Shown piece by piece: positions 1-64,000 of a DNA stretch of 64,000 nt; positions within the stretch are counted from its first letter, which is position 1, and every line of letters begins with the position of its first letter. The stretch spans positions 1-64,000 of the forward strand of contig NZ_QEXV01000006.1 in the NCBI RefSeq assembly GCF_003122085.1, read 5' to 3'. A program made the translations under genes and the position numbers. This DNA is from Marinicauda salina. Its GTDB lineage: Bacteria; Pseudomonadota; Alphaproteobacteria; Caulobacterales; Maricaulaceae. The notes beneath the pieces were generated by a model, which saw only the letters and a list, made by a program, of their open reading frames with translations, did not search any database and was not told the DNA's origin.

Positions 1-49
1 TCGGTTCTCCTAAATGGACGCCGACGCAATGATCGAGGGGAGCACGCCC

Positions 50-187
50 ATGGGCCGCACGATCTTCGCCGCGTTCAGCCTGGCGCTGGGGCTGGCCGCC
101 GCCGCTTGCGGGCAGGCCGAGGAAGGGGGAGCAAAACGTGGCGACGCGCTCGCCGTCGATAAGCCGCCGGCCTCGAGGCCGCCTCGC
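50..187 (+). other. Possible lipoprotein signal peptide, reading frame not closed
   Basis: An ATG at 50 opens a frame that reads like a lipoprotein leader: a short basic start, a hydrophobic stretch (AFSLALGLAAAAC) and a lipobox-like cysteine near residue 20, followed by a small charged segment. The frame does not stop before gatB and runs on antisense through it, so no proper gene end is visible. It may be a small lipoprotein gene whose end was lost by a frameshift near the A-run at 133-136, or chance. A self-complementary 14-mer at 168-181 lies between it and the gatB stop. I cannot name it. Confidence 0.25.
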
Positions 188-190
188 CCC

Positions 191-1708
<1,518 letters not shown>

Positions 1709-1836
1709 GAGGATGCAGTCCCGGTCTCGATTGTCTCGAAGCGCGTTTCTTCGGTCGAACGCGCGGCCGGGTCAAGGCGGGTGACGTCCTGCGGCGGCTG
1801 CGCGGTCGTTCACGTGGCCATGACGCCATCATCGCC

Positions 1837-1903
1837 TGTCATCGCCGGGCTTGTCCCGGCGATCCAGCCTCTTCTGGATGGCCGGAACAAGTCCGGCCAT
1901 GAC
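1837..1903. repeat. Two-part palindromic intergenic repeat
   Basis: Two stem-loops sit back to back. The first is centred on cgccgggcttgtcccggcg (about 1843-1861). The second is centred on ggccggaacaagtccggcc (about 1879-1897). Translated, such repeats read VMAGLVPAIQ, a fragment common in alphaproteobacterial intergenic repeats. A second copy with the two halves in the opposite order is at 31256-31340. It lies in the gap upstream of gatB. Confidence 0.8.
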
Positions 1904-1958
1904 GAATGCGCGCAATGTGAACCCACTTGCCGCAGTCGCGCCGGCTCCCCTCATCTCA

Positions 1959-1983
1959 CTTCTCCCCTCCGGGAGGGGAGAAG
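1959..1983. repeat. Palindromic C/G-block hairpin
   Basis: A perfect-arm hairpin, cttctcccctcc followed by ggaggggagaag. The same arms occur at 31156-31180. In both places the hairpin sits close to the VMAGLVPAIQ-type repeat, so the two repeat types may travel or accumulate together. Confidence 0.7.
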
Positions 1984-2040
1984 GGACGTAAACCTCGCGC
2001 CCTTCTCTCCAATAGAGACGCCAAGCGCCCATCCTTCGAG

Positions 2041-2113
2041 GCCCGATCCCCTCATCCAGAGGTGCGACCCCGGCCTTGAGCCGGGGGAGCCTCGAACGAG
2101 CAGGGGATCGGGC
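2041..2113. repeat. Nested inverted repeat, 73 bp
   Basis: The outer arms gcccgatcccct (2041-2052) and aggggatcgggc (2102-2113) are exact reverse complements. An inner hairpin ccccggccttgagccgggg (2069-2087) lies between them. A further small hairpin (cgcctcag/ctgaggcg, 2113-2129) follows, just downstream of the quinone reductase stop, and could help end its transcript. The remainder of the 450-base gap 1709-2158 shows no coding signal. Confidence 0.7.
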
Positions 2114-2158
2114 GCCTCAGGCTGAGGCGAGCGGCGAGGCGAAGACTCCGTTCGCCCG

Positions 2159-3145
2159 CTACGCGGTCTTCACCACCACCGCGCCGATGCGGTCGCCGGA
2201 CTCGACGAGCTCGTGGGCGCCGACGGCGTGCTCGAGCGGGAACACCGCCGAGACCGGCAGCTTGAGCGCGGCCTCGTTGAGCGCGCTGGTGATGTCGTGG
2301 ACCGCCGCGGCGCGCTGCTCCGGCGTCGCGTTGAGCACGAGGATCGGCTGGATGCGCACATTCTTCTGCATCAGACGGTAGATCGGGACCGTCGGCTCGC
2401 GTTCGGCCTCGGAGCCGTAGACGGCGACGACGCCCTGGTTGCGCATGATCTCGACGGTGGTCGGCAGATTGCCGCCGAACTCGACCTCGACGAGATGGTC
2501 GACGCCGGTTCCCCCGGTCGCGGTCATGACCGCGTCGACGACGTCCTGGCGGCGATAATCAATGGCGAGATCAGCGCCGGCCGCGTAGGCCGCCTCGGCC
2601 TTCTCCGGGCTGGAGATCGTGGCGAGCACCTGGCCGGCGCCGGCCCATTTCGCCAGCTGGATCGCGGCCTGGCCGACCATGCCCGCCCCGCCGGTCACGA
2701 GCACGGTCTCGCCCTCGACGGGTCCGTTGCAGAAGACCGCGCGGTGGGCGGTCATCGCCGGGACGCCGATCGCCGCGCCCTCCTCGAACTCGACATGGTC
2801 GGGCAGCGCGACCGCGTTCTCCGCCGGGACGGCGCAGACTTCCGCGCAGGTTCCCCGCGCCCGGCGCGCCGCCGCGCCGTAGAGCCAGACGCGTTCGCCG
2901 ATGCGGCCCGGCTCGACGCCCTCGCCCACCGAGCGGATCACGCCGGCGCCGTCGGAATGCGGCGTCTGGCGCTTGAAGATCATCGGGCCGCGCTTGCCCG
3001 CGCGCATCTTCACGTCGACGGGATTGACCCCGGAGGCGTGGACGAAGACGGCGACCTCGCCCGGGCCGGGCTCGGGCGGATCGACCTCGCCCAGGGTGAG
3101 CACGTCGGCGGCCGGGCCCTGCTCCTCGTACCAGATCGCCTTCAT
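2159..3145 (-). CDS. NADPH:quinone reductase, zinc-free MDR family
   Basis: The 328-residue protein belongs to the zeta-crystallin/quinone oxidoreductase branch of the medium-chain dehydrogenases. It has an N-terminal GroES-like domain (start MKAIWYEEQGP) and a Rossmann fold with the nucleotide-binding turn VTGGAGMVGQAAIQLAK near residue 145. The catalytic zinc ligands of alcohol dehydrogenases are absent, as expected for quinone reductases. The ATG at 3145 overlaps the stop of the upstream membrane gene as ATGA, so the two are probably translationally coupled. The frame stays open further upstream, but that part encodes only low-complexity residues. The physiological substrate cannot be told. 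Confidence 0.9.
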   Translation of the reverse strand: MKAIWYEEQGPAADVLTLGEVDPPEPGPGEVAVFVHASGVNPVDVKMRAGKRGPMIFKRQTPHSDGAGVIRSVGEGVEPGRIGERVWLYGAAARRARGTCAEVCAVPAENAVALPDHVEFEEGAAIGVPAMTAHRAVFCNGPVEGETVLVTGGAGMVGQAAIQLAKWAGAGQVLATISSPEKAEAAYAAGADLAIDYRRQDVVDAVMTATGGTGVDHLVEVEFGGNLPTTVEIMRNQGVVAVYGSEAEREPTVPIYRLMQKNVRIQPILVLNATPEQRAAAVHDITSALNEAALKLPVSAVFPLEHAVGAHELVESGDRIGAVVVKTA

Positions 3146-3357
3146 TGCTCGTCCCGTTCGTCGCCGTCGGCCATGCGGTCGATCGCGGCCTTGAGGCGCG
3201 CGAAAAAGATCACGTTGAGGATGCCCAGACCGCCCGCGACCAGCAGCGTGATCCCGATCGCGGTCTGCAGCCCGCCCTCGCCGAGCCGGCCCGAGGCCAG
3301 CAGCGAGCCGAGAATGGCGACGAGGCCGAAGCCGATCATGATCAGGCGGCGGGTCAT
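3142..3357 (-). CDS. Small two-helix membrane protein
   Basis: A 71-residue protein with a basic start (MTRRLIMIGFGLVA), one hydrophobic segment at about 6-22, a second at about 31-52, and a charged tail (DRMADGDERDEQ). It ends in ATGA overlap with the quinone reductase gene, so it is the first gene of that pair. The function is unknown. The clean coupling and a hydrophobic profile unlike shadow frames argue that it is real. Confidence 0.65.
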   Translation of the reverse strand: MTRRLIMIGFGLVAILGSLLASGRLGEGGLQTAIGITLLVAGGLGILNVIFFARLKAAIDRMADGDERDEQ

Positions 3358-3465
3358 ACGTCAGGCTTCCCCTCAATCGTCCGCGTCGCTCCCCCGCGAA
3401 CAGGTTCGGGCGGATGCATCCATTCCTGAAACCCTGCCTCCCATTCGGTCGGACGGGCGTTCACT

Positions 3466-3604
3466 TCACCCCACCCCGGCCCTCCCCTCAAGGGGAGGGA
3501 TTCAGCTCCGGCCGACGCGACGAGCTTACGCGCCTTCGATGTCACTAAAGCCCTCCCTCCCCTTGATGGGGAGGGTCGCGAGCGCAGCGAGCGGGGTGGG
3601 GTGA
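3466..3604. repeat. Composite element with 12-bp terminal inverted repeats
   Basis: The ends tcaccccacccc (3466-3477) and ggggtggggtga (3593-3604) are exact inverted repeats. Inside are two stem-loops: ccctcccctcaaggggaggg at the left and ccctccccttgatggggaggg at the right. A related unit (3630-3690) with C-rich and G-rich blocks follows. A second element of the same design lies after panC (39600-39720). No gene is seen in the 356-base gap 3358-3713. Confidence 0.75.
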
Positions 3605-3713
3605 CGACCGAGGGGCGCTCTACGCTCGCCCCCCACCCGGCCGGACCTTCGGTCCGTCCACCCTCCCCGCGGAGGGGGAGGGAGGGCGCGCGTCGCAACT
3701 GACGCCTAGCGTA

Positions 3714-4295
3714 TCAAGCCGAAGCGAGGGTGGCGGTCACGACCCAGGCCGCGCCGAAAACGATCAGCGAGAAAGCGAGGAGGTCGTAAGTCTCGTTTCG
3801 CAGAAGCGGGTTTTGTAGCGAAGCAGACCGTATCCCTCTTCCTCCAAAAGCGGAACGCGCCAGCGCCTTCTTCTTCTGAAGCATCCAGCTGAACAGCGTC
3901 ACGACTGCAGAGAGAGCGAATGGGCTCACCACCCAACCGGAACCAATTGGCGATTCCTCGCCAATAGTAGCGTCGACCATGAAACCGGTCGCCGCGATGG
4001 CGATCGCCAATAGCGCGGCTCGAAGGCCGTCCGCCGCCTCATCAGCTCTGCTTGAACCATTCGGCGTCCAGTCACGACGCCTAATCGGGCAAATGACCAA
4101 GACAAGCACGATTACAAAGTAAATGACTACGACAAGCGCCACCCAGCACCAATTGCTTATAACGAAACTCACCACCGCGCCGAAGACGACTGAAGCGACC
4201 GCAATACCGAAATAACGCCACCAATCACACCAAAGGCTCGCCAACGGGGTGGAACATTTCTCGGTATAGACCTTGCGCAACCCTACCCCCACCAC
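3714..4295 (-). CDS. Multispanning membrane protein of unknown function
   Basis: The 193-residue product has about five hydrophobic segments: roughly 28-48, 50-70, 92-110, 118-140 and 170-190. A basic loop (CPIRRRDW) and a KKK-containing loop lie between them. No family is recognised. The start is uncertain: the frame opens at GTG 4295, inside the end of gatA, and a TTG at 4280 is an alternative. Base composition is visibly lower in GC than in all neighbours, with stretches such as attacaaagtaaatgac, and the protein is rich in Trp and Cys. This suggests later acquisition. Gene direction is the same as gatA. Confidence 0.6.
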
Positions 4296-5764
4296 TTCTC
4301 CGGCCTGGCGTCGAAGCCCGCGGCGTCCTCGAGCGCGGCGGCGACGGAGAACATGGTCTCCTCGTCGAGCGCCCTGGTGATCACCTGCAGGCCCAGGGGC
4401 AGGCCCTGGCCGTCAAGCCCGGCGGGCACCGAGATCGCGGGAACGCCGGCGATGTTCGCCGTCACCGTGAAGATGTCGTTCAGGTACATCTCGATCGGGC
4501 TGGCGTCGGCCTTCGAGCCGATCGGGAAGGCCGCGCTCGGCGTCGTCGGCGTCAAGAGCGCGTCGACCTTCCCGAAGGCGGCGTTGAAGTCCTCGAGGAT
4601 GCGCCGGCGCACCTTCAGCGCCTTGAGATAATACGCGTCGTAATAACCCGCCGAGAGCACGTAGGTCCCGATCAGCACCCGGCGCTGGACCTCGTGGCCG
4701 AAGCCCGCGCCGCGGGTCTTCTCGTAGGTGTCGATCAGGTCCTCGCCCTCGACGCGCGCGCCGTAGCGCATGCCGTCGAACCGGGCGAGGTTCGACGAGG
4801 CCTCCGCCGGGGCGATGATGTAGTAGGCCGGCAGGGCGTATTTCGTCAGCGGCAGCGAGACGTCGACGATCTCGGCGCCGGCGGCCTTGAGCCACTCCAC
4901 GCCCTCGGCCCAGAGCTTCTCGATCTCGTCGGGCATGCCGTCCATGCGGTATTCCTTCGGCACGCCGATGCGCAGGCCCTTCACGGACTTGCCGACGGCG
5001 GCCTCGAAATCGGGAACCTCGCCGGGATGGCTGGTGGAGTCCTTCGGGTCGTGGCCGGCCATCTCGCGGGTGAGGATGGCGCTGTCGCGGACGGTCTTCG
5101 CCACCGGACCCGGGTGATCCAGCGACGAGGCGAACGCCACCGCGCCCCAGCGCGAGCAACGCCCGTAGGTCGGCTTCACCCCAACGAGCCCGGTGAAGGC
5201 CGCCGGCTGGCGGATCGAGCCGCCGGTGTCGGTGCCGGTGCCGCCGTAGGAGATGCCCGCCGCGACCGCCGCCGTCGAGCCGCCCGACGAGCCGCCGGGC
5301 ACGAGGTTTTCGCTCGAGCCCTTCGCCCGCCAGGGATTGACCACCGGGCCGGTGCAGGCGGTCTCGTTCGACGAGCCCATGGCGAACTCGTCCATCGCGG
5401 TCTTGGCGAAGAACACCGCCCCGGCGTTCCAGAGATTGGCCGAGATCGTGGACTCGTAGGTCGGCGTGAAGCCCTTGAGGATGTTCGACGAGGCCGTCGT
5501 CTCGACGCCCTCCACCGCGAACAGGTCCTTCATCGCGACCGGCACGCCCTCGAGCGGACGCGCTTCGCCCTTGGCGATGCGCTCGTCGCTGGCCATCGCC
5601 ATGGCCAGCGCGCGCTCGCGGTCGATCACGCAGAAGCAGTTGAGATCCGGCTGGGCGGCCTCGGCGGCGTCGACGACGAAGTCGGCGAGCTCGACGGCGG
5701 TGAAGTCTTTCTTCTTCAGGCCCTTGGCGGCCTCGACGAGCGTCAGGGAGGCGAAGTCGGTCAT
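4283..5764 (-). CDS. gatA: Glutamyl-tRNA(Gln) amidotransferase subunit A
   Basis: GatA is the glutaminase/amidase subunit that supplies ammonia to GatB through an internal channel. The 493-residue protein carries the full amidase signature triad: Lys79 in VAMKDLF, the cis-Ser in GGSSGGS at about 159-160, and the nucleophile Ser183 in [12 protein letters not shown]. Length is typical. The ATG lies two bases after the gatC stop, so gatC and gatA form an operon. Its end overlaps the possible start of the low-GC membrane gene by 13 bases. Confidence 0.97.
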
Positions 5765-5766
5765 GT

Positions 5767-6054
5767 CTACTCCACGCTCTTGGGCACGACGAAGAAGCCC
5801 TCTTCGGCCTTCGGCGCGTTCTTCAGCACCTGGTCCTGGATCTCCCCGTCGGTGACGGCGTCATCGCGCATCGGCAGCGGGGTGGTCAGCGGCGTCGTCA
5901 TCGGCTCGGCGTCGGCGGCGTCGACCTCGGCGAGCTGGTCGATCCAGTCGAGAATGCCGTTGAGCTCCTCGGTGAGCTTCTCCAGGCGGTCGGCCGGCTC
6001 GGCGATGCGCGCGAGCTGCGCGATGCGCCGGACGTCGTCTTGCGTGACGGACAT
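5767..6054 (-). CDS. gatC: Glutamyl-tRNA(Gln) amidotransferase subunit C
   Basis: GatC is the small subunit that wraps around and stabilises GatA-GatB. I place the start at ATG 6054 ([17 protein letters not shown]), giving 95 residues, the usual GatC size. The longer open frame adds residues with no family resemblance. The motif [20 protein letters not shown] near the C-terminus is the conserved GatC tail that inserts at the GatA interface. It is the first gene of gatC-gatA and divergent from ruvX. Confidence 0.95.
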
Positions 6055-6223
6055 GACAGGCTCCGGTTTTCGGGGCGGATTCCGAAGCGCGTGCGTAGCA
6101 ACGGCGGGGGGAACGCGCAAGCTGGGAGGGTTGCTGCTTCGCTTCTCTCATCGAGCATCGTCAATCCCGAGGCCGCGGGCTGTCGGGACCCAGAGATCGA
6201 ATGGCGCAGCGCGCACTCTCTGG

Positions 6224-6247
6224 GTTCCCGCCTTCGCGGGAATGACG
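6224..6247. repeat. Short palindromic repeat (PAKAGT type)
   Basis: The sequence ttcccgccttcgcgggaatga forms a small hairpin. Read on the minus strand it gives the peptide VIPAKAGTQ, a common signature of interspersed proteobacterial repeats. It lies in the 262-base divergent gap between gatC and ruvX, in which no clear promoter could be picked out. Confidence 0.6.
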
Positions 6248-6316
6248 ACAGCGGGGGAGGAAGGGGCGAGACCGCCCCCCCTTCCCTCGCCGGCCGCGGC
6301 GGCGTACATCGCGGCC

Positions 6317-6793
6317 ATGCTCTTCATGAACCCCGCCCATCTGCCGCCCGGCCCGCTGATGGCCGTCGATCCCGGTTCGAAGACGCTGGGGATCGCGGCG
6401 TGCAATTCCGACCGCACGGTCGTCACGCCGGTGACCACCATCAAGCGGGTGAAGTTCACGAAGGACGCCGAGGAACTCCTGCGCCTCTACGACGAGCGCA
6501 AGTGCGCCGGGCTCATCGTGGGCCTGCCGCTGCACATGGAGGGCGGCGAAGGCGGCCGGGCGCAGTCGGCGCGCTCCTTCGTGACGAACCTGCTGCGCGT
6601 GCGCGACATCCCCGTCGCCTTCCAGGACGAGCGCCTGTCGACGGTCGCCGCCGAGGATCGCCTCATCGAGGCCGAGATCCCGGCGGGCAAGCGCAAGGAC
6701 ATGATCGACGCCGAGGCGGCGGCGGGCATCCTGCAGGCCGCGCTCGACCAGATCGCGGGCGCCTCGGAGTCCGACATGGGCTACAAGTTTTGA
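6317..6793 (+). CDS. ruvX: Putative pre-16S rRNA nuclease / RuvX-YqgF family
   Basis: The 158-residue protein has the RNase H-like YqgF fold. It starts the core with LMAVDPGSKTLGIA, which supplies the first catalytic aspartate, and contains VGLPLHMEGGEGGRAQSA and the FQDERLSTVAAEDRL motif typical of the family. YqgF trims the 5' end of 16S rRNA; the older name RuvX refers to a proposed Holliday junction role. ATG 6317 is taken as the start; ATG 6326 is equally possible. Its stop overlaps the TTG start of the next gene. Confidence 0.92.
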   Translation: MLFMNPAHLPPGPLMAVDPGSKTLGIAACNSDRTVVTPVTTIKRVKFTKDAEELLRLYDERKCAGLIVGLPLHMEGGEGGRAQSARSFVTNLLRVRDIPVAFQDERLSTVAAEDRLIEAEIPAGKRKDMIDAEAAAGILQAALDQIAGASESDMGYKF

Positions 6794-7707
6794 CGCCGGT
6801 CTTCGACGCGCTGGTTCCGATCTTCGGCGTGATCGGCATCGGCTGGGCGCTCAGGAAGTCGCGGCTCGTGCGCCTCGAGCTGTGGCCGGGCGTCAACCGC
6901 CTGTCCTACCAGGCGCTGCTGCCCGCGCTCCTGTTCTCGGTGATCTCGACGGCCGATTACGCCGGCCTGCCCGCCGGCCCCTTCCTCGCCGCGGCCGTGC
7001 TCGGCTTCGCCTCGATGGGCGCGATCGCGCTGGCCTTGAAGCCTCTGCCCGTGGACGGGCCGGCCTACACCAGCCTGTTCCAGGGCGCGGTGCGCTGGAA
7101 CGGCTTCGTGCTGCTGGCGCTGGCGCTGTCGGTCTTCGGCGAGGAAGGCGCCGCGCTCGCCGCCCTGGTCTTCGCGCCGACCGTGCCGCTGATCAACGTG
7201 ATGTGCGTGGCCGTGCTCACCGTCTGGGGCGCGAGCGAGACCAAACCCGACATCCGGCGCGTGACCATGCGCATCGTCACCAACCCGCTCATCCTGGCCT
7301 GCCTGGCCGGCGCGGCGGCCAATGCGCTCGGCTGGTTCCAGACCGGGCCGATCGCCGACACCGCCGCGCTGGCTGGACGCGCCGCCCTGCCGCTTATCCT
7401 CTTGGCCATCGGCGCGGGACTCGACTTCTCCGCGCTCAGGGCCCGGCCGCGCCTGCTCGCGCTCTCGGTGACGCTCAAGCTGATGGTCGCCCCGGCGATC
7501 TTCTACGGCATCGGGACCCTGCTCGGCGTCGAAGGATTGGCGCTGGCCGTGCTCACCGCGATCGGGGCGACGCCCGGCGCGGCGGCCTCCTACGTGCTGG
7601 CGAGCGAGATGGGCGGCGACGCCCGGCTGATGGCCGGCCACGTCACCGCGACCACGCTGATCGCCTTCGCCACGCTGCCGTTCTGGGTGTGGATCGCGAC
7701 GGGCTGA
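6790..7707 (+). CDS. AEC family transporter (auxin efflux carrier type)
   Basis: The 305-residue membrane protein has about ten hydrophobic segments in two halves, matching the AEC/BASS-like fold. The first segment is FDALVPIFGVIGIGWALRK, the typical AEC opening, and the second half contains LPLILLAIGAGLDF. The start is the TTG at 6790, which overlaps the ruvX stop as TTGA. No ATG with suitable length exists and the frame is in register there. Substrates of bacterial AEC proteins are often malate or other organic acids, but nothing here fixes the substrate. It converges with the GNAT gene, stops three bases apart. Confidence 0.85.
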   Translation: MTPVFDALVPIFGVIGIGWALRKSRLVRLELWPGVNRLSYQALLPALLFSVISTADYAGLPAGPFLAAAVLGFASMGAIALALKPLPVDGPAYTSLFQGAVRWNGFVLLALALSVFGEEGAALAALVFAPTVPLINVMCVAVLTVWGASETKPDIRRVTMRIVTNPLILACLAGAAANALGWFQTGPIADTAALAGRAALPLILLAIGAGLDFSALRARPRLLALSVTLKLMVAPAIFYGIGTLLGVEGLALAVLTAIGATPGAAASYVLASEMGGDARLMAGHVTATTLIAFATLPFWVWIATG

Positions 7708-7710
7708 GGC

Positions 7711-8217
7711 TCAGTCCACGCCGACCACGTCACTGCGGCGCTCGAGCAGCAGCGTGTCGCGCCAGCGCCCGGCGAGCGGGCCGTAGCCCATGCGCCCGAC
7801 CCGTTCGCGCCGCCCCACGACCCGGAACCCGCAGCGCTCGTGCAGTCTCACCGAGCTCTCGTTCTCCGGGAAGATGCCCGCCTGCAGCGTCCAGATGCCC
7901 TCCGCCTCCGAGGCGGCGACCATGGCCTCGAGCAGCGCCTTGCCCACGCCCCGGCCGCGGGCGGCCTTGCTCACATAGACGGTGACCTCGCCGATCCCGC
8001 CATAGACGCAACGGTCCGAGACCGGGCTCAGGACCGCCCATCCCAGCACCGCGCCGTCGTCCTCGGCGACGAGCCGCGGAGCGGCCATCTTGCTCGCGTC
8101 GAATTCGTTCCAGTCGGGCGGCTCGGATTCAAAGGTGGCGTGACCGGTCTCGACGCCCTCGGCGTAAATTGCCAGCACCGCATCGGCGTCGGTTTCGCGC
8201 ATTTCGCGTATCCGCAT
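7711..8217 (-). CDS. GNAT N-acetyltransferase, phosphinothricin acetyltransferase-like
   Basis: The 168-residue product matches the Pat/YncA branch of the GNAT superfamily. It opens with MRIREMRETDADAVLAIYAEG, and the acetyl-CoA binding motif A reads VSKAARGRGVGKALLEAMV, with the RGRGVG pyrophosphate loop. The end motif LHERCGFRVVGRRERVG is also typical. It probably acetylates a small amine or amino acid analogue. Its gene is divergent from pyrB (70-base gap) and converges with the AEC gene. ATG 8217 is chosen because the family motif begins there; the very long upstream open frame is antisense shadow. Confidence 0.88.
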   Translation of the reverse strand: MRIREMRETDADAVLAIYAEGVETGHATFESEPPDWNEFDASKMAAPRLVAEDDGAVLGWAVLSPVSDRCVYGGIGEVTVYVSKAARGRGVGKALLEAMVAASEAEGIWTLQAGIFPENESSVRLHERCGFRVVGRRERVGRMGYGPLAGRWRDTLLLERRSDVVGVD

Positions 8218-8286
8218 GATCCGCGCGCCCTTGCTCCGATTCCCCGCGCCGCTTATACCGCCGCGACGCCCTCGCGGGGAGGCCTG

Positions 8287-9261
8287 ATGCCGCGCGCGAC
8301 CTTCAGCTACGACTTTCCCCATCGGAACCTGCTCTCCGTCGGCGACCTCAATCCGCTGGACGTGCAGATGCTGTTCGACCGGGCGGGCGAGCATTTCGAG
8401 CGCAACCGCACGCGCGACAAGAAGCTCGACAGCCTGCGCGGGCTCACCCAGATCAACCTCTTCTTCGAGCCGTCGACGCGGACGCAGGCGAGCTTCGAGC
8501 TGGCCGGAAAGCGTCTCGGCGCCGACGTCGTCAATTTCTCGGCGAGCAGCTCTTCGACGAAGAAGGGCGAGAGCCTGGCCGACACGGCGGGCACGCTGGC
8601 GGCGATGCGGCCCGACCTGCTGGTCGTGCGCCATTCCAGCCCGGGCGCGGCGGCCTTCGTCGCCGACATCGCCGGGGTGGCGACCGTCAACGCCGGCGAC
8701 GGCGCCAACGAGCATCCCACCCAGGCGCTGCTCGACGCCTTCACGCTCACGCGCCGCTGGGGCGAGATCGGCGGCCGGCGCATCGCCATCGTCGGCGACA
8801 TCCTGCACTCGCGCGTCGCCCGTTCGGCGGTCGGGCTGTTCAATCTGCTCAACGCCGCGGTCCGGCTGTGCGGGCCGGCGACGCTGCTGCCCGACGACGC
8901 CGACCGCTGGGGCGCGACGGTCTTCCACGATCTCGACCGCGCCGTGGAAGGCTGCGACGCGGTGATGGCGCTCCGCATCCAGCGCGAGCGCATGGCGCCG
9001 GGGTTGATCCCGTCCGAGCGCGAGTACCACGCGCTCTACGGGCTGACCCATGACAAGCTGGAGACCGCGCGGCCCGACTGCCTCGTCATGCATCCCGGCC
9101 CGATGAATCGCGGCGTCGAGATCGACTCCGCGCTCGCCGACGATCCCGAGCGCTCGCTCGTGCTGGAACAGGTCGAGTGCGGCGTCGCCGTGCGCATGGC
9201 GATCCTGGAGATGCTCGCCGGCCGCGCGCCGAACATGCGCTGGTCGGACGCGGAGGACTGA
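8287..9261 (+). CDS. pyrB: Aspartate carbamoyltransferase, catalytic subunit
   Basis: PyrB joins carbamoyl phosphate and aspartate, the first committed step of pyrimidine synthesis. The 324-residue protein has the carbamoyl-phosphate loop STRT (residues 63-66, in FFEPSTRTQASFE), the SSSTKKGESLADT loop, HPTQ, and the aspartate-binding region HPGPMNRGVEI. No pyrI regulatory-chain gene is nearby. Instead a dihydroorotase-like gene follows after three bases, the arrangement of ATCase types that assemble with an inactive DHOase homologue. Start ATG 8287 gives the normal N-terminus. Confidence 0.97.
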   Translation: MPRATFSYDFPHRNLLSVGDLNPLDVQMLFDRAGEHFERNRTRDKKLDSLRGLTQINLFFEPSTRTQASFELAGKRLGADVVNFSASSSSTKKGESLADTAGTLAAMRPDLLVVRHSSPGAAAFVADIAGVATVNAGDGANEHPTQALLDAFTLTRRWGEIGGRRIAIVGDILHSRVARSAVGLFNLLNAAVRLCGPATLLPDDADRWGATVFHDLDRAVEGCDAVMALRIQRERMAPGLIPSEREYHALYGLTHDKLETARPDCLVMHPGPMNRGVEIDSALADDPERSLVLEQVECGVAVRMAILEMLAGRAPNMRWSDAED

Positions 9262-9264
9262 CCC

Positions 9265-10533
9265 ATGAGCGGCGTGCTCATCAGGGACGGGCGCGTGATC
9301 GACCCCGCCTCCGGGTTCGACGAGACCGCCGACGTGCGCATCGCCGACGGCGTGATCGTCGAGATCGGCGCGGGCCTCGAGGCGGAAGCCGGCGAGGAGA
9401 TCGTCGATGCGACCGGCCGCGTCGTCGCCCCGGCGCTGATCGATCTGAGGGCGCGCGCCTGCGAACCCGGCGACGGCGCGCCCGAAAGTCTCGACGTCAC
9501 CGCCCGCGCCGCGGCGGCGGGAGGGATCGGCACGCTCGTCCTCGCGCCCGACAGCGGCGACGGCGTCCGGCGTCCCGAGGACATCGAGCTGATCGAGGCG
9601 CGCAGTCTCGCCCTGCCCGTGCGCGTGCTCGCGGCCGGGCTGGCCGTCGACGGCGCCGGGCTGGCCGAGATCGGGCTGATGCTGCGCGCCGGCGCGGCCT
9701 ATGTCGGCGACGGCGGCGCCCCGATCGCCGACGCCGGGCTCGCGCGCCGCGCGCTCGCCTACGCCGGCGGTTTCGACGCGTGGGCGAGCCTGCGCCCGGA
9801 GGAGGCCTCGCTGGCGACGGGAAGCGTCGCTCACGAGAGCGACATGAGCGTGCGGCTCGGGCTCGCGGTCCGGCCCGGCGTCTCCGAGGCGATCGCGGCG
9901 AGACGCGACGCCGCGCTCGCCGAGCTGACCGGCGCGCAGCTGATCTTCGACCGAGTCACGACCGCGGCCGGGCTCGACCAGGTGCGCGCGGCGCGGCGGC
10001 AGGAGCTGGAGGTGGCGGCGACCGCGCCGGTCACCCACCTGATGTTCAACGCGGTCGACGCCGGCGGGCTCGATCCGCGCTATCGCCTCGATCCGCCCCT
10101 GCGCGGCCAGGCCGACCGGGAGGCCCTGATCGCGGCGATCGCCGACGGAACCATCGACGCCGTGGTGTCCGACCACGCGCCGGTCCCCGCCGAAGCGAAG
10201 GACCAGCCCTTCGCCGAGGCCGCGCCGGGATCGGCCAATCTCGAGGCGCTGCTGCCGGCGCTTTGCGCGCTGGTCGCCGAGGGGCGCCTCGATCTCGTCG
10301 ACGCGCTGAGGGTCGTCACGTCCGGGCCGGCGGACATCCTTGGCCTCGAACAGGGCCGGATCGCAGAGGGAGCCCCTGCGGATATCCTCGTCTTCGATCC
10401 CGACGCGCCCAACGTCTATGGAAAGCACGGCCTCGTGAGCCGCGCGCCCAGCGCCTTCGAGGGCCGGCGTCTGCACGGCCGGGTCTTGCACCTTTTCGTC
10501 GAAGGCGCGATCATTCTGCAATCTGAGGATTGA
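9265..10533 (+). CDS. pyrC: Dihydroorotase-like protein lacking metal ligands (pseudo-DHOase)
   Basis: The 422-residue protein has the type I dihydroorotase/amidohydrolase layout. The first zinc motif, normally DxHxHxREPG, is here D60-L-R-A-R-A-C-E-P-G: both histidines are Arg (62, 64) and the substrate Arg is Cys66. The third motif is SDHAPV (302-307) where active enzymes have SDHAPH. These losses make dihydroorotase activity unlikely. Inactive homologues paired with PyrB are known (the pyrC-prime/PyrX type), where they scaffold ATCase. Being three bases after pyrB fits that role. A true dihydroorotase should be encoded elsewhere. Confidence 0.9.
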   Translation: MSGVLIRDGRVIDPASGFDETADVRIADGVIVEIGAGLEAEAGEEIVDATGRVVAPALIDLRARACEPGDGAPESLDVTARAAAAGGIGTLVLAPDSGDGVRRPEDIELIEARSLALPVRVLAAGLAVDGAGLAEIGLMLRAGAAYVGDGGAPIADAGLARRALAYAGGFDAWASLRPEEASLATGSVAHESDMSVRLGLAVRPGVSEAIAARRDAALAELTGAQLIFDRVTTAAGLDQVRAARRQELEVAATAPVTHLMFNAVDAGGLDPRYRLDPPLRGQADREALIAAIADGTIDAVVSDHAPVPAEAKDQPFAEAAPGSANLEALLPALCALVAEGRLDLVDALRVVTSGPADILGLEQGRIAEGAPADILVFDPDAPNVYGKHGLVSRAPSAFEGRRLHGRVLHLFVEGAIILQSED

Positions 10534-10536
10534 TCG

Positions 10537-11136
10537 ATGACGGACGGTCTCGTTCTCGCCATCGCCGCGATCGGCGGCTACCTGCTCGGCTCGATCCCGT
10601 TCGGCCTCGTGCTCGTGAAGCTCGCCGGCCTGGGCGACGTCCGCCAGCAGGGCTCGGGCAATATCGGCGCGACCAACGTGCTGCGCACCGGGCGCAAGGA
10701 TCTCGCGCTCGCCACCCTCGTCCTCGACGCCGCCAAGGCCGGGATCGCCGCTGCGATCTTTGGCTGGGTCTTCGGGACGACGGCCGGGCTCGTCGCCGGC
10801 GGCGCGGCCTTTCTCGGCCACTGCTTCCCGGTCTGGCTCAAGTTCAACGGCGGCAAGGGCGTGGCGACGTTTCTCGGCGTTCTGCTGGTCGTCGAATTTC
10901 CTGTGGGCTTCCTGGTCTGCATGACCTGGCTCGGAACCGCGCTGCTCTTCCGCATCTCGAGCCTCGCCGCTCTGGTCGCGGCAGCCGCCGCGCCGCTGCT
11001 GGCGCTGGCCTTCTCGCGGCCCGACGTCGCCCTGCTGGCGGTCTTCCTCGACGCCCTGCTCTACTGGCGCCACAAGACGAACATCGCCCGGCTTCTCCGC
11101 GGCGAGGAGCCGATGATCGGCGCGGGCAAGGCGTGA
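10537..11136 (+). CDS. plsY: Acyl-phosphate glycerol-3-phosphate acyltransferase
   Basis: PlsY is the inner-membrane enzyme that moves an acyl chain from acyl phosphate to the 1-position of glycerol 3-phosphate, starting phospholipid synthesis. The 199-residue protein has about five membrane segments and all three cytoplasmic motifs: GSIPFGLVLVK, GSGNIGATNVLRTGRK and KFNGGKGVAT. The ATG lies three bases after the stop of the pseudo-dihydroorotase gene. Its own stop overlaps the GTG of dprA, so pyrB-pyrC-plsY-dprA looks like one transcript. Confidence 0.97.
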   Translation: MTDGLVLAIAAIGGYLLGSIPFGLVLVKLAGLGDVRQQGSGNIGATNVLRTGRKDLALATLVLDAAKAGIAAAIFGWVFGTTAGLVAGGAAFLGHCFPVWLKFNGGKGVATFLGVLLVVEFPVGFLVCMTWLGTALLFRISSLAALVAAAAAPLLALAFSRPDVALLAVFLDALLYWRHKTNIARLLRGEEPMIGAGKA

Positions 11137-12263
11137 AGCGCGCGGCGCTCGCGCCCGCGCAACGCACCGACTGGCTTCGTCTCGCCCGCACGTCCGGCGT
11201 CGGGCCGGTCACCTTCGCCGGCCTGATGGACCGCTTCGACACGCCCGAAGCCGCCATCGAGGCCCTCCCACGCCTCGCCCGCCGGGGCGGCCGCGTCGAT
11301 CCGATCCGCATCGTCTCCCGCGCCGCGGCCGAGGACGAGATCGCCGCGGTGGAGGCCGTCGGCGCGCGCCTGCTCTGCGCCTGCGAGCCGGACTTTCCTG
11401 CCCTGCTCGCCGCGATCGACCCGCCGCCGCCCGTCATCAGCGCGCGGGGGGCGCTCGACGCGAACGCGCAGCCGGCCTGCGCGCTCGTCGGCGCGCGCAA
11501 CGCCTCGGCCGTCGGGCTGCGCTTCGCCGGCGATCTCGCCCGCGGGCTGGGCGCGAGGGGCGTCACCGTCGTCTCCGGCCTCGCCCGCGGCGTCGACGGA
11601 GCCGCCCACGCCGGGGCGCTGGAGACCGGCACGATCGCCGTCCTCGCCGGCGGGATCGACCAGATCTACCCGCCCGAGCACGCCGAGCTGCACGCCGCCA
11701 TCGGCGAAACCGGCCTGCTGGTGAGCGAAAGCCCGCCCGGCCATGTCGCGACCGCCCGCGATTTCCCGCGCCGCAACCGCCTCATCTCCGGTCTGTCGCT
11801 CGGCGTGGTCGTCGTCGAGGCCGCCGAGCGTTCCGGCTCGCTGATCACGGCGCGGCTGGCCGCCGAGCAGAACCGCGAGGTGATGGCCGTGCCCGGCTCG
11901 CCGCTCGATCCGCGCTCGAAAGGGACGAACCGCCTCCTGCGCGACGGCGCGGCGCTGATCGAAAGCGTCGACGACGTGCTGGCGATCCTGGAGCAGGGTC
12001 CGCGCCCGCAGGCGGCCGAACCGCCCGGCGACGCCTACGACGCCGAACCGCCTGAACCGAACATCGATGCGGAGGCCGACGACGTCCGCGAACGCATCGT
12101 CGCGCTGCTCTCGCCATCGCCGGTCTCCCGCGACGAGCTCGCCCGCGCAGCCGGCGCGTCGCCGCGCGCGGTCATGGCCGCGCTGGTGGAGCTGGAGCTC
12201 GCCGGACGCTGCGAGATCCAGCCCGGCGGCATGGTGCGGCTGGCCTACCCGTCAGGCGACTGA
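11133..12263 (+). CDS. dprA: DNA-processing protein DprA
   Basis: DprA loads RecA on incoming single-stranded DNA during natural transformation. The 376-residue protein starts at GTG 11133, overlapping the plsY stop as GTGA. An N-terminal SAM-like helical region (1-75) is followed by the Rossmann DprA core with GARNASAVG, VSGLARGVDGAAH and FPRRNRLISGLS, and by a winged-helix DprA_WH domain (about 310-376). All parts are intact. No other competence gene lies in the window. The 3' end overlaps a small gene on the other strand. Confidence 0.95.
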   Translation: MKRAALAPAQRTDWLRLARTSGVGPVTFAGLMDRFDTPEAAIEALPRLARRGGRVDPIRIVSRAAAEDEIAAVEAVGARLLCACEPDFPALLAAIDPPPPVISARGALDANAQPACALVGARNASAVGLRFAGDLARGLGARGVTVVSGLARGVDGAAHAGALETGTIAVLAGGIDQIYPPEHAELHAAIGETGLLVSESPPGHVATARDFPRRNRLISGLSLGVVVVEAAERSGSLITARLAAEQNREVMAVPGSPLDPRSKGTNRLLRDGAALIESVDDVLAILEQGPRPQAAEPPGDAYDAEPPEPNIDAEADDVRERIVALLSPSPVSRDELARAAGASPRAVMAALVELELAGRCEIQPGGMVRLAYPSGD

Positions 12264-12475
12264 TCGGCGTCGCCACCCGCCCTGGTCTCGCTCCAGGGGC
12301 CGAGGCGGCCTTCCTGGTCGACCAGCTTGGCGGCCGCCTCCAGCATTGCGCTCGAGTTCGGCAGGTCGGCGGCGAGCGCCAGCTGCGCCATCGATTTCAA
12401 CGCGTCGGTCAGATAATCCGCCGCCTCGCCGGGTTCGTGAGGCGGCTCCCCGAGATGATCAAGGGCATCGGTCAT
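12245..12475 (-). CDS. Small hypothetical protein
   Basis: A 76-residue acidic, mostly helical protein (MTDALDHLGEPPHEPGEAAD...), with a central amphipathic stretch containing LTDALKSMAQLALAADLPN. Upstream of the ATG is a G-rich block that could serve as a ribosome binding site. Its last 19 bases overlap the 3' end of dprA on the opposite strand. The composition looks like a real soluble protein rather than an Arg/Pro-rich shadow. Family and role are unknown. It is divergent from topA. Confidence 0.6.
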   Translation of the reverse strand: MTDALDHLGEPPHEPGEAADYLTDALKSMAQLALAADLPNSSAMLEAAAKLVDQEGRLGPWSETRAGGDADQSPDG

Positions 12476-12640
12476 TGTCGGCCCCCGCGCCGATCTTGAT
12501 GCAATCTAAAGATGATCCATATGCTGATGCGGCGATTCCGGCAAGCCGGCGCGTTCGTGTTGACTTGCCGCAGGGGCTACACCACGTTCCCCCGCCGCCC
12601 CTGCGGATCGGCCGCCGGGCCGCCTTTTCGAGTGGTTTCC

Positions 12641-15220
12641 ATGCATCTCGTCGTCGTCGAGTCGCCCGCCAAGGCCAAGACCATCAACAAGTATCTCGGT
12701 CCGGACTACACCGTTCTGGCGAGCTTCGGCCACGTGCGCGACCTGCCGCCGAAGGACGGGTCGGTGCGGCCCGACGAGGATTTCGCGATGAGCTGGGAGA
12801 TCGACTCCCGCTCGGCGCCGAAGGTCAAGGCGATCGCCGACGCGCTCAAGGACGCCGACAAGCTCATCCTCGCCACCGACCCCGATCGCGAGGGCGAGGC
12901 GATCTCCTGGCACCTGCTGGAAGCGCTGACCAAGCGGCGCGCGCTCAAGGACAAGCCCGTCGAGCGGGTGGCGTTCAACGCCATCACCAAGAAGGCCGTC
13001 CAGGAAGCGCTCGCCCATCCCCGCCAGATCGACATGGAGCTGGTGGAGGCCTATCTCGCCCGCCGCGCGCTCGACTACCTGGTTGGCTTCACGCTCTCGC
13101 CGGTGCTGTGGCGCAAGCTGCCCGGCGCGAAATCGGCCGGACGCGTGCAGTCGGTCGCGCTGCGCCTGATCACCGAGCGCGAATCCGAGATCGAGGCCTT
13201 CGTCCCGCAGGAATACTGGTCGGTCGAGGCCGACGTCGCCGCCGGCGGCTCGCAGCCCTTCCGCGCCAAGCTCGCCCGCTTCGAGGGCGAGAAGATCACG
13301 CGGCTGACCATCGGCGAGGAAGCCCGGGCGCGCGCCGCCGAGACCGCGATCCGCGAGGCCGATCTGGCGGTGGCCTCGGTCGAGGCCAAGCCGACGAAGC
13401 GCAACCCGCCGCCGCCCTTCACCACCTCGACGCTGCAGCAGGAGGCCGCGCGCAAGCTCGGCTTCGACGCCCAGCGCACCATGCGCACCGCCCAGCGTCT
13501 CTATGAAGGCGTCACGGTGAACGGCGACACGGTCGGCCTCATCACCTACATGCGGACCGACGGCGTGACGATGGATCCCGGCGCCGTCGCCCAGGCGCGC
13601 GACGTGATCGGCGAACGCCACGGCGCGGACTACGTGCCCGAAAAGCCGCGCGCCTATTCGTCGAAGGCGCGCAACGCCCAGGAGGCCCACGAGGCGATCC
13701 GGCCGACCAGCTTCAAGCGCCAACCGGGTTCGCTCAGCCTCGATTCCGACCAGGCCCGGCTCTACGAGCTGATCTGGAAGCGCGCCGTGGCGAGCCAGAT
13801 GGAGAGCGCCCGGCTCGAGCGCACGACCATCGACCTGGAGAACGCCGACAAGTCGCTGGCCCTGCGCGCGACCGGCTCGGTGGTCACCTTCCCTGGCTTC
13901 TTCGCGCTCTACCAGGAGGGCCGCGACGACGAGGAGGAGGAAGGCGAGTCTCGCCTGCCCAAGGTCGCCCAGGGCGCCTCGGCCGAAGCGCTCAAGACCT
14001 TCGCCGAGCAGCATTTCACCCAGCCGCCGCCGCGCTACACCGAGGCCTCGCTGGTCAAGAAGATGGAGGAGCTCGGCATCGGCCGACCTTCGACCTACGC
14101 CTCGATCCTGACCGTGCTGCGCGACCGCGAATACGTGCGCATGGAGGACAAGCGCTTCGTGCCCGAGGACAAGGGGCGCGTGGTCACGGCCTTCCTCGAG
14201 AACTTCTTCCATCACTATGTCGAGTACGACTTCACCGCCGATCTGGAGAACCAGCTCGACAAGGTCTCGGCCGGCGACCTCGACTGGAAGGAGCTGCTGC
14301 GCCGGTTCTGGGCCGAGTTCTCCGCCAGCGTCGACGATATCGCCGATCTGCGCGTCGGCGAGGTGATCGCGGCGATGAACGAGGCCCTCGCCCCGCTCAT
14401 CTTCCCCGAGCGCGAGGACGGCTCGGATCCGCGCATCTGCCCCAAGTGCAATGTCGGCGAGCTGTCGCTGAGGCTCGGCAGGCACGGCGCGTTCGTGGGC
14501 TGCTCGAACTATCCCGACTGCCGCTACACGCGCCCGCTCGGCGGCGCCGACACGCCGCCCCAGGCCGACGGCGACGGCGCGCTCGGCGCGCACCCCGAGA
14601 CCGGCGAGACGGTCTATCTCAAGGACGGCCGCTTCGGGCCCTATGTCGAGATGGCCGTCGAGGGCGCCGACAAGCCCAAGCGCTCGTCGGTGCCCAAGGG
14701 CTGGGACCCCGCCGATGTCGATCTCGACAAGGCGGTGATGCTGATCAACCTGCCGCGCCAGCTCGGCCGGCATCCCCAACACCCCGACTCCGAGGATCAG
14801 ATCGAGGCGGGCATCGGGCGCTACGGCCCCTTCGTGCGCTACGGGAAGATCTACGCCAATCTCGATAATGTCGAAGATGTTTTCGAGATCGGGCTCAATC
14901 GCGCCGTGACCCTGATCGAGGAGAAGAAGGCCAATCCGCGCGGCCGCGGCGGGCCGACCCCGATCAAGGAGCTGGGCGAGCATCCCGACCAGGGCGGGCC
15001 GGTCCAGGTGATGAAAGGGCGTTACGGCCCCTATGTGAAGCATGGCAAGGTGAACGCCACGCTGCCCAAGGACGTTGATCCCGAGGCCGTCACCATGGAG
15101 CAGGCCGTCGAGCTGATCGCGGCCAAGGCCGCCAAGGGCGGAGGCAAGAAGAAGGCCCCTGCGAAGAAGAAGGCGGCGACGAAGAAGAAGACGAGCACGA
15201 AGGCCAAGTCCGCCAGTTGA
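12641..15220 (+). CDS. topA: DNA topoisomerase I
   Basis: TopA is the type IA enzyme that relaxes negative supercoils. The 859-residue protein starts at ATG 12641 with MHLVVVESPAKAK, the Toprim motif with its metal-binding Glu7. The catalytic tyrosine is Tyr303 in LITYMRTDG. A four-cysteine zinc finger (CPKC...GCSNYPDC) lies near 600-630. Further TopA repeat units follow (IGRYGPFVRYG, KGRYGPYVKHG), with a Lys/Ala tail from about 835 for DNA contact. The open frame upstream of 12641 is not conserved sequence. The stop overlaps the TTG start of rnr. Confidence 0.97.
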   Translation: MHLVVVESPAKAKTINKYLGPDYTVLASFGHVRDLPPKDGSVRPDEDFAMSWEIDSRSAPKVKAIADALKDADKLILATDPDREGEAISWHLLEALTKRRALKDKPVERVAFNAITKKAVQEALAHPRQIDMELVEAYLARRALDYLVGFTLSPVLWRKLPGAKSAGRVQSVALRLITERESEIEAFVPQEYWSVEADVAAGGSQPFRAKLARFEGEKITRLTIGEEARARAAETAIREADLAVASVEAKPTKRNPPPPFTTSTLQQEAARKLGFDAQRTMRTAQRLYEGVTVNGDTVGLITYMRTDGVTMDPGAVAQARDVIGERHGADYVPEKPRAYSSKARNAQEAHEAIRPTSFKRQPGSLSLDSDQARLYELIWKRAVASQMESARLERTTIDLENADKSLALRATGSVVTFPGFFALYQEGRDDEEEEGESRLPKVAQGASAEALKTFAEQHFTQPPPRYTEASLVKKMEELGIGRPSTYASILTVLRDREYVRMEDKRFVPEDKGRVVTAFLENFFHHYVEYDFTADLENQLDKVSAGDLDWKELLRRFWAEFSASVDDIADLRVGEVIAAMNEALAPLIFPEREDGSDPRICPKCNVGELSLRLGRHGAFVGCSNYPDCRYTRPLGGADTPPQADGDGALGAHPETGETVYLKDGRFGPYVEMAVEGADKPKRSSVPKGWDPADVDLDKAVMLINLPRQLGRHPQHPDSEDQIEAGIGRYGPFVRYGKIYANLDNVEDVFEIGLNRAVTLIEEKKANPRGRGGPTPIKELGEHPDQGGPVQVMKGRYGPYVKHGKVNATLPKDVDPEAVTMEQAVELIAAKAAKGGGKKKAPAKKKAATKKKTSTKAKSAS

Positions 15221-17487
15221 GCAAGGACCCCTACGCCGACGCCGGATTCACGCGCGAGGCGCTGATCGAGGCGATCAAGCTCGGCGACGGCCGGTTCTCC
15301 AAGCGCGAGCTCGCCCGGGCGCTGTCGCTCAAGGGCGATCAGCGCGTCGCGCTCAAGCAGGCGCTGAAGGATCTCGAGACCGAGGGCGTGATCACGCGTA
15401 CGCCGGAGAAGGCCTACGCGCTGGCCGGCCGGCTGCCCAAGGTCACCGTGCTCGAGGTCGTCGACCGCGATGTCGACGGCGAGCTGCTGTGCTCGCCGAC
15501 CAAGCAGAAATACGCCGGCCCGCCCATCCGGCTCGCCCCAGGCGAAGGCGAAGGCGCGCGCGGCTCGGCCGCCGTCGGCATCGGCGACCGGCTGCTGGCG
15601 CGGCTCGCCCGGCTCGACGACGGCAGCTACGAGGCCCGCATCATCAAGCGGCTGGGCCAATCGGCGCACCGGATTCTTTGCGTGCTCCGCAAGCCCGGCG
15701 ACGAGCGCACCGCGCGCCTGTCCCCCGTCGACCGGCGCTCGAAATACGAGCTCGTCCCCGCCCGCGGCGAGACCCGCAAGGCCGAAGACGGCGATCTCGT
15801 CATCGCCCGGCTTTCCCATGAGCGGCGCCACGGCCTGAAGATCGCCGTCATCGAGGAGGTCGTCGGCTCGGCGGATTCCCCGCGCGCGGGCTCGATCATC
15901 GCGCTGGAGGAGCACGGCGTGCCGACCGGCTTCGCCGACGCCGAGCTGAAACAGGCCGAGCAGGCCAGGCCGGCGAAGTTGGGCAAGCGCGTCGACCTGC
16001 GCGACACGCCGCTCATCACGATCGACCCGGAGGACGCCCGCGACCACGACGACGCGGTCTGGGCCGCCCCCGACGACGATCCGAAGAATGCGGGCGGCTG
16101 GATCGTCATCGTCGCGATCGCCGACGTCGCCGCCTATGTGACGCCGGACTCGCCCCTCGACCGCGGCGCGCTCAAGCGCGGCGTCTCGGTCTACCTGCCC
16201 GACCGGGTCGTGCCGATGCTGCCCGAGCGGCTGTCCAACGATCTGTGCTCGCTGCGCGAGGGCGAGGAGCGGCCCTGCCTGGCCGCGCGGATGGTGTTCG
16301 ACAAGCAGGGGAACAAGCGCGGCCACACCTTCCTGCGCGGCTGGATGCGCTCGGCGGCGAAGCTCTCCTACACCGAGGCCCAGGCGGCCATCGACGGAAA
16401 GGGAACCGGCAAGGCCGAGACCCTGAAGAAAGCCGTGCTCGAGCCGCTCTGGGGCGCCTACGCCGCGCTCAAGGCCGCCCGCGACCGGCGCGAGCCGCTG
16501 GAGATCGACAGCCCGGAGCGCAAGATCCGCATCGCCGAGGACGGCTCGGTGACCGGCGTCGAGGTCAAGCAGCGCTTCGACGCCCACAAGCTCATCGAAG
16601 AAATGATGATCCAGGCCAATGTCGCCGCCGCCGAGGCGCTCGAGGCCAAGCGCACGCCGCTCATCTACCGGGTTCACGACGATCCCTCGGCGGAGAAGAT
16701 CGACAGCCTCGCCGAGTTCCTGCCGAACGTGGGCCTGAAATGGGCGAAGGGCGAGCGGCCGACGCCCAAACGCTTCAACCGCCTGCTTGAGAGCGCGCGC
16801 GGGACGGACCACTACGAGACCGTCAACGAGGTGGTGCTGCGCAGCCAGTCGCAGGCGATCTACGACACCGACAATCTCGGCCATTTCGGTCTCAACCTGG
16901 ATCGCTACGCCCATTTCACCTCGCCGATCCGGCGCTACGCCGACCTCACCGTCCACCGCGCGCTCATTCGCGCCTACGGCCTCGGCGATGATGGCCAGAC
17001 CAACGAGGAACGCTCGGCGTTACAGCAGATCGCCGAGGACACCACCGCCAACGAGCGCCGCGCCATGGCCGCCGAGCGCGACGCGGTGGACCGCTTCATC
17101 GCCGGCTATCTGGCCGACCGGGTCGGCGGCGAGTTCGCCGGCCGCATCACCGGCGTGACGCGCTTCGGCGCGTTCGTGCGCCTGCACGAGACCGGCGCCG
17201 ACGGGCTGTGCCCGATCTCGCAGCTGGGCGACGAGTATTTCCGCCACGAGGAGCACGCCCACGCGCTGGTCGGCGAACGCACCGGCGGCGTCTATCGCCT
17301 CGGCATGGCCGTCACGGTGAAGCTGCGCGAGGCCACGCCGGTCACCGGCGGGCTGCTGTTCGACATCCTGACGCCGCCGGAATCGGGTACGACCATCCCG
17401 CGCAAGCGCGACAAGTCGGGCAAGGGCGGAAAGCGCGGCGGCCCGCGCCGGCGCGACGGGAAACGAGGACGGCGACGCAAGAAGTGA
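15217..17487 (+). CDS. rnr: Ribonuclease R
   Basis: RNase R degrades structured RNA processively from the 3' end. The 756-residue protein has an N-terminal winged-helix segment (about 10-70), cold-shock-like domains, the RNB catalytic domain with ITIDPEDARDHDDAVW near 267 (metal-binding aspartates), an S1 domain at about 635-715, and a very basic tail (GKGGKRGGPRRRDGKRGRRR). The TTG start at 15217 overlaps the topA stop as TTGA; the next residues, SKDPYADAGFTREAL, read as a normal N-terminus. Its stop overlaps the GTG of the Nudix gene. Confidence 0.96.
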   Translation: MSKDPYADAGFTREALIEAIKLGDGRFSKRELARALSLKGDQRVALKQALKDLETEGVITRTPEKAYALAGRLPKVTVLEVVDRDVDGELLCSPTKQKYAGPPIRLAPGEGEGARGSAAVGIGDRLLARLARLDDGSYEARIIKRLGQSAHRILCVLRKPGDERTARLSPVDRRSKYELVPARGETRKAEDGDLVIARLSHERRHGLKIAVIEEVVGSADSPRAGSIIALEEHGVPTGFADAELKQAEQARPAKLGKRVDLRDTPLITIDPEDARDHDDAVWAAPDDDPKNAGGWIVIVAIADVAAYVTPDSPLDRGALKRGVSVYLPDRVVPMLPERLSNDLCSLREGEERPCLAARMVFDKQGNKRGHTFLRGWMRSAAKLSYTEAQAAIDGKGTGKAETLKKAVLEPLWGAYAALKAARDRREPLEIDSPERKIRIAEDGSVTGVEVKQRFDAHKLIEEMMIQANVAAAEALEAKRTPLIYRVHDDPSAEKIDSLAEFLPNVGLKWAKGERPTPKRFNRLLESARGTDHYETVNEVVLRSQSQAIYDTDNLGHFGLNLDRYAHFTSPIRRYADLTVHRALIRAYGLGDDGQTNEERSALQQIAEDTTANERRAMAAERDAVDRFIAGYLADRVGGEFAGRITGVTRFGAFVRLHETGADGLCPISQLGDEYFRHEEHAHALVGERTGGVYRLGMAVTVKLREATPVTGGLLFDILTPPESGTTIPRKRDKSGKGGKRGGPRRRDGKRGRRRKK

Positions 17488-18173
17488 AGCAGGCGAAATC
17501 GAACGATCCGCCCGGAACCAGACGGCTGCGCCCCAAACTCGCGGCCTCCCTCATTCTCACGCGCACGCGCGCGGGCGGCGAAGTCGAGCTGCTGCTCGGA
17601 CGCCGCTCGGGCGGCCATGTCTTCATGCCCCGCAAATACGTGTTCCCCGGCGGCCGGGTCGATCGCGGCGACGGCTTCGCGCCGCTCGCCACGGAACCCC
17701 GGGAACCGGTCCGCGCCGTCCTCACCCGCGCCATGAGCGAACGCCGGGCCCGGGCGGCCGCCGCCGCGGCGCTGCGCGAAACCGCCGAGGAGACCGGCCT
17801 GCTGATCGCCGAGCCTGCGCGGATGGATTCGCCGAAACCCGCCTGGCGCGCCTTCGCCGAGGCCGGCGCGGCGCCGGCGGCGGACGCGCTCGACGTCGTC
17901 GCGCGCGCGATCACGCCGCCGGGCCGGCCAAGACGCTTCGACGCCTGGTTCTTCCGCACGGACGTCGAGCGCGTCCACGGCGAGACCGAACCCGTCGCCT
18001 CCGAAGAGCTCGACGACCTGCGCTGGGTGAGTCTCGACGAGGCCCACGGCCTCGACATTCCGATCATCACCCGCTTCGTGCTCGAGGAGCTCAAGCGGCG
18101 GACCGCCGACCCGGAAGCGCCCGTGAGGTGCGCGCGCGTGACCCGAAAGGGACCGCGCTTCGACGAGATATGA
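17484..18173 (+). CDS. Nudix hydrolase
   Basis: A 229-residue Nudix protein of the long-insert type. The box begins with FPGGRVDRGD, then an insertion of about 30 residues, then ALRETAEETGLL, which supplies the REXXEE metal-binding Glu residues. Such NUDT19-like proteins often act on CoA derivatives; the substrate here is not known. The GTG start at 17484 overlaps the rnr stop as GTGA, so topA, rnr and this gene form a coupled chain. It is followed 45 bases later by an MFS gene. Confidence 0.9.
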   Translation: MKQAKSNDPPGTRRLRPKLAASLILTRTRAGGEVELLLGRRSGGHVFMPRKYVFPGGRVDRGDGFAPLATEPREPVRAVLTRAMSERRARAAAAAALRETAEETGLLIAEPARMDSPKPAWRAFAEAGAAPAADALDVVARAITPPGRPRRFDAWFFRTDVERVHGETEPVASEELDDLRWVSLDEAHGLDIPIITRFVLEELKRRTADPEAPVRCARVTRKGPRFDEI

Positions 18174-18218
18174 GATCGATGACGCGACGCCGCGGCGACG
18201 CGCGGCTATAAGCCGGTC

Positions 18219-19394
18219 ATGATCCGCGCCTTCCTCACCGACGACGCGCATGCGCGCACCCGATCGCTCTCCGCGGCCATCCTGTGCGCGGCGCTGGCGG
18301 GATGCGGCTTCGGCCTGCTGATGCCGCTCATCGCGCTCAATCTCGAAGTCATGACGGGATCCGGCGCGGTGGTCGGCGCCAATGCGGCCATGGCGGCGCT
18401 GTCGACCGTCGTCGCCACCCCGATCATCCCCGCCCTGCTCGCCCGCCTGCCGGCGCGACGCGTCGTCATCGCGAGCGCGCTTCTGACCGGCCTCGGCCTG
18501 ATCGCCTTTCCCGCCATGCGCGACGTCACGGCCTGGTTCGTCATTCGCTTCCTGATCGGCCTGACCGTGACGGTGGTCTTCGTGGCCAGCGAGACGTGGA
18601 TCAACCAGCTCGCCAAGCCGGACCGGCGCGCCAGCCTGCTGGCCGCCTACGCCACGGTGCTGTCGGCGGGTTTCGGCTCGGGCGGCGTGCTGCTCGCTGT
18701 CCTCGGCGCGGAGGGCTGGCTGCCCTGGCTCGCCGGCGCGGCGATCTTCTTTCTCGGTGCGATCCCGATCGCAGTGCTGAAGGGGCCCGGCCTCGAGCCG
18801 CCCGACAAGGCGGACGCGGGACCGCGGGCGATCCTGCGGGCGGGCCGGCTGACGCCGGCGGCGATCCTCGCCGGGCTCGTCTTCGGGGCGCTGGAGACCA
18901 ACATCTTCGGGCTGTTCCCGGTCTACGCCGAGCGGCTCGGCCTGTCGGTGCCCGCCGTCGGCCTGCTGGTCGCCGTCGGCGCGCTCGGCGCCATCGCGCT
19001 GCAAATCCCGATCGGGCGCTTCGCCGACCGCATCGGACGCCTCGAGGCGCTGCGCCTGATCGCGGTCGCCAGCGTCGTCCTGCCGATCGCGATCCTTCTG
19101 GCCGGCGCGTCCAAGCCCCTGCTCTTCCCGCTCGTCTTCGTCTATGTCGGCGTCGCCGGCGGCTTCTACACCGTCGGGCTTGCGCGGATCGGCGAACGGC
19201 TGAGCGGCGGGGCGATGGCGACGGCCAACGCCGCCTTCATCTTCGCCTACGGCCTCGGCTCCCTCGTGGGGCCGCCGATTTCGGGCGCGGGAATGGACGC
19301 CTGGGACCCGCAGGGGCTGATGGCGGTGGCCGCCGCGCTGGCCGCGCTGTATCTTGTCGGAACATCGCCGATCGTGCGCCGCGATCGGCATTGA
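18219..19394 (+). CDS. MFS transporter, YcaD-like
   Basis: The 391-residue protein has twelve hydrophobic segments and the major-facilitator loop motif GRFADRIGRLEAL between helices 8 and 9. The N-half contains FVASETWINQL, typical of the YcaD/MFS_1 carriers of proteobacteria. The substrate is unknown. The gene follows the Nudix hydrolase after 45 bases and its stop codon lies within the -35 box of the rpmG promoter. Confidence 0.88.
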   Translation: MIRAFLTDDAHARTRSLSAAILCAALAGCGFGLLMPLIALNLEVMTGSGAVVGANAAMAALSTVVATPIIPALLARLPARRVVIASALLTGLGLIAFPAMRDVTAWFVIRFLIGLTVTVVFVASETWINQLAKPDRRASLLAAYATVLSAGFGSGGVLLAVLGAEGWLPWLAGAAIFFLGAIPIAVLKGPGLEPPDKADAGPRAILRAGRLTPAAILAGLVFGALETNIFGLFPVYAERLGLSVPAVGLLVAVGALGAIALQIPIGRFADRIGRLEALRLIAVASVVLPIAILLAGASKPLLFPLVFVYVGVAGGFYTVGLARIGERLSGGAMATANAAFIFAYGLGSLVGPPISGAGMDAWDPQGLMAVAAALAALYLVGTSPIVRRDRH

Positions 19395-19418
19395 CACCGG
19401 ACCGCGCGCGAGTATGTT
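19391..19418 (+). promoter_or_regulatory. Promoter for rpmG
   Basis: A consensus -35 TTGACA (19391-19396) and a -10 TATGTT (19413-19418) are spaced by 16 bases, placing a start point near 19425, about 50 bases before the rpmG ATG. The TGA inside the -35 box is the stop codon of the MFS gene. Confidence 0.65.
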
Positions 19419-19475
19419 CGCGCGTCCGCAGCGCCGCATGAGCCGGCGCTTTCATGCTTGCACGGGTGCGCGACC

Positions 19476-19643
19476 ATGGCCAAACCGACGACCATCAAGA
19501 TCCGCCTCAACTCCACGGCGGACACCGGCTATTTCTACGTGACGAAGAAGAATGCGCGCACGATGACCGAGAAGCTCGTGCTCAAGAAGTACGACCCGAT
19601 CGCGCGCAAGCATGTCGAGTTCAAGGAAGGCAAGATCAAGTAG
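19476..19643 (+). CDS. rpmG: 50S ribosomal protein L33
   Basis: L33 is a small protein of the large ribosomal subunit. The start is ATG 19476 ([19 protein letters not shown]), giving 55 residues, the normal bacterial length. The cysteine pairs of the zinc-binding L33 variant are absent, so this is the zinc-free form. It has its own strong promoter upstream and an intrinsic terminator downstream, and thus is probably a single-gene transcript. Confidence 0.97.
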
Positions 19644-19694
19644 CCTTCCCCGGCCGCGTCGCCGGCGGTTTTCAACTCCGATGCATCGACCGTG

Positions 19695-19720
19695 AAAGGC
19701 CGCGTCCTACGCGGCCTTTT
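19695..19720. terminator. Bidirectional intrinsic terminator between rpmG and pleD
   Basis: A 7-bp stem ggccgcg/cgcggcc with a 5-base loop (19698-19716), flanked by A residues on the left and TTTT on the right. It can end rpmG on the plus strand and pleD on the minus strand. The pleD stop codon (19707-19709) falls inside the hairpin loop. Confidence 0.85.
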
Positions 19721-21068
19721 CCTTTGCGGCCACGACCAGATTCCGTCCGCCCGCCTTGGCGTCGTAGAGCGCCGCGTCGGCGCGATCCATCAGCGTCTCG
19801 GCCGTGTCGCCGGCGACGGCTTCCGCCACGCCGGCGCTGACGGTGACCTCGAGCGGATCGCCCGTCGCCTTGGCGGTGAAGGGCTCGCGCGCGACGTGGG
19901 CGCGCACGCGCTCGGCGGCCTCCAGCGCGGTCTCCCGCCCCGCTCCGGCGAGGATCACCATGAACTCCTCGCCCCCGATCCGCCCGGCGATATCGACGGC
20001 GCGCAACTGCTCGCCCATGCGCTGGGCGAAGGCGGTGAGCACCTCGTCGCCGGCCTGATGGCCGTGGGTGTCGTTGATCGGTTTGAAGTGATCGATATCG
20101 ATCAGGATGATGCTCAGCGGCGTCTGGTCCCGGTCGTAGGAATCCAGCGCCTGGCGCAGGCGCGAAATGACGTAGCGGCGGTTGGGCAAACCCGTCAGCG
20201 CGTCCGTCACCGCCATCTCGAGGCTCTCCTCGAGGCGGTCGCGCAGCTTGTCGGCGTAGCGGCGGCGACGCAGCTGGGTCCGGACGCGCGCGGCCAGCTC
20301 GCCGCCGTCGACGGGGCGGTAGACCACGTCGTTCACGCCGAGATCCAGCGCGCGAACCATGGTCTGGCGATCGTCGGGGGCGACGATGGCCAGGATCGGC
20401 AGATGCCGCGTCGCCGCGTCGGACCGCAGGCGCGCGCAGAGCCGCAGCCCGTCGAAGCGCGGCGAGGTCAGATCGATGAGAAGCATGTCCGCCTGACCGG
20501 CCTCGCGGACCGCGGCGGCCGGCTCGAGCACGGCGTCGGCGTCGAACGAGCGGGGCAGCTTCGCGATCAGCCGTTCCGCGACGGTCTCGTCCGGAGCCGA
20601 CACGATGATCCGACCCGAAACGACCTCCCGGTCTTCAGGCTCGTCGGGATCGACACGGGCGCCGGCCTCGTCGCGCAGGCGCAGCTCGTCCATCACCACC
20701 TTGAGACGGAGCAGAGAGCGCACGCGGGCGAACAGCGCGATGTCGTCGACCGGCTTGGTCAGGAAATCGTCGGCGCCGGCCTCCAGGCCCTTGATGCGGT
20801 CGTCGCGCTCGTCGAGCGCGGTGACCATGATCACCGGCACGTGCCGGGTCGCGGGGTCGGACTTGAGACGCCGGCAAACCTCGAAGCCGTTCAGCCCCGG
20901 CATCATGATGTCGAGAATGATGAGATCCGGATCGGTCGTGCGCGCGAGCTCCAGGCACTGCTCGCCGTCGGCGGCCAGGGTGACCTCGAAATACTCGGCG
21001 CTCAGCCGCGCTTCGAGCAGACGCCTGTTGGTTTCGTTGTCGTCGACGACGAGGATGCGCGCGCTCAT
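19707..21068 (-). CDS. pleD: Diguanylate cyclase response regulator PleD
   Basis: PleD makes cyclic di-GMP and drives the swarmer-to-stalked transition. The 453-residue protein has a first receiver domain with acidic pair, phospho-acceptor Asp53 (LIILDIMMP) and Lys in FLTKP; a second, degenerate receiver (about 155-275); and a GGDEF domain with active motif GGEEF (365-369). The inhibitory site RxxD is present as RAVD (356-359), so product inhibition should work. It lies 11 bases after divK, the arrangement known from Caulobacter. Confidence 0.97.
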   Translation of the reverse strand: MSARILVVDDNETNRRLLEARLSAEYFEVTLAADGEQCLELARTTDPDLIILDIMMPGLNGFEVCRRLKSDPATRHVPVIMVTALDERDDRIKGLEAGADDFLTKPVDDIALFARVRSLLRLKVVMDELRLRDEAGARVDPDEPEDREVVSGRIIVSAPDETVAERLIAKLPRSFDADAVLEPAAAVREAGQADMLLIDLTSPRFDGLRLCARLRSDAATRHLPILAIVAPDDRQTMVRALDLGVNDVVYRPVDGGELAARVRTQLRRRRYADKLRDRLEESLEMAVTDALTGLPNRRYVISRLRQALDSYDRDQTPLSIILIDIDHFKPINDTHGHQAGDEVLTAFAQRMGEQLRAVDIAGRIGGEEFMVILAGAGRETALEAAERVRAHVAREPFTAKATGDPLEVTVSAGVAEAVAGDTAETLMDRADAALYDAKAGGRNLVVAAKEKAA

Positions 21069-21079
21069 CCTCGCACCCC

Positions 21080-21445
21080 CTATTCCAGAAACTTCTTGAG
21101 CGTCTCGATGAAGGTCGAGACGGTGATGGGCTTGGACAGATAGCCCTCGCAGCCGCCCTCGCGGATGCGCTCCTCGTCTCCCTTCATGGCGAAGGCCGTC
21201 ACCGCCACGACCGGGATCGAGGCCAGCTCGGCGTCATTCTTGATCCACTTGGTGACGTCCAGGCCCGAGACCTCGGGCAGCTGAATGTCCATGAGGATCA
21301 GATCCGGCTTGTGCTCACGCGCGAGCTCAAGCGCCTTGAGGCCCTCGCGCGTCTGCACGGTCTCGTAGCCGTGCGCCTCGAGCAGATCATGAAAGAGCTT
21401 CATGTTCAGCTCGTTGTCTTCAACGATCAGAACTTTCTTGGGCAT
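21080..21445 (-). CDS. divK: Single-domain response regulator DivK
   Basis: DivK is a stand-alone receiver that binds DivL and the DivJ/PleC kinases and so controls the CckA-CtrA pathway. The 121-residue protein starts with [20 protein letters not shown]. It has the phosphorylatable Asp53 ([10 protein letters not shown]), Thr in [19 protein letters not shown], and Lys in LSKPI. Similarity to Caulobacter DivK is very high over the full length. The first Met of the conserved sequence is used; an ATG 12 bases upstream (MLQV) is an alternative. It is the first gene of divK-pleD. Confidence 0.97.
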
Positions 21446-21629
21446 GACCTGCAGCATGGTGACCGCGCGCTCTCCCCGTGGCCCCGCCTTTCCGGCTCGG
21501 GCTCTTGACCATCCACGGACCACTAAACCCTATCTTCCTTAATCAAGGATGAGTCGCCGGCTTCCGCGGCGTCGCGGAACAAGATAGGAACCGATGGCGT
21601 GGAATCCATCACACGGAGGTCGCGGCGCG

Positions 21630-22544
21630 ATGCGCCTCGGGGTTGATCTCGGCGGCACGAAAATCGAGGCGGCGGCGATCGACGCCGCCGGCGCGATCCG
21701 CGCACGCCGCCGCGTCGCTTCGCCGCAGGACTACGACGCCAAGATTCGCGCGATCGGGGAACTCGTCGCCGCGATCGCGAACGAGGCCGGCCTGTCCGAC
21801 GCCCCGGTCGGCGTCGGCCACCCCGGTTCGATCAACCCGCGCACGGGATGCGTGCGAAACGCGAATTCGACGGACCTCAACGGCCGGCGCCTTAACCAGG
21901 ATCTGGAAGCGGCGCTGGGCCGGCCCGTGCGCTGCGCCAACGACGCCAACTGCTTCGCGCTGTCCGAGGCGCGCGACGGCGCGGCGGCGGACGCCCGCAT
22001 CGTCTTCGGCGCAATCCTGGGCACCGGCGTCGGCGGCGGCGTGGTCGTCGACGGTCGCCTGCTCTCCGGCGCCGACTTCATCGCCGGCGAGTGGGGTCAT
22101 GCCGGCCTGCCCTGGGCGCGACCGGACGAGACGCCCGGCCCGGCGTGCAAATGCGGCAAGCGCGGCTGCGTCGAAGCCTGGTGCTCGGGGCCCGCGCTTG
22201 TCGCCGATTACGTCCGCGCCGGCGGACAGGCCGAGTCCGTCGAGGAAATCGTCGAAGCCGCATCGGCCGGGGATTCGCTCGCGCGGGACGCGCTCGCCAG
22301 GCATCGCGACCGACTGGCGCGATCGCTGGCGACGGTCGTGAACATCCTCGATCCCGAGGCGATCGTGCTCGGCGGCGGGCTGTCGAACCTGCCCGGCATC
22401 GCCGAGGACCTGAACGCGCGCCTCGCCGACTGGGCCTTCACCGACGAGCTGCGCGTCGATGTACGCCGCAACGCCCACGGCGATTCCTCGGGCGTGCGCG
22501 GGGCGGCGTGGCTCTGGCCCGCGCCGGGAGAAGCCGGGTCATGA
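21630..22544 (+). CDS. ROK family sugar kinase
   Basis: The 304-residue ROK protein probably phosphorylates a hexose or N-acetylhexosamine. It has the phosphate-binding LGVDLGGTKIEAAA, the catalytic-region GHPGSINPRTG and NDANCFAL, and the zinc site GEWGHAGL plus CKCGKRGCVEAW. ATG 21630 is preceded by GGAGG 11 bases upstream. This pattern fits fructokinase or N-acetylglucosamine kinase (Mak/NagK); sequence alone does not decide. Its stop overlaps the ATG of dinB, an odd pairing of functions. It is divergent from divK. Confidence 0.88.
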   Translation: MRLGVDLGGTKIEAAAIDAAGAIRARRRVASPQDYDAKIRAIGELVAAIANEAGLSDAPVGVGHPGSINPRTGCVRNANSTDLNGRRLNQDLEAALGRPVRCANDANCFALSEARDGAAADARIVFGAILGTGVGGGVVVDGRLLSGADFIAGEWGHAGLPWARPDETPGPACKCGKRGCVEAWCSGPALVADYVRAGGQAESVEEIVEAASAGDSLARDALARHRDRLARSLATVVNILDPEAIVLGGGLSNLPGIAEDLNARLADWAFTDELRVDVRRNAHGDSSGVRGAAWLWPAPGEAGS

Positions 22545-23806
22545 CCGCCTGCGCCCCGGGCTGGTGCCGCGACTGCTTCGCCGCGGTCGACTCGGGCGAT
22601 CCCGCCTGCCCGTCCTGCCGCAGCCGGCGGCTGGCCCGCCACGCGGAGATCAACGCGTTGTCGGTCGCCCATCTCGACTGCGACGCCTTCTACGCCGCCA
22701 TCGAAAAGCGCGACGATCCGGGCCTCGAGGACAAGCCGGTGATCATCGGCGGCGGGCGACGCGGCGTCGTCGCGACGGCGTGCTACGTCGCCCGGCTCTA
22801 CGGCGTGAAGTCGGCGATGCCGATGTTCAAGGCGCTCAAGGCGTGTCCGGACGCCGTCGTCATCCGTCCGCGCATGGAGGTCTACGCCGAGGAAGGCCGG
22901 CGTATCCGCCGCCTGATGGAGGACGTCACGCCGCTCGTCGAGCCGCTCTCGATCGACGAGGCCTTCCTCGATCTCTCCGGCACCGAGCGACTGCACGGCG
23001 CGCCCCCGGCGCTCACCCTGCTCAAGCTGCAGCAGCGCATCCGCGACGAGGTCGGCGTCACCGTCTCGATCGGGCTCAGCTACAACAAGTTCCTGGCCAA
23101 GACCGCCTCCGACCTCGACAAGCCCGACGGCTTCGCTTCGATCGGCGAGGCCGACGCGCCGGCCTTCCTCGCCGCCCTGCCGGTCAGCGCGGTCTATGGC
23201 GTGGGTCCCGTCTTTGCGAAAAAGCTCGAAGCCGAGGGCCTGCGCACGCTCGCCGACGTCCTGAAGCTCGACGAGCGCGAGATGATGAAGCGCCACGGCG
23301 AGGCCGGCCTGCGCCTGCACCGCCTCGCCCGCGGCGAGGATACGCGCAGCGTCAGCCCGCAGCGTGATCGCAAGAGCGTTTCCGCCGAGACCACGTTCGA
23401 CGCCGACATCGCCGAGGTCGAGGCGCTCGAGACCCGGCTCTGGCCGCTGTGCGTGAAGGTCGCCGACCGGATGAAGAAGGCGGGGCTCGCCGGCCGCGTG
23501 GTGACGCTCAAGCTCAAGACCGCCCAGTTCCGCACGCTGACGCGCCGGCGCACGCTGCCCGAGGCCGCCCAGCTCGCCGACACGCTGTTCCGGATCGGGC
23601 GCGAGATGCTCGCCCGGGAGAAGCCCGGCGTGCGCTATCGGCTGATCGGGATCGGCTACGGCGCGCTGGAGACCGCCGGCGGCGACGCGATGGATCTGCT
23701 TGATCCCGACGCGTCCCGGCGGGCGGCGGCCGAACGCGCCATGGACGCCGCGCGCGAGAAATTCGGCGGCGACGCCGTCATCAAGGGCCGCATGCTCAAG
23801 CGCTGA
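22541..23806 (+). CDS. dinB: DNA polymerase IV with N-terminal zinc finger
   Basis: A Y-family translesion polymerase of 421 residues. The palm motifs AHLDCDAFYAAIE (near 45) and LSIDEAFLD (near 140) carry the metal-binding acidic residues. The fingers, HhH and little-finger domains follow. The first 30 residues hold a Cys pattern (C9xxC12 ... C23xxC26) that resembles a small zinc ribbon, as in an alphaproteobacterial DinB subgroup. ATG 22541 overlaps the ROK stop as ATGA. No LexA-type box was recognised upstream. It converges with the GST gene three bases away. Confidence 0.93.
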   Translation: MTACAPGWCRDCFAAVDSGDPACPSCRSRRLARHAEINALSVAHLDCDAFYAAIEKRDDPGLEDKPVIIGGGRRGVVATACYVARLYGVKSAMPMFKALKACPDAVVIRPRMEVYAEEGRRIRRLMEDVTPLVEPLSIDEAFLDLSGTERLHGAPPALTLLKLQQRIRDEVGVTVSIGLSYNKFLAKTASDLDKPDGFASIGEADAPAFLAALPVSAVYGVGPVFAKKLEAEGLRTLADVLKLDEREMMKRHGEAGLRLHRLARGEDTRSVSPQRDRKSVSAETTFDADIAEVEALETRLWPLCVKVADRMKKAGLAGRVVTLKLKTAQFRTLTRRRTLPEAAQLADTLFRIGREMLAREKPGVRYRLIGIGYGALETAGGDAMDLLDPDASRRAAAERAMDAAREKFGGDAVIKGRMLKR

Positions 23807-23809
23807 GGC

Positions 23810-24514
23810 CTATTCCGTGGCGAAGGCCGGATCGACGCGCCGGTCCTCGATCACCGCGCCGCGGGCGGCGATCTCGGCGTCGTGGGCGGGCTCGCGCCAA
23901 GGTTCGGCGAGCGCGTCGGCCTCCCACTCCCGCATCGAGGGCAGATCGAGCAGGCGTTCGGCGTAGGCCGCGGCCGTCTCGCCCAGCGCCAGCCCGTAGC
24001 CGCGCACGCGGAAGGCGACCGGCGCGTAGAAGGCGTCGACGGCGCCGAAGGTCTCGCCGCACAGGAACGGTCCGCCCCAGCGGTCGAGACCTTCCGACCA
24101 GAGTTCGTCGATACGGGCGAGATCCTTCGTCAGCGCCGGCGACGTCTCGGCGAGCCGCACGCGAACGCCCACCGACATCGAGCAGTGTTCGCGAAGCGCC
24201 GGGAAACCCGAGTGCATCTCGGCGGCCGCACAGCGCGCCCAGGCCCGGGCGGCGGCGTCCTTGGGCCAGACGCCGGCGTGACGCTCGGCGAGATACTCCG
24301 CGATCCCCAGGCTGTCCCAGACCTTCCAGGCGCCGTCCTCCAGGCAGGGAACCATCCCGTTCGGGGAGAAGGCGCGGAACATCTCGAAGCTCGAGCCCTC
24401 CGGATTGAAGGGGTGAAGCCGCTCCTCGAACGCGATGTGGCGCTCGCGCATCAGCGCCCACGGCCTCAGCGACCAGGAGGAGTAGTTCTTGTTGGCGATG
24501 TTGAGGACGTACAT
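23810..24514 (-). CDS. Glutathione S-transferase family protein
   Basis: The 234-residue protein has the thioredoxin-like N-terminal domain with the active-site region NKNYSSWSLRPW, where a Ser/Cys-type residue activates glutathione, then NGMVPCLED (cis-Pro loop) and DSLGIAEYLAE (glutathione contact). The C-terminal all-helical domain runs to about 205, with a short extra tail. The substrate is not predictable. The gene sits between convergent dinB and the alpha/beta hydrolase gene on its own strand. Confidence 0.9.
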   Translation of the reverse strand: MYVLNIANKNYSSWSLRPWALMRERHIAFEERLHPFNPEGSSFEMFRAFSPNGMVPCLEDGAWKVWDSLGIAEYLAERHAGVWPKDAAARAWARCAAAEMHSGFPALREHCSMSVGVRVRLAETSPALTKDLARIDELWSEGLDRWGGPFLCGETFGAVDAFYAPVAFRVRGYGLALGETAAAYAERLLDLPSMREWEADALAEPWREPAHDAEIAARGAVIEDRRVDPAFATE

Positions 24515-24578
24515 GGACTGGCTCCGCGGCCGGACGGCTCAACGCTCTAGCACGGCGCGTCGGTTCCGCCGAGCGGCG

Positions 24579-25478
24579 TCACGCCGCCGCGCGCGCCGGC
24601 GCCTCGGCGGCGAGCCAGCGCCAGACCTGGGGCCAGAACACGTCGGCCATCTTCTCGCGGAAGAAGCCGTCATGGCCGATGCGGCCGCGGCCGAGATCGG
24701 CGTGGCGGACGATTTTCATCTCCGTCGGCGCGCTTTCGAACTGGGCGAGCAGCCAGCGCGTCGCCGCCGGCGTCGCGATCGGGTCGTCGTCGGCGACCCA
24801 GGCGCAGACCGGCGTGTTGAATGCCGCATATCGGCTGAGCAGGCCGGTCTCGGCGAGCGTGTCGCGGAAATAGTCCGGCGTGACCCCCCAGTCGCGCCAG
24901 TCATTCCAGACGCCGGCCGGCAGCGGCTCGCCGCGCCAGAGACGGCCCCTCGGGACATGGCCCTTCAGCGCCAGCTGGAGCGGTCCGACGACGCGCCAGA
25001 ACAGCCAGCCGAGATGCTTCACGGGCGCGCTGTGGAGCCCCCAGTAGCCCGAGGACGAGGAGAGCAGCGCGACGCGCCGCAGCGGCAGGTCGCCGTCGAT
25101 GAGCGGCACGAAATGCCCGCCGATCGAGTGGCCGACGACATCGAGCGGCAGGCCCGGATATTCTTCGCATGCGAACCGCGCCGCGGCGGGCATGTCGCGC
25201 AGACCCCAGTCGAGCATGCGCGCGTCCTCGTCGGCGAACGCGACCTCGCGGGAGGCGCCCTGCCCGCGATAGTCCCAGACAAGCACCGCCCAGCCCTGGC
25301 GCGCCGAGGCCTCGGCGAAGGCGGTGTAGAAGTCCTGGCGGTACCCGGTGGCGGGATTGATCACCATCACCGCGATCGGCGCAGCCGGCGCGATGAGGCG
25401 CCCGCGCAGCGTCCGGCCGTCCTCGGCGGCGAAGGCGACGGCGCGCGTCTCCGGTTGGTGGCCGGCGAACTGGTCCAT
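24579..25478 (-). CDS. Alpha/beta hydrolase
   Basis: A 299-residue serine hydrolase of the COG4757-like type. The nucleophile elbow is GHSIGG (Ser118), the oxyanion strand is VMVINPATGYRQDFY, and acid and His residues appear in WVADDDPIA and IGHDGFF. No signal peptide is present, so it is cytoplasmic. ATG 25478 is used; the frame upstream is open but not protein-like. It is divergent from the RidA gene. The substrate is unknown. Confidence 0.85.
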   Translation of the reverse strand: MDQFAGHQPETRAVAFAAEDGRTLRGRLIAPAAPIAVMVINPATGYRQDFYTAFAEASARQGWAVLVWDYRGQGASREVAFADEDARMLDWGLRDMPAAARFACEEYPGLPLDVVGHSIGGHFVPLIDGDLPLRRVALLSSSSGYWGLHSAPVKHLGWLFWRVVGPLQLALKGHVPRGRLWRGEPLPAGVWNDWRDWGVTPDYFRDTLAETGLLSRYAAFNTPVCAWVADDDPIATPAATRWLLAQFESAPTEMKIVRHADLGRGRIGHDGFFREKMADVFWPQVWRWLAAEAPARAAA

Positions 25479-25622
25479 GGAGTCCCCTCTCACCGCTACA
25501 CCCCCTTTGCGCCCCGCTTCAGTGTGGACTTTTCCACAGGTTTTGTTCAAGCGCGCACGGCTGGCCGGACGCAGCGCCGACGGGTATGAATCGAGCGCCC
25601 CGCCGCAGCAAGGAGCCTGTTC

Positions 25623-26084
25623 ATGTCCGACGTCGACGCCCGCCTGAAGGAGCTCGGCCTCGAGCTGCCCGAGCCCGTCGCGCCCGTGGCGAACTACGTG
25701 CCCTTCGTGCGCAGCGGTGATCTGGTTCACGTCTCGGGCCAGATCGCGAAAGGTCCGGACGGGCTTGTAACAGGCGTGCTGGGCCAGAATCTCGACGTCG
25801 CCGGCGGCCAGGCGGCCGCGCGCTACTGCGCGCTCAACCTGATCGCCCAGTTCAAGATCGCCTGCGACGGCGACCTGGATCGGGTCAGGCGGGTCGTGAA
25901 GCTGGGCGGCTTCGTCGCCGCCGACCCCTCCTTCACCGACGTGCCCCAGGTCATCAACGGCGCCTCCGACCTCATTGGCCAGGTCTTCGGCGAGAAGGGG
26001 CGTCATGCGCGGTCGGCCGTCGGCGTGGCCGCGCTTCCTCTGGGCACGGCCGTCGAGATCGACGCCGTGATCGAGATCGGCTGA
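25623..26084 (+). CDS. RidA/YjgF family protein
   Basis: The 153-residue protein belongs to the Rid family, which clears reactive enamine/imine intermediates made by PLP enzymes. It has VSGQIAKGPDG, the region FVAADPSFTDVPQVINGASDL and the substrate-binding Arg in RHARSAVGVAALPLG. This longer subtype (about 153 residues) differs from the 128-residue archetype RidA, so deaminase activity is an inference. A good ribosome site, AGGAG, lies about 8 bases before the ATG. Confidence 0.9.
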   Translation: MSDVDARLKELGLELPEPVAPVANYVPFVRSGDLVHVSGQIAKGPDGLVTGVLGQNLDVAGGQAAARYCALNLIAQFKIACDGDLDRVRRVVKLGGFVAADPSFTDVPQVINGASDLIGQVFGEKGRHARSAVGVAALPLGTAVEIDAVIEIG

Positions 26085-26167
26085 GGGCGAGGCCTCACGC
26101 GCGACGATCCAGAGCCTATATTCGCCGGCATGACCATGTCCGCGACCGCCGCCGGATCCCCGACCGC

Positions 26168-27310
26168 ATGAGCGATGTCCGAATCCGGATGATCGAGCGC
26201 CTGGGCGAGGTCTCCCCGGGGGCCTGGGACGCCGTCGCCAATCCGCCGGGCGCGGCCTGCGACCCCTTCCTGAGCTGGGCGTTCCTGGATGCGCTGGAGA
26301 CGTCCGGCTCGGCGGTCGAGGAGGCCGGCTGGGGGCCGCGGCACCTCCTCGCAGAGGACGGCGACGGAAAGCTTGTCGGCGCGCTGCCGCTCTATCTCAA
26401 AGGGCATTCCTATGGCGAGTACGTGTTCGACCACGCCTGGGCGCATGCGCTCGAGCGCGCCGGCGGCGCCTACTATCCCAAGCTGCTGACCGCCGTCCCG
26501 TTCACACCGGCGACGGGACGCCGCCTGCTGTCGCCCGAGCCCGAGGTGCGCGACCTGCTCGCCGGCGCGGCGATGAAGGTCTGCGCCGAGTGGGGCGTGT
26601 CGGGCTGGCACGTGCTGTTCCCGTTCGAGCCCGAGTGGGCGCGGCTGGGCGAGCTCGGCCTGCTTCGCCGCGCTGACATCCAGTTCATCTGGGAGAATGA
26701 CGGCTACGCCAGCTATGACGACTTCCTCGCCGCGCTGTCCTCGCGCAAGCGCAAGGCGCTCAGGAAGGAGCGCGCGGCCGCGCAGGCCGGCCTCGAGATC
26801 GTCCCGCTGACGGGAAGCGATCTGACCGAAGAGCATTGGGACGTCTTCTTCGCCTGCTACCAGGACACCGGCGAACGCAAGTGGGGCTCGCCCTATCTCA
26901 ATCGCGAATTCTTTTCGCTGGTCCACGAACGCATGGCCGAGGACGTGCTGCTGGTGATGGCCCGTCGCGACGGCCGCTGGATCGCCGCGGCGCTCAACTT
27001 CATCGGTTCGGAGGCGCTGTTCGGCCGCTACTGGGGCTGCCTCGAGCACCAGGACAACCTGCATTTCGAGCTGTGCTACCACCGGGCCGTCGACTTCGCG
27101 ATCGATCGCGGACTGAAACGAGTCGAGGCCGGCGCGCAGGGGCCGCACAAGATGGCGCGCGGCTACCGGCCTAGACCCGTCTATTCCGCCCACTACCTTA
27201 CGAACCCGGGCCTGTCGGACGCCGTCGCGCGCTTCCTGGAACAGGAGCGCCCCGCGGTCGAATCCGAGATCGTGGAGCTGGAAAGGGATTCGCCCTATAA
27301 GCGAGGATGA
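26168..27310 (+). CDS. COG3146 (DUF482) GNAT-fold peptidyl transferase-like protein
   Basis: The 380-residue product matches the COG3146/peptidogalycan biosynthesis family, which has a FemX-like GNAT fold. Marker stretches are LSWAFLDALE near 40, GAYYPKLLTAVPFTPATGRRLL near 100, SSRKRKALRKERAAA near 195, and VEAGAQGPHKMARGYRP near 320. The role of the family is not established. Its stop overlaps the ATG of the following C4-motif gene, so the two are likely coupled. No membrane segments or signal peptide are seen. Confidence 0.88.
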   Translation: MSDVRIRMIERLGEVSPGAWDAVANPPGAACDPFLSWAFLDALETSGSAVEEAGWGPRHLLAEDGDGKLVGALPLYLKGHSYGEYVFDHAWAHALERAGGAYYPKLLTAVPFTPATGRRLLSPEPEVRDLLAGAAMKVCAEWGVSGWHVLFPFEPEWARLGELGLLRRADIQFIWENDGYASYDDFLAALSSRKRKALRKERAAAQAGLEIVPLTGSDLTEEHWDVFFACYQDTGERKWGSPYLNREFFSLVHERMAEDVLLVMARRDGRWIAAALNFIGSEALFGRYWGCLEHQDNLHFELCYHRAVDFAIDRGLKRVEAGAQGPHKMARGYRPRPVYSAHYLTNPGLSDAVARFLEQERPAVESEIVELERDSPYKRG

Positions 27311-27909
27311 TGGGGCGGTGGGTTCCAATACGTCATCTGATGACCCGTTCGGAAGCGCTGGTCGAGGTCAGCCTGCTGCGCAGCGCCGGGCTCGAGGCTT
27401 GGTCGCCGGAGCTGACCGGATTCGCCGCCTATCCGAATCTCGAGGTTGGCTCATTCCACCAGTACCGGCTTCTGGTCACTGAGCCTCATGTCGAGGCAGC
27501 GCGGGATTTTCTCGCTGCATCAGGTGCGGATGTCGTGGAGCCGCCATTTTCCTGCCAGCAGTGCGGTGGTCGAAGCCGCCGTCTGCGGCGCGTGTTGGCG
27601 ATCACGGCGGTCTTTCTCTTCCTGGACGGATTCTATTTGGTGCCGATCCTGCGACGCAAAAGGATCTGTACTGCCTGCCGCCGCCGGTTTCTCCCCGCCA
27701 AACCCGATGCGTTCACCGAAGAGGAGCTTGGGTACCGGCCGCCCGATGGGAAATTGAGCTTGGCCGCGATCCGCCGATACCTCGCACCGGGCGCCCTGGA
27801 GCCGCGGATCAAGGCGCTGCTGGGCTGGACGCGCTCGGTTGGTTATGAACCGAGAGACGAAATGCAAGCCTCAGGAGAGCACCCCGATGAGCCTTCACGG
27901 GACCTATGA
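27307..27909 (+). CDS. Putative zinc-ribbon membrane protein with DUF2007-like N-terminus
   Basis: The 200-residue protein starts with a region like DUF2007 (TRSEALVEVSLLRSAGLEAW ... HQYRLLVTEPHVEAARDFL). Next come CQQCGG, one hydrophobic segment (about 99-118, AITAVFLFLDGFYLVPIL) and CTACRRRF, so two CxxC pairs flank a membrane helix. The tail is soluble. Overlap with the upstream gene is ATGA; its last 23 bases overlap the HIT gene start. GC content is slightly below its neighbours. Function is unknown. Confidence 0.7.
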   Translation: MMGRWVPIRHLMTRSEALVEVSLLRSAGLEAWSPELTGFAAYPNLEVGSFHQYRLLVTEPHVEAARDFLAASGADVVEPPFSCQQCGGRSRRLRRVLAITAVFLFLDGFYLVPILRRKRICTACRRRFLPAKPDAFTEEELGYRPPDGKLSLAAIRRYLAPGALEPRIKALLGWTRSVGYEPRDEMQASGEHPDEPSRDL

Positions 27910-28321
27910 CGACGACAATATCTTCGCCAAGATCCTGCGCGGCGAGGCGCCGGCGGTGAAGGTCTACGAAGACGACCACGTGCTCGCCTTCATGGACGTC
28001 TTCCCGCAAACCGAGGGCCACACCCTGGTCCTGCCCAAGGAGAAGGCGCGCAACCTGCTGGAGCTGTCCGACGAGGCCGCGCGCGAGGCGATCACGCGGG
28101 TGAAGAAGGTCGCGAAGGCCGTCGAGGCCGCGCTGGAGCCCGACGGGGTGGTGGTCACCCAGTTCAACGGCGCGCCCGCCGGGCAGAGCGTGTTCCACAT
28201 CCACTTCCACATCATCCCGCGCTGGGAAGGCCGCGGCCTCGGCCGGCACGGCGGGTCCGGCGAGATGGCGGACACGGGCGAACTCGAAAAGCTCGCCGAG
28301 AAAATTCGCGCGAAGCTCTAG
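27887..28321 (+). CDS. HIT family nucleotide-binding protein
   Basis: A 144-residue histidine-triad protein that should hydrolyse adenosine phosphoramidate-type nucleotides. The triad HxHxH is in QSVFHIHFHIIPR near 100, and the N-terminal signature FAKILRGEAPAVKVYEDD is present. ATG 27887 is favoured because AGGAG lies 9 bases upstream and the family sequence starts there. The stop TAG shares the tetramer CTAG with the opposite-strand DUF2235 gene. Confidence 0.93.
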   Translation: MSLHGTYDDDNIFAKILRGEAPAVKVYEDDHVLAFMDVFPQTEGHTLVLPKEKARNLLELSDEAAREAITRVKKVAKAVEAALEPDGVVVTQFNGAPAGQSVFHIHFHIIPRWEGRGLGRHGGSGEMADTGELEKLAEKIRAKL

Positions 28322-29475
28322 CCCGCGGGCGGCGCGTCGAGTTCGGCGGCGACGCGCTTGAGCGTCGCGGGCCGGTAGACCTCGCGCTCGGGCAGCGTTT
28401 CGGGCGGCGAGCGCCAGCGGGTGACGGCCGGATCGGACACGGCGTCGAGCCGTTCGGGGCCGGAGCGCGGCCGGCGCGACACCCACCCCAGGAGGTCGAC
28501 GCCTTTCTTGCCGCTGATGTTTCTGAGCGGCGCGCAGGCGTCCGGGGCAAGCCCCGAGATGGCGTCGGGTTCGAAGCGCAGGCCGGCGGCCTCCGCGCCC
28601 GCTTTCACCCAGAGCAAAGCGCCGTCGGACAGGCCCGTGACGTCCCCGCCCCCGCCGACCGAGCCGTGATCGCCGGGGAACCATTGCTGCTGGTACGGCG
28701 CGGGCTCGACGTCGGCCTCGGCGTTGAGCCGGTCGAGCTTGTCGCGATCCCAGGGAGAAGCGTCGAAGATGCGCCGCGTCTCGTCGATCGCGAGCGCGTG
28801 CCGGGCGCTCTCGACCATCGCGCTGATGCGCGCGTCGTGGAAGCGATAGCGCCGGTTGAACAGCGCGGCGATGAAGAGATGGTTGGGAACCCCGAGCGCG
28901 CCGACCGTGTCCCAGAGCCCCATGTGGCGGATGGTGAGCGGCGTCGACCGTTCGGCGAGACCGGGGCGGTTCGCCCGCCGCCAGGCGAGATCGTGTTCGC
29001 TGACATGCATGTCCGGCGCGTGCTCGGCGCGGAAGGCGCAGGCCCGGTCGGCGTCGGGATGATCGTTCGGATCGCGGCTGCGATAGAGCCTGACGGCGTC
29101 CTTGATCCGGCGCGCGGAGCTTCGTCTGACGATCCCCGCATTGCGGATCAGTCCCGCCAGCGTGCGCGCGGTGAAGGCGCCGCGCGAGAAGCCGAAGATG
29201 TAGATCGCGTCGCCGGGGGCATGGTTGAACACGAGGAAGCGGTAGGCGGCCTCGACATTGGCCATCAGGCCGACGCCGAACGCCCCGCCGAGGAATTTCT
29301 CCGCCCGGCCCAGCACCGGCTGGCCGGTCCCCACGCCCTCGCCGTACCAGACGATCTGCGGCGCGCCTTCGGCGTCCGCGCCTGCGACGGCCTCGGCGAG
29401 CTTGACGACATTGGTCGGCTCGGGCGCGTCGAGCCCGTTCCAGGTTCCGTCGCAGAAGATGGCGATGCGCTTCAT
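28318..29475 (-). CDS. DUF2235 alpha/beta hydrolase
   Basis: The 385-residue protein opens with KRIAIFCDGTWNGLDAPEPTN, the diagnostic start of DUF2235. It has the nucleophile motif FGFSRGAFTARTLAG and GLWDTVGALGVP. DUF2235 proteins include type VI secretion phospholipase effectors, but here no secretion gene, PAAR or VgrG is near, so a housekeeping or uncharacterised role is more likely. It is divergent from the tetR gene across 120 bases, which hold the TetR operator, so TetR could also act on it. Start is ATG 29475. Confidence 0.88.
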   Translation of the reverse strand: MKRIAIFCDGTWNGLDAPEPTNVVKLAEAVAGADAEGAPQIVWYGEGVGTGQPVLGRAEKFLGGAFGVGLMANVEAAYRFLVFNHAPGDAIYIFGFSRGAFTARTLAGLIRNAGIVRRSSARRIKDAVRLYRSRDPNDHPDADRACAFRAEHAPDMHVSEHDLAWRRANRPGLAERSTPLTIRHMGLWDTVGALGVPNHLFIAALFNRRYRFHDARISAMVESARHALAIDETRRIFDASPWDRDKLDRLNAEADVEPAPYQQQWFPGDHGSVGGGGDVTGLSDGALLWVKAGAEAAGLRFEPDAISGLAPDACAPLRNISGKKGVDLLGWVSRRPRSGPERLDAVSDPAVTRWRSPPETLPEREVYRPATLKRVAAELDAPPAG

Positions 29476-29560
29476 GGACGACGCCTCCGCGGCGCACTCT
29501 ACCATGACTTGTATCAGGGAGCGGATAGCGGCGCGGCCGGAGAGCGCACGGCGCGCGCCC

Positions 29561-29589
29561 TTGCATTTTCGAACGATCGTTCGTAAATA
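29561..29589 (+). promoter_or_regulatory. tetR promoter with palindromic operator in the spacer
   Basis: A -35 TTGCAT (29561-29566) and -10 TAAATA (29584-29589) are exactly 17 bases apart. The spacer holds the perfect 14-bp palindrome cgaacgatcgttcg (29570-29583), a likely operator for the adjacent TetR protein. The predicted start point is about the A of the ATG at 29596, so the mRNA may be leaderless. Confidence 0.7.
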
Positions 29590-29595
29590 CGATTC

Positions 29596-30186
29596 ATGAG
29601 CAAATCCGAAGACACCCGCGCCCGCATCCTCGACACCGCCCTCGCCGAGACCGCGCGCACCGGCTATGCGGGGCTGTCCATCGGCCACCTCGCCGAAGCC
29701 GCCGACATGTCGAAGAGCGGGCTGTTCGCCCGCTTCGGCGGCCAGGACAAGCTCCAGGTCGCGATCATCGAGGCCGCCTCGGCGCGCTTCCGCGCCGACG
29801 TCATCGATCCCGCCCGCAAGGCCCATCGCGCCCGCGGCCGCCTGGAGGCTCTCGCCGCGCGCTGGATCGGCTGGCTGATGGATCCCAGGCGCGGCCGCCC
29901 CTGCCCACTGCTGCAGGCCGCTTTCGAAACGCCGGGCCTGACGGCGCCCGCCGCCGAGACCGCGCGCCAGGCGCGGCGCGACTGGACGGCCTATCTCGAG
30001 CGGCTGGCGGGGCTCGCGATCCGCGAGGGCGATTTCCGCCCCGACCTCAAGCCCGCCCGCTTCGCCTTCGCGTTCGAGGCCGCCGGCCTGGCGCTGCATT
30101 CCTACGCCGCGATCCAGGAACGCGACGACGCGATCGAACTCGCCGAGGCCGAGTTTGCCCGCCTGTTCCGGGCCGCCTCGGCATGA
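29596..30186 (+). CDS. TetR family transcriptional regulator
   Basis: The 196-residue protein has a TetR helix-turn-helix at about 8-50 (ARILDTALAETARTG ... IGHLAEAADMSKSGLFARFG) and a ligand-binding C-terminal domain like TetR_C_16 types. It very likely represses its own promoter through the palindrome just upstream. Its stop overlaps the ATG of an alpha/beta hydrolase, whose substrate or product may be the ligand. It is divergent from the DUF2235 gene. Confidence 0.92.
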   Translation: MSKSEDTRARILDTALAETARTGYAGLSIGHLAEAADMSKSGLFARFGGQDKLQVAIIEAASARFRADVIDPARKAHRARGRLEALAARWIGWLMDPRRGRPCPLLQAAFETPGLTAPAAETARQARRDWTAYLERLAGLAIREGDFRPDLKPARFAFAFEAAGLALHSYAAIQERDDAIELAEAEFARLFRAASA

Positions 30187-31010
30187 CGGTCGCCAAGCCG
30201 GCCATCTGGATGGCCAATCTCTCCGCGCTGATCAATCCGGCCGGCTACAAGCGCGTCGCCGGCAAGCGCTTCGTCACGCCGCGCAAGCGCAGCCAGACCG
30301 ATCGCGGGCGCGAGTTCGTCGACAGCCTCGAGGCGGGCTGGATCACCGGTCCGCTCGGCCGGCAGCGCGTCCATGCCGGCGGCGACGGGCCGCTGGTCTT
30401 GTTCCAGCACGGCTGGGAGGCCGACAGCGCCGATCTCTCCACCCTCGCCGAGGCAGTGATGAAGGCCGGCTTCGCGGTGGCGCTGATCGACGGCCCCGCC
30501 CACGGCGCCTCCGAAGGCGAACGCGCGACCATGGTCGATTTCGCCGCCGGGCTCGGCGCGGCGGCCGCCGAGCTGGGCCGGCCCCACGCCGTCGTCGCCC
30601 ACTCGATGGGCACGCCCGCGACCGTCGTCGCCATGCGCGATCACGGCCTCGCGCCGGCCGCCGTCGTCAGCCTCGGCGCGCCCAACGCGCTGCCCGACAA
30701 TGTCGCCTTCCAGGGCCGCGCCATGGGACTGTCGGGCCGCGCGATCCGGCTCCTGCTGGAGGCCATCGAGTTCCGCATGGGCCGGCCGGCGGAGGAATTT
30801 CGCGTCGAGCGCGACGCTCCCGCCTTCTCGGCCCGCGCGCTGATCGTCCACGGGACAAACGACCGCATCGCCCCGCCCGTCGCCGCCGAACGCATCGCCG
30901 CGGCCTGGCCCGGCGCCGAGCTCGCGCTGTTCGACGACCTCGGCCATCGCGGCGTGCTGAGGGATCAGGCGGTGCTGGAGAGGGTTGTGGGGTTTTTGAA
31001 AGACGGGTGA
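30183..31010 (+). CDS. Alpha/beta hydrolase, co-transcribed with tetR
   Basis: A 275-residue alpha/beta fold hydrolase. The nucleophile elbow is AHSMGT (Ser near 140), the strand-3 motif is LFQHGWEADSADL, and the acid and histidine lie in VHGTNDRIAPP and DDLGHRG. ATG 30183 overlaps the tetR stop as ATGA. Being the only gene coupled to the regulator, it is the likely controlled function. The substrate is unknown; small-ester or xenobiotic hydrolysis is possible. Confidence 0.87.
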   Translation: MTVAKPAIWMANLSALINPAGYKRVAGKRFVTPRKRSQTDRGREFVDSLEAGWITGPLGRQRVHAGGDGPLVLFQHGWEADSADLSTLAEAVMKAGFAVALIDGPAHGASEGERATMVDFAAGLGAAAAELGRPHAVVAHSMGTPATVVAMRDHGLAPAAVVSLGAPNALPDNVAFQGRAMGLSGRAIRLLLEAIEFRMGRPAEEFRVERDAPAFSARALIVHGTNDRIAPPVAAERIAAAWPGAELALFDDLGHRGVLRDQAVLERVVGFLKDG

Positions 31011-31080
31011 GCGTCCGACGGTGCGGTCGCGACGCGACCTCACCCCGCATCTTCAGTCGCGATACACCTCCTCACCTTCG

Positions 31081-31340
31081 CCTCTCCCCCTTGATAGGGG
31101 GAGAGGGATCGGCGCCCGGCGCGACGGTTCTGAATAAGGCTCGACCCCGACGCCCCTTCTCCCCTCCCGGAGGGGAGAAGCAAGATGAGGGGAGGAGACG
31201 CGACACCGGCAAGTTCGCGGCCCGACGGCGCAGGCAGGCGCCGACGACGAACGATTCTGGATGGCCGGAACGAGTCCGGCCATGACACGCCGGGATGAAG
31301 GGATTCATCGTCATCGCCGGGCTTGTCCCGGCGATCCAGA
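31081..31340. repeat. Cluster of palindromic intergenic repeats
   Basis: This part of the 566-base gap between the hydrolase and clpA holds several hairpins: cctctccccc/gggggagagg (31081-31106), cttctcccctcc-type arms (31156-31180), and the two-part VMAGLVPAIQ-type repeat (31256-31340), with its two stem-loops in the reverse order of the copy at 1837. From 31341 to 31518 I see a further small hairpin (ccctcgcctccgcgaggg, near 31447) and no gene. Confidence 0.75.
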
Positions 31341-31518
31341 GGAACCGGGCCTGCGTCCCAAGAGCGCAGCCGACGCAATCCGGAACCCAAAAGGAGAACG
31401 CGCCCACTCCCGGGCAACGCGTCTCCCCATCCTGGCCCCTTGGGTCCCTCGCCTCCGCGAGGGCGAGCAAGTCCAAGGGCCGAACCAATGAGAGTGTCGA
31501 GGCGGGTCTGCCTGCCAG

Positions 31519-31549
31519 AAAAAAGCCCGCCGGCGCGAACCGGCGGGCT
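31519..31549 (-). terminator. Intrinsic terminator of clpA
   Basis: On the minus strand a 10-bp stem agcccgccgg/ccggcgggct with a 6-base loop is followed by six T residues. It begins 28 bases after the clpA stop and should end the clpS-clpA transcript. Confidence 0.9.
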
Positions 31550-31576
31550 AATTCGCTCTGTCGGACGCGACAGCGC

Positions 31577-33907
<2,331 letters not shown>

Positions 33908-33910
33908 GAC

Positions 33911-34237
33911 CTAATCCTTTTCCATCGTGCACTGCAGAGGATGCTGCGCCCGGCGCGCCGCGTCCATCACCTGGACCACCTTGGTCTCGGCGACCTCGTA
34001 GGTGAACACCCCGCACACGCCCACGCCGTGTTGATGGACATGAAGCATGATGCGCGTGGCGTCCTCCTGGCCCTTGTTGAAGATCGCCATCAGGATCTCG
34101 ATGACGAACTCCATCGGGGTGTAGTCGTCGTTGAGGAGCAGCACCTTGTACATGGACGGGCGCTTCGTCTTGGCGCGCGGCTTGAGCGCCACGCCCGTGC
34201 GCCGTCCGGGATCAGCGGGACTTCTCCGTTCCGTCAT
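33911..34237 (-). CDS. clpS: ATP-dependent Clp protease adaptor ClpS
   Basis: ClpS hands N-end rule substrates to ClpA. The 108-residue protein has the core [21 protein letters not shown], with the acidic residues that hold the N-degron amine, and [23 protein letters not shown] basic N-terminal tail ([10 protein letters not shown]) precedes the core, as needed to inhibit and redirect ClpA. The start ATG 34237 is chosen by family length. It is the first gene of clpS-clpA. Confidence 0.96.
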
Positions 34238-34346
34238 GACCGAGTCGCATGCACCCTCACGCGTCCGGGACTCAACCCCGGCCCTGTAGATTAAATAGGA
34301 ATGGTTAAGCGAGTGGGAAGCCCCCGGATGCGGCCGTCCACAGCGC

Positions 34347-34379
34347 AAAAAAAATGGCCCGGCGAAAATCGCCGGGCCA
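34347..34379 (-). terminator. Intrinsic terminator of the phasin gene
   Basis: On the minus strand a 10-bp stem tggcccggcg/cgccgggcca with loop attttt-like A/T residues is followed by eight T residues. It lies about 60 bases after the phasin stop and upstream of clpS on the same strand, insulating the two units. Confidence 0.92.
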
Positions 34380-34437
34380 GTTCTGGGAGGAATACCGTCC
34401 GCCGCGGGAGGCGCGGCGCGACGTCATCGCAGCGCGA

Positions 34438-35157
34438 TTAGCGCTGGGATTGCATGACCTCGACGGCCGCGGCCATCCGGTCATTGAGCGGCTTGAAGCT
34501 GTCCTTGAACAGGCCGGACATCAGCTCCGAATTCCGGTTGATCTGCGCCAGGTAGGCGTCGAGCGCTGACTTGGTGAAATCGGACTGGATCTCGATCATG
34601 TCCTGGACGGACTTGGCCGAGGCCAGCGACTTGGCGGCGGTCACGCCGTCCTCCATCGACTTCTTGGCGTACTCGAGCGTGTTCGAGTTGATCTCCTCGA
34701 TCGACTTCGACGCGACGGTCGCCGAAGCGATGACGGCGTCGACCGTCTCCTTCTGGAAGGCGCTGGCGTCGTTGAGCGCGGTCATCGTGCGCTCGAAGCC
34801 GTCCTGAACGGCCTTGTTGGAGGCCGCGGTCACGGTCTCGATGGTTTCCTTGGCGGCGTCTTTCTTGGCGGTGCTCATCTGGGAGGCTCCTGAGTATCTG
34901 CGGGGTTCGGAAGGCTTGCGGGCCTTCGACTTGGTTTTCGACCGGGCCTGCGGCTTCGAGGCCGGCTTCGACTTCGGCGCCGATTTCGCCTTGGCCGGGC
35001 TCTCGGGCTTGGCCGCCGGTTTCGGATCGTCGACCTTCGCCGGCGCCGCTTCCGGCTTGGCGGCCGGAGCCGCCTCGGCTTTCGCGGCGGGCTGCGCCGG
35101 CGTTTCGGCGGCGGCTTCCGGCTTGGGAGTCTTGGCGTTCTCGGACTGGTCCGTCAT
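34438..35157 (-). CDS. Phasin family protein with Lys/Ala/Pro-rich N-terminal extension
   Basis: The C-terminal 146 residues form a phasin domain (KETIETVTAASNKAVQDGFE ... SLASAKSVQDMIEIQSDF), which coats polyhydroxyalkanoate granules. The first 90 or so residues are a disordered Lys/Ala/Pro-rich segment like histone-H1-type tails. Two starts are possible: ATG 35157 (239 residues) and ATG 34878 (146 residues, MSTAKKDAAK), the latter preceded by a strong AGGAG eight bases upstream. Both may be used. A consensus promoter lies just upstream and a strong terminator downstream, so it is a single-gene unit. Confidence 0.85.
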   Translation of the reverse strand: MTDQSENAKTPKPEAAAETPAQPAAKAEAAPAAKPEAAPAKVDDPKPAAKPESPAKAKSAPKSKPASKPQARSKTKSKARKPSEPRRYSGASQMSTAKKDAAKETIETVTAASNKAVQDGFERTMTALNDASAFQKETVDAVIASATVASKSIEEINSNTLEYAKKSMEDGVTAAKSLASAKSVQDMIEIQSDFTKSALDAYLAQINRNSELMSGLFKDSFKPLNDRMAAAVEVMQSQR

Positions 35158-35187
35158 GGCTCGACTCGCTTCTTCGCAACTGCAGCA

Positions 35188-35216
35188 AATATCTCTATTC
35201 AAGCCCCGGATGTCAA
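35188..35216 (-). promoter_or_regulatory. Promoter of the phasin gene
   Basis: On the minus strand, -35 TTGACA (35216-35211) and -10 GATATT (35193-35188) are 17 bases apart. TGC-rich motifs lie on both sides (ctgcagcaa-type near 35178 and ttgcgctgcacaa near 35223), the kind of sequence bound by the PHA-responsive repressor PhaR in other alphaproteobacteria; that link is inference. Confidence 0.7.
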
Positions 35217-35296
35217 GAAATTTGTTGCGCTGCACAAAACCCGGAAATCCCGGTGAGTTAACGCTGTCGCAACCGCTCGCGCGGATGCTGGCGGCC

Positions 35297-36526
35297 ATGG
35301 TGCGCGCCCTGTTCATCCTGCTGGCGATCGTGATCGCGACGTCCCCGGCCCGGGCCGCCGATCGCTATGCCGCGTTCGTCGCGGACATGGAAACCGGCGA
35401 GGTCCTCCACGCCCGCCAGGCCGACGCCGCCCGATATCCCGCCTCGCTCACCAAGATGATGACGCTCTATATGCTGTTCGAGGCGATCGAGGCCGGCGAA
35501 GTCGCGCTGGACGACGAGATCACCGCCTCGGCCGAAGCCGCCTCGCGGCCGGCGTCGAAGCTCGGGCTCGATGCGGGCGATACGATCGGCGTCGAGGAGG
35601 CGATCCGGGCGCTGATCATCGAGAGCGCGAACGACGTCGCCGTGGCCGTGGCCGAGCATCTCGCCGACAACGAAACCGCCTTCGCCGCGCAGATGACCGC
35701 GCGCGCCCGGACGCTGGGGCTGGAGGCGACGACATTCCGCAACGCCTCGGGCCTGCCCGACCGCGGCCAGCGCACGACGGCGCGCGACATGGCGCGCCTG
35801 GCCTATGCGCTCAGGCGCGATTTCCCCGAGCGCTTCCACTACTTTTCCGAAACGCGCTTCCGCTGGGACGGCGTCACCCATCGCAGCCACAACACGCTGG
35901 TCGGCCGCGTCGACGGCGTGACCGGGCTCAAGACCGGCTATATCCGCGCGTCGGGCTTCAACATCGCCGTGACCGCCGAACGCGCCGATCAGAGCCTGAT
36001 CGCCGTGGTCATGGGCGGGCGGACCGCGGCGGTGCGCGACGCCCATGCGACCGAACTCGTCGAGGCCGCCTTCACGTCGCTGGAGGCGCGCCGGGACGGC
36101 CTGGTCCTGGCCGCGCGGCAGGCGCCCCGGCTCAACCCGATCCGCGAGCAGGAAATCCTCACCGCCGAACTTTCCGATGTCGACGCGCCGCGCGCCATGG
36201 GCTCGGCCGCCGGCGCGCCAGCGGTCTCCGTCGTCGTCGACGACGCCGAGCCGACGCTCGACCTCGCCCCCCTCTGGTCCGTGCAGGTGGGCGCCTTCGG
36301 CTCACGCAGCGCCGCCGAGGAGCGTCTGAACGCCGTTGCGCGCATGCCGCTCGCCGATCTCGCCCCGCTCAACGCCGCCGAACCGGTGGCCGAGCCCGTC
36401 GCCCGCGGCGGACGCACGCTCTGGCGCGCCCGCTTCTCCGGCGTCGGACCGGATGCGGCCCGTCGCATCTGCGCGCGGCTGGCCAGCGTCGGCGAGTCCT
36501 GCTTCGCCGTCAGCCCGCACGCCTGA
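35297..36526 (+). CDS. D-alanyl-D-alanine carboxypeptidase (PBP5/6 type) with SPOR domain
   Basis: A secreted penicillin-binding protein that trims the terminal D-Ala of peptidoglycan stem peptides. The 409-residue product has a signal peptide cut after SPARA (near 21), then the serine motif SLTK (Ser50, Lys53), SAN near 111 and KTG near 215. The C-terminal part (about 330-409, PLWSVQVGAFGSRSAAEERL...) is a SPOR domain that binds denuded glycan at the division site. ATG 35297 is used; ATG 35285 is possible. It is divergent from the phasin gene. Confidence 0.92.
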   Translation: MVRALFILLAIVIATSPARAADRYAAFVADMETGEVLHARQADAARYPASLTKMMTLYMLFEAIEAGEVALDDEITASAEAASRPASKLGLDAGDTIGVEEAIRALIIESANDVAVAVAEHLADNETAFAAQMTARARTLGLEATTFRNASGLPDRGQRTTARDMARLAYALRRDFPERFHYFSETRFRWDGVTHRSHNTLVGRVDGVTGLKTGYIRASGFNIAVTAERADQSLIAVVMGGRTAAVRDAHATELVEAAFTSLEARRDGLVLAARQAPRLNPIREQEILTAELSDVDAPRAMGSAAGAPAVSVVVDDAEPTLDLAPLWSVQVGAFGSRSAAEERLNAVARMPLADLAPLNAAEPVAEPVARGGRTLWRARFSGVGPDAARRICARLASVGESCFAVSPHA

Positions 36527-36535
36527 TCCGGCGCG

Positions 36536-37006
36536 CTACTTCGCTTTCGTGAGCACGTCGTAGGCTTCGCGCACCCGCGCGGCGAGCGCGTCCGTGCCGC
36601 CCGCATCGGGATGAACCTGCTTCATCAATGTGCGGTAAGCCGCGCGGATCTCGTCCTCGCCGGCGTCGGGCCCGACGCCGAGCACCTCGCGGGCCTCGCG
36701 CACGCTCATGCCCCCGCGGGACGATTGCGTGCGCGTTCGCTCCCCTCCGCCTTCAGCGCCGTCGTCACCCCCGCGCCGCCGCCCGCCCCGCAGCGCCACG
36801 CCGAGCAGACCCAGCGCGGCGGCGATCATCGGCGCGCCGAGAACGGCGAGGCCGCGAACGGTCAGCAGCACGCCGAGCAGCACGCCCCCGACGCCGAGCG
36901 CCCAGCGAGCGGACTGCGCGGCGTTGCGGCGCTCCATGCGCGAGAACGCCCAGCCCACCGCCAGCATGGCGGCGAGTGCGGCGAGAAGCGGCAGGATCAG
37001 GCTCAT
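36536..37006 (-). CDS. J-domain membrane protein
   Basis: The 156-residue protein has two hydrophobic segments (about 3-22 and 36-70), a Gly/Arg-rich linker, and a C-terminal J domain (about 100-156) with the HPD motif in MKQVHPDAGGTDAL. It resembles Tim14/DnaJ-like membrane co-chaperones of alphaproteobacteria and would stimulate DnaK at the membrane. It follows mipZ after 15 bases and ends 9 bases from the carboxypeptidase stop. Confidence 0.85.
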   Translation of the reverse strand: MSLILPLLAALAAMLAVGWAFSRMERRNAAQSARWALGVGGVLLGVLLTVRGLAVLGAPMIAAALGLLGVALRGGRRRGGDDGAEGGGERTRTQSSRGGMSVREAREVLGVGPDAGEDEIRAAYRTLMKQVHPDAGGTDALAARVREAYDVLTKAK

Positions 37007-37021
37007 GGCGTCCCGACGGGA

Positions 37022-37906
37022 TCAGAAGGGGAAGGACGCCCCCTCCAGCCCGGGGAGTTTCAGCACGATCAGCAGATCGCGCAACTCCTGGCGCGCGGCG
37101 ACATGGCTCATCGTGAACTGGACGCGCGATCCGGTCTCGGTGAGGTCGAGCAGGGTCAGGCCCGCCGGAAACAGCTCGCGATAGATGACGCGCTCGGAGA
37201 AGCCCGGCGACAGCCGGAAGCCGACGCGCTCGGACAGCTTGCGCAGCCCCTCGCCCACGCGGCGCTTGTTGCGCGCGTCGAGCGTCGAGATCCGGTTGCG
37301 CATGACGACCCAGTCGATCGAGGTCCGCTCGCGCGCGGCCTTCTGCTTGCGGCAGTTCCAGACCAGCTCCGAGTAGAGGCTCGGCCGGCCGACATCGAAG
37401 GTCTCGGGATCGACCTCGGCGAGCAGGGCGAAGTCGATGAAGCTGTCATTGACCGGCGTGATGATGGTGTCGGCCGAGGCGTGCGCCAGCCGCGAGAGAT
37501 GCGTGTCGCCGCCGGGCGCGTCGACGATGATGAAGTCGCACTCCGGCTTGAGCGCGTCGAGACAGTCCGCCCAGGCTTCGAGCTCCTCCATCTCGGCGGC
37601 GTCGAGATCGCGCGCCTGGCTCGGCGTGAGTTCGTGAACCAGGGGATAGGGCAGCTCGACGCCGCGGCTCGCCGTCCACTGCCGGCGGTTCTCGAGATAG
37701 CGCGTCAGCGTCGCCTGGCGCAGGTCGAGATCCACGAGGCCGACGCGCTTGTCCATGCGCATCAGCGCGATCGCGAGATGGATGGCGACGGTGGACTTGC
37801 CCGCCCCGCCCTTCTCGTTGCCCACGACGATGAGATGGGCGTTGCGCGCGGGCGTCTCGGCGACGGGCGCGGATCGCGGAATTTCGATATCGGCCGATTG
37901 CGTCAT
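37022..37906 (-). CDS. mipZ: Division-site selection ATPase MipZ
   Basis: MipZ is a ParA/MinD-type ATPase that binds ParB at the poles and blocks FtsZ assembly there, placing the division plane at mid-cell. The 294-residue protein has the deviant Walker A GNEKGGAGKST (Lys32 and Lys37), the switch motif DLDLRQATLTRY and IIVDAPGGDTHLSRLAH. The family sequence includes NRRQWTASRGVELPYP. ATG 37906 is used; a GTG one codon earlier is possible. It is transcribed with the J-domain gene. Confidence 0.95.
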   Translation of the reverse strand: MTQSADIEIPRSAPVAETPARNAHLIVVGNEKGGAGKSTVAIHLAIALMRMDKRVGLVDLDLRQATLTRYLENRRQWTASRGVELPYPLVHELTPSQARDLDAAEMEELEAWADCLDALKPECDFIIVDAPGGDTHLSRLAHASADTIITPVNDSFIDFALLAEVDPETFDVGRPSLYSELVWNCRKQKAARERTSIDWVVMRNRISTLDARNKRRVGEGLRKLSERVGFRLSPGFSERVIYRELFPAGLTLLDLTETGSRVQFTMSHVAARQELRDLLIVLKLPGLEGASFPF

Positions 37907-38003
37907 CACTCACTCATCCGCCGGGCGGAACGCGCCCGGTTGCGGTCGGAAATAAGGATCGGACGCGCGCGAATCCCCCCGGCGCCCGCGACCTAGATGA
38001 GGC

Positions 38004-38648
38004 TCATTCGCCTGAGTCGGCAAGGGGTTCGCCGGTGAAATCCGCCGTCGCGCACCAGTCCTCCGACGCGCCGATCCGCCGGCACGCCGCCTGGGCGGCC
38101 TCGGCCGTGTCGAACGGCCCGGCCTTCAGGCGCAGGAAGACGCCGCGCTCGCCGAGATCGACGCGCGCCATGCGCGGCCTGAGCTCGGCGAGTTCAGGGT
38201 GGGCCGCGCGCAGCTGGCTCCAGCCGGCCTCGAGCGTCTCGACGCCGCGATAGGACGCCAAGTGGATGGCGTAGAGCAGACTCGCCGAGCCCTCGAGATC
38301 CGGCGCGGGCGGCGGCGGGCCGTCGACCTCCAGCGTCGGGCGGATCGCCGCGGGCCGGCGCGCGGGCGCAGGCTCGGTCGGCGCCGGCGCGGCGGCCGTC
38401 TGCATCGGTTCGGCCGCCTCCGGGGCGGCGGTCAGCGCGCGTTCCAGCGCCGTCATTTCGGTTCGCGCACGATCAAGATCGTCCGGCGAGCGGCTCGCGC
38501 GCGCCTCGAGCATTCCGGCGAGCGCCAGCGCCTGGCGCGCGGCGGGCGTGGCGGCGCTCGCCGAAGACGGTTCGGTCTCCTCCGAAAGCGACCCCGAGGC
38601 GCATCCCGTGACCGCGAGCGCGGCGGCTATCAGCATGAAACGACGCAT
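38004..38648 (-). CDS. SPOR domain lipoprotein
   Basis: A 214-residue protein with a lipoprotein signal (LIAAALAVTGC, Cys near 16), a Pro/Ala-rich linker, and a C-terminal SPOR domain (about 125-200, LLYAIHLASYRGVETLEAGW). SPOR domains bind glycan strands without stem peptides at the septum. TAGGAG lies 8 bases before the ATG at 38648, which fixes the start. It is divergent from panC and 97 bases upstream of mipZ on the same strand. Confidence 0.85.
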   Translation of the reverse strand: MRRFMLIAAALAVTGCASGSLSEETEPSSASAATPAARQALALAGMLEARASRSPDDLDRARTEMTALERALTAAPEAAEPMQTAAAPAPTEPAPARRPAAIRPTLEVDGPPPPAPDLEGSASLLYAIHLASYRGVETLEAGWSQLRAAHPELAELRPRMARVDLGERGVFLRLKAGPFDTAEAAQAACRRIGASEDWCATADFTGEPLADSGE

Positions 38649-38742
38649 GAACCGGCTCCTAGCGCGAGTCGCGCGCGCTTGCCTCCCCGAACGGCGCGCG
38701 GCTAGCTTGCGTCGCCGCCCGCCCGGAGTCACCCCGAAGCCG

Positions 38743-39600
38743 ATGTCCGCCGACACCCCCCTGCCCGCCGTCCACACGGTCGCCGATCTCAGCACGCGGA
38801 TCGCGAGCTGGCGCGCCGAAGGCCGGCGCATCGGCTTCGTGCCGACGATGGGGGCGCTGCACGCCGGGCACCTGGCGCTGGTCTCCGATGCGCTCGAACG
38901 CGCCGACCGCGTCATCGCCAGCGTCTTCGTCAATCCGACCCAGTTCGCGCCCGGCGAGGACTTCGACAGCTATCCGCGCACGCTCGACGCCGATGCGGCG
39001 AAGCTCGCCGAGGCGGGCTGCCACCTGCTCTACGCCCCGACCGCGCGCGAGATGTATCCCGAAGGCTTCGCCACGACAGTCTCGGTCGCGGGCCCCGCGG
39101 AGGGCCTGGAGAGCGAAGCCCGCCCGCACTTCTTCGCCGGCGTGGCCACGGTCGTGGCCAAGCTCCTCAACCAGGTCCGCCCGGACGTCGCCGTGTTCGG
39201 AGAGAAGGACTACCAGCAGCTCCTCGTCGTGCGCCGGCTCGCCGCCGATCTCGATCTGGGCGTCGAGATCGCGGCGGGCGCAACGGTGCGCGAGCCTGAC
39301 GGCCTCGCCCTGTCCTCGCGCAACGCCTATCTCGACGCCGCCGATCGCACGCGCGCCGCGCGACTGAACGTGATCCTGAAGGAGCTGGCCGAGGCGCTGG
39401 CGTCCGGGACGCCGGTCGACGACGCCATCAAGACGGCGCGCGCAGCCGCCGGAGAGGCGTTCGACGCGGTCGACTATGTCGAGGCCCGCGACGCCGAGAC
39501 CCTCGCTGAACTTCCGCCCGGGCCGGTCGACCGGCCCGCCCGGGTGCTGGCCGCGGTGCGGCTGGGCGATGTCCGCCTCATCGACAACATGGCTGTATGA
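38743..39600 (+). CDS. panC: Pantothenate synthetase
   Basis: PanC condenses pantoate and beta-alanine, with ATP, to make pantothenate for CoA. The 285-residue protein has the HIGH-like ATP motif GALHAGHLALV, FVNPTQFAPGEDF, FGEKDYQQLLVV and the KMSK-like loop LALSSRNAYL. ATG 38743 gives the usual N-terminus. panB is not in the window. The stop codon abuts the composite repeat element at 39600. Confidence 0.97.
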   Translation: MSADTPLPAVHTVADLSTRIASWRAEGRRIGFVPTMGALHAGHLALVSDALERADRVIASVFVNPTQFAPGEDFDSYPRTLDADAAKLAEAGCHLLYAPTAREMYPEGFATTVSVAGPAEGLESEARPHFFAGVATVVAKLLNQVRPDVAVFGEKDYQQLLVVRRLAADLDLGVEIAAGATVREPDGLALSSRNAYLDAADRTRAARLNVILKELAEALASGTPVDDAIKTARAAAGEAFDAVDYVEARDAETLAELPPGPVDRPARVLAAVRLGDVRLIDNMAV

Positions 39601-39720
39601 CCCCCACCCCGGCCCTCCCCCAAGGGGAGGGAGCCAGGCCTTCGTTCTTCGACGCACCAGCGTCGGAATCTGCGCCGACGGAATCCCCCTCCCCTCGAGG
39701 GGAGGGTCGGGGTGGGGTGC
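39600..39720. repeat. Composite inverted-repeat element after panC
   Basis: C-rich left end (acccccaccccggccctccc) and G-rich right end (gggagggtcggggtggggtg) are near-perfect inverted repeats, each next to its own stem-loop (cctcccccaaggggagg and cctcccctcgaggggagg). The design is that of the element at 3466-3604, though the middle differs. The element fills the gap between panC and the DUF1489 gene. Confidence 0.7.
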
Positions 39721-39742
39721 GTTCAAGATGTTCTCAGAACGG

Positions 39743-40159
39743 TCACCACGCCCCCAGCTCGATGAGCTTGCGGCGCAGCTCGTCGGGCAGGTCCTCGCCG
39801 CCGCTCGCGGCCGTGAGGTCGCCGGGCGCCTCGTGCGGCTCGAGATAGCGCCAGCCCTGGAAGGGCCGCTTCGGCGAGGGATTGGTGCGCACGATCTCGG
39901 GATCGAGCCAGATGCGGCAGCGCCTGATCCCGTCCTCGCCGACGACCTCCTCGAGGTCGAGGATGCGCTGGCGCACCTGGACGATGCGCTTGATCACCCA
40001 GTAGAGCGAGCCGCCGTCGAGGAGCGCGTCCCTGCGCTTGGGAAACATCCGCGTCGTGTGCGACATCGGCCCGCCGCCCGGCGCGGTCGTGTCGCGCCAG
40101 GCCTCGAGATCCTCGATGGAATCCGCGCCGACGCACAGCTTGATCAGGTGAAGCGGCAT
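39743..40159 (-). CDS. DUF1489 family protein
   Basis: The 138-residue protein matches DUF1489, a conserved alphaproteobacterial family of unknown function: PLHLIKLCVGADSIEDLEAW at the start, SHTTRMFPKRRDALLDGGSLYWVIK, and RPFQGWRYLE. The start at ATG 40159 fits the family; an upstream extension is not conserved. The gene ends in the panC downstream gap, convergent with panC. Confidence 0.88.
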   Translation of the reverse strand: MPLHLIKLCVGADSIEDLEAWRDTTAPGGGPMSHTTRMFPKRRDALLDGGSLYWVIKRIVQVRQRILDLEEVVGEDGIRRCRIWLDPEIVRTNPSPKRPFQGWRYLEPHEAPGDLTAASGGEDLPDELRRKLIELGAW

Positions 40160-40205
40160 GGGCCCGGAGATATGACGACTCAGGGCGCCGGTCAAAGCGC
40201 GCCGC

Positions 40206-41111
40206 TCAGGCGGTCGCGTGCTCGCCCATATCGCGTTCGGTTGCGGTCTCGAACACCGGGGCGGGCCGCGCCGCCGGACGCCGCGCGATCGCGGTCCCCA
40301 GACGCCAGGATTGCGAGATCGCCAGCTTGATCATCGCGCCGAGCCCGGTTCCCCCGCTCGAACGCGGCGAATAGCCGATCCGGCGCAGCAGCGCGTTGGC
40401 GTGCAGCACGCCGGTGCGCATCACCGACTCGAACGTATCCATCTTGAGCACGACCGAGACGTTGAGATCGGCCAGCGTCTCGGCGCAATACGGCGCGTTG
40501 AGCGGCCAGGACAGCAGCGTTCCGCCCTCGAGATCGCGCACCGCGGCCTCGATCTCCCATTCGGGCGGCGGCGCGGTCTCGTCATCCTCCGCGCCGAGCA
40601 GCGCGCGCTCAAGCTTGCGCTCGTCGAGCCAGGGCGCATAGGGCGGATAGACGAAGACGCGCTGGCGGCCCTTGACCTGGAACAGGCTCACCTCGGGAAA
40701 GTCCGCGCGATAGGCCAGGTGCGCGCCCGGTCCCGAGATCAGGATGTCGGCCGAGCCGCCGAAGACGTGGAGTCCCGGATTGAGCCGGCGCAGCTGGGCG
40801 ATCAGGGACTCGAACATCGGCTTGTAGGCCGCGTCGCGGCTCATCGCCTCGCGCAGCTGGATGCAGGCGCGCCCGCTCCGGACCGCGTCCAGCAGATCCA
40901 TGCCGTCGCCGGGTTTCACGGGCGCGGCTCCGCCCTCGCCGCCCTTGCGGCGGATCTCCAGCAGATCGCCGGGATGACGCTCGATCAGCTCGGCCAGCGC
41001 GAAGTCGGTGAACTCCTGCGCCTGATTGAGCCGGTGGCGCGCCGCGGTGACGCCGCGCCGGAATTCGCCGCGATTCTCGGCCGTCCAATGGGTGATCACG
41101 AGATCCGTCAT
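40206..41111 (-). CDS. Cupin-like (JmjC-type fold) protein
   Basis: A 301-residue soluble protein. The stretch SADILISGPGAHLAYRADFPEVSLFQVKGRQRVFVYPP (shown here only to locate it, residues about 120-157; key parts are GPGAHLAYRAD and VKGRQRVFVYPP) has the spacing of Cupin_8/JmjC-like proteins. The Fe(II)-binding HxD is not present: the position reads HLAYRAD. A dioxygenase role is therefore doubtful. The family appears in alphaproteobacteria without clear function. It lies 46 bases upstream of the DUF1489 gene on the same strand. Confidence 0.55.
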   Translation of the reverse strand: MTDLVITHWTAENRGEFRRGVTAARHRLNQAQEFTDFALAELIERHPGDLLEIRRKGGEGGAAPVKPGDGMDLLDAVRSGRACIQLREAMSRDAAYKPMFESLIAQLRRLNPGLHVFGGSADILISGPGAHLAYRADFPEVSLFQVKGRQRVFVYPPYAPWLDERKLERALLGAEDDETAPPPEWEIEAAVRDLEGGTLLSWPLNAPYCAETLADLNVSVVLKMDTFESVMRTGVLHANALLRRIGYSPRSSGGTGLGAMIKLAISQSWRLGTAIARRPAARPAPVFETATERDMGEHATA

Positions 41112-41181
41112 CTCCGTCTCCGTCGCAAAACGGGACGCCTCCAGGGGCGTTCGTCCTGCAACGGAGCAGAAACCATGCCGC

Positions 41182-43188
41182 TCAGGCGGCTGCGTCGGAC
41201 TCCTCGGCGAGCACCACCAGGAGGTCGCCGTCGCCGACCTGCGCGCCGGGCTCGGCGTGGACCGTTTCGACGCGTCCGTCCCGCGGCGCGCCGAGCGACT
41301 GCTCCATCTTCATGGCTTCCAGAACGACCAGGGTCTGGCCCTTCTCGACGCTGTCGCCGGGCTTCACCGAGACCGACAGCACCTTGCCGGGCATCGGCGC
41401 CTTCACCGCATCGCCGGCTGCGAGGCCCTCGGCGGCGGCCTCCGCATTGAAGCGTTTGAGCAGCACCGTGTCGCCGCGCGCCGAGACGAGGAAGCCGCCC
41501 TCATAGGCCTCGACATCGACGGCGACCGCGCCGTCGTCGAGCCAGGCCTCGAGACCGCCGCTCCCGCCGGCGAAGTCGCAGGCGACGCGCTCGAGCCTGA
41601 GCGGCTCGCCGTCGATCTCGGCGACCAGATCGCGGCCCTCGCGGACGAGCGCCACCTCGACGCGCCCCTCCTCGCCGGCGAAGCCGGTGATCAGGCGGGC
41701 CGGGCCGTTGACGCGATAGCCGTCGGCGAGGCTCCAGGGATCGGCCGCCGGCGTGGCGAACGGCCCCCCATCCATCCAGGCGAGCGCCGCGGCGACGTGG
41801 TGCAGCGCGGGCGCGCCGGCCGGGGCGAGCTCCTCGAGCCGGGCGTCGATGAAGCGGGTGTCGACCTCGCCGGCCCGGAAGGCGGGATGGTCGAGCGCGC
41901 GGCGCAAGAAGCCGGCGTTGGTGCGCACCGGATAGACGCGCACCTCGTCGTCGATCGCCTCGACCAGCCGGTCGATCGCCGCCTCGCGGGAGTCGCCGTG
42001 GGCGATGATCTTGGCGATCATCGGGTCGTAGTGCAGCGAGACCTCGCCGCCCTCCTCGACCCCGGAATCCACGCGCATGTCCTCGTCATGTTCGGGCAGT
42101 TCGAGCCGATGCAACGGCCCGGTCGAAGGCAGGAAACCCGTGGCGGGGTCCTCGGCGTAGAGCCGCGCCTCGACGGCGCAGCCATGGATCGCGATCTGGT
42201 CCTGCTCGGGCACGGATCCGCCGGCGGCGACCTTGAGCTGGAGCTCGACCAGGTCGAAGCCCGTGATCGCCTCGGTCACCGGGTGCTCGACCTGCAGCCG
42301 CGTGTTCATCTCCATGAAGAAGAAGCCGTCCTCGCGGAGCGGCCCGGAGCCGTCGACGATGAACTCGATCGTGCCCGCGCCGACATAGTCGACGGCCTTG
42401 GCGGCGCGCACCGCCGCGGAACACATCGCCGCACGGACGGCGGGCGTCATGTCCGGGGCGGGGGCCTCCTCGATCACCTTCTGGTGACGGCGCTGCAGCG
42501 AGCAGTCGCGCTCGAAGAAATGCACCGCGCGGCCGCGCGAGTCGCCGAAGACCTGCACCTCGATATGGCGCGGGTTCTCGATGAACTTCTCCAGCAGGAC
42601 GCGCTCGTCGCCGAAGCTCGAGGCCGCCTCGCGCTTGCAGCTGTCCAGCGCGGCGTCGAACTCCTTGAGCGCCTCGACCTTGCGCATGCCCTTGCCGCCG
42701 CCGCCGGCGACGGCCTTGATCAGGACGGGAAAGCCGATGCGGCCGGCCTCCTTCTTCAGGAAGGCCGGGTCCTGGTCCTCGCCGTGATAGCCCGGCGTGA
42801 CCGGCACGCCGGCGTCTTCCATCAGCTTCTTGGCGCGGTCCTTCAGCCCCATCGCCTCGATCGCCTCGGGCGACGGGCCGACGAAGATGATGTCATTGGC
42901 CGCGCACTTGCGCGCGAACTCGGCGTTCTCCGACAGGAAGCCGTAGCCGGGATGGATGGCGTCGGCGCCGGTCTGTTTCGCCGCCTCGATGATCTTCTCG
43001 GCCAGCAGATAGCTCTCGCGCGCCGGCGACGGGCCGATATGAACCGCCTCGTCGGCCTCGCGCACGTGCGGCGCGTCGGCGTCGGCGTCGGAATAGACCG
43101 CCACCGTGCGCACGCCCATGCGCCTTGCGGTGCGCATCACGCGGCGGGCGATCTCGCCGCGATTGGCGATGAGAAGCGTCTCGATCAT
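41182..43188 (-). CDS. liuD: Methylcrotonyl-CoA carboxylase biotin-containing alpha subunit
   Basis: The 668-residue biotin-dependent carboxylase subunit has an N-terminal biotin carboxylase (LIANRGEIARRVMRTARRMG, ATP loop KAVAGGGGKGM near 160), a linker BT domain, and a C-terminal biotin carrier with EAMKMEQ (biotinyl Lys627). Propionyl- and methylcrotonyl-CoA carboxylases share this plan. The nearby beta subunit, isovaleryl-CoA dehydrogenase and methylglutaconyl-CoA hydratase favour the leucine-degradation enzyme, called liuD or mccA. The carboxyltransferase partner is 5.3 kb upstream on the same strand. Confidence 0.9.
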   Translation of the reverse strand: MIETLLIANRGEIARRVMRTARRMGVRTVAVYSDADADAPHVREADEAVHIGPSPARESYLLAEKIIEAAKQTGADAIHPGYGFLSENAEFARKCAANDIIFVGPSPEAIEAMGLKDRAKKLMEDAGVPVTPGYHGEDQDPAFLKKEAGRIGFPVLIKAVAGGGGKGMRKVEALKEFDAALDSCKREAASSFGDERVLLEKFIENPRHIEVQVFGDSRGRAVHFFERDCSLQRRHQKVIEEAPAPDMTPAVRAAMCSAAVRAAKAVDYVGAGTIEFIVDGSGPLREDGFFFMEMNTRLQVEHPVTEAITGFDLVELQLKVAAGGSVPEQDQIAIHGCAVEARLYAEDPATGFLPSTGPLHRLELPEHDEDMRVDSGVEEGGEVSLHYDPMIAKIIAHGDSREAAIDRLVEAIDDEVRVYPVRTNAGFLRRALDHPAFRAGEVDTRFIDARLEELAPAGAPALHHVAAALAWMDGGPFATPAADPWSLADGYRVNGPARLITGFAGEEGRVEVALVREGRDLVAEIDGEPLRLERVACDFAGGSGGLEAWLDDGAVAVDVEAYEGGFLVSARGDTVLLKRFNAEAAAEGLAAGDAVKAPMPGKVLSVSVKPGDSVEKGQTLVVLEAMKMEQSLGAPRDGRVETVHAEPGAQVGDGDLLVVLAEESDAAA

Positions 43189-43338
43189 GTCGCTATCCGG
43201 GTCGACGGGAAGTTCCGGCGGTCATAGCCCATCTGCGGCGCGAAGGTAAAACCTATCGTCCTGGCCGGAGACGCCGGCCCCGCTTTGCCCGGCGGCGCCT
43301 CGAAATGCTAGGTGGGTCTCCGCACTGGGGAGGACAGA

Positions 43339-44286
43339 ATGCCGATGCAACCCTTGCGGACCGCCGCCGCCCTGCTCGCCGCGATTTCCACGGCGTCATG
43401 CGCTCAACGCGCCGCCGAGCCGCGCCCGATGATCGACGCCCATCTGCACGCCGCGCAGATATGGGAGGACGATGCGGCGGTGCGCGAACGCGTTCTCGAG
43501 AGCATGGACCGCAACGGCGTGGACCTCGCCGCCCTTCACCTCTTCGAGGCGTCCGATATCGAGGACTGGGTCCGCGTCGCGCCGGACCGCTTTCTCGCCG
43601 GCCCGATGTTCCCCTGCTGGCGGGACGAATCGGGCGAGTGGGACCGCTGCGAATGGAACGATCAAGCCTTCCCCGAGATGGAATGGCTCCGCGACCAGTA
43701 CGAGCGCGGGACGTTCTCGGTGATGGGCGAACTGACCTTCGTCTACGCCGGGATCGCTCCGGACGATCCGCGCATGGCGCCGTACTGGGCTCTGGCGGCG
43801 GAGCTGGACATACCGGTGGCGGTTCACATCAACCCGGGTCCGCCGCCGGGCTCGCCCTCGCGACCCGAAGGATGCTGTCCGGATTTCGACCCGGCGCTCG
43901 GCGATCCGCGCGCCCTGCGCCCGGTGCTGGAGCGCCACCCCGACTTGCGGATCTGGCTTCAGCACGCCGGCATGCCAGACGCTCCGGTCGGCGGGGAGGT
44001 CTATAACGAAGAGACGCTCGCCCTGCTCGACGACTACGAGAACGTCTATGTCGACATGACGGTACTCAACACGGTTCCGCCCAAGCCCGCGCACGCGGCG
44101 ACGCTGCGGACATTCGTCGAGCGCGGCCACGCCGACCGGATCATGATGGGCACGGACAACTTCCCGCTCGGTCCGGTCATTGAACGCTATCGCAGCTTCG
44201 ATTTCCTGACCGACGACCAGCTCGCGGGAATTCTCGGCGGCAACGCCCGCCGCTTCTTCGCCCCCGAGTTGCGGGCGCGCCGCTGA
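43339..44286 (+). CDS. Amidohydrolase family lipoprotein
   Basis: The 315-residue product has a lipoprotein-type signal (AALLAAISTASC, Cys near 20), so it is probably attached to the periplasmic face of a membrane. The mature part is an amidohydrolase_2-type TIM barrel: DAHLHAA (first metal motif), VAVHINPGPPPG, IWLQHAGMPD and MGTDNFPLG (final Asp). GGAGG lies about 7 bases before ATG 43339. The substrate is unknown. A secreted member of this decarboxylase/hydrolase family is uncommon. Confidence 0.82.
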   Translation: MPMQPLRTAAALLAAISTASCAQRAAEPRPMIDAHLHAAQIWEDDAAVRERVLESMDRNGVDLAALHLFEASDIEDWVRVAPDRFLAGPMFPCWRDESGEWDRCEWNDQAFPEMEWLRDQYERGTFSVMGELTFVYAGIAPDDPRMAPYWALAAELDIPVAVHINPGPPPGSPSRPEGCCPDFDPALGDPRALRPVLERHPDLRIWLQHAGMPDAPVGGEVYNEETLALLDDYENVYVDMTVLNTVPPKPAHAATLRTFVERGHADRIMMGTDNFPLGPVIERYRSFDFLTDDQLAGILGGNARRFFAPELRARR

Positions 44287-44307
44287 ACCGCGCAGCCTGT
44301 CGCCCGG

Positions 44308-45177
44308 TTACGTCGAGCGGTCAGGCGGGCTGGCGCGGTGGACGGCGGCGACGAGGACGAAGCTGATGATCATCAGCAGGTACCACGATCCGAGCTTGGC
44401 GAGCGAGACCGGCGTCCACGCTCCGTCCTGGTCGGGATAGGTCCAGGCCCGCGCGAAGGTGCCGATGTTCTCGGCGATCCAGATGAATAGCGCCACCAGC
44501 ACCAGCCCGATCAGCAGCGGCATCGGGCGATGGGCGCGGTCGGGCCGGAACCACACGACCGCCGGGCCATAGATCGCCGCGCTGGCGGCGAACAGCGCCA
44601 GCCTGACATCGACGGTGAAGTGGTGCGTGAAGAAGTTCACATAGATCGCCGCGGCCAGCAGGCCCTGCAGCCAGAGCGGCGGGAAGCGGTCGTATTGGAA
44701 CTCGAACAATCGCCAGACGCGGGCGAGATAGCTGCCCACGCTGGCGTACATGAAGCCGGAGAAGAGCGGCACGCCGGCGACGGCGAGAACCGCGGCGTCG
44801 ACCTCGGGATAGACCCAGCTGCCGGCGTGGACCTTGAAGATCTCCATCGCCGTGCCGACGAGATGGAAGACGGCGATTACGCGGACCTCCTCCCAGCTCT
44901 CCAGCCGGGTCGCGATCATGGCGACCTGGATGGCCACCGCCGACAGCGTCAGGAAATCGTAGCGCGCGAGCGCGGCGTCGTCGGGATAGACGAGGAAGGT
45001 GCCGAGCAGCAGGGCGAGCATCAGCCCGCCGAACAGGCACGCCCAGCCCTGCTTGATCCCGAAGGCGACGAATTCGAAGACGGCAAGCGTGACCGGGCCG
45101 CGGACGAACCAGCCGCGCAGCGCCTCGCGACGCGTGTGGAGCCAGGTCTCGAGGCCGGCGAGACGCCCGTCCGGCAA
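44308..45177 (-). CDS. DUF817 family membrane protein
   Basis: A 289-residue protein with about eight hydrophobic segments matching DUF817 (YoaT-like): EFVAFGIKQGWACLFGGLML near 35, FKVHAGSWVYPE, GVPLFSGFMYASVGSY and FTHHFTVDVRL. Several His and acidic residues sit at membrane edges, so a membrane enzyme is possible. The start is TTG 45177, six bases after the liuC stop, and no later ATG preserves the first conserved helix. It is probably co-transcribed with liuC. Confidence 0.85.
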   Translation of the reverse strand: MPDGRLAGLETWLHTRREALRGWFVRGPVTLAVFEFVAFGIKQGWACLFGGLMLALLLGTFLVYPDDAALARYDFLTLSAVAIQVAMIATRLESWEEVRVIAVFHLVGTAMEIFKVHAGSWVYPEVDAAVLAVAGVPLFSGFMYASVGSYLARVWRLFEFQYDRFPPLWLQGLLAAAIYVNFFTHHFTVDVRLALFAASAAIYGPAVVWFRPDRAHRPMPLLIGLVLVALFIWIAENIGTFARAWTYPDQDGAWTPVSLAKLGSWYLLMIISFVLVAAVHRASPPDRST

Positions 45178-45183
45178 GGCGCC

Positions 45184-45981
45184 CTACTCCGCCCAGCGCG
45201 GCTTGCGCTTCTCCAGGAAGCTCGCCAGCCCCTCGCGGCCCTCGTCGGAAACGCGCCGGTCGGCGATGCGATGGGCCGTGTCGCGCATGAGCCCGTCGTC
45301 GATCTCCTTCTCGACGATGTCGTCGACCAGACGCTTGGCGTCGGCGACCGCGCCCGGCGCGGCGTGGAAGGCCAGCTTGCCGAGATGCTCCATCATGTCG
45401 TCGAGGTCCTCGACCTTGTCGACGGTGTACTGAGCCAGCCCGATCTTCTCGGCGAAGGCGCCGTCGAAGCTCTCCCCGGTGGCGAACAGCGCGCGCGCCC
45501 AGCGCGGCCCGATCGCGCGCACGACGAAGGGCGAGATGGTCGCCGGGGTGAGACCCAGCCGGACCTCGGAGAACCGGATCTTCGCGTCCTTGACGGCGAC
45601 GGCGACGTCGCAGGCGGCCATCAGCCCGGCGCCGCCGCCCATCGCCGCGCCCTGGACGAGCGCCACGGTCGTCTGCGGCAGGTCGTAGAGCCGGTGGAGC
45701 ATGCGCGCGAGACCCAGCGCGTCGTTGACATTGTCCTCGTGCGTCCAGTCGGCGGCGGCTTGCATCCACTCGAGATCGGCCCCGGCGGAGAAGCTCTTGC
45801 CCGCCCCGCGGATGAACACGATGCGCGCTTCGTCGGCGCTCGCCCGCAGCGTCTCGCAAATGTCGGACAGCCGCGCGACGACGTCGGCGTTGAAGGCGTT
45901 GTGCTTGTCGGGTCGATTGAGCGTGATCACCGCGGCGCCGCCGGGGGTCACGTCGAGAAGCACGTCCTGAGTGTCGGCCAT
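45184..45981 (-). CDS. liuC: Methylglutaconyl-CoA hydratase (crotonase family)
   Basis: The 265-residue crotonase fold protein carries LNRPDKHNAFNADVVARLSD, GAGKSFSAGADLEWMQAAAD and GAAMGGGAGLMAACDVA, the pattern of bacterial LiuC, with the oxyanion-hole glycines and the active region RFSEVRLGLTPATISPFV. It hydrates 3-methylglutaconyl-CoA to HMG-CoA in leucine catabolism. Context with the carboxylase and isovaleryl-CoA dehydrogenase genes supports this choice over a general enoyl-CoA hydratase. Confidence 0.88.
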   Translation of the reverse strand: MADTQDVLLDVTPGGAAVITLNRPDKHNAFNADVVARLSDICETLRASADEARIVFIRGAGKSFSAGADLEWMQAAADWTHEDNVNDALGLARMLHRLYDLPQTTVALVQGAAMGGGAGLMAACDVAVAVKDAKIRFSEVRLGLTPATISPFVVRAIGPRWARALFATGESFDGAFAEKIGLAQYTVDKVEDLDDMMEHLGKLAFHAAPGAVADAKRLVDDIVEKEIDDGLMRDTAHRIADRRVSDEGREGLASFLEKRKPRWAE

Positions 45982-46060
45982 GGCTCGCCTCTGCGTTTGC
46001 GCGATCTCTCTGACCGGCTGCTTAGGGCGCCAAGAGGCTCAGGCCAAGCATGGACGCGCG

Positions 46061-46092
46061 AAAACCGCCGACGGAAACCGTCGGCGGCCTTT
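46061..46092 (-). terminator. Intrinsic terminator of the small membrane gene
   Basis: On the minus strand a 10-bp stem ccgccgacgg/ccgtcggcgg with a 3-base loop is followed by TTTT. It lies about 25 bases after the stop of the membrane gene at 46113 and before the liuC start. Confidence 0.88.
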
Positions 46093-46112
46093 ACGCGGCG
46101 GTCTTCCGGAGA

Positions 46113-46490
46113 TCAGCCCCGGAAGAGAATGCGCTTGATAATGTACAGCACAGTGATGCCGACGAGGTAGATGACCGCGGCGAAGGCCAGGTACTGCCAG
46201 TACAGCTGATCGCCCACCGGCGGCATCACGAAGGACGCGCCGTCGCGCACCATCGGAATCACCTGGTCGACGACGACGTGAACGATCACGCCCACGACGG
46301 TGAAGATCAGGATCGCGCCGAATTCCTGCATCAGCAGCGCCATGATCAGCCCGATGACGCCCATCTGGACGCCGAGATGCATCCAGTTGATCTCGCCTTC
46401 GACAGCCCCGAGCGAATGCGCCTCGGCGCCGGCGACGAGCCACGCCCACACAGGCGCGGCGTAAGTCTGAATCTGATCGACAAATTCCAT
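46113..46490 (-). CDS. Small four-helix membrane protein, paralogue A
   Basis: The 125-residue protein starts with MEFVDQIQTYAAPVWAWLV and has about three to four hydrophobic segments. GGAGGGG lies about 8 bases before ATG 46490, which is a strong ribosome site. The C-terminal half contains HVVVDQVIP, FVMPPVGDQLYW and YLVGITVLYIIKRI, a pattern repeated in the neighbouring gene at 46609, so the two look like diverged duplicates. Own terminator downstream. No family is recognised. A run of A/T (46546-46568) separates the two genes. Confidence 0.75.
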   Translation of the reverse strand: MEFVDQIQTYAAPVWAWLVAGAEAHSLGAVEGEINWMHLGVQMGVIGLIMALLMQEFGAILIFTVVGVIVHVVVDQVIPMVRDGASFVMPPVGDQLYWQYLAFAAVIYLVGITVLYIIKRILFRG

Positions 46491-46608
46491 ATCAAGTCCC
46501 CTCCAACTTGAAGGCTTCAGCCCCAACGATAGCCGAACCCTGCCAAAAAGTTAAAAAAAATCAAACGAAATCCGGGTAACTTTCCGAATCCGGCGCGCTC
46601 GTGCGGAT

Positions 46609-46929
46609 TTAGCGTCGCAGCACGAGGCGCTTGGCGAGCGCGAGCACCGGAATGACGACGAGATAGCCCGCCAGCAGGCTCGCCGTCGTGCGCCAGAAGC
46701 CGGCTTCGAGCAGCGGCGGCAGGCGGAACGCCGCCTCGCCGGCGATCGCCGGCGCAAAGACGTCGATGGCGATGTGCGCCGCCGTCGCGCCGAGCACGAA
46801 AACGGGCAGGCGCCGCCAGTTCGGCAGCAGCAGCGCGGCGGCCGCCGCGATCAGCAGGCCCTGTACGGCGTTCACTTCGTCGAAGCCCCGCCGGAGAAAT
46901 TCGAGAACCGGTTCGACCGCGTCCATCAT
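46609..46929 (-). CDS. Small membrane protein, paralogue B
   Basis: A 106-residue protein with hydrophobic segments at about 22-36, 43-60 and 82-100. Its C-terminal half shows HIAIDVFAP, FRLPPLLEAGFW and YLVVIPVLALAKRLV, lining up with the protein encoded at 46113 (H-x3-D-x3-P, then PP, then W, then YLV...KR). A G7 tract lies just before the start codons (ATGATG). Function is unknown. GC is normal for the window. Confidence 0.65.
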   Translation of the reverse strand: MMDAVEPVLEFLRRGFDEVNAVQGLLIAAAAALLLPNWRRLPVFVLGATAAHIAIDVFAPAIAGEAAFRLPPLLEAGFWRTTASLLAGYLVVIPVLALAKRLVLRR

Positions 46930-47003
46930 CGCCCCCCCGATGCGCGCGTGAGCGCCCAGCATCGTCGAGGCGCGCGGGGCTTGGCAAGCCCGGCGCGGGC
47001 GAT

Positions 47004-47588
47004 TCAGCGCCCGGCGCGGCCGAGCGCGGCGGTCTTTTCCAGCATGCGGGCGCGCCGCTCCGGCCCGCTCTCGACCAGGCCGAAGATCGTGTCGCGCACA
47101 GGCTTGAAGCCGGCGATGCCGAAGATTCCCTTCTCCAGGCCCTTGAGCGAATGGCCTCCGAAGAAAAGACGATAGGCGAAGCCGGGCATGCCCATCGTAA
47201 CGATGATGCGCGCCGACTTGCCCTTCATCTTCTTGGCCGGCCAGCTCGATTCCGAGACGCCGGGCCCGATGAAGAAGCCGTCGCGGGCGACCTGCTCGAG
47301 AAAGGCCTTGAGCCTGGCGGGCATGGTTCCGAGCCAGAGCGGGTAGATCAGCACGACGTGATCGGCCGCCGCGATCTTCTCGCGCTCGGCGGTGATCGCA
47401 TCGTCGGGCGGCGTCTCCAGCTCTTTCGGGTGAACGAGGAACTCGAGATCGACCGCGCCCACGTCGATCCGGCGGACCGTGTGCCCGGCCTCGCGGGCGG
47501 CGTTCTCGTAGGCGTCGGCTAGCGCGAAGCAGAACCGCTCCGGCGCCGGATCGGGATGGCCGTTGATGACGCAGATGGAGCAGGACAT
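47004..47588 (-). CDS. NAD(P)H:quinone oxidoreductase, flavodoxin-2 fold
   Basis: The 194-residue protein belongs to the Flavodoxin_2/KefF-MdaB group. The FMN phosphate loop region is CVINGHPDPAPERFCFALAD, then VVLIYPLWLGTMPARLKAFLEQV (the YPLWxxxxPAxLK signature), and GMPGFAYRLFFGGHSLKG. It probably reduces quinones by two electrons at the membrane. No partner potassium channel gene is near. A 222-base gap upstream (47589-47810) shows no gene. Confidence 0.88.
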   Translation of the reverse strand: MSCSICVINGHPDPAPERFCFALADAYENAAREAGHTVRRIDVGAVDLEFLVHPKELETPPDDAITAEREKIAAADHVVLIYPLWLGTMPARLKAFLEQVARDGFFIGPGVSESSWPAKKMKGKSARIIVTMGMPGFAYRLFFGGHSLKGLEKGIFGIAGFKPVRDTIFGLVESGPERRARMLEKTAALGRAGR

Positions 47589-47810
47589 GAGGGGCTCTCC
47601 GGGGCGGACGTCCCGAGACTACCATGAAGCCCGGCGCGCGGAGAGCGCTATCGGGGCAGCCGGGCGCGGCCGAGCCGCATTCGGACCATCAGGCCCGCGC
47701 GAAGAACAGAACGGGGTGTCAGCGCCGAGGGCTGCATGGCGGGCCGGCCGCCTCACGCGTGCGGCGAACCCCAGCAAGGTGCCGGGTGGCTCATCCCGAG
47801 GCGCAGCCGA

Positions 47811-48347
47811 TCAGCCTCGCCGGCGACGGCCCAGCAGCCAGCCGAGCGTTCCGAAGACGAGCCCGCTCAGCACGACCAGCAGGACGCCGCCCGTCCAGAA
47901 CATCGACCGCGGGAGGCCGGCGTAGCGCCTGACGACCCGCCACTCGCCGCCTTGCTGTTCCCAGATATCGATGACCAGCGAACGCGTCGGGGTCGGCGGC
48001 AGCGGCGGCCGCCAGGGACTCTTGTAGGCGTAGCTCGAGACCATCACGGCCACGTCGTCGTGAACGGTCACGTGCGGCCGCCTGAACCCGTGATGGACCC
48101 AGTCGCTCGAAGTGGCGTTCTCGATCCACTCCGCGCGCGGCACGCGGGCGTTCGGTCCGCCGAGAATCTGGAGCGCATATTCCTCCGCCATCACCGCGTC
48201 GAGCGTGTCGGCGTCCTTGGCCTCCATCGCCTCCATCCAGGCGTCGGCGCGCGCCCGAATCGCGGACTCCTCGGTCGGCTGGTCGGCGTGCGCGCTGCTC
48301 AGGCAGGCGAGCGCGCAGGCCGCCAGCATCGTCCTCATCCGGCCCAT
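47811..48347 (-). CDS. NTF2-like (DUF4440) exported protein with C-terminal membrane anchor
   Basis: A 178-residue protein with a signal peptide (MLAACALACLSSAHA), an NTF2/SnoaL-like fold (about 25-135, ARADAWMEAMEAKDADTLDAV and VTVHDDVAVMVSSYAY), and a C-terminal transmembrane helix (about 150-172) with a GRRRR end. This is a periplasmic domain tethered to the inner membrane by its tail. DUF4440 proteins bind small ligands or act as simple enzymes; the role here is unknown. Confidence 0.75.
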   Translation of the reverse strand: MGRMRTMLAACALACLSSAHADQPTEESAIRARADAWMEAMEAKDADTLDAVMAEEYALQILGGPNARVPRAEWIENATSSDWVHHGFRRPHVTVHDDVAVMVSSYAYKSPWRPPLPPTPTRSLVIDIWEQQGGEWRVVRRYAGLPRSMFWTGGVLLVVLSGLVFGTLGWLLGRRRRG

Positions 48348-48370
48348 GCGATAATCCTCCCCAGCCTACG

Positions 48371-48384
48371 CCCGCACGTGCGGG
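48371..48384. other. Perfect 14-bp palindrome
   Basis: cccgcacgtgcggg lies in the 104-base gap between the liuB stop and the DUF4440 start, both on the minus strand. It could be a hairpin ending liuB (no T-run follows) or an operator before the DUF4440 gene. Confidence 0.45.
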
Positions 48385-48451
48385 CGCGACACGCAGAGGT
48401 TAACATCCCGACCGCATCGGAAACCAGCGCCCCCGGCGAAAGCCGACGGAC

Positions 48452-50059
48452 CTACATCCGGAACACGCCGAACTTCGTCTCCTCGATCGGCGCGTTGAGA
48501 CACGCCGACAGGGCCAGCGCGACGACGCGGCGGGTGTCCTCGGGCGCGATGACGCCGTCGTCCCACAGCCGCGCGGTCGAGTAGTAGGGCGAGCCCTCGG
48601 TCTCGTACTTTTCCCGGATCGGGGCCTTGAAGGCTTCCTCGTCGGCCTCGGGCCAGTCCTCGCCGCGCGCCTCCATGCCGTCGCGCTTGACGGTGGCCAG
48701 CACGCTGGCGGCCTGCTCGCCGCCCATCACGGAAATCCGCGCATTGGGCCACATGAACAGGAAGCGCGGCCCGAAGGCGCGCCCGCACATGCCGTAATTG
48801 CCCGCCCCGTAGGAGCCCCCGATGATCACCGTGATCTTCGGCACCTTCGCGCACGACACCGCCGTGACCAGCTTGGCGCCGTCCTTGGCGATGCCGCCGG
48901 CCTCGTATTTCGAGCCGACCATGAAGCCGGTGATGTTCTGCAGGAAAAGCAGCGGGATCCCGCGCTGGCTGCACAGCTCGATGAAGTGCGCGCCCTTGAG
49001 CGCGCTTTCGGAAAACAGCACCCCGTTATTGGCGACGATGCCCACGGGCATGCCGTAGAGATGGGCGAAGCCGCACACCAGCGTTTCGCCGTAAAGCTGC
49101 TTGAACTCGTCGAATTCCGAGTTGTCCACAAGCCGGGCGATGATCTCGCGCACATCGTAGGGGCTGCGCGTGTCCTCGGGGATCACGCCCCCGATCGTGT
49201 CGGGATCGACGGCCGGTTCGCGCGGCTCGACGCAATCGAGCTCGACGCGCTTGCGGGTGTTGAGATTGGCGACGACGCGCCGGACTGTCTGCAGGGCGTG
49301 GTCGTCATTGGCGGCGTAATGGTCGACGACGCCGGACTCGCGGGCGTGGACGTCGGCACCGCCGAGATCCTCCGCCGAGATCACCTCGCCGGTGGCGGCC
49401 TTCACCAGCGGCGGGCCGCCGAGGAAGATCGTGCCCTGCTTTCTCACGATCACGGTCTCGTCGGACATCGCCGGCACGTAGGCGCCGCCGGCCGTGCACG
49501 AGCCCATCACCGAGGCGATCTGCGGGATTCCCTCCGAGGACAGCGTGGCCTGATTGTAGAAGATGCGGCCGAAATGGTCCCGGTCGGGAAAGACCTCGGC
49601 CTGGTGGGGCAAGTTCGCCCCGCCGGAATCGACGAGATAGACGCAGGGCAGCTTGTTCTCGCGGGCGATCTCCTGGGCGCGGAGATGCTTCTTGACCGTC
49701 ATCGGGTAGTAGGTGCCGCCCTTCACCGTGGCGTCGTTGCACACGATCATGACTTCGCGGCCCGAGACCCGGCCGACGCCGGTGATCATGCCCGCGCCGT
49801 GGACGTCGCCCTCGTACATCTCGTTCGCCGCCAGAGGCGACAGCTCGAGAAAGGCCGAACCCGGATCGAGCAGGCGCTGCACGCGCTCGCGCGGCAACAG
49901 CTTGCCGCGATCGAGATGCTTCTTGCGCGCACGCTCCGAACCGCCCTGCGCGGCGGTCTCGGTCTTCTCGCGGAGCTCGTCGACGAGTTCGCCCATGCGC
50001 CGGGCGTTCGCCACGAAGGCGTCGGACTCGGGGTCGAGCGCGGTGGTGAGCTGTCTCAT
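48452..50059 (-). CDS. liuB: Methylcrotonyl-CoA carboxylase carboxyltransferase beta subunit
   Basis: The 535-residue carboxyltransferase moves CO2 from biotin to 3-methylcrotonyl-CoA. It shows [21 protein letters not shown] near 50, [36 protein letters not shown] and [20 protein letters not shown], all features of MCC-beta rather than PCC-beta (for instance the [11 protein letters not shown] stretch). ATG 50059 gives the correct N-terminus [15 protein letters not shown]. Its alpha partner is at 41182. It is convergent with nothing; it is the lead gene after a 132-base divergent gap to DUF5694. Confidence 0.95.
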
Positions 50060-50191
50060 GGGCGGGTTCCGGTGACGGGCGGGGACGTGCTGATTAACCC
50101 GGCGGGACTTGCGCGCGCAACGCTCCTGCATCCGAATACAGGCCTTCGGGCATCAACGGTCTGAACGATCGAAGCCGAAACGGAGCCTACC

Positions 50192-50992
50192 ATGTCCAGA
50201 TTGAACGCCGCGCTGGCGGCCCTCGCCCTCCTCGCGCCGGCCGCCGCCGCGCAGGAGACCGACTCCTTCGCCGAGGTGATGGTGCTGGGCACCTTCCACT
50301 TCACCGGCGGCGGATCCGATTACGTCAACGCCGAGGTCGACGATTTCCTGTCGCCGACGCGCCAGGCCCAGATCGAGGAGACGGTGGAACGCATCGCGGC
50401 CTGGGCCCCGACCAAGATCATGATCGAGCTCTCCCCGGAGCACGAGGCCGACTTCAACGCGAGCTACCAGGCCTATCTCGACGGCGAACACGAGATGACG
50501 GTGAACGAGCGCCAGCAGCTCGGCATGCGTCTGGCCGCCCGCCTGGGCCATGACCGGCTCTACGCGATCGACTACCGCAGCAGCATGGATTTCGACGCCA
50601 TGATGGGCGCGGCCCAGAACGCCGGCCAGGACCGGCTGATCGCCGACTTCCAGGCCGCCACCGCCGAGATCGAGGCGTTCATCGCCGAGACCGAGGATCT
50701 CGAGGTGCCGGAGCGGCTGATCGCGATGAACCGGCCCGAGATGGGCGAGCTGCACGACCTCTACATGACGCTCGCCCAGATGGGGACGACCGAGGCGCCC
50801 GAGGGCGCCCATCAGATGGCCGATTGGTGGGGCCGCAACATGGTCATCTTCGCGCGCGCCGCCCAGCACGCCGAGGAAGGCGACCGCGTCCTGATCATCT
50901 TCGGTTCGGGACACAAATTCCTGCTCGAGCAGTATTTCGACCAGGCTCGCGAGTTCGAGATCGTCGATCCGATCCCGTATCTCGAGGAGTAA
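50192..50992 (+). CDS. DUF5694 exported protein
   Basis: A 266-residue protein with a signal peptide (ALAALALLAPAAAAQ, cut near 20). The mature part has VMVLGTFHFTGGGSDYVN, TKIMIELSPEHEADF and IIFGSGHKFLLEQYF, the TraB/ChaN-like spacing of a GxFHF, a conserved Glu and a C-terminal GSGH. Related folds bind metal and may hydrolyse peptides or esters, but DUF5694 has no assigned function. Divergent from liuB and followed 71 bases later by a crotonase gene. Confidence 0.85.
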   Translation: MSRLNAALAALALLAPAAAAQETDSFAEVMVLGTFHFTGGGSDYVNAEVDDFLSPTRQAQIEETVERIAAWAPTKIMIELSPEHEADFNASYQAYLDGEHEMTVNERQQLGMRLAARLGHDRLYAIDYRSSMDFDAMMGAAQNAGQDRLIADFQAATAEIEAFIAETEDLEVPERLIAMNRPEMGELHDLYMTLAQMGTTEAPEGAHQMADWWGRNMVIFARAAQHAEEGDRVLIIFGSGHKFLLEQYFDQAREFEIVDPIPYLEE

Positions 50993-51063
50993 CGACTTGA
51001 AGCGCGCCGCCGCTCGCGGGACAGTCCTCCAAGGCTGACCCCGCGGGCGGAAAGGCGCGTCCA

Positions 51064-51900
51064 ATGTCCCGATACGAGAGCTTCCGACTGTCGGCGGGCG
51101 GGCCGATCGCCCGCCTCACCCTGAACCGCCCGGACAAGCGCAACGCAATGAACCGCGCCTTCTGGCGCGAGCTGCCCCGGGCGGTTCAGGCGCTGTCCGA
51201 CGCCGGCGAGACCCGCGTGCTGATCCTCGACGCCGAGGGCCCGGTCTTCACCGCGGGCATGGACGTTTCCGTGTTCGCCGATCCCGAGGCGCTCGGCACG
51301 GAGACCGCGCCGCGCCGCGAGGCCTTCATGACCGCCGCGCTGGCGCTGCAGGACGCCTTCACCGCCTTCGAACGGGCGCGCTTTCCCGTTATCGCCGCCA
51401 TGCAGGGACCCTGCGTCGGCGGCGGGGTGGACATGATCGCGGCGTGCGATCTGCGCTATGCGACGCAGGCGGCGTGGCTGAGGATCGAGGAGACCAATAT
51501 CGGCATGTTCGCCGATGTCGGCACGCTGCAGCGCCTGCCCAAGCTGATCCCCGAAGGCGTGGCGCGCGAATTGGCCTACACCGGCGAGACGCTGTCGCCC
51601 GAGCGCGCCGAAAAGCTCGGCCTGCTCAACGCCGTGCTGGAGGACGAAGACGCGCTGCGCGACCATGTCGACGCCGTCGCCCGGCGCATCGCCTCGCGGC
51701 CGCCTCTGGCGGTTTCCGGGACCAAGCGCTCCTTCCTCTACGCGCGCGACCACGCCGTCGCCGACAGCCTGGAGCACGCCATGACGCTGCAGGCGAGCCT
51801 GTGGAATCCCGACGATATCCGCGAGGCGATGACCGCCCGCGGCGAGGATCGCGACGGCGAGTACGCGCCGCTGGCGCCCGTCAAGCGAATGACGGACTGA
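51064..51900 (+). CDS. Crotonase, delta3,5-delta2,4-dienoyl-CoA isomerase-like
   Basis: The 278-residue enoyl-CoA hydratase superfamily protein has LNRPDKRNAMNRAFWRELP, the oxyanion-hole region GPCVGGGVDMIAACDLRYA, and IEETNIGMFADVGTLQRLPK. The ADVGTLQRLPK stretch, with its acidic catalytic Asp, is the hallmark of ECH1-type dienoyl-CoA isomerases used for unsaturated fatty acid beta-oxidation. It forms a short operon with the GFA gene three bases downstream. Confidence 0.87.
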   Translation: MSRYESFRLSAGGPIARLTLNRPDKRNAMNRAFWRELPRAVQALSDAGETRVLILDAEGPVFTAGMDVSVFADPEALGTETAPRREAFMTAALALQDAFTAFERARFPVIAAMQGPCVGGGVDMIAACDLRYATQAAWLRIEETNIGMFADVGTLQRLPKLIPEGVARELAYTGETLSPERAEKLGLLNAVLEDEDALRDHVDAVARRIASRPPLAVSGTKRSFLYARDHAVADSLEHAMTLQASLWNPDDIREAMTARGEDRDGEYAPLAPVKRMTD

Positions 51901-51903
51901 GCC

Positions 51904-52263
51904 ATGCTCGTCGGGAGCTGCGCCTGCGGAGCGGTGTCCTGGACGCTGCGCGCGCCGCCGGACTGGCTGACCCGGTGCACCTGCTCCTACTGCCGGCGCG
52001 CCGGCGCGCTGTGGGCGCACGCCGACAGCGCCGACGTCGCGACCGATTACGCGCCGGATGCGGTCGTCCGATACGCGCGCGGCGACCGCACCCTCGCCTT
52101 CGTCAGCTGCGCGCGCTGCGGGTGCACCACCCACTGGGAGAGCCTCGAGCCGGCCGATCATCCGCGCATGGCCGTGAACGCGCTGATGGCCGAGCCCGAC
52201 GCGATCGCCGGGCTCCGCATACGCACCTTCGACGGCGCCGAGAGCTGGAGCTTTCTTGACTGA
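51904..52263 (+). CDS. GFA/CENP-V family zinc protein
   Basis: The 119-residue protein has the GFA fold with GSCACGAVSW, CTCSYCRRAG and CARCGC, giving the seven cysteines that bind two zinc ions in glutathione-dependent formaldehyde-activating-type proteins. It is shorter than true GFA enzymes and the specific activity is not known. It follows the isomerase-like gene with a 3-base gap. Confidence 0.87.
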   Translation: MLVGSCACGAVSWTLRAPPDWLTRCTCSYCRRAGALWAHADSADVATDYAPDAVVRYARGDRTLAFVSCARCGCTTHWESLEPADHPRMAVNALMAEPDAIAGLRIRTFDGAESWSFLD

Positions 52264-52350
52264 GACGGACGGCTGGCCTCACCCTTCGAAATTGTGGCGG
52301 CGCGGCCGAGGCGCGCGCATGACGGTCTCGACGAAGGCTCTCGTCCCGAC

Positions 52351-54099
52351 ATGGTGTTCGATCTAGGCCTCTCCCGCCTGCCCTTCCTCAACCGAATCGA
52401 GAAGGCGACGATCAAGGCCGTCGAGCACGAGGTCGAGTGGTTCTGCCTGCCCGCGGGCCGGACGCTGTTCGAGGCCGGCGAGCCCGCCGACGCCTTCTAT
52501 CTCGTCCGTTCCGGCGCGCTCGCGGCCTTCCGCACCGGCGCCGACGGCCGGCCGGAGCTCGTCGGCCATATCCGACAGGGCGAACCGATCGGCGAGATGG
52601 CGCTGGTCGAGGACCGGCCGCATTCGGCCAGCGTCTACGCGCTGCGCGACTCGGAACTCGTGCGCCTGCCCAAGGCGACCTTCCAGCGCCTGACGCGCCA
52701 GCATTCCTCGCTGATGCGCGAGCTGGCGCGGATGATGCTCTACCGGCTCAGGGGCCATCAGCTGCGCCGTGGCTCGGAGCCGAAGGTCTTCGCCTGCATC
52801 GCCACCAGCCCGACGATCGACATGGCGGTGCGCGCCGAGGCGATGCAGAAGGCGCTGGCCAAGCTCGGCAAGACCTCCGTCGTCGCCGGCGAGGAGTGCG
52901 CCGACTGGCCCGGTCCGCGGCTGGACGAGCTCGAGGCCGAGCATGACGTCGTCTTCCTGTGTGCGAAGATGGCCGACGCCAACTGGGCGCGCCGGGCGAT
53001 GGGCCGGGCCGACCGGATCTGGCTTCTGGCTCGCGCCGACGCCCACCCCTCGCGGCCGCTCATGCCCGAGGACCCGTCCCCGGCGGCGAAGCTCAAGCTG
53101 ATCGACGTCGTCATGGTCCATCACGGCGGCGACCGTCCCGGCGCGCCCTCAGGCGACTGGGTCGCCGCGGCCGATGCGGCGCGCTGCTTTCATCTCCGCC
53201 AGAACAATGAGGCCGATGTCGACCATCTCGCCCGCACCGCGGCGGGCATGTCGGTCGGGCTGGTGCTGTCGGGCGGCGGCAGCCGCGCCTACGCCCATCT
53301 CGGCGCGGTGCGCGCCTTCATGGATCACGGCGTCGTCTTCGACTTTCTCGGGGGCGCCTCGATGGGCGGCATCGTCGCGGCCGGCATCGCGATGGGCTGG
53401 GACCAGAACGAACTCGAGGATCGTCTGCGCGACGCCTTCGTCGAATCCAGCCCGCTCAATGACTGGACCCTGCCGGTCATCTCGATGGCACAGGGCAAGA
53501 AGGTCAATCGCCGCCTCGCCCGGCATTTCGGCGATGTCGAGATCCCCGACCTCAACCGCCCCTTCTTCTGCGTGTCGTCGAATCTGAAGGACGGCTCGAC
53601 GCGCGTGCACCGCACCGGCCGGCTGCGCGACGCGCTGCGCGCCTCGATCGCCATTCCCGGCCTGCTGCCGCCGGTCATCGAGGGCGACGACGTGCTCGTC
53701 GACGGCGCGGTGTTCACCAATTTCCCCGCCAACGAGATGCGCGCCATGCATCGCGGCTTCAATGTCGGCTGCGACGTCACGCGCAATATCGGCCTGACGC
53801 CGTCGGACTTCGTCGACCCGCCGGGCTTCTTCGGCTGGGTGATGAAGCACGGCCTGGCCGACCCCCCGCCGATCGCCTCGCTGCTCATGCGAACCGCGAC
53901 GGTGGGCACGCTGCAGCAGCACGAGGAGACGCGCGACGCCGTGGACATGCTCGTCCTGCCCGAACTCGATCTCGATCTCAGGGAATGGCGGCGCTTCGAC
54001 GAGGCCGTCGAGGCCGGCTACGAGGCCGCGACACAGCTGCTCAAGACCGCCGACCCCGACACGCTGGCCCGCCTGAAGCCGAGCGCGCCGGAGTCCTAG
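52351..54099 (+). CDS. Patatin-like phospholipase with cyclic-nucleotide-binding domain (NTE type)
   Basis: The 582-residue protein joins an N-terminal cNMP-binding domain (about 18-135; GEPIGEMALVEDRPHSASVYA is its phosphate-binding cassette region) to a linker and a patatin domain. The patatin motifs are all there: oxyanion LSGGGSRAYAHLG, nucleophile GGASMGG (GxSxG), and catalytic DGA in LVDGAVFTNFP. It resembles neuropathy-target-esterase-like lysophospholipases (RssA/YlbK-plus-cNMP). ATG 52351 is used. The stop shares CTAG with the opposite-strand gene. Confidence 0.93.
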   Translation: MVFDLGLSRLPFLNRIEKATIKAVEHEVEWFCLPAGRTLFEAGEPADAFYLVRSGALAAFRTGADGRPELVGHIRQGEPIGEMALVEDRPHSASVYALRDSELVRLPKATFQRLTRQHSSLMRELARMMLYRLRGHQLRRGSEPKVFACIATSPTIDMAVRAEAMQKALAKLGKTSVVAGEECADWPGPRLDELEAEHDVVFLCAKMADANWARRAMGRADRIWLLARADAHPSRPLMPEDPSPAAKLKLIDVVMVHHGGDRPGAPSGDWVAAADAARCFHLRQNNEADVDHLARTAAGMSVGLVLSGGGSRAYAHLGAVRAFMDHGVVFDFLGGASMGGIVAAGIAMGWDQNELEDRLRDAFVESSPLNDWTLPVISMAQGKKVNRRLARHFGDVEIPDLNRPFFCVSSNLKDGSTRVHRTGRLRDALRASIAIPGLLPPVIEGDDVLVDGAVFTNFPANEMRAMHRGFNVGCDVTRNIGLTPSDFVDPPGFFGWVMKHGLADPPPIASLLMRTATVGTLQQHEETRDAVDMLVLPELDLDLREWRRFDEAVEAGYEAATQLLKTADPDTLARLKPSAPES

Positions 54100-54863
54100 C
54101 GGTACTCCGGATTGGGGTGATCGAAGCGCTGGCCCTCGGCCCACAGCGTCGCCTGATTGCCGTGGGCGGGCATCCCGCCGGCGTCCTTCAGGAGCCGGGC
54201 CATGTGCATCAGGTTCCACGCCATGAAGGTCGCGTTGCGCTGGGTGAAGTCGTTCTCCGGCCCGCCGGAGCCCTCGTCGGCGTAGGACTTGCCGGGTCCG
54301 GCCTCGCCGATCCAGCCCGCGTCGGCCTGCGGCGGGATGGCGTAGCCGATGTGCTGGAGCGCGTAGAGCACGGTCATCGCGCAGTGCTTGATGCCGTCCT
54401 CGTTGCCGGTGACGACGCAGCCCCCGGTCTTGCCGTAGAAGATGTACTGGCCCTGCGCGTTGCGCTCGCCGGAATGGGCGTAGAGGCGCTCTATGAGGAC
54501 CCGGCAGACCGAACTCTCCTCGCCCAGCCAGATCGGCGTGCCGACGACGAGGATGTCGGCGGCGGCGACCTTCGGCCAGAGCTCGGGCCAGTCGTCCCGG
54601 TCCCAGCCGTGCTCGGTCATGTCGGGATAGACGCCGTTGGCGACGTGATGGTCGACCAAGCGGACATGCTCCACCGCGACGCCGTTCGTCTCCATGATCG
54701 CCGCGGGCACGCGCATCAGCGCGTCCGTATTCGAGGTCTCCGGCGAGCGCTTGAGCGTGGTGTTGATGAACAAGGCGCACAGATCGTCGTAACGCGCCTT
54801 TCGGTCGTCGGAAGCCATCGGTTCGCCCTCCTTCTCGCCGCGCCTGAACAGTCCCAGAACCAT
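54096..54863 (-). CDS. NAD(P)H-dependent FMN reductase family protein
   Basis: A 255-residue flavodoxin-like oxidoreductase: FINTTLKRSPETSNTDALM binds the FMN phosphate, ILVVGTPIWLGEESSVCRVLIERL holds the isoalloxazine side, and TGNEDGIKHCAMTVLYALQHIGY is the second flavin loop. It probably reduces quinones, azo compounds or flavin. An alternative start at MASDDRK (about 15 residues in) is possible. It converges on the patatin gene with overlapping stops. Confidence 0.85.
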   Translation of the reverse strand: MVLGLFRRGEKEGEPMASDDRKARYDDLCALFINTTLKRSPETSNTDALMRVPAAIMETNGVAVEHVRLVDHHVANGVYPDMTEHGWDRDDWPELWPKVAAADILVVGTPIWLGEESSVCRVLIERLYAHSGERNAQGQYIFYGKTGGCVVTGNEDGIKHCAMTVLYALQHIGYAIPPQADAGWIGEAGPGKSYADEGSGGPENDFTQRNATFMAWNLMHMARLLKDAGGMPAHGNQATLWAEGQRFDHPNPEYR

Positions 54864-54948
54864 GCGCTCGCTCTATCTCCGCCGTGCAACCCGGACAGGA
54901 TAGGCGCGGGCCCCGGCGGGACCAGCCCGCCCACGCGATCGTGACCGC

Positions 54949-55788
54949 TCAGGCCGCGCGGTCCCAGTCCGGCGCCCAGCTCGGGTCGATCAGGCGGCCG
55001 TCGTCGGAGCCGAGCGCGGCGATCCGCGCCATCTCCTCGTCCGTCAGTTCGAAGTCGAAGACGTCGAAATTGGACTCGATATGCTCGGGCTTGCCCGAGC
55101 GCGGGATGGCGACGACGTCGTCCTGCTGAACGAGCCAGCGCAGAGAGACCTGGATCGCGCTCTTGCCGTGGACCTTCGCAATGTCGGCGATGACGTCGGA
55201 CTTGTTCACCCCGCCCTGGGCGATCGGCGAATAGGCCGTCAGCGCCATGCCGTGGCGGCGCACGGCGTCGAGGACCGGACCCTGATCAATGAAGGGGTGA
55301 TACTCGACCTGGTTCGTCACCAGCGGCGCGTCCGAGATCGCGACCGCCTGGTCCAGCAGATCGACAGTGTAGTTCGACACGCCGATATGCCGCGTCAAAC
55401 CCTCGGCGCGCACGGCGTTGAGCGCGGCGATCATCTCCTCGAGCGGATGGTCGGGATTGGGCCAGTGCAGCAGCAGGAGATCGACCCGGTCGACCTTGAG
55501 CTTCTCCACGCTGCGCCGCGCCGAGCGCTCGAGATCGCCGGCGGCCATGTTGGCCATCCAGATCTTGGTGGTCAGGAAGATCTCCTCGCGCGGGACGTCG
55601 GATTGTTCGATCGCCTCGCCGACCTCTGGCTCGTTCTCATAGGCCTGCGCCGTGTCGATATGGCGATAGCCCGTCGCCAGCGCGTGCTTGACCGCGTCGA
55701 CGCAGTCCTCGCCGGTGATCTGCCAGGTGCCGAAGCCGAGCTTCGGGATCGTCGCGCCTTGGGCGGCGAGCGTGGGGACGTCGTTCAT
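54949..55788 (-). CDS. Aldo/keto reductase, 2,5-diketo-D-gluconate reductase-like
   Basis: The 279-residue NADPH-dependent reductase has the AKR tetrad Asp45-Tyr50-Lys75-His108 (HIDTAQAY, LTTKIW, LLLHWPN), the signature GFGTWQITGEDCVDAV, and the cofactor loop IPRSGKPEHIESNFDVFDF. It falls with DkgB-type enzymes that reduce 2,5-diketogluconate or methylglyoxal. It lies 64 bases downstream of liuA on the same strand, an odd partner for a leucine gene. Confidence 0.92.
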   Translation of the reverse strand: MNDVPTLAAQGATIPKLGFGTWQITGEDCVDAVKHALATGYRHIDTAQAYENEPEVGEAIEQSDVPREEIFLTTKIWMANMAAGDLERSARRSVEKLKVDRVDLLLLHWPNPDHPLEEMIAALNAVRAEGLTRHIGVSNYTVDLLDQAVAISDAPLVTNQVEYHPFIDQGPVLDAVRRHGMALTAYSPIAQGGVNKSDVIADIAKVHGKSAIQVSLRWLVQQDDVVAIPRSGKPEHIESNFDVFDFELTDEEMARIAALGSDDGRLIDPSWAPDWDRAA

Positions 55789-55852
55789 CGCGGGGTCTCC
55801 GGTGTTGCGTTCGTCGTTTCCAACGCACCAGCCGGCGGCCTGGATGCGTCGT

Positions 55853-57025
55853 CTACCGGCTCTCTTCGAACAGCTCGCGGCCGATCAGCCAGCGTCGGAT
55901 CTCGCTGGTGCCCGCGCCGATCTCGTAGAGCTTGGCGTCGCGCAGCAGGCGGCCCGTCGGGTATTCGTTGATATAGCCGTTGCCGCCGAGCACCTGGATG
56001 GCGTCGAGCGCGGTCTGCGTCGCGGCTTCGGCGGCGAACAGGATCGCGCCCGCGGCGTCCTTGCGCGTCGCCTTGCCCGCGTCGCAGGCCTGGGCGACGG
56101 CGTAGACATAGGCCCGGCTCGCATTCATGCGCGTGTACATGTCGGCGAGCTTGCCCTGGATGAGCTGGAACTCGCCGATCGATTTGCCGAACTGCCTGCG
56201 CTCGTGGACATAGGGCATCACCACGTCGAGGCAGGCCTGCATGATGCCGATCGGTCCGGCCGCCAGCACGGCGCGCTCGTAGTCGAGCCCGCTCATCAGC
56301 ACCTTCACGCCGCCGCCGACCTGGCCGAGCACGTTCTCCTCGGGGACCTCGCAGTCCTCGAAGACGAGCTCGCCGGTCTCCGAGCCGCGCATGCCGAGCT
56401 TGTCGAGCTTCTGGGCGATGGAGAAGCCCTTCATGCCCTTCTCGATGATGAAGGCGGTGATGCCCTTCGAGCCGGCCTCGGGATCGGTCTTGGCGTAGAC
56501 CACGACCGTGTCGGCGCTCGGCCCGTTGGTGATCCACATCTTCGAGCCGTTGAGGACGTAACGGTCGCCCTTCTTCTCGGCCTTGAGCTTCATCGAGACG
56601 ACGTCGGAGCCCGCGCCGGTCTCCGACATCGCCAGCGCGCCGATATGCTCGCCGGAGATCAGCTTGGGCAGATACTTCTCGCGCTGGGCGTCGTTTCCGT
56701 TCAGCCGCAGCTGGTTGACGCACAGATTGGAGTGCGCGCCGTAGGACAGGCCGACCGAGGCGCTCGCCCGGGAGATCTCCTCCATGGCGATGCAGTGCTC
56801 GAGATAGCCCAGCCCCGAGCCGCCCAGCTCCTCCTCGACAGTCAGGCCGAGCAGACCGAGCTCGCCGAGCTGCGGCCAGAGATCGGCGGGAAATTCGTCT
56901 TTCTCGTCGATCTCCGCCGCGCGGGGCGCGATCTTGTCGGAGGCGAAGGACTGCACGGTGTCGCGGAGCATCTCCGCGGTGTCGCCGTGCGGGAATTCGA
57001 GGGTCGGGTACTGGTTCGAGATCAT
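55853..57025 (-). CDS. liuA: Isovaleryl-CoA dehydrogenase
   Basis: The 390-residue acyl-CoA dehydrogenase has an all-helical start, the flavin region [21 protein letters not shown] and [18 protein letters not shown], and the catalytic Glu250 in [16 protein letters not shown]. In isovaleryl-CoA dehydrogenases the base sits at this position (helix G), not near the C-terminus as in other acyl-CoA dehydrogenases, which makes the assignment firm. The C-terminal part has [20 protein letters not shown]. It catalyses the first FAD step of leucine breakdown. Confidence 0.96.
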
Positions 57026-57076
57026 GGCCGCCGAGATACCACGGGGGCGGCGCGGGTCAAGCGCGCCGCGGCCCCG

Positions 57077-58702
57077 TCACCGGGCGGACGAACTCCGCCG
57101 GCGGAAGAAGCGCGCGGCGACGAACCAGCCCGAGGCGAGGCTGAGCAGCGCGCCCATGAAGAACGCGACCGGTCCGAAGAACAGGAAGCCCTCGCGCTGA
57201 TAGCGCGCGAAACTCGTCAGCAGATCCCACGCGCCGACGCCGAACAGCACCAGGCCGACGACGAGATTGGCGACGTAGATCCAGTCGCCGCCGCCCTGGC
57301 GCGCCTGGACGGGCTCCTCCTCGGCGGCGAATTCGTCCTCGGCCTCGGCGCCGGCGACATGGCGCGGCGAGACCTCGTCTTCCTCGACCTCCGGCTCCTC
57401 GGGCTCGAACTCGGCGAGCCGGCCGGCGCCGGCGACCTCGCCGGAATAGCCGGCCGCCTCGCGCGGACCGGCCGCGCCGCCGGGCCTCGCAGCGGTACCG
57501 CGCTTGACCGGGGAGTGCTGGGGTTCGGGTCCCGCCGCGGGCCCCGGCCCGGCCTCTTCCTGCGCGTCGACCTCGGGCGCGGCGGGCTCAGGCTCGACCG
57601 CCTCCGGCGCGGGTTCCGGCTCGGGCTCGGGCGCCGGGGCGACTTCAGCGACCGGCGCCTCGACCTCCTCGACGACGGCCGCCGCCGCATCGCTGCTCAC
57701 GCGCGCAACGGCGGGGGTGAGGAAGCTGTAGCCGAGCTGCGCGTCCGGCTCGACGGCGGGCGCCGGTTCCGGAGCCGGTGCGGGCGCCGGCGGCTCGCCG
57801 CTCTCGATCTCGACCTGGGGCTCCGGCGCTTCGGCTTGAGCTTCGGACGAGGCGCGCTGCGCGCCGCTGCTGATCTGGGCGGCCATGCGCGCCATGACTT
57901 CGCGCACCACCGCGCCCTGATCGGCCGGGGCGGTCTCTTCTTCACCGGATGCGGCCGCCGGCTCGGGCGCCCCGGTCGGCTCCGGGGAAACCTCGGGCGC
58001 GGGTTCGGATTCAGGTTCGGGCTCGGGGGGGGCCTCCGCTTCGGGCGCAGGCTCTGGCCGGGGTTCGGGCTCCGCGGGCGCCGGCTGCGCGACGGGTTCG
58101 GTCTCGGCGGCCGACGCCTCCGGTTCCGGAGCTTCCGCTTCGGCTTCCTCGGGCGGCTCCTCGAACTCGATCTCGAGATCGACCAGCGGACCGATGCGCG
58201 GTTCCTCCTGCGCGGACGCTCCGGCGTCCGGGGCGGGACGTTCGTCGGCCTCCAGCCCCTTGAGATAGAGCGCCTTCTCGGCGGCGCGGCGGCGCACGAG
58301 CCGTTCGGAGACGACCAGCCGGCCGTCCTCCTCGGCGCGCACCCAGGTCTCGATCGCAGCGGCGGCCTCGCGATGCTTGCCCGCCCGCGCCAGCCGCGCG
58401 ACGTCGGACACCTTGAATGCGCCCGGGCCGATCGAGGCGGCGAACGACACCAGCGCGTCGCGGGTCGGTTCGGGGAGATCCTCGCCGACGGCCTGCTCGA
58501 CGGCGCGCTCGGCCTGAAGGACATCGTAGATCAGCAAGAGCTCGGCGTTTTCGCGCGACACCGCCACGCCTTCCTTGGCCGAAGCCGTGTGGCCGAAGCC
58601 GACCACCCAGCGCCGGCCACGCCGACGCGCCTCCGGCACGAAGGGCTCGTGGGCCATTATGAGGTCGCGCGCGGCGCGCGTGCTCTTCAGTCGCGGTTTC
58701 AT
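57077..58702 (-). CDS. spmX: SpmX-like polar protein: inactive muramidase domain, acidic Pro-rich linker, two membrane helices
   Basis: The 541-residue protein has a phage-lysozyme (GH24) domain (about 1-155, MKPRLKSTRAARDLIMAHEP ... WVVGFGHTAS), a very long Glu/Pro/Ala-rich disordered region (about 165-455), and two C-terminal transmembrane segments (about 475-495 and 505-530). This is the plan of SpmX, which recruits DivJ to the old pole in Caulobacter. The catalytic Glu is kept (Glu19), but the usual Asp and Thr are replaced by Arg27 (approximate) and Val33. The start ATG 58702 matches the family N-terminus MKPR. Confidence 0.85.
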   Translation of the reverse strand: MKPRLKSTRAARDLIMAHEPFVPEARRRGRRWVVGFGHTASAKEGVAVSRENAELLLIYDVLQAERAVEQAVGEDLPEPTRDALVSFAASIGPGAFKVSDVARLARAGKHREAAAAIETWVRAEEDGRLVVSERLVRRRAAEKALYLKGLEADERPAPDAGASAQEEPRIGPLVDLEIEFEEPPEEAEAEAPEPEASAAETEPVAQPAPAEPEPRPEPAPEAEAPPEPEPESEPAPEVSPEPTGAPEPAAASGEEETAPADQGAVVREVMARMAAQISSGAQRASSEAQAEAPEPQVEIESGEPPAPAPAPEPAPAVEPDAQLGYSFLTPAVARVSSDAAAAVVEEVEAPVAEVAPAPEPEPEPAPEAVEPEPAAPEVDAQEEAGPGPAAGPEPQHSPVKRGTAARPGGAAGPREAAGYSGEVAGAGRLAEFEPEEPEVEEDEVSPRHVAGAEAEDEFAAEEEPVQARQGGGDWIYVANLVVGLVLFGVGAWDLLTSFARYQREGFLFFGPVAFFMGALLSLASGWFVAARFFRRRSSSAR

Positions 58703-58764
58703 CGCTGTCCCGTTCCGAAACGGCAGGCCGTCATCCGCCGCTCGACACTGCAAGTAGGACGCCG

Positions 58765-59787
58765 TCACTCGCCTCCCGTCGAAAATATGTCGACCGAATC
58801 CACCGCGGTGAACGGCGCGAAGAAGCCTGCGCCCGCCCCGCCGCCGATGAGGAACACCTCGCCGTCGAGCGTTGCGGCGGCGGCCTCGGTCCGAGGAACC
58901 GGCAGGCCCGGCGCCTCGGTCCAGCCCGAACCGTCATCGGCCAGCACCAGGTGATCCGACAGCGTCCGGCGCATGTCGGAGCTGCGCCCGCCGAAGACGT
59001 GGATCGCCCCGTCGGCGGCCGCCGCGGCGTGACCGGCCCGCGGCGCCGGCAGGTCCGGTCCGCGCCGCCAGGCGCGCGCCTCCGGGTCGAAGATGTCCAC
59101 GCGCGCTGTCGCGACTCCGTCGGACGCGCCGCCGATCAGCCAGAGCGCGCCGTCGAAGACGAGCGCGCCGGCCCCGCGCCGATTGGTCTCCCGCGGCGCG
59201 GCGATCGCCGACCAGGTCCGCGACTCCAGATCGAACACGAAGACCCCCGGCGCGCCGTCCTCGCCGCCGACCGCGAACAGCCGCCCGTCGGCCGCCAGCA
59301 GGGAGAACGCAGCTTTCGACCCCGGCAGCGGCGGCTCGGCCTCCCACACGTCGGAAGCGGGATCGTAGGACCACATTTCCGCGATCGGCTCGGCGCCGGA
59401 CTCCGCGCTGTAGCCGCCCGCGACCCAGAGCCGGCCGTCGGCGGCGGCCATGCCGAAGCGCTCGAGCCCGACGGGCATGGGCGACAGCGGCCGCCAGCGA
59501 TTGACGTCGGGCTCGTAGGCTTCGAAATCGTCCTGCGGGTCGACGACGCCGGCGCCGCCGGCGGCGAAAATGCGCCCGTCCAGCGTCGCCGCGCTCAGCC
59601 CCGCCCGGGGCATGTCCAGCGCCGGGCCGGTCCGCCACGGTCCGGACATGGTCAGGCCCTCCGAACCGGGCAGCTCGATCGCACCCGTCGTCACGTCTTG
59701 GGTCTGCAGGGCTGCGCCCGGCCCGCCGGCGATCAGCATCGCCGCAAGCACGCCCGCTCCGATCGCAGTCCGCATCATCGACTCCAT
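58765..59787 (-). CDS. Kelch-repeat exported protein
   Basis: A 340-residue protein with a signal peptide (TAIGAGVLAAMLIAGGPGAA) and about six kelch blades. Each has the paired glycines and a downstream Trp or Tyr, e.g. DGRIFAAGGAGVVDPQDD, DGRLWVAGGYSAESG, DGRLFAVGGEDGAP and DGALWLIGGASDGVA. It should fold as a periplasmic beta-propeller for protein or carbohydrate binding. No enzymatic residues are evident. It sits directly upstream of spmX on the same strand, 62 bases apart. Confidence 0.87.
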   Translation of the reverse strand: MESMMRTAIGAGVLAAMLIAGGPGAALQTQDVTTGAIELPGSEGLTMSGPWRTGPALDMPRAGLSAATLDGRIFAAGGAGVVDPQDDFEAYEPDVNRWRPLSPMPVGLERFGMAAADGRLWVAGGYSAESGAEPIAEMWSYDPASDVWEAEPPLPGSKAAFSLLAADGRLFAVGGEDGAPGVFVFDLESRTWSAIAAPRETNRRGAGALVFDGALWLIGGASDGVATARVDIFDPEARAWRRGPDLPAPRAGHAAAAADGAIHVFGGRSSDMRRTLSDHLVLADDGSGWTEAPGLPVPRTEAAAATLDGEVFLIGGGAGAGFFAPFTAVDSVDIFSTGGE

Positions 59788-59812
59788 CCACCTGCGCCGC
59801 CTGTTCCGGCGG

Positions 59813-61204
59813 TCACAAAAGCACCATCGCGCCCAGCCCGAGAAACGCGAAAAACCCCACCACGTCCGTCACCGTGGTAACGAAGACCGACGAGGCCACG
59901 GCGGGATCCGCCCCGAAACGCTTGAGCCCCAGCGGCACGAGGATGCCGGCGAGCCCCGCGCAGGCGAGGTTGATCACCATGGCCGCGGCGATCACCCAGG
60001 CCAGCGCCGCGTTCTGGAACCATAACCCGGCCACCAGACCCATAACCACGGCGAAAATCAGGCCGTTCACCGCGCCGGCGGCGAACTCCCGCCAGATCAC
60101 CCGCATGGAATTGGACACCGTCAGGTCGCGCGAGGCGATGGATCGGACCGCGACGGCCAGCGCCTGGGTGCCCGCATTGCCGCCCATCGAGGCGACGATC
60201 GGCATCAGCACGGCGAGCGCGACGAGCTGGGCGATGGCGTCGTCGTAGAGCGCGATCACGCCCGAAGCCAGCACGGCCGTGCCCAGGTTCACCAGCAGCC
60301 ACGGCGCGCGCGACTTCACCGAGGAGAACACGGTGTCGGCGAGGCTGGCGTCGTTGACGCCGGCGAGCGCGTAGAGGTCCTCGGTGTTCTCCTCCTGGAT
60401 GACGTCGACCATGTCGTCGACGGTGAGCATGCCCGACAGCCGGCCGTCCTCGTCGACCACCGGCGCCGAGATCAGGTGGTATTTCTCGAACAGGTAGGCG
60501 GCCTCCTCCTGGTCGATCTCCGGGCGGATGATGACGTGGTTGGGCTCCATCAGCTCGGAGAGCGGAACCTCGCGCTTCGTGCGCATCAGCCGGCTCACCG
60601 GCACCACGCCGATCGGCTTGAAGCTCTCGTCGACGATGAAGATCTCGAAGAAGAGGTAAGGCAGATCCTCGCCCGCCTTGCGCATGTGATCGATCGTATG
60701 GCCGACATTCCAGAAATGCGGCGCGGCGACGAACTCGCGCTGCATCAGGCGGCCCGCCGTGTCCTCCTCGAAGGCGAGCGAGGTCTCGAGCTGAATGCGA
60801 TCGGCTTCGGAGAGCTCGGCGAGCACGGCCTCGCGCTTGGCCTCGTCGAGCTCCTCGACGATCATCGTCATGTCGTCGGAATCGAGGCCCTGGATCGCCT
60901 CGGCGAGATGGCGCGGCTCGAGCACGCCGGCGATGTCGGCGCGGGTCTCCTCGACCAGTTCGGCCAGGACGGGGCCGGTGAGCAGCTCAGGCGCGAGCTC
61001 GACGAGCAGGACCTGCTGCTCCCAGGTCAGCTGCTCGATCGCGTCGGCGGCGTCGGCCGGGTGCAGCTCCTCGAACAGCGCGAGCAGGCCCGCCGTGTCG
61101 CGCGCCAGGAGCGCCTCGACGATATCGGCGATCAGTTGCGCGGGCACGTCGACCGACGGCGCGGCCTCGGCGGTTTCATCGATCGTTTCGACCGGGTCGC
61201 TCAT
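59813..61204 (-). CDS. mgtE: Magnesium transporter MgtE
   Basis: MgtE is a dimeric Mg2+ channel gated by cytosolic Mg2+. The 463-residue protein has the N-domain (superhelix, 1-130), a CBS pair (about 135-260, with PYLFFEIFIVDESFKPIGVV and HLISAPVVDEDGRLSGMLTV), a plug helix and five C-terminal membrane helices with the pore motif SMGGNAGTQALAVAVRSI and the ion-site Asp in VTTVTDVVGFFAFLG. ATG 61204 is taken as the start; a TTG 15 bases upstream is possible. A tRNA gene lies upstream on the same strand. Confidence 0.95.
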   Translation of the reverse strand: MSDPVETIDETAEAAPSVDVPAQLIADIVEALLARDTAGLLALFEELHPADAADAIEQLTWEQQVLLVELAPELLTGPVLAELVEETRADIAGVLEPRHLAEAIQGLDSDDMTMIVEELDEAKREAVLAELSEADRIQLETSLAFEEDTAGRLMQREFVAAPHFWNVGHTIDHMRKAGEDLPYLFFEIFIVDESFKPIGVVPVSRLMRTKREVPLSELMEPNHVIIRPEIDQEEAAYLFEKYHLISAPVVDEDGRLSGMLTVDDMVDVIQEENTEDLYALAGVNDASLADTVFSSVKSRAPWLLVNLGTAVLASGVIALYDDAIAQLVALAVLMPIVASMGGNAGTQALAVAVRSIASRDLTVSNSMRVIWREFAAGAVNGLIFAVVMGLVAGLWFQNAALAWVIAAAMVINLACAGLAGILVPLGLKRFGADPAVASSVFVTTVTDVVGFFAFLGLGAMVLL

Positions 61205-61312
61205 GCAGGCCTCACGCAATGATCAGCGGCGACAGTGCGGCGGACGATAGGGCGAAGCGCAGGCGAAATCGAGCGGCGGGAGCCGCTTGGCGCAACGATT
61301 CGACGGGAATCG

Positions 61313-61345
61313 AAAAGGCCCGGCGCCGCATGCGGCCCGGGCCTT
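61313..61345 (-). terminator. Terminator after tRNA-Leu
   Basis: On the minus strand, arms aaggcccgg and ccgggcctt enclose an inner palindrome gccgcatgcggc, followed by a short T-run (CCTTTTC). It begins 27 bases after the tRNA end and separates it from mgtE. Confidence 0.75.
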
Positions 61346-61371
61346 CGAGTCGCGGCGTACGCGACGAACTA

Positions 61372-61458
61372 TGGTGCGGCCGAGAAGAGTCGAACTTCCA
61401 CGGGTTTTACCCCACAGCGACCTCAACGCTGCGCGTCTACCAATTCCGCCACGGCCGC
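61372..61458 (-). tRNA. tRNA-Leu (anticodon GAG)
   Basis: The 87-base gene, including an encoded CCA, folds as a type II (long variable arm) tRNA: acceptor stem GCGGCCG/CGGCCGC, discriminator A, D-arm with AATTGGTAGACGCGC, anticodon stem CAGCG/CGCTG around loop TTGAGGT (anticodon GAG, reading CUC and CUU), variable arm, and T-loop GTTCGACTC. It is a single gene with its own terminator. No integrated element or att-like duplication of the 3' end is seen beside it. Confidence 0.96.
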
Positions 61459-61534
61459 AGAACTTGGGAGGCGGGCATTTAGCAACACCGGCCCGGTTTG
61501 TGAAGGGCCGATCTGCGCGTCCGGGCGGTTTCCG

Positions 61535-61780
61535 TCAGGCCGCGTAATAGTCATTCACGTCCGCCGTGCCGGTGATCGACACCGCGACGCGGTCGCCCTG
61601 GATGATGATCTCGCCGCGCGCGATCGGGTGGTTGTTGGCGAGGATCCACACCTCGTCGTGCTCGGCGACGTCGAGGGGAATGACCGCGCCTCGGCCCATG
61701 CGCAGGAACTGGTGAATGGGCAGGCGCGAACGGCCGAGAATGACCGAAATCTCCACCTGCACGGCGCCGAGCTGGCTCAT
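61535..61780 (-). CDS. FliN-like SpoA-domain protein
   Basis: A small 81-residue SpoA domain: [19 protein letters not shown], then [35 protein letters not shown] and [15 protein letters not shown]. This is essentially the C-terminal domain of the flagellar motor switch protein FliN with almost no N-terminal extension. No other flagellar or type III gene lies nearby; it is next to lipB. ATG 61780 is chosen because the SpoA motif begins there. It may be the real FliN or an accessory form. Confidence 0.82.
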
Positions 61781-61884
61781 CACACGTCCCGTCGATTCTG
61801 CGTCGCCGCGCCCCGCCCTTGCCAGGCGCGTTCTCAATCACGATGTTCCGAGCCGGTTTCCGACCCGTTAAGAGCCTGCTGACC

Positions 61885-62565
61885 ATGACAGATTCGCCCG
61901 TCGGCTGGGCCGTCTCGCCCAAGCGCGTTCCCTACCCCGACGCCGTCGCGGCGATGGAGGCGCGCGCCGCGGCCATCCACGCCGGCGAGGCCGGCGAGCT
62001 GGTCTGGCTGCTGGAGCACGATCCGCTCTACACCGCCGGCACGAGCGCGCGCGAGGCTGATCTGCGCGATCCCGACCGCTTCCCGGTGTTCAAGTCCGGG
62101 CGCGGCGGCCAGTTCACCTATCACGGGCCGGGCCAGCGCGTGGCCTACGTCATGCTCGATCTCAGGCGGCGCGGGCGCGACGCGCGCGGCTTCGTGCAGA
62201 ATCTCGAGCAGTGGATCATCGAGGCGCTCGGCGTCTTCAATGTCGCCGGCGAGCGCCGCGAGAACCGCGTCGGCGTCTGGGTCGACCGCACCCGGCCCGG
62301 CGGGCCCGAGCGCGAGGACAAGATCGCCGCCATCGGCGTGAGGCTGAGACGCTGGGTGTCCTTCCACGGGATCGCGCTCAATGTCGAGCCGGACCTGTCC
62401 CACTTCGCCGGCATCACGCCGTGCGGCGTCTCGGATCCGCGCTACGGCGTGACCAGCCTGGTCGATCTCGGCCTGCCGGTGACGATGGACGACGCCGACG
62501 CCGCGCTGAAGCGCGGCTTCGAAACCGTGTTCGGCCCGACGGCGCCGGCCGATCCGCCGGCCTGA
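61885..62565 (+). CDS. lipB: Octanoyltransferase LipB
   Basis: LipB transfers octanoyl from ACP to lipoyl domains of dehydrogenase complexes. The 226-residue protein has [21 protein letters not shown], the catalytic Lys146 ([10 protein letters not shown]) and the acyl-accepting Cys180 in [14 protein letters not shown] 61885 is used ([20 protein letters not shown]); a longer frame upstream is not conserved. lipA is not in the window. The gene is divergent from the FliN-like gene, and its stop adjoins that of the DUF805-like gene (TGATCA). Confidence 0.96.
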
Positions 62566-63093
62566 TCAGGCCGGGCGCGGGCCCCGCGCGGTCATGCCCG
62601 CGAACCAGAATCCCAGCGCGAACACGACGCCCCAGAAGGCGATCATGGACGGCCAGCCGCCGGCGGCGAGCGCGTCGATCATCATCGTCTCCTGGTCGAG
62701 CATCCAGGCCTGGAAATCCTCCATCAACGCCTGGTCGCGCGCGGCGCGCTCGACCGCCTCGGCGTCGGCGAGATCGATCCCCCGCCGATCGAGAAACTCG
62801 AGATAGACCGGCCAGATCGCCGCAGTGATCCCGACCGTCGCGCCCAAGGTCTTGGCCAGCACGCCGGCGCCGATCGGCGCCAGGGCGAGCGCGCGCGGTC
62901 GGCTCGCGTCGCGCAGCCGGTTGGCGTGCACGACGAAGAGAAGCACGAGCACGAACAGCCAGACCAGCCAGCCCGTGCCGGCGGGAAACACGCTCAGCCG
63001 GATGGCGTCGAGCAGCGCGACGACGCCGAGGCCGAGCCAGTAATCGTCGGCGTCGGCCCGTCGGCCCGGCAGGAAGGCGGCGTGAAGGTTCAT
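62566..63093 (-). CDS. Divergent DUF805-like membrane protein
   Basis: The 175-residue protein has five hydrophobic segments. Its first half is like DUF805: FLPGRRADADDYWLGLGVV near 8 matches the GR-x-x-R-x-x-[FY]W start, and ANRLRDASRPRALALAPIG near 57 matches the RRLHDxGKSGWW motif. An extra helical hairpin with an acidic loop follows (about 95-170). It is the most altered of three DUF805-type genes in a row. Function is unknown. Confidence 0.7.
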   Translation of the reverse strand: MNLHAAFLPGRRADADDYWLGLGVVALLDAIRLSVFPAGTGWLVWLFVLVLLFVVHANRLRDASRPRALALAPIGAGVLAKTLGATVGITAAIWPVYLEFLDRRGIDLADAEAVERAARDQALMEDFQAWMLDQETMMIDALAAGGWPSMIAFWGVVFALGFWFAGMTARGPRPA

Positions 63094-63121
63094 CGTTCGC
63101 GGTTCCGCCGGGGTTGAAACG

Positions 63122-63159
63122 AAAAACGGCGCGCGCCGGGTATGCCCCGACGCGCGCCG
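63122..63159 (-). terminator. Intrinsic terminator of the DUF805 gene
   Basis: On the minus strand a long GC stem (cggcgcgcg/cgcgcgccg plus inner GGG/CCC pairs) is followed by five T residues. It lies about 26 bases after the DUF805 stop at 63185 and before the divergent copy. Confidence 0.85.
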
Positions 63160-63184
63160 CGTCTCAAGCCGGAGACGCGCCTGC

Positions 63185-63568
63185 CTAGGCCGGCTCCGCG
63201 CCGCCGCCGGCCGACCCGACCGGCGATTCCCCGAACTGGTTCGAGCCCGGATTGCTGGGCTGCACGTAGAAGATGATGAGGATGATCGCGCCCACGATCG
63301 GGATGAAGCCGAGCAGGATCCACCAGCCGGACTTGCCCGTGTCGTGAAGCCGGCGAACGCTCACGCCCAGGGCGGGCAGAAGCGTCGCGAGCGCGAACAA
63401 TCCGGGTAGCGCGCCCGGTCCGCCCAAGACGCCCGCCTCGATCAGGAGCAGCAGCCAATAGGCCAGGATGTAGAACAGGAAGAACCACCAGAACTCGCTG
63501 CGCTCGGCTCTCCCTTCAAATCCGACATAGTTGGAGTAGACGGCCTTTACGGCTTCGACGAACGTCAT
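63185..63568 (-). CDS. DUF805 family membrane protein
   Basis: A typical 127-residue DUF805 protein: GFEGRAERSEFWWFFLFYIL at the start, VSVRRLHDTGKSGWWILLGF in the middle, then a helix ending in FYVQPSNPGSNQFGESP. Four membrane segments are expected. DUF805 proteins are inner-membrane proteins of unknown function. It lies in a row with two related genes on the same strand and has its own terminator. Confidence 0.92.
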   Translation of the reverse strand: MTFVEAVKAVYSNYVGFEGRAERSEFWWFFLFYILAYWLLLLIEAGVLGGPGALPGLFALATLLPALGVSVRRLHDTGKSGWWILLGFIPIVGAIILIIFYVQPSNPGSNQFGESPVGSAGGGAEPA

Positions 63569-63615
63569 CGCGGTTCTCCCCAGCGCTTGCTTTTCATCGC
63601 CTTGTGAGGCGCACC

Positions 63616-63642
63616 GGGCGCCCGCATCTCATGCGGACGCCC
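63616..63642. other. Imperfect hairpin between DUF805-type genes
   Basis: gggcg-cccgcat and atgcgg-cgccc can pair with one mismatch around ctc. It sits just past the stop of the gene at 63661 on the minus strand. No T-run follows, so it is only a weak terminator candidate. Confidence 0.4.
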
Positions 63643-63660
63643 AATTCGCATCAGCCGCGT

Positions 63661-64000
63661 TCAACCCTGCGGCTTGTCTTCGTCCGAACCGCCTTCGGCG
63701 GGATCGCTCGCAGGCGGAGCGCTCGGCTGGGCCGGCGCGGCGCCGCCCGCGGCGGCCCCGGCCAGCACCGGTTCGCCGTACTGGTTGGCGCCGGCGTCGC
63801 CCTTCAGGACGCCGACCCAGATGGTGTAGGCGATCCAGACGAGAAAGCTCAGCGAAAACACGAGGAAGGCCCCGCTGGACCCGGCCATCATCGCGGCCAT
63901 GTCGACCTCGCCGCTGCCCGACATGGCGGCGAACACCGCGCCGCCGACCATGATCATCCCGATGATGCCGAGCACGATCGAGACAGCCCACGGCACCGCA
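63661..64000 (-). CDS. DUF805-like membrane protein, partial at window edge
   Basis: At least 111 codons of a minus-strand gene whose 5' part may lie beyond the window. Two hydrophobic segments are seen, then VWIAYTIWVGVLKGDAGANQYGEPV, close in plan to the DUF805 tail FYVQPSNPGSNQFGESP of the next gene, then an Ala/Pro/acidic tail. A GTG at 63996 could start it, but the frame remains open to the edge, so truncation is more likely. It belongs to the tandem set of three. Confidence 0.6.
   Translation of the reverse strand, partial: AVPWAVSIVLGIIGMIMVGGAVFAAMSGSGEVDMAAMMAGSSGAFLVFSLSFLVWIAYTIWVGVLKGDAGANQYGEPVLAGAAAGGAAPAQPSAPPASDPAEGGSDEDKPQG

Follow-up and report, generated by a model that had tools for sequence, protein, structure and literature searches.

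An SpmX orthologue in Marinicauda salina with a lineage-specific basic loop and the catalytic residue losses usual in its family

Introduction

SpmX is known as a phage lysin domesticated for cell polarity, and the copy encoded by Marinicauda salina raises the question of what a lysozyme-fold domain is kept for when two of its three catalytic residues have been replaced. Such a domain could be decaying, could still cleave peptidoglycan, or could be preserved for another role. We addressed this question in a window of 64,000 nucleotides (contig NZ_QEXV01000006.1 of assembly GCF_003122085.1, positions 1 to 64,000 of the forward strand), and set the protein found there against SpmX proteins from five families of the same order.

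Results and discussion

Gene and protein architecture

The single-copy spmX orthologue occupies 57077..58702 on the minus strand of the window and encodes 541 amino acids, with an ATG start at 58702 and a stop codon ending at 57077. The original prediction had this reading frame, its coordinates and its start right, and the MKPRLKS-type start is kept in close relatives. Residues 1-150 (58253..58702, minus strand) form a GH24-like, lysozyme-fold domain, which Pfam PF00959 (Phage_lysozyme) matched over residues 29-142 at 7e-21 in a scan of the whole protein and for which an AlphaFold2 model, built from 17 sequences, contained the whole GH24 fold at a mean pLDDT of 92.7. This domain is followed by an acidic Ala/Glu/Pro linker (residues 151-471; 57290..58252, minus strand), recognized by its composition and predicted from that composition to be disordered, and then by two C-terminal membrane segments called from hydropathy (residues 477-495 and 505-523; 57134..57274, minus strand). 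A Pro-rich intermediate region followed by two membrane segments is the architecture of SpmX, and the domain reading first proposed for this protein, a GH24-type lysozyme domain with Glu19 and a long acidic Ala/Glu/Pro linker, was borne out.

Identity as SpmX

Among solved chains, the best match by sequence was the SpmX domain 6h9d (6.7e-27, with the next best at 1.6e-10), and Foldseek likewise ranked 6h9d first for the domain model. VIA-align placed 6h9d third, with a Z of 19.1 after the prophage muramidase 6et6 (20.4) and 9kbs (20.2). The Asticcacaulis excentricus domain in 6h9d shares the fold and 43% identity with that of M. salina. Resemblance to GH24 endolysins (6et6, 9kbs and the P22 and T4 lysozymes) also extends to the fold, with Z about 12-20, but their E-D/C-T triad, absent from the M. 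salina domain, is intact, and they have no such linker or membrane anchor.

This resemblance admits the alternative that the protein is not SpmX at all but an endolysin acquired independently from a prophage or a gene-transfer agent. BgtA, a gene-transfer-agent endolysin, was indeed the second NCBIfam match (60.3 bits), and PHROGs endolysin families matched with a best value of 4.4e-26, but SpmX was a closer match than any endolysin chain or model, the SpmX architecture is present, and the housekeeping neighbours are conserved (below). An SpmX match was moreover found in 289 of 299 genomes, a distribution across the whole order, and a PF00959 search of the M. salina genome (2.89 Mb, 99.97% complete) found this protein and no other, leaving no separate spmX. 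We therefore rejected an endolysin identity, which we regard as next to impossible.

The equivalog model NF051871 (LysLocSpmX) of NCBIfam scored the M. salina protein at 104.8 bits over residues 1-158, below its cut-off of 700. A Caulobacter-type relative (L104) scored 815.7 bits and four other SpmX proteins from other genera or families 108-227 bits, so the model looks calibrated on Caulobacter-type proteins; our claim for the M. salina protein is SpmX orthology and not membership of this narrow model.

Gene neighbourhood

Orthology was further evaluated through the genes that flank spmX, all annotated with Pfam. Close relatives were represented by 16 of 17 loci from Oceanicaulis, Alkalicaulis, Glycocaulis, Marinicauda and Woodsholea (66-84% domain identity); the seventeenth, from Hyphobacterium, gave a partial match only and was left out. 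Downstream of spmX lies an acyl-CoA dehydrogenase gene (55853..57025, minus strand), which was present in 15 of the 16 relatives, the sixteenth locus (L144) stopping at the contig end. Upstream lies a Kelch-repeat protein gene (58765..59787, minus strand) that adjoins spmX in all 16, followed by mgtE (59813..61219, minus strand, with a TTG start according to the ORF tool).

Within about 2.5 kb upstream of spmX, mgtE was found in M. salina and in 13 of 14 loci sampled from the five families (the exception being G127), and the gene order at the Caulobacter-type locus is lipB-mgtE-spmX-dehydrogenase. Because these neighbours are shared across families, the M. salina gene is a positional orthologue of spmX. 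The mgtE neighbourhood is not fixed, however, since among the close relatives the gene lay in the fetched flank of eight; in another seven, lipB and the Kelch gene were both present with no mgtE detected between them, and one locus (L142) was too short to tell. Taken together with the sequence and Foldseek matches to 6h9d, the three-part architecture and the single PF00959 protein of the genome, this conserved position supports the SpmX homologue first proposed and makes the gene an spmX orthologue by position and architecture.

The Kelch-repeat gene itself was seen beside spmX in M. salina's clade and at loci of genera g2, g3, g7 and g9 (genera and families are given by number), and was not detected there at loci of g4 and g12 or at nine loci of the other four families.

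Catalytic residues across the order

We then compared the catalytic positions across 163 SpmX domains, drawn from many more matches: 72 from M. salina's own family (f1), hand-chosen from the 114 family genomes with a match, and 91 from families f2 to f5, of which those of f2-f4 came from the better-scoring matches listed in the search of 299 genomes and those of f5 were the 30 loci returned. Residue places were read from a sequence alignment anchored by the GxGH motif. A catalytically competent GH24 muramidase carries the motif E-8-[D/C]-5-T. In M. salina Glu19 (codon at 58646..58648, minus strand) is present, the Asp place, whether taken as E+9 or counted back from GxGH, holds Arg, and the Thr place holds Val33. 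The spacing from Glu to GxGH is 16, one residue fewer than the 17 of the 140 SpmX domains outside its clade, so that the triad is lacking in both residues and spacing and the residue reading of the original prediction was correct in each particular.

The alignment of SpmX proteins with mapped E-D-T positions, which that prediction had proposed as a check, revealed that double loss is usual among the relatives of M. salina. Glu was kept in all 163 domains, Asp or Cys stood at the Asp place in only 4, Thr or Ser stood at the Thr place in 63, and both the Asp and the Thr equivalents were absent from 97. By family, double loss was found in 67 of 72 domains in f1, 17 of 22 in f2, 5 of 26 in f3 (the family of the Caulobacter-type reference), 7 of 13 in f4 and 1 of 30 in f5. 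The solved SpmX domain 6h9d also reads E-GLRQQASQ-L-PDGRW-M-IGYGH, with Leu and Met replacing Asp and Thr. The proposal that decay in M. salina is more advanced than in known SpmX is thus not supported as a general statement, and holds only by comparison with f3 and f5, where Thr or Ser is kept in 20 of 26 and 29 of 30 domains, respectively. SpmX in M. salina's family usually lacks both Asp and Thr, and this loss is not specific to its lineage.

A single SpmX among the 163 (L074, from G335 of genus g3) has the complete Glu-Asp-Thr triad in catalytic spacing (EPFRGSAERDANGRWTVGYGH), which reflects either chance or regained activity.

A lineage-specific deletion and basic loop

What distinguishes the M. 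salina protein lies in the former catalytic loop, residues 19-39 (58586..58648, minus strand), where Glu19 is followed by R27-R28-G29-R30-R31 and by V33 at the Thr place. This loop is one residue shorter than in SpmX outside the clade. All 23 proteins of genera g1, g5, g6, g13 and g16 carry the deletion, against none of the 140 others, and a single change (SH-aLRT 95) accounts for it on a tree from which the loop columns were left out; that tree came from a quick search of 144 columns and 173 rows without a mixture model and has many unresolved forks. All 23 members of these five Maricaulaceae genera also share R28-G29-[RK]30-R31, position 30 being Arg or Lys throughout, and the mean net charge of the loop is highest in this clade (+3.0 vs 2.2 in f3, 1.9 in f2, 1.2 in f4, 0.8 in other f1 proteins and -0.3 in f5). 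E-P occurs in 21 of the 23, and also in 13 of 49 other f1 proteins. Of these features, the deletion and the basic loop alone are confined to the lineage, whereas the loss of Asp and Thr is widely shared.

Comparison with individual proteins places this difference in context. L104, which stands here for C. crescentus SpmX, resembles the M. salina protein in its GH24-like domain, Glu19, a residue other than Asp at the Asp place (Leu in L104), a Pro-rich acidic linker, C-terminal membrane segments, and the neighbours mgtE, acyl-CoA dehydrogenase and lipB. At 431 amino acids, however, L104 is shorter, keeps Thr and a PDG turn, and has E-G rather than E-P, while the M. salina loop is one residue shorter and basic. 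Similarly, 6h9d differs in its canonical spacing from Glu to GxGH, its PDG turn and its E-G. The 16 close relatives (L138-L153) have the same deletion and basic loop as well as the Kelch and mostly the dehydrogenase neighbours, but differ from M. salina in linker length and sequence, and mgtE is missing beside half of them.

Preservation rather than decay

The residue losses might nevertheless be read as relaxed decay, in which the domain persists as a fossil, carried along only as part of a long protein, while its active-site region drifts, and several observations fit that reading. Asp has been lost nearly everywhere; the tree calls for at least 11 changes of the Thr state, although it does not recover f1 and f4 as single groups or distinguish gains from losses; about 11 residues near the domain end are missing from g3 and g7 proteins; and the loop had a dN/dS of 1.64 in one pair (G252/G178, with a dS of 0.2 over 21 codons). 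Yet the median dN/dS of the domain was 0.21 and that of loop residues 19-39 was 0.22, below the 0.44 of the linker, whose doubtful alignment possibly inflates its dN, and the 0.66 of the membrane part. These Nei-Gojobori estimates come from 184 non-independent pairs among the 23 proteins with a domain dS under 1.2, of which 172 remained for the loop, 180 for the linker and 168 for the membrane part after undefined values were dropped. Examples among the close pairs listed were as low as 0.03 (G078/G039), 0.05 (G168/G133) and 0.06 (G347/G223) for the domain.

In addition, nine residues of the altered loop region (E19, F21, A25, R28, G29, R31, G35, G37 and H38) are invariant in all 23 proteins of the deletion clade, and the model of the domain has the full fold at high pLDDT. 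The low domain dN/dS and these invariant residues contradict the idea of decay, and with the residue census they led us to reject advanced decay, a reading to which we give very little credence. The SpmX domain instead looks actively preserved, and the census distinguishes the features that selection keeps (Glu19, the fold and the GxGH region) from the variable ones, Asp being lost nearly everywhere and Thr having changed state many times. In sum, the M. salina protein is an ordinary SpmX orthologue with a lineage-specific loop, and its residue losses are the usual state of its family.

In the SpmX proteins of L024, L025, L028 and L031 (g7 and g3), some 11 residues towards the end of the lysozyme domain (M. 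salina residues ~121-131) are missing, a further trimming absent from M. salina's clade.

The linker

From residue 151 to the first membrane segment at ~477, as called from hydropathy, the linker counts 326 residues. The long Glu/Pro/Ala tract that had been predicted is therefore real, but its length had been put at about 290 residues, and its description as unusually long is not supported: 67 of 92 complete SpmX proteins have a shorter linker by these rough, hydropathy-based lengths, the longest reaches 623 residues, and we rejected unusual length as a feature. The measured lengths are too short for G111, G240, G319 and G168, where a hydrophobic linker stretch was taken as a membrane segment, and too long for others, for example G292, G297, G034 and G232, where only one of the two membrane segments was called. 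Passages of an earlier study describe Asticcacaulis SpmX linkers as expanded by over 370 residues (PMC4460556).

Residues 151-471 consist of 22% Ala, 22% Glu and 18% Pro, with a net charge of -65, but the linker is not featureless, as three motifs at 173, 269 and 323 are conserved in the deletion clade. LVDLEIEF (residues 173-180; 58163..58186, minus strand) was found in 20 of 23 clade members and in none of 200 shuffles. VMARMA (residues 269-274; 57881..57898, minus strand) was found in 22 of 23 within residues 151-470 and in 23 of 23 in everything past residue 150 (shuffled mean 0.01). LGYSF (residues 323-327; 57722..57736, minus strand), counted over residues 151-470, occurred in 21 of 23 (shuffled mean 0.015). 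Outside the clade, motifs of these three types occurred in 0, 6 and 5, respectively, of 49 f1 proteins and in none of 25 from f2-f5, and are absent from L104; because the patterns were drawn from the sequences counted, these counts measure conservation and are not an independent test.

The Caulobacter linker is described as having a 19-residue proline-free predicted helix that could assist oligomerization (PMC5347347), and by analogy the VMARMA segment may be a short helix that is its counterpart. Separately, the SpmX linker weakly matches the region before the PopZ (DUF2497) domain at G000 C4:276312-276986 (1.6e-4), a match that is probably due to shared composition.

Proposed function and possible residual activity

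The explanation that best fits these observations, and which we consider highly probable, is that this SpmX orthologue acts as a polar adaptor that links PopZ to a DivJ-like kinase with little or no hydrolytic activity of its own. For each partner a candidate was found in M. salina. One PopZ-family protein (DUF2497) is encoded in the genome, and of 20 HisKA matches we scanned one multi-membrane kinase, chosen by its membrane segments (four called) and length, whose best NCBIfam match was DivJ over residues 18-547 at 291 bits, against a cut-off of 1000; judged by sequence, this kinase is a candidate DivJ-like partner.

Beyond the orthology, residue states, selection and predicted fold observed above, partner binding and lack of hydrolysis would be expected for the M. 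salina protein by analogy with Caulobacter. On that model, the domain derived from a phage lysozyme would dock on the polar PopZ matrix and aid SpmX self-assembly, the linker, acidic, disordered and bearing short conserved motifs, would hold and activate the DivJ-like kinase, and the two membrane segments would tether the protein. Glu19 would be retained for the fold, self-assembly or partner binding (or for weak residual activity), and a single deletion in five Maricaulaceae genera has reshaped the hairpin into an invariant basic loop.

Parts of the earlier literature on SpmX are consistent with such a scheme. The SpmX disordered region, about 200 residues long there, is described in excerpts of one study as sequestering DivJ at the pole (PMC8849385), and the muramidase domain in passages of another as necessary for function and interchangeable among species (PMC4460556). 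No experiment on SpmX of M. salina's lineage was found in the literature searched, a search on SpmX and "catalytic glutamate" gave no match, and the portions of text returned for SpmX and Maricaulis held nothing on a Maricaulis protein. In the excerpts of endolysin papers that came up, 6h9d is used only as a template or nearest structure.

A residual enzyme is the main competing reading of the retained Glu: Glu19 alone might still cleave peptidoglycan weakly, and for that reason never vary. That Glu is kept in every domain of the census while Asp and Thr vary, and that the model lies near phage-type muramidases (6et6 and 9kbs), would both be expected of such an enzyme. SpmX is also said, in work by Randich and colleagues from 2019, to retain attenuated muramidase activity, and a complete loss of hydrolysis is thus not established. 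The M. salina domain, however, lacks both Asp and Thr and has a loop one residue shorter.

In Caulobacter, moreover, lysozyme activity of SpmX was reportedly not detected in vitro (PMC5347347), even though Caulobacter-type proteins keep Thr. The same study states that purified E19R bound neither PopZ nor DivJ and formed no higher-order assembly, that E19A was bipolar in 59% of cells vs 18%, and that overexpressed E19R still made some ectopic poles (PMC5347347). As E19R destroys both assembly and binding, conservation of Glu has a non-catalytic explanation, and our observations suggest that Glu has been kept for some role outside the canonical catalysis by three residues. We accordingly regard residual enzymatic activity as unlikely and favour the adaptor.

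Within the adaptor reading, the clade might go one step further. We tentatively propose, as a possibility that we rate below even chances, that its SpmX is a natural separation-of-function allele, in which the deletion produced an invariant basic loop facing Glu19 and made hydrolysis chemically impossible while Glu19 was kept. That the basic loop faces Glu19 is suggested by homology, and Glu19 might take part in a salt bridge and so help to form a new binding surface for an acidic partner, for example the protein's own linker, PopZ or DivJ. If this is true, the clade offers a direct way to find out whether any muramidase activity is required of SpmX; its members are in any case natural alleles for testing the role of the retained Glu.

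SpmX loss and other GH24 proteins in relatives

Fourteen genomes had no clear SpmX match, and a profile search left 13 of them, G296 giving a weak partial match. PopZ was present in 8 of these 13 and, among 10 SpmX-bearing control genomes, in 9. The presence of PopZ thus does not depend on SpmX, and its loss does not, as a rule, follow that of SpmX. In G096, G131, G235 and G255 (g26, f3) and G067 (f4), all 99-100% complete, the profile found no SpmX and PopZ is kept. Neither SpmX nor the PopZ family was found in G267, G309 and G332 (g10) and G351 (g5) of M. salina's family, where, at 1.7-2.0 Mb and 88-97% completeness, the absence may reflect incompleteness.

The PF00959 search of the M. salina genome, which returned SpmX only, yielded no protein with more than one GH24 copy. 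Nine relatives in the family encode proteins with two or three copies (L124 at 163-3021 on the plus strand, L125, L126, L127 at 890-2863 on the plus strand, L128, L129, L130, L131 and L137), in frames of 658-971 amino acids. A caspase-like domain was also matched by the two of these that were scanned, L124 and, slightly below the cut-off, L127. Five of the proteins have two copies; in these, E-8-D-5-T is intact in the first, while the second is degenerate and, as in M. salina, its loop is shorter by one residue. In five genomes the multi-GH24 genes lie ~4-10 kb from spmX.
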